A stretch of DNA of 5,399 bases, taken from assembly GCA_029883145.1 (NCBI GenBank), contig JAOUJR010000133.1, forward strand, positions 1-5,399. The letters run 5' to 3'. Below the pieces are notes generated by a model, which was not told the origin of the DNA, did not search any database, and was given only the letters and a program-made list of their open reading frames with translations. The translations under genes were made by a program, and so were the position numbers. Positions 1 through 5,399 of this stretch are shown here, piece after piece (position 1 is the stretch's first letter; every line of letters begins with the position of its first letter). Origin of the DNA: Nitrospirota bacterium (lineage in GTDB: Bacteria; Nitrospirota; Thermodesulfovibrionia; Thermodesulfovibrionales; SM23-35).

Positions 1-221
1 CTATCAAAGCAAGAATTACGAAAAATATCTCTTCGAGTCCTGGTCGTGAAGAACATATAAGTGTTTACCTTGAAGAAAGGAATGGAGAGATATGGGCTAT
101 TCCAATACTCGGCAAATCAGGTCTCATCACCACACAAATAAAGGCAGATGGAATGGCAGTGATTCCATTGAGAAAACTTGGGGTTCAAGAAGGTGAGATT
201 GTAGAAGTCAGGCTTTTTTAA
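1..221 (+). CDS. moeA: MoeA C-terminal domain (molybdopterin molybdenumtransferase), 3' part only
   Basis: The gene enters from the left edge. The frame starting at base 3 is open for 72 codons and ends at TAA 219-221. MoeA inserts molybdate into adenylylated molybdopterin in the cytoplasm, the last step of molybdenum-cofactor synthesis. The visible part matches the family's C-terminal domain IV: a short Lys-Ala-Arg strand, the SSSPGREE turn followed by an alternating beta strand, the GKSGLITT segment, an ADG...IP strand, a G-x-x-x-GE turn and the typical final EVRLF. The catalytic domain III lies outside the window, so activity cannot be judged. The stop is followed by 210 bases before the next gene, which has its own promoter candidate, so it is probably a separate transcription unit. 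A tungsten-specific paralogue or a MoeA fused to another domain upstream cannot be excluded. Confidence 0.85.
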   Translation, partial: IKARITKNISSSPGREEHISVYLEERNGEIWAIPILGKSGLITTQIKADGMAVIPLRKLGVQEGEIVEVRLF

Positions 222-335
222 TATAAAAATCTGTGAGGCAAAAACTTAATCTTTTCTATAATCTGAGCAAAGTTGAACAATTTTCCTGTATCTTCAAAAT
301 TAAAACTGCAATAATTTTGCGAATAACATACGCTC

Positions 336-364
336 TTGACCAATGTTCTTTTACATGGTATTTT
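336..364 (+). promoter_or_regulatory. Candidate sigma70-type promoter for the aspS-gatC/gatA/gatB operon
   Basis: A -35-like TTGACC (336-341, 5 of 6 consensus bases) is followed after exactly 17 bases by a -10-like TATTTT (359-364, 4 of 6). The predicted start of transcription is near 371, giving a leader of about 60 nt before the GTG start of aspS. Position, orientation and spacing fit a housekeeping promoter. The -10 is weak, so this is a prediction. Confidence 0.5.
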
Positions 365-415
365 ATGACTGCCTGCTTCTCATGGGCAATCGAGGCATCT
401 TGGAAAAATCTATAT

Positions 416-420
416 AAGGA
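416..420 (+). promoter_or_regulatory. Ribosome binding site supporting the GTG start of aspS-gatC
   Basis: AAGGA lies 11 bases before the GTG at 432, separated by a purine-only A-rich spacer. The spacing is a little long but usable. No ATG, GTG or TTG is present in the same frame between about 378 and 432, and the encoded N-terminus then lines up with the usual AspRS start (Cys-Gly-Gln-Leu, then DVGREV, then GWV). This supports the GTG start. Confidence 0.55.
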
Positions 421-431
421 AAAGAAAAAAA

Positions 432-2549
432 GTGACATACCATAACCGATCAAACTGCGGGCAACTGAGCTTATCCGACGTGGGGAGGGAGGTTTCGCTG
501 GCAGGCTGGGTCGATGCACTGAGAGATCATGGAGAGGTGCTCTTTATTCACCTGCGTGACCGAAGCGGTATTATCCAGGTTATTTTCAGCCCGGAATCCA
601 CTTCCCAGGAGATTTACGACAGGGCAAGACTCCTCAAAAACGAATTTTGCGTTTTCCTCACCGGTCGGGTGGTTAAACGGGTAAAAGGCACTGAAAATCC
701 AAATATTATTACCGGGGATATTGAAGTGTTCGCCACAGATCTCGCTATCCTGAAGAAATCCAATACATTGCCATTCCCCATATCAGAAAAGTCCATGGTT
801 GCTGGTACGGCTATCAAGCGAGATGAGTCAATAAATGAGGATTTGAGGCTGCAGTATCGCTATCTTGACCTTCGACGACCTACGATGCAGGATCATCTTA
901 TAAAAAGGCACCGCATATTAAAGGTTGTTCGTGATTTTCTTGATGAACAAGGGTTCATTGAAATAGAAACTCCGATGTTGACGAAAAGTACACCCGAAGG
1001 AGCCCGGGACTATCTTGTTCCCAGCAGGCATCACCCAAAACAGTTTTATGCACTACCCCAGTCGCCCCAGCTTTTCAAACAACTCCTTATGGTGAGCGGT
1101 ATGGAGCGGTATTTCCAGATCGTCAGATGTTTTCGGGATGAGGACCTGCGTCCCAACCGCCAGCCAGAGTTCACACAACTTGATCTGGAGGCATCATTCA
1201 TCGACGAGGAATTCATTTATGAGCTCTTTGAAGAACTATCCTCTCGGATATTTGAAATCGGGGGAATCAATCTGCCTCGTCCCTTCCAGAGAATGACCTG
1301 GCAGGAAGCCATGAACAGCACAGGCTCTGACCGGCCAGATCTGCGCTTTGGCATGACCTTTAGAGACGCTACCGACATTTTCATTAATACGAGGTACGGC
1401 ATTTTTAAGCAGATTCTCAAACGGGGCGGGTGCATCAAAGGTATCAACGTCAAAGGCCGGTCTGATAAACTGAGCAAGAATATCCTCCAGAACGAGTATG
1501 CAAAAGAGATTGTCCCGGGTTTTGGCGCCAAGGGTATGACCTGGATGCGGGTGCTTGACGGCGGGCTGGAGTCCAACATCGTACAGTTTTTCAGTGAGAA
1601 TGAGCGGAATGAAATCCTCAAACGCTTTGACGCAGAAAACGGTGACGTGATTCTTATGATCGCTGACCCGTCCTGTGCCCTCGTGTGTTCAGCACTCGGC
1701 CAGCTCCGTCTCCTTATAGCAGAACGGCTGAACATGATTCCCAAAGATGTATTTTGTCCGGTATGGGTAACGGATTTCCCCCTCTTTGAGGAGACTGAAG
1801 ATGGAATAACTTCAAGCCATCATCCTTTTACCATGCCTGACCGAACGGACTTTGACTCTGGCAATACCGAGGAACTTTTAACACTGCGTTCACGTGCTTA
1901 TGACCTTGTCGTGAACGGAGAAGAACTCGGTGGCGGAAGCATCCGGATAAACGATAGAGATTTGCAGAACAAAATGTTTCAGGCCCTTGGCCTTTCAGAA
2001 ACAGACGTGGAAGAAAAATTCGGATTTTTCATTCGTGCCCTCGAATATGGGCCTCCTCCCCATGGCGGCATTGCACTGGGAATTGACCGGGTTGTTGCCA
2101 TGATATTAGGGACATCATCAATCAGGGAGGTAATCGCATTCCCCAAGAACCGCAGTGCTTTTTGTCCTCTCACACAAGCGCCTTCTCCTGTAGTTTCGAA
2201 ACAGCTCGCCGAACTCGGCCTTCTTGATATGGGTGGGACACAACCGTTACCTGGTTCCAAAGAGCAGCAGGATCTGATTGATTCGCTTTCCTGGGTGTCC
2301 CGTATTAGCATTAATGCCACTGAACGGCCTGCGATAATTGTCGCAGTGCAGGATGCTGCAGCCCTGGCAGAAATAGTCAACCGCCATGGCGGGGAAGATG
2401 AACCATTATTTTCTGTTGTTACCGTAGCAAATCGCACCCGAACGGGGACTGAGGCTCGCACGAGCCTATTAGCAGAAAAAGGCGAACTGTTTAAAAACGC
2501 ACCGGCAATAAAAGGTGGCTACTTTAAGGTAGCGAGCATTCTAGAATAA
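432..2549 (+). CDS. aspS: Aspartyl-tRNA synthetase (non-discriminating type) fused to a GatC-like domain
   Basis: The product has 705 residues against about 590 for usual bacterial AspRS. It charges tRNA(Asp), and by signature tRNA(Asn), with Asp in the cytoplasm. Visible parts are an OB-fold anticodon-binding domain (about 1-110), class II motif 1 (about 169-189), the STPEGARDYLVPS flipping loop (186-198), the Asp-binding QSPQLFK (210-216), motif 2 FRDED (234-238), the bacterial GAD insertion (about 304-436), HHPF, GGGSIR and motif 3 GIDR (550-553). All key catalytic residues are present. His33 and Gly86 are at the positions that mark non-discriminating AspRS. After the normal AspRS end (about 600) comes a linker and a GatC-like domain (about 612-705), in frame with no stop. 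The protein therefore looks like an AspRS-GatC fusion. It heads the operon; gatA starts 9 bases after its stop. The AspRS identity is near certain and the GatC part is very likely. Confidence 0.96.
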   Translation: MTYHNRSNCGQLSLSDVGREVSLAGWVDALRDHGEVLFIHLRDRSGIIQVIFSPESTSQEIYDRARLLKNEFCVFLTGRVVKRVKGTENPNIITGDIEVFATDLAILKKSNTLPFPISEKSMVAGTAIKRDESINEDLRLQYRYLDLRRPTMQDHLIKRHRILKVVRDFLDEQGFIEIETPMLTKSTPEGARDYLVPSRHHPKQFYALPQSPQLFKQLLMVSGMERYFQIVRCFRDEDLRPNRQPEFTQLDLEASFIDEEFIYELFEELSSRIFEIGGINLPRPFQRMTWQEAMNSTGSDRPDLRFGMTFRDATDIFINTRYGIFKQILKRGGCIKGINVKGRSDKLSKNILQNEYAKEIVPGFGAKGMTWMRVLDGGLESNIVQFFSENERNEILKRFDAENGDVILMIADPSCALVCSALGQLRLLIAERLNMIPKDVFCPVWVTDFPLFEETEDGITSSHHPFTMPDRTDFDSGNTEELLTLRSRAYDLVVNGEELGGGSIRINDRDLQNKMFQALGLSETDVEEKFGFFIRALEYGPPPHGGIALGIDRVVAMILGTSSIREVIAFPKNRSAFCPLTQAPSPVVSKQLAELGLLDMGGTQPLPGSKEQQDLIDSLSWVSRISINATERPAIIVAVQDAAALAEIVNRHGGEDEPLFSVVTVANRTRTGTEARTSLLAEKGELFKNAPAIKGGYFKVASILE
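2265..2546 (+). other. GatC-like C-terminal domain of the AspRS fusion protein
   Basis: Residues about 612-705 match GatC in length (about 94) and layout. An N-terminal helix (DLIDSLSWVSRISI) resembles the family pattern of a helix ending in I-A-x-L-A-R-L, a second Ala-rich helix corresponds to the region before I-L-x-Y, and the end, KNAPAIKGGYFKVASILE, matches the GatC C-terminus (A-N-A-P, then G-F/Y-F-K-V-P, then I-x-E). The middle, where GatC usually has a V-x-P-x-x-H-V loop and an N-V-x-R-x-D motif, is only loosely kept. GatC normally wraps around the GatA-GatB interface and stabilises GatA. A free gatC would be expected directly before gatA; this domain sits exactly there, only joined to AspRS. 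Confidence 0.8.
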
Positions 2550-2552
2550 GGA
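2548..2552 (+). promoter_or_regulatory. Ribosome binding site fixing the short start of the gatA-like gene
   Basis: AAGGA overlaps the aspS-gatC stop (TAA 2547-2549) and lies 6 bases before ATG 2559. The same frame is blocked by that stop and the three codons between (GGA ATA GCA) offer no normal start. The short N-terminus of the GatA-like protein is therefore real and not a start-choice error, barring a sequencing mistake. Confidence 0.75.
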
Positions 2553-2558
2553 ATAGCA

Positions 2559-3782
2559 ATGGCGTCAGATATCTTTACCTATAAGAATATATTACCGCAA
2601 ACATCCACAGAAGGTGGGGTGCTTGCAGGGAAAAAGGTTGTCATACAGCCAAATATGTCTGCTCGCGGATGGCTTACCAATGCTGGTTCTATGGCCCTTG
2701 AGGGTTTTATTGCTCTCGAAGACGCAACAGTAATCACCCGCCTCAGGAATGCAGGCGCTGCTCTTATCGGCAGTACCCGCATGAGTGAACTAGGTTTTGG
2801 ACTTTCTGACGATAAAGGAACTCGAACCCTCTGCGGAGGCGAAGCTGATATTGCTTTGATTACAGACACTATGGGCGAAGTCCGTGTTGCCGCTGCAACG
2901 TCCGGCCTTTTCGGATTCAAACCAAGTTACGGTATTATTTCCCGCTTCGGCCTGATCGGCCTTGTTCCCTCCATGGAGTGCTATGGAATTATGGCGAAAA
3001 GTCCGGAAGATATCATTACCACCATAGGGGCGATTACAGGCAAAGACGAAAATGATTTCTCGATGCCCGATGAAAAGCTGCCCGATTTCAGTATGCCGGA
3101 GGAATCACCGAAGACAACAGGTGTTGTCGGTGTCATGAAGGAATGTCTCAGCACCCTGGATGATACGGAACTCAAGGCCTTCGAGGCAGGACTTGCAAAG
3201 ATCGAGGAAGCCGGGTTAATGATACAGGAGGTAAGCCTTGAAAACTTCAGACTCTTTCAAACCGTTCACAATGTAATCGGTTCTGTAGAGGCATCCTCCA
3301 GTGCCGGCAAGTACGACGGCGTTCGTTACGGTCACCGCGCTGCTTCGGCAAAGAACTGGAACGAAATGTATCTGAGTTCCCGGGGAGAATCATTCAGATT
3401 GCTTATGAAGACGTATCTGTTTCAAGGAGCCTATTTCCAGTTTGAAAAATATCCTGCCTTTGAAAATGCCTGCCGCATCCGCCGCCGCCTTATTCGAGAT
3501 ACTGAAAAATTATTCGAACATATTGATGTTCTTGCTTTGCCAACACGAAGGCATCATCATGATCCTGCCAAAGCAGCAACAATCAGCGAGACCTACGATG
3601 CCTTTTTGCTGACCCTCTCAGCCAACGTAACCGGTCAGCCTTGCCTTCAGATTCCGTCTCTCTGCCTGAACTCGGGAGCTGACCTTGGTTTGCAAATCAT
3701 TAGCCCCCGTCTCAGCGATGTCCGTTTATTGGCTACCGGCATGAGAATTTCATCTATCATTCAAGGAGCAAAAGAGACATGA
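2559..3782 (+). CDS. gatA: GatA-family pseudoamidase (catalytic triad lost)
   Basis: The product has 407 residues against about 485 for GatA, the glutaminase subunit of Asp/Glu-tRNA amidotransferase. Homology is clear: LAG-x-x-VVI (22-29), DATVITRLRNAGA (55-67), IGSTRMSELGFG (70-81), GFKPSYG...SRFGLIGLVPS (119-138), EASSSAGKYDGVRYGHRA (244-261), FEHIDVLALPT (319-329) and ANVTGQP (355-361). The active site is missing. The catalytic Lys of the I-K-D-N motif is Gln30 (VIQPN). The GGSSGGS loop with the cis-Ser is gone: about 22 residues are deleted and only GGEAD remains (93-97). DTGGS, which holds the nucleophilic Ser, reads DTMGE (103-107), so Ser became Glu. The N-terminal helical segment of about 50-60 residues is also absent. 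It starts 9 bases after aspS-gatC and overlaps gatB by 4 bases. I infer a structural or regulatory subunit, not a glutaminase. The uninterrupted frame and kept motifs argue against a dying pseudogene. Confidence 0.88.
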   Translation: MASDIFTYKNILPQTSTEGGVLAGKKVVIQPNMSARGWLTNAGSMALEGFIALEDATVITRLRNAGAALIGSTRMSELGFGLSDDKGTRTLCGGEADIALITDTMGEVRVAAATSGLFGFKPSYGIISRFGLIGLVPSMECYGIMAKSPEDIITTIGAITGKDENDFSMPDEKLPDFSMPEESPKTTGVVGVMKECLSTLDDTELKAFEAGLAKIEEAGLMIQEVSLENFRLFQTVHNVIGSVEASSSAGKYDGVRYGHRAASAKNWNEMYLSSRGESFRLLMKTYLFQGAYFQFEKYPAFENACRIRRRLIRDTEKLFEHIDVLALPTRRHHHDPAKAATISETYDAFLLTLSANVTGQPCLQIPSLCLNSGADLGLQIISPRLSDVRLLATGMRISSIIQGAKET

Positions 3783-5206
3783 AGTATGAAGCGGTCATTG
3801 GTCTTGAAATACATGTTCAGCTCAACTCTGCTACCAAGCTTTTTTGCGATTGCAAGAACCGGCCGGGTGATCAGCCAAATCAGAATACGTGCCCCATTTG
3901 CCTCTGGTTCCCTGGAGCACTGCCAAAATTCAGCCAGGAAGCACTGGAAAAGGCAACCCTGGCATGTCTTGCCATGAATTGCACTATTCAGCCGGAGAGC
4001 GCATTTGACCAAAAGGTGTATTACTATCCTGATCTGCCGAAAGGATTTCAGCTTTCCCAACATCACCGGCCTCTGGCTAAAAATGGCTGGCTCGATATCC
4101 TCGGTGAGGACAAAACCGTGAAAAGATTGCGGATACACCATATCCACATGGAAGAGGATGTTGCCAGGCTTGTTCACGAGACAGAAGGACGGACACCAAT
4201 CAGCTTGGTTGATTTCAACCGGGCAGGTACCCCGCTGATCGAGATTGTAACTGAACCGGATATGCGGACCCCCTATGATGCTATGGAATTTGTTCGCGCT
4301 TTAAGGACGCAATTACGCTATACCGGCAGTTCAGATTGCAGCATGGAACAGGGAACGCTCAGGGTGGATGCAAATATCTCACTGCGGCCCAGGGGCACAG
4401 ATGCGTTCAATACAAAAGTAGAAGTGAAAAACATGAATTCGATCCGCAACGTGGCGGATGCGATTGCTTACGAAATCAAGCGTCAAACAGAGTGCCTTGG
4501 CAGGGGTGAGCCCATCGTGCTCCATACACGGCTTTGGGATTCTGAAAAAAATGTGACAACTGCAATGCGCGGTAAATTTTCCGGTCCCTGTATACCAGAC
4601 CCGTCCGTACCTAAGATAGTGGTTACCGATGCCTGGTTGCAGGATATCTTGAGCAGGCTGCCGGAGATGCCAAGCCAGAAAGCGGCGCGTTTTTTAAGCG
4701 AGTACGGCCTTACTTCTGATGAAGCCTCAAACATGAGCCAGGAACAGGACATGTCAGAATTTTTTGAAGCAGTTGCAAACGAGAACCTGCCGCCGCGCAA
4801 GGTAGCAAGCTGGATGGCTACCCATCTCATTCCTTTCCTCAAGGACAATAATCAGACGATAAAGGACACCCCGCTGACCCCAAAGCGCTTCGCCAGTCTC
4901 CTCTCCATGCTCGAGACTGATGTAATAAACGCAAATGCAGCCAAGGAGGTATTGACTAAGCTTCTCTCAAGTGATCAGTCACCTGAGGAGATTGTTGAAA
5001 AGGGCCGTTTCCGGCAAGTTTCCGATAACGCTGAGCTTGAAGCACTTATCGACAGGATACTTGCAGACCATCTCTCTGATGTTGAGGATTTCCGAAATGG
5101 GAACACCAAAGTAATGGGATTCTTTATGGGCTTGGCTATGAAAGCATCTCAGGGGAAAGCCAACCCTAAGGTCTTAAAAGAAATTCTTACGAAGCGGCTG
5201 AGTTGA
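3779..5206 (+). CDS. gatB: GatB, Asp/Glu-tRNA amidotransferase subunit B, with altered motifs
   Basis: The product has 475 residues, the normal GatB length. GatB binds the mischarged tRNA, activates the Asp or Glu side chain with ATP and transfers ammonia to it. Visible are VIGLEIHVQL (6-15, with the metal-site E10 and H12), a four-Cys zinc site (C23, C25, C38, C41), YYYPDLPKGFQLSQ (81-94), HMEED (123-127), the GatB signature LVDFNRAGTPLIEIV (143-157), DANISLRP (197-204), VEVKNMNS (214-221), and a C-terminal helical/YqeY-like tail ending with GFFMGLAMKAS and ANPKVLKEIL. Two usually strict segments are changed: the DYRYFPEPD block reads SGPCIPDPS (268-276) after a deletion of about 3 residues, and MEEGSxRCDAN reads MEQGTLRVDAN. 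The ATG overlaps the gatA stop (ATGA), and AAGGAG lies 10 bases upstream, so translation is probably coupled. Family identity is certain; whether it does standard amidation is open. Confidence 0.95.
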   Translation: MKYEAVIGLEIHVQLNSATKLFCDCKNRPGDQPNQNTCPICLWFPGALPKFSQEALEKATLACLAMNCTIQPESAFDQKVYYYPDLPKGFQLSQHHRPLAKNGWLDILGEDKTVKRLRIHHIHMEEDVARLVHETEGRTPISLVDFNRAGTPLIEIVTEPDMRTPYDAMEFVRALRTQLRYTGSSDCSMEQGTLRVDANISLRPRGTDAFNTKVEVKNMNSIRNVADAIAYEIKRQTECLGRGEPIVLHTRLWDSEKNVTTAMRGKFSGPCIPDPSVPKIVVTDAWLQDILSRLPEMPSQKAARFLSEYGLTSDEASNMSQEQDMSEFFEAVANENLPPRKVASWMATHLIPFLKDNNQTIKDTPLTPKRFASLLSMLETDVINANAAKEVLTKLLSSDQSPEEIVEKGRFRQVSDNAELEALIDRILADHLSDVEDFRNGNTKVMGFFMGLAMKASQGKANPKVLKEILTKRLS

Positions 5207-5227
5207 ATCGGAGAAAAGGATAAGTGG

Positions 5228-5320
5228 ATGAGGGGTGAGGGGACAATCTGTTATTTCAGCGTTTCGGGCGACCCTCATTTTCTCACAGTAGCTGAGAAAA
5301 ATTATTTTATGTCTACCTAA
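5228..5320 (+). CDS. Possible small ORF of 30 codons after gatB
   Basis: An ATG at 5228 is preceded by AAAGGA (5215-5220) at 7 bases, a good ribosome binding site, and the frame runs 30 codons to TAA 5318-5320. It lies 21 bases after gatB. The peptide has no signal peptide or membrane segment and I do not recognise it. Its middle, SGDPHFLT, faintly recalls the start of von Willebrand type D domains (G-D-P-H-x-x-T), which may be chance or a gene remnant. The inverted repeats in the same stretch fit untranslated RNA equally well, so coding status is doubtful. Confidence 0.22.
   Translation: MRGEGTICYFSVSGDPHFLTVAEKNYFMST
5278..5300 (+). terminator. Weak candidate hairpin terminator after gatB
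   Basis: TTTTCTCA (5278-5285) and TGAGAAAA (5293-5300) form a perfect 8-bp stem with a 7-base loop, followed by ATTATTTTAT. The stem has only three G-C pairs and the T-tract is interrupted, so it would be a poor intrinsic terminator. It is the best candidate between gatB and the window end. Confidence 0.25.
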
Positions 5321-5399
5321 AAGACAAAAACGTTTTTAACACCTGCGAATGCGCAACTCAAATATATTGAAATTATTGAAGATTACTGGTTGACCTTCC

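Follow-up and report, generated by a model that had tools for sequence, protein, structure and literature searches.

An AspRS-GatC, GatA and GatB gene set without glutaminase residues as a candidate remodelled Asp-tRNA transamidosome

The standard example of amidation on tRNA coupled to a glutaminase is GatCAB. In the Asn transamidosome, represented by T. thermophilus (3kfu) and P. aeruginosa (4wj3), GatCAB is joined by ND-AspRS. A bifunctional AspRS/GatC is on record as NF009460 (PRK12820), an entry that names the fusion protein and is silent on the partner GatA. Additionally, the part of a survey of 547 genera that discusses extra AspRS (PMC4206432) places them in Deinococcus-Thermus, Actinobacteria and Clostridia; that discussion names neither an AspRS-GatC fusion nor an altered GatA. 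Here, we describe an operon that has, by sequence, the same four parts as the Asn transamidosome, and in which the glutaminase residues of GatA are missing. We found no description of this system in the literature searched, most subscription journals lying outside its scope, and the AspRS paralogue passages of PMC9437257 do not mention a system of this kind.

Gene content of the window

The window, i.e., the whole stretch of DNA analysed (5,399 nucleotides), is one 5.4-kb contig (C7) of a 2.23-Mb genome that is distributed over 444 contigs and is 86.6% complete. As shown in Table 1, it carries, all on the forward strand, the end of moeA, an AspRS-GatC fusion gene, a gatA-like gene and a gatB-like gene. 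The special forms of these proteins are referred to as star AspRS, star GatC, star GatA and star GatB. Only nine bases separate the stop codon of the fusion gene from the start of star gatA. The promoter match upstream of star AspRS is weak, since six such sites occur in the window and 6.4 are expected by chance. None of the three proteins matched the anti-phage defence models of PADLOC at an E value of 0.001.

Table 1. Coordinates of the features of the window
Feature	Coordinates	Strand	Basis or remark
End of moeA (host)	3..221	+	MoeA_C domain match; left flank, outside cassette
Three-gene cassette, 4.9 kb	326..5220	+	Unit common to window and locus L005 (other genus, same family), 96.3% nucleotide identity
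Sigma-70-like promoter match, TTGACC-17-TATTTT	336..364	+	Consensus scan; inside cassette, upstream of star AspRS
Star AspRS-GatC fusion, 705 aa, GTG start	432..2549	+	TIGR00459 and PRK12820 matches
Star GatC (GatC-like tail), ends NAPAIKGGYFKVASILE	2220..2546	+	hhalign
Star GatA, 407 aa, amidase family without glutaminase residues	2559..3782	+	Intact ORF
Star GatA Gln30 (CAG); catalytic Lys in standard GatA	2646..2648	+	Alignment, codon check
Star GatA gap; 22 residues of standard GatA absent, among them the cis-Ser loop GGSSGGS	2814..2820	+	Alignment
Star GatA Glu107 (GAA); nucleophile Ser in standard GatA	2877..2879	+	Alignment, codon check; 139/139
Star GatA His237; invariant Tyr in standard GatA	3267..3269	+	His 139/139 vs Tyr 18/18
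Star GatA Tyr286 (Tyr/Phe in family); invariant Arg in standard GatA	3414..3416	+	138/139 vs Arg 18/18
Star GatA Phe349; invariant Asp in standard GatA	3603..3605	+	Phe 130/139 vs Asp 18/18
Star GatB, 475 aa	3779..5206	+	TIGR00133 match; overlaps star GatA stop
Star GatB D77 Q78 K79 V80, just before YYYPDLPK; standard A R K N	4007..4018	+	D, Q, V 138/138
Star GatB His96; standard Glu	4064..4066	+	137/138
Star GatB His249; standard Glu of ET-x-L motif	4523..4525	+	138/138
Star GatB F267-S-G-P-C271, replacing and shortening the E-x-A-x-DYRYF segment	4577..4591	+	F, G, P, C 138/138

Star AspRS passes the cut-off of the aspS_bact model TIGR00459 (697.4 bits, cut-off 373.85) and has the class II motifs QSPQLFKQ, FRDED, GGGSIR and GIDR, among which we presume the catalytic ones of AspRS to lie. 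Compared with 11 standard AspRS, 24 positions are fixed differently; 19 of these are common to the fused enzyme of a sister operon described below. The RDHG motif is taken here as the mark of a non-discriminating AspRS. The GatC-like nature of the tail was recognised by hhalign, which aligned 19 tails with three GatC proteins (probability 75.5, E value 2.4e-5); the Pfam GatC model gave no match in the fusion protein of the window and is marked in 11 of its 120 listed relatives.

Replaced and retained residues in star GatA and star GatB

The first-pass annotation of this DNA had described an intact frame encoding a GatA, in a gatB operon, with Gln30 in place of the catalytic Lys, Glu107 in place of the nucleophile Ser, and a deletion of about 22 residues, GGSSGGS included, around positions 2808-2864. 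Both codons, the frame and the deletion, with its gap at about 2814-2820, were confirmed. In an alignment with S. aureus GatA (2df4), Gln30 faces K79 and Glu107 faces S178 (numbers counted by hand). Between residues 86 and 88, star GatA has one residue, as opposed to 23 in six standard rows. Additionally, an N-terminal stretch is absent, residue 1 of star GatA being aligned with residues 33-37 of the bacterial GatA chains of 3kfu, 3h0l, 4wj3 and 2df4. The protein scores 249.9 bits with TIGR00132 (218.9 for star GatA of a Desulfatitalea sp. MAG), below the curated 481.1. It is predicted to keep the fold of the amidase signature, and its structure model has the fold of GatA, with the GatA chains of transamidosomes and GatCAB as the closest predicted matches.

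With star GatA as the query, a protein search scored 7996 candidates, of which 1187 matched at an E value of 1e-20. We took the best 120 of these matches, 56-100% identical to the query over 91-100% of its length, and combined them with 21 locus proteins into 141 rows, 139 of them distinct; 112 of the distinct sequences are less than 90% identical to each other, and the lowest pair shares 40%. No intact triad was found in these 141 rows, and the stretch holding GGSSGGS in 18 of 18 standard GatA rows is a single residue in every one of them. Residue 30 is Gln in 130 of the 139 distinct sequences, Arg in two and His in one, the six gaps belonging to rows without that stretch; thus, Gln is found in 130 of the 133 sequences in which the residue is present. 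Glu107, His237, Trp38, Trp267 and Pro137 are each found in all 139 sequences and Cys305 in 138. Position 286 is Tyr in 81, Phe in 57 and Leu in one, and position 349 is Phe in 130, Cys in six, Ser in two and Leu in one. In all 18 standard GatA, position 30 is Lys, 107 is Ser, 237 is Tyr, 286 is Arg and 349 is Asp. We take the last three positions to correspond to Tyr309, Arg358 and Asp425, which contact glutamine in S. aureus GatA, so that the set of Tyr, Arg and Asp contacts is replaced together with the triad and loop. In yeast, R334 and D418 are glutamine contacts according to passages of PMC4027206, and R334 is at most a few residues away from position 286, judging from the 4n0h row offset.

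The annotation's suggestion of a maintained pseudoenzyme was upheld by the fixation of these replacements and by dN/dS ratios well away from the value of about 1 expected of plain decay. In seven pairs analysed with our own Nei-Gojobori script (two of them sharing L063, and with the star GatB of L074, a broken copy, contributing 243 codons), the ratio was 0.18-0.27 for star GatA, 0.08-0.21 for star AspRS and 0.05-0.25 for star GatB. A GatA tree with 39 rows has a long branch, supported at 100/100, that places the 21 star proteins together on one side. Judged from these sequences, the residue losses of star GatA are a conserved family trait, neither chance nor the private decay of the window gene.

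Star GatB passes the cut-off of TIGR00133 (498.4 bits, cut-off 314.8), and it has changed too. When 20 star rows were compared with 12 standard rows (11 distinct genes, L003 being the same as L130), the standard-conserved residues found to differ (star numbering) included the E-x-A-x-DYRYF segment and G43, A77, R78, N80, E96, A128, G129 and E249. In a set of 138 distinct star GatB sequences, composed of 120 database matches and 20 loci with duplicates removed, W43 is present in 137, with one gap, and V128 and A129 in all 138; like the replacements of Table 1, they are no less fixed than the standard residues whose places they took. E10 and H12 (137 each, one gap) and E125, E126, K79, K88, Y81, Y83 and PDLPK (138 each) are retained, as are the four Cys (137, one gap). 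The YPDLPK loop presumably meets the tRNA end. Passages of PMC4027206 assign E34, T189, N230 and S232 of yeast GatB to ATP, and H36, E156 and E186 to Mg. E10, H12 and E125 of star GatB map by motif to yeast E34, H36 and E156, and counterparts of T189, N230, S232 and E186 look present in the star GatB of the window.

Distribution, origin and sister operon

The bin of the window also contains standard gatA, gatB and gatC, AsnRS, GlnRS and a standard AspRS that a contig end truncates to its first 42 residues. Its standard gatA is in two contig-end fragments, one of which (L001) has the Lys, GGSSGGS and DTGGSIR. Therefore, the annotation's claim that a GatA in a gatB operon has lost its triad stands for star GatA and fails if star GatA is regarded as the only GatA of the organism, in which it is a paralogue beside the standard gene. 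The standard gatCAB, the changes in GatB and the upstream AspRS-GatC fusion are all points that go beyond that annotation.

In total, 21 star genomes were compared, namely G000 to G004 and a further 16, all selected because they have star GatA. The three star genes are adjacent and in the same order in 21 of 21, and all 21 have a second GatB. Standard AspRS is near-full-length in 17, one of these copies (G788) having an internal TGA; it is present as fragments in G000 and G491 and was not found in G002 or, at an E value of 1e-60, in G669. AsnRS exceeds the cut-off in eight of the 21 and GlnRS in 18, so no pathway need explains the cassette. In the phylum of the window, two of 395 genomes have star GatA, that of the window included, and the other 16 matches at an E value of 1e-60 have GGSSGGS and belong to standard GatA. 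In the phylum of G003, star GatA occurs in 17 of 395 genomes at an E value of 1e-80. The protein listing includes the fusion in two named species, Syntrophorhabdus aromaticivorans and Desulfatitalea tepidiphila, and the Desulfatitalea sp. MAG (L006) has all three star genes. An amidase-like gene, recognised by eye, lies directly downstream of star gatB in two loci (L067 7282-8712 and L068 7299-8729), so that the cassette may be accompanied by a second amidase there. Broken star genes also occur: in G650 star gatB has stops (L074 3179-4479), and in G788 star AspRS is split into two frames (contig C219, L072/L135), the neighbouring star genes being open in both cases. The system can thus be lost.

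Positions 326-5220 of the window align with positions 5766-10662 of L005 by blastn in one block of 4897 columns at 96.3% identity, and the flanks have no match. The LysRS of the same two genomes are 77.5% identical over the longest tblastx segment. The GC content is 0.486 in the cassette, 0.351 and 0.385 in its flanks and 0.422 in seven other stretches of the same genome. Positions 1-325, the moeA flank, match 16 of 20 genomes of the same family, including that of the window, with 85% and 81% identity in the two other genomes of the genus. Based on the shared block, its unmatched flanks, the divergence of LysRS, the GC content and the moeA flank of the host lineage, the most likely history of the cassette is transfer as a single unit, and this suggests that it works by itself.

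Two observations concern the insertion site. The genome of the window has two moeA tails, 91% identical, at window positions 1-291 and at the end of contig C265 (L146, 9846-10134), which would reflect either a strain mixture or a duplication at a contig break. In another genome of the genus, moeA is followed by a pair of small genes that look by eye like RelE/HigB and HigA (L147 1181-1801), and the spot looks open to insertion.

Two genomes, G606 and G650, carry a further fused operon (L132 1822-6938 and L133 1-4506, respectively) plus the star operon and a separate AspRS. This sister operon encodes an AspRS-GatC with a plain GatC domain, a GatA with an intact triad and a GatB with DYRYF; the sister AspRS of G650 is cut by the contig start. 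In the AspRS tree, which carries a long-branch warning, the sister AspRS groups with star AspRS (100/100), apart from 11 standard AspRS, while sister GatA falls among standard GatA, the fork that holds it having 85/83 support. Based on these two placements, remodelling of a fused transamidosome is the best account of the star set. The sister operon is likely a dedicated fused Asn transamidosome. By eye, most star rows of the AspRS tree have shorter end branches than the standard AspRS rows, as if the paralogue were slower-evolving or had spread more recently.

Candidate function and comparison with known systems

Our tentative first choice, possible rather than probable, is that the cassette encodes a rebuilt Asp-tRNA transamidosome in which the bound Asp is handled without glutamine-derived ammonia, by another nucleophile or acceptor. 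Given the gene fusion and the operon order, the three proteins would form a complex. Star AspRS would charge tRNA with Asp, probably including Asp-tRNA(Asn), because the closest relative of star AspRS found carries a fused GatC and has an intact GatA and GatB as neighbours. Star GatC would tether star GatA and star GatB, and the latter would bind the tRNA end and activate the Asp side chain with ATP. Some other small nucleophile may then replace ammonia, delivered or held by a putative pocket of the reworked star GatA and star GatB. A narrower version, in which the cassette enzyme builds a non-standard aspartate derivative on tRNA through ATP activation and a non-ammonia nucleophile, in a pathway not yet described, is unlikely. 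Counting against the first choice, no dedicated tRNA was seen in G559, where one tRNA-Asp and one tRNA-Asn gene were found among 45 tRNAs typed. The broken star genes of G650 and G788, the lack of a pathway need and the long-branch warning of the AspRS tree also count against it. The 4.46-Mb contig C1 of G559 has two tRNA-Trp(CCA) genes that differ from each other, one at L154 and one at another locus.

The rival that survives best, though somewhat improbable, is a silent transamidosome that binds Asp-tRNA without side-chain chemistry, with star GatA only as a plug and scaffold. Such a complex would sequester, proofread or hand over Asp-tRNA(Asn), or regulate standard GatCAB. It would account for the replacement of the triad and of the three presumed glutamine-contact positions, two of them mostly by aromatic residues; the bulky Phe and Tyr may do no more than occupy the former glutamine site, favouring a pure scaffold. 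The second GatB of all 21 star genomes also fits, the standard reaction being probably covered. Nevertheless, a mere binder needs none of E10, H12, E125 and E126, which star GatB keeps in 137-138 of 138 sequences, and the strict fixation of its new residues likewise speaks against silence.

The retained ATP and Mg residues, together with K79 and K88, are compatible with a route in which star GatB amidates Asp-tRNA(Asn) with free ammonium, so that glutamine hydrolysis by star GatA is no longer needed. GatCAB enzymes accept ammonium in vitro. We consider this route distinctly unlikely, since it would be redundant with the second GatB in 21 of 21 genomes, and free ammonia alone is no explanation for the loss of DYRYF, N80, E96 and E249, invariant in the 12 standard rows. 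The use of free ammonia by GatB had been among the functional guesses of the annotation, next to a scaffold role, a different ligand and another nucleophile; of these, it is the one weakened by the replacement of star GatB's own conserved residues.

Decay of a duplicated fused transamidosome operon heading to loss is very improbable and is rejected for the family as a whole: the broken copies of G650 and G788 are outweighed by dN/dS ratios of 0.05-0.27, by the same replacements in 139 distinct star GatA and by the recent spread between genera. Just as remote is an assembly or binning artefact, whether a contig foreign to the genome or a misassembled star gatA: the contig is just 5.4 kb and C265 ends in a second moeA tail, but the left flank is the moeA of the lineage, and the three genes recur at 96.3% identity on a 23.7-kb contig of another assembly, with related ones in 19 further genomes.

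If the rebuilt Asp-tRNA transamidosome is real, a selected, mobile paralogous set whose glutaminase site is gone and whose transferase was reworked in step would represent a new use of Asp-tRNA. Many star parts are named ordinary aspartyl-tRNA synthetase, GatA or GatB in databases (for star GatA, the source names, where given, are 'amidotransferase subunit A', 'amidase' or hypothetical protein), and pathway predictions that count them may err. The question is directly testable because, as passages of PMC4206432 indicate, E. coli reporter strains exist for Asp-tRNA(Asn) and Asn-tRNA(Asn) formation.

Compared with the Asn transamidosome, the star set has AspRS and GatC as one chain, its GatA is without triad, cis-Ser loop and N-terminal stretch, and its GatB is without the DYRYF segment and other invariant residues. 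The bifunctional AspRS/GatC of PRK12820 has the same full-length architecture, and the window protein aligns over residues 18-723 of its 723. The window fusion scores 1245.7 bits and that of L008 1310, both below the cut-off of 1379, and the sister fusion beside an intact GatA scores only 992; thus, proteins of the star type seem to have been the basis of the model. The sister operon of G606 and G650 has the same gene order and belongs to the same AspRS clade, with 64% identity to star AspRS over residues 2-615 in G606. It differs from the star operon in its intact triad (IAIKDN or VAVKDN, GGSSGGS and DTGGSIR), the DYRYF of its GatB and its plain GatC. AtzE keeps an active amidase, whereas the star set instead loses the amidase residues and keeps the tRNA side. 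As in the star set, an extra AspRS stands beside GatCAB in one genome in the Deinococcus-Thermus, Clostridia and Actinobacteria cases, and AtzE/AtzG and other GatA/GatC-derived complexes (6c62, by entry title) provide the precedent for GatA and GatC parts reused outside tRNA amidation.
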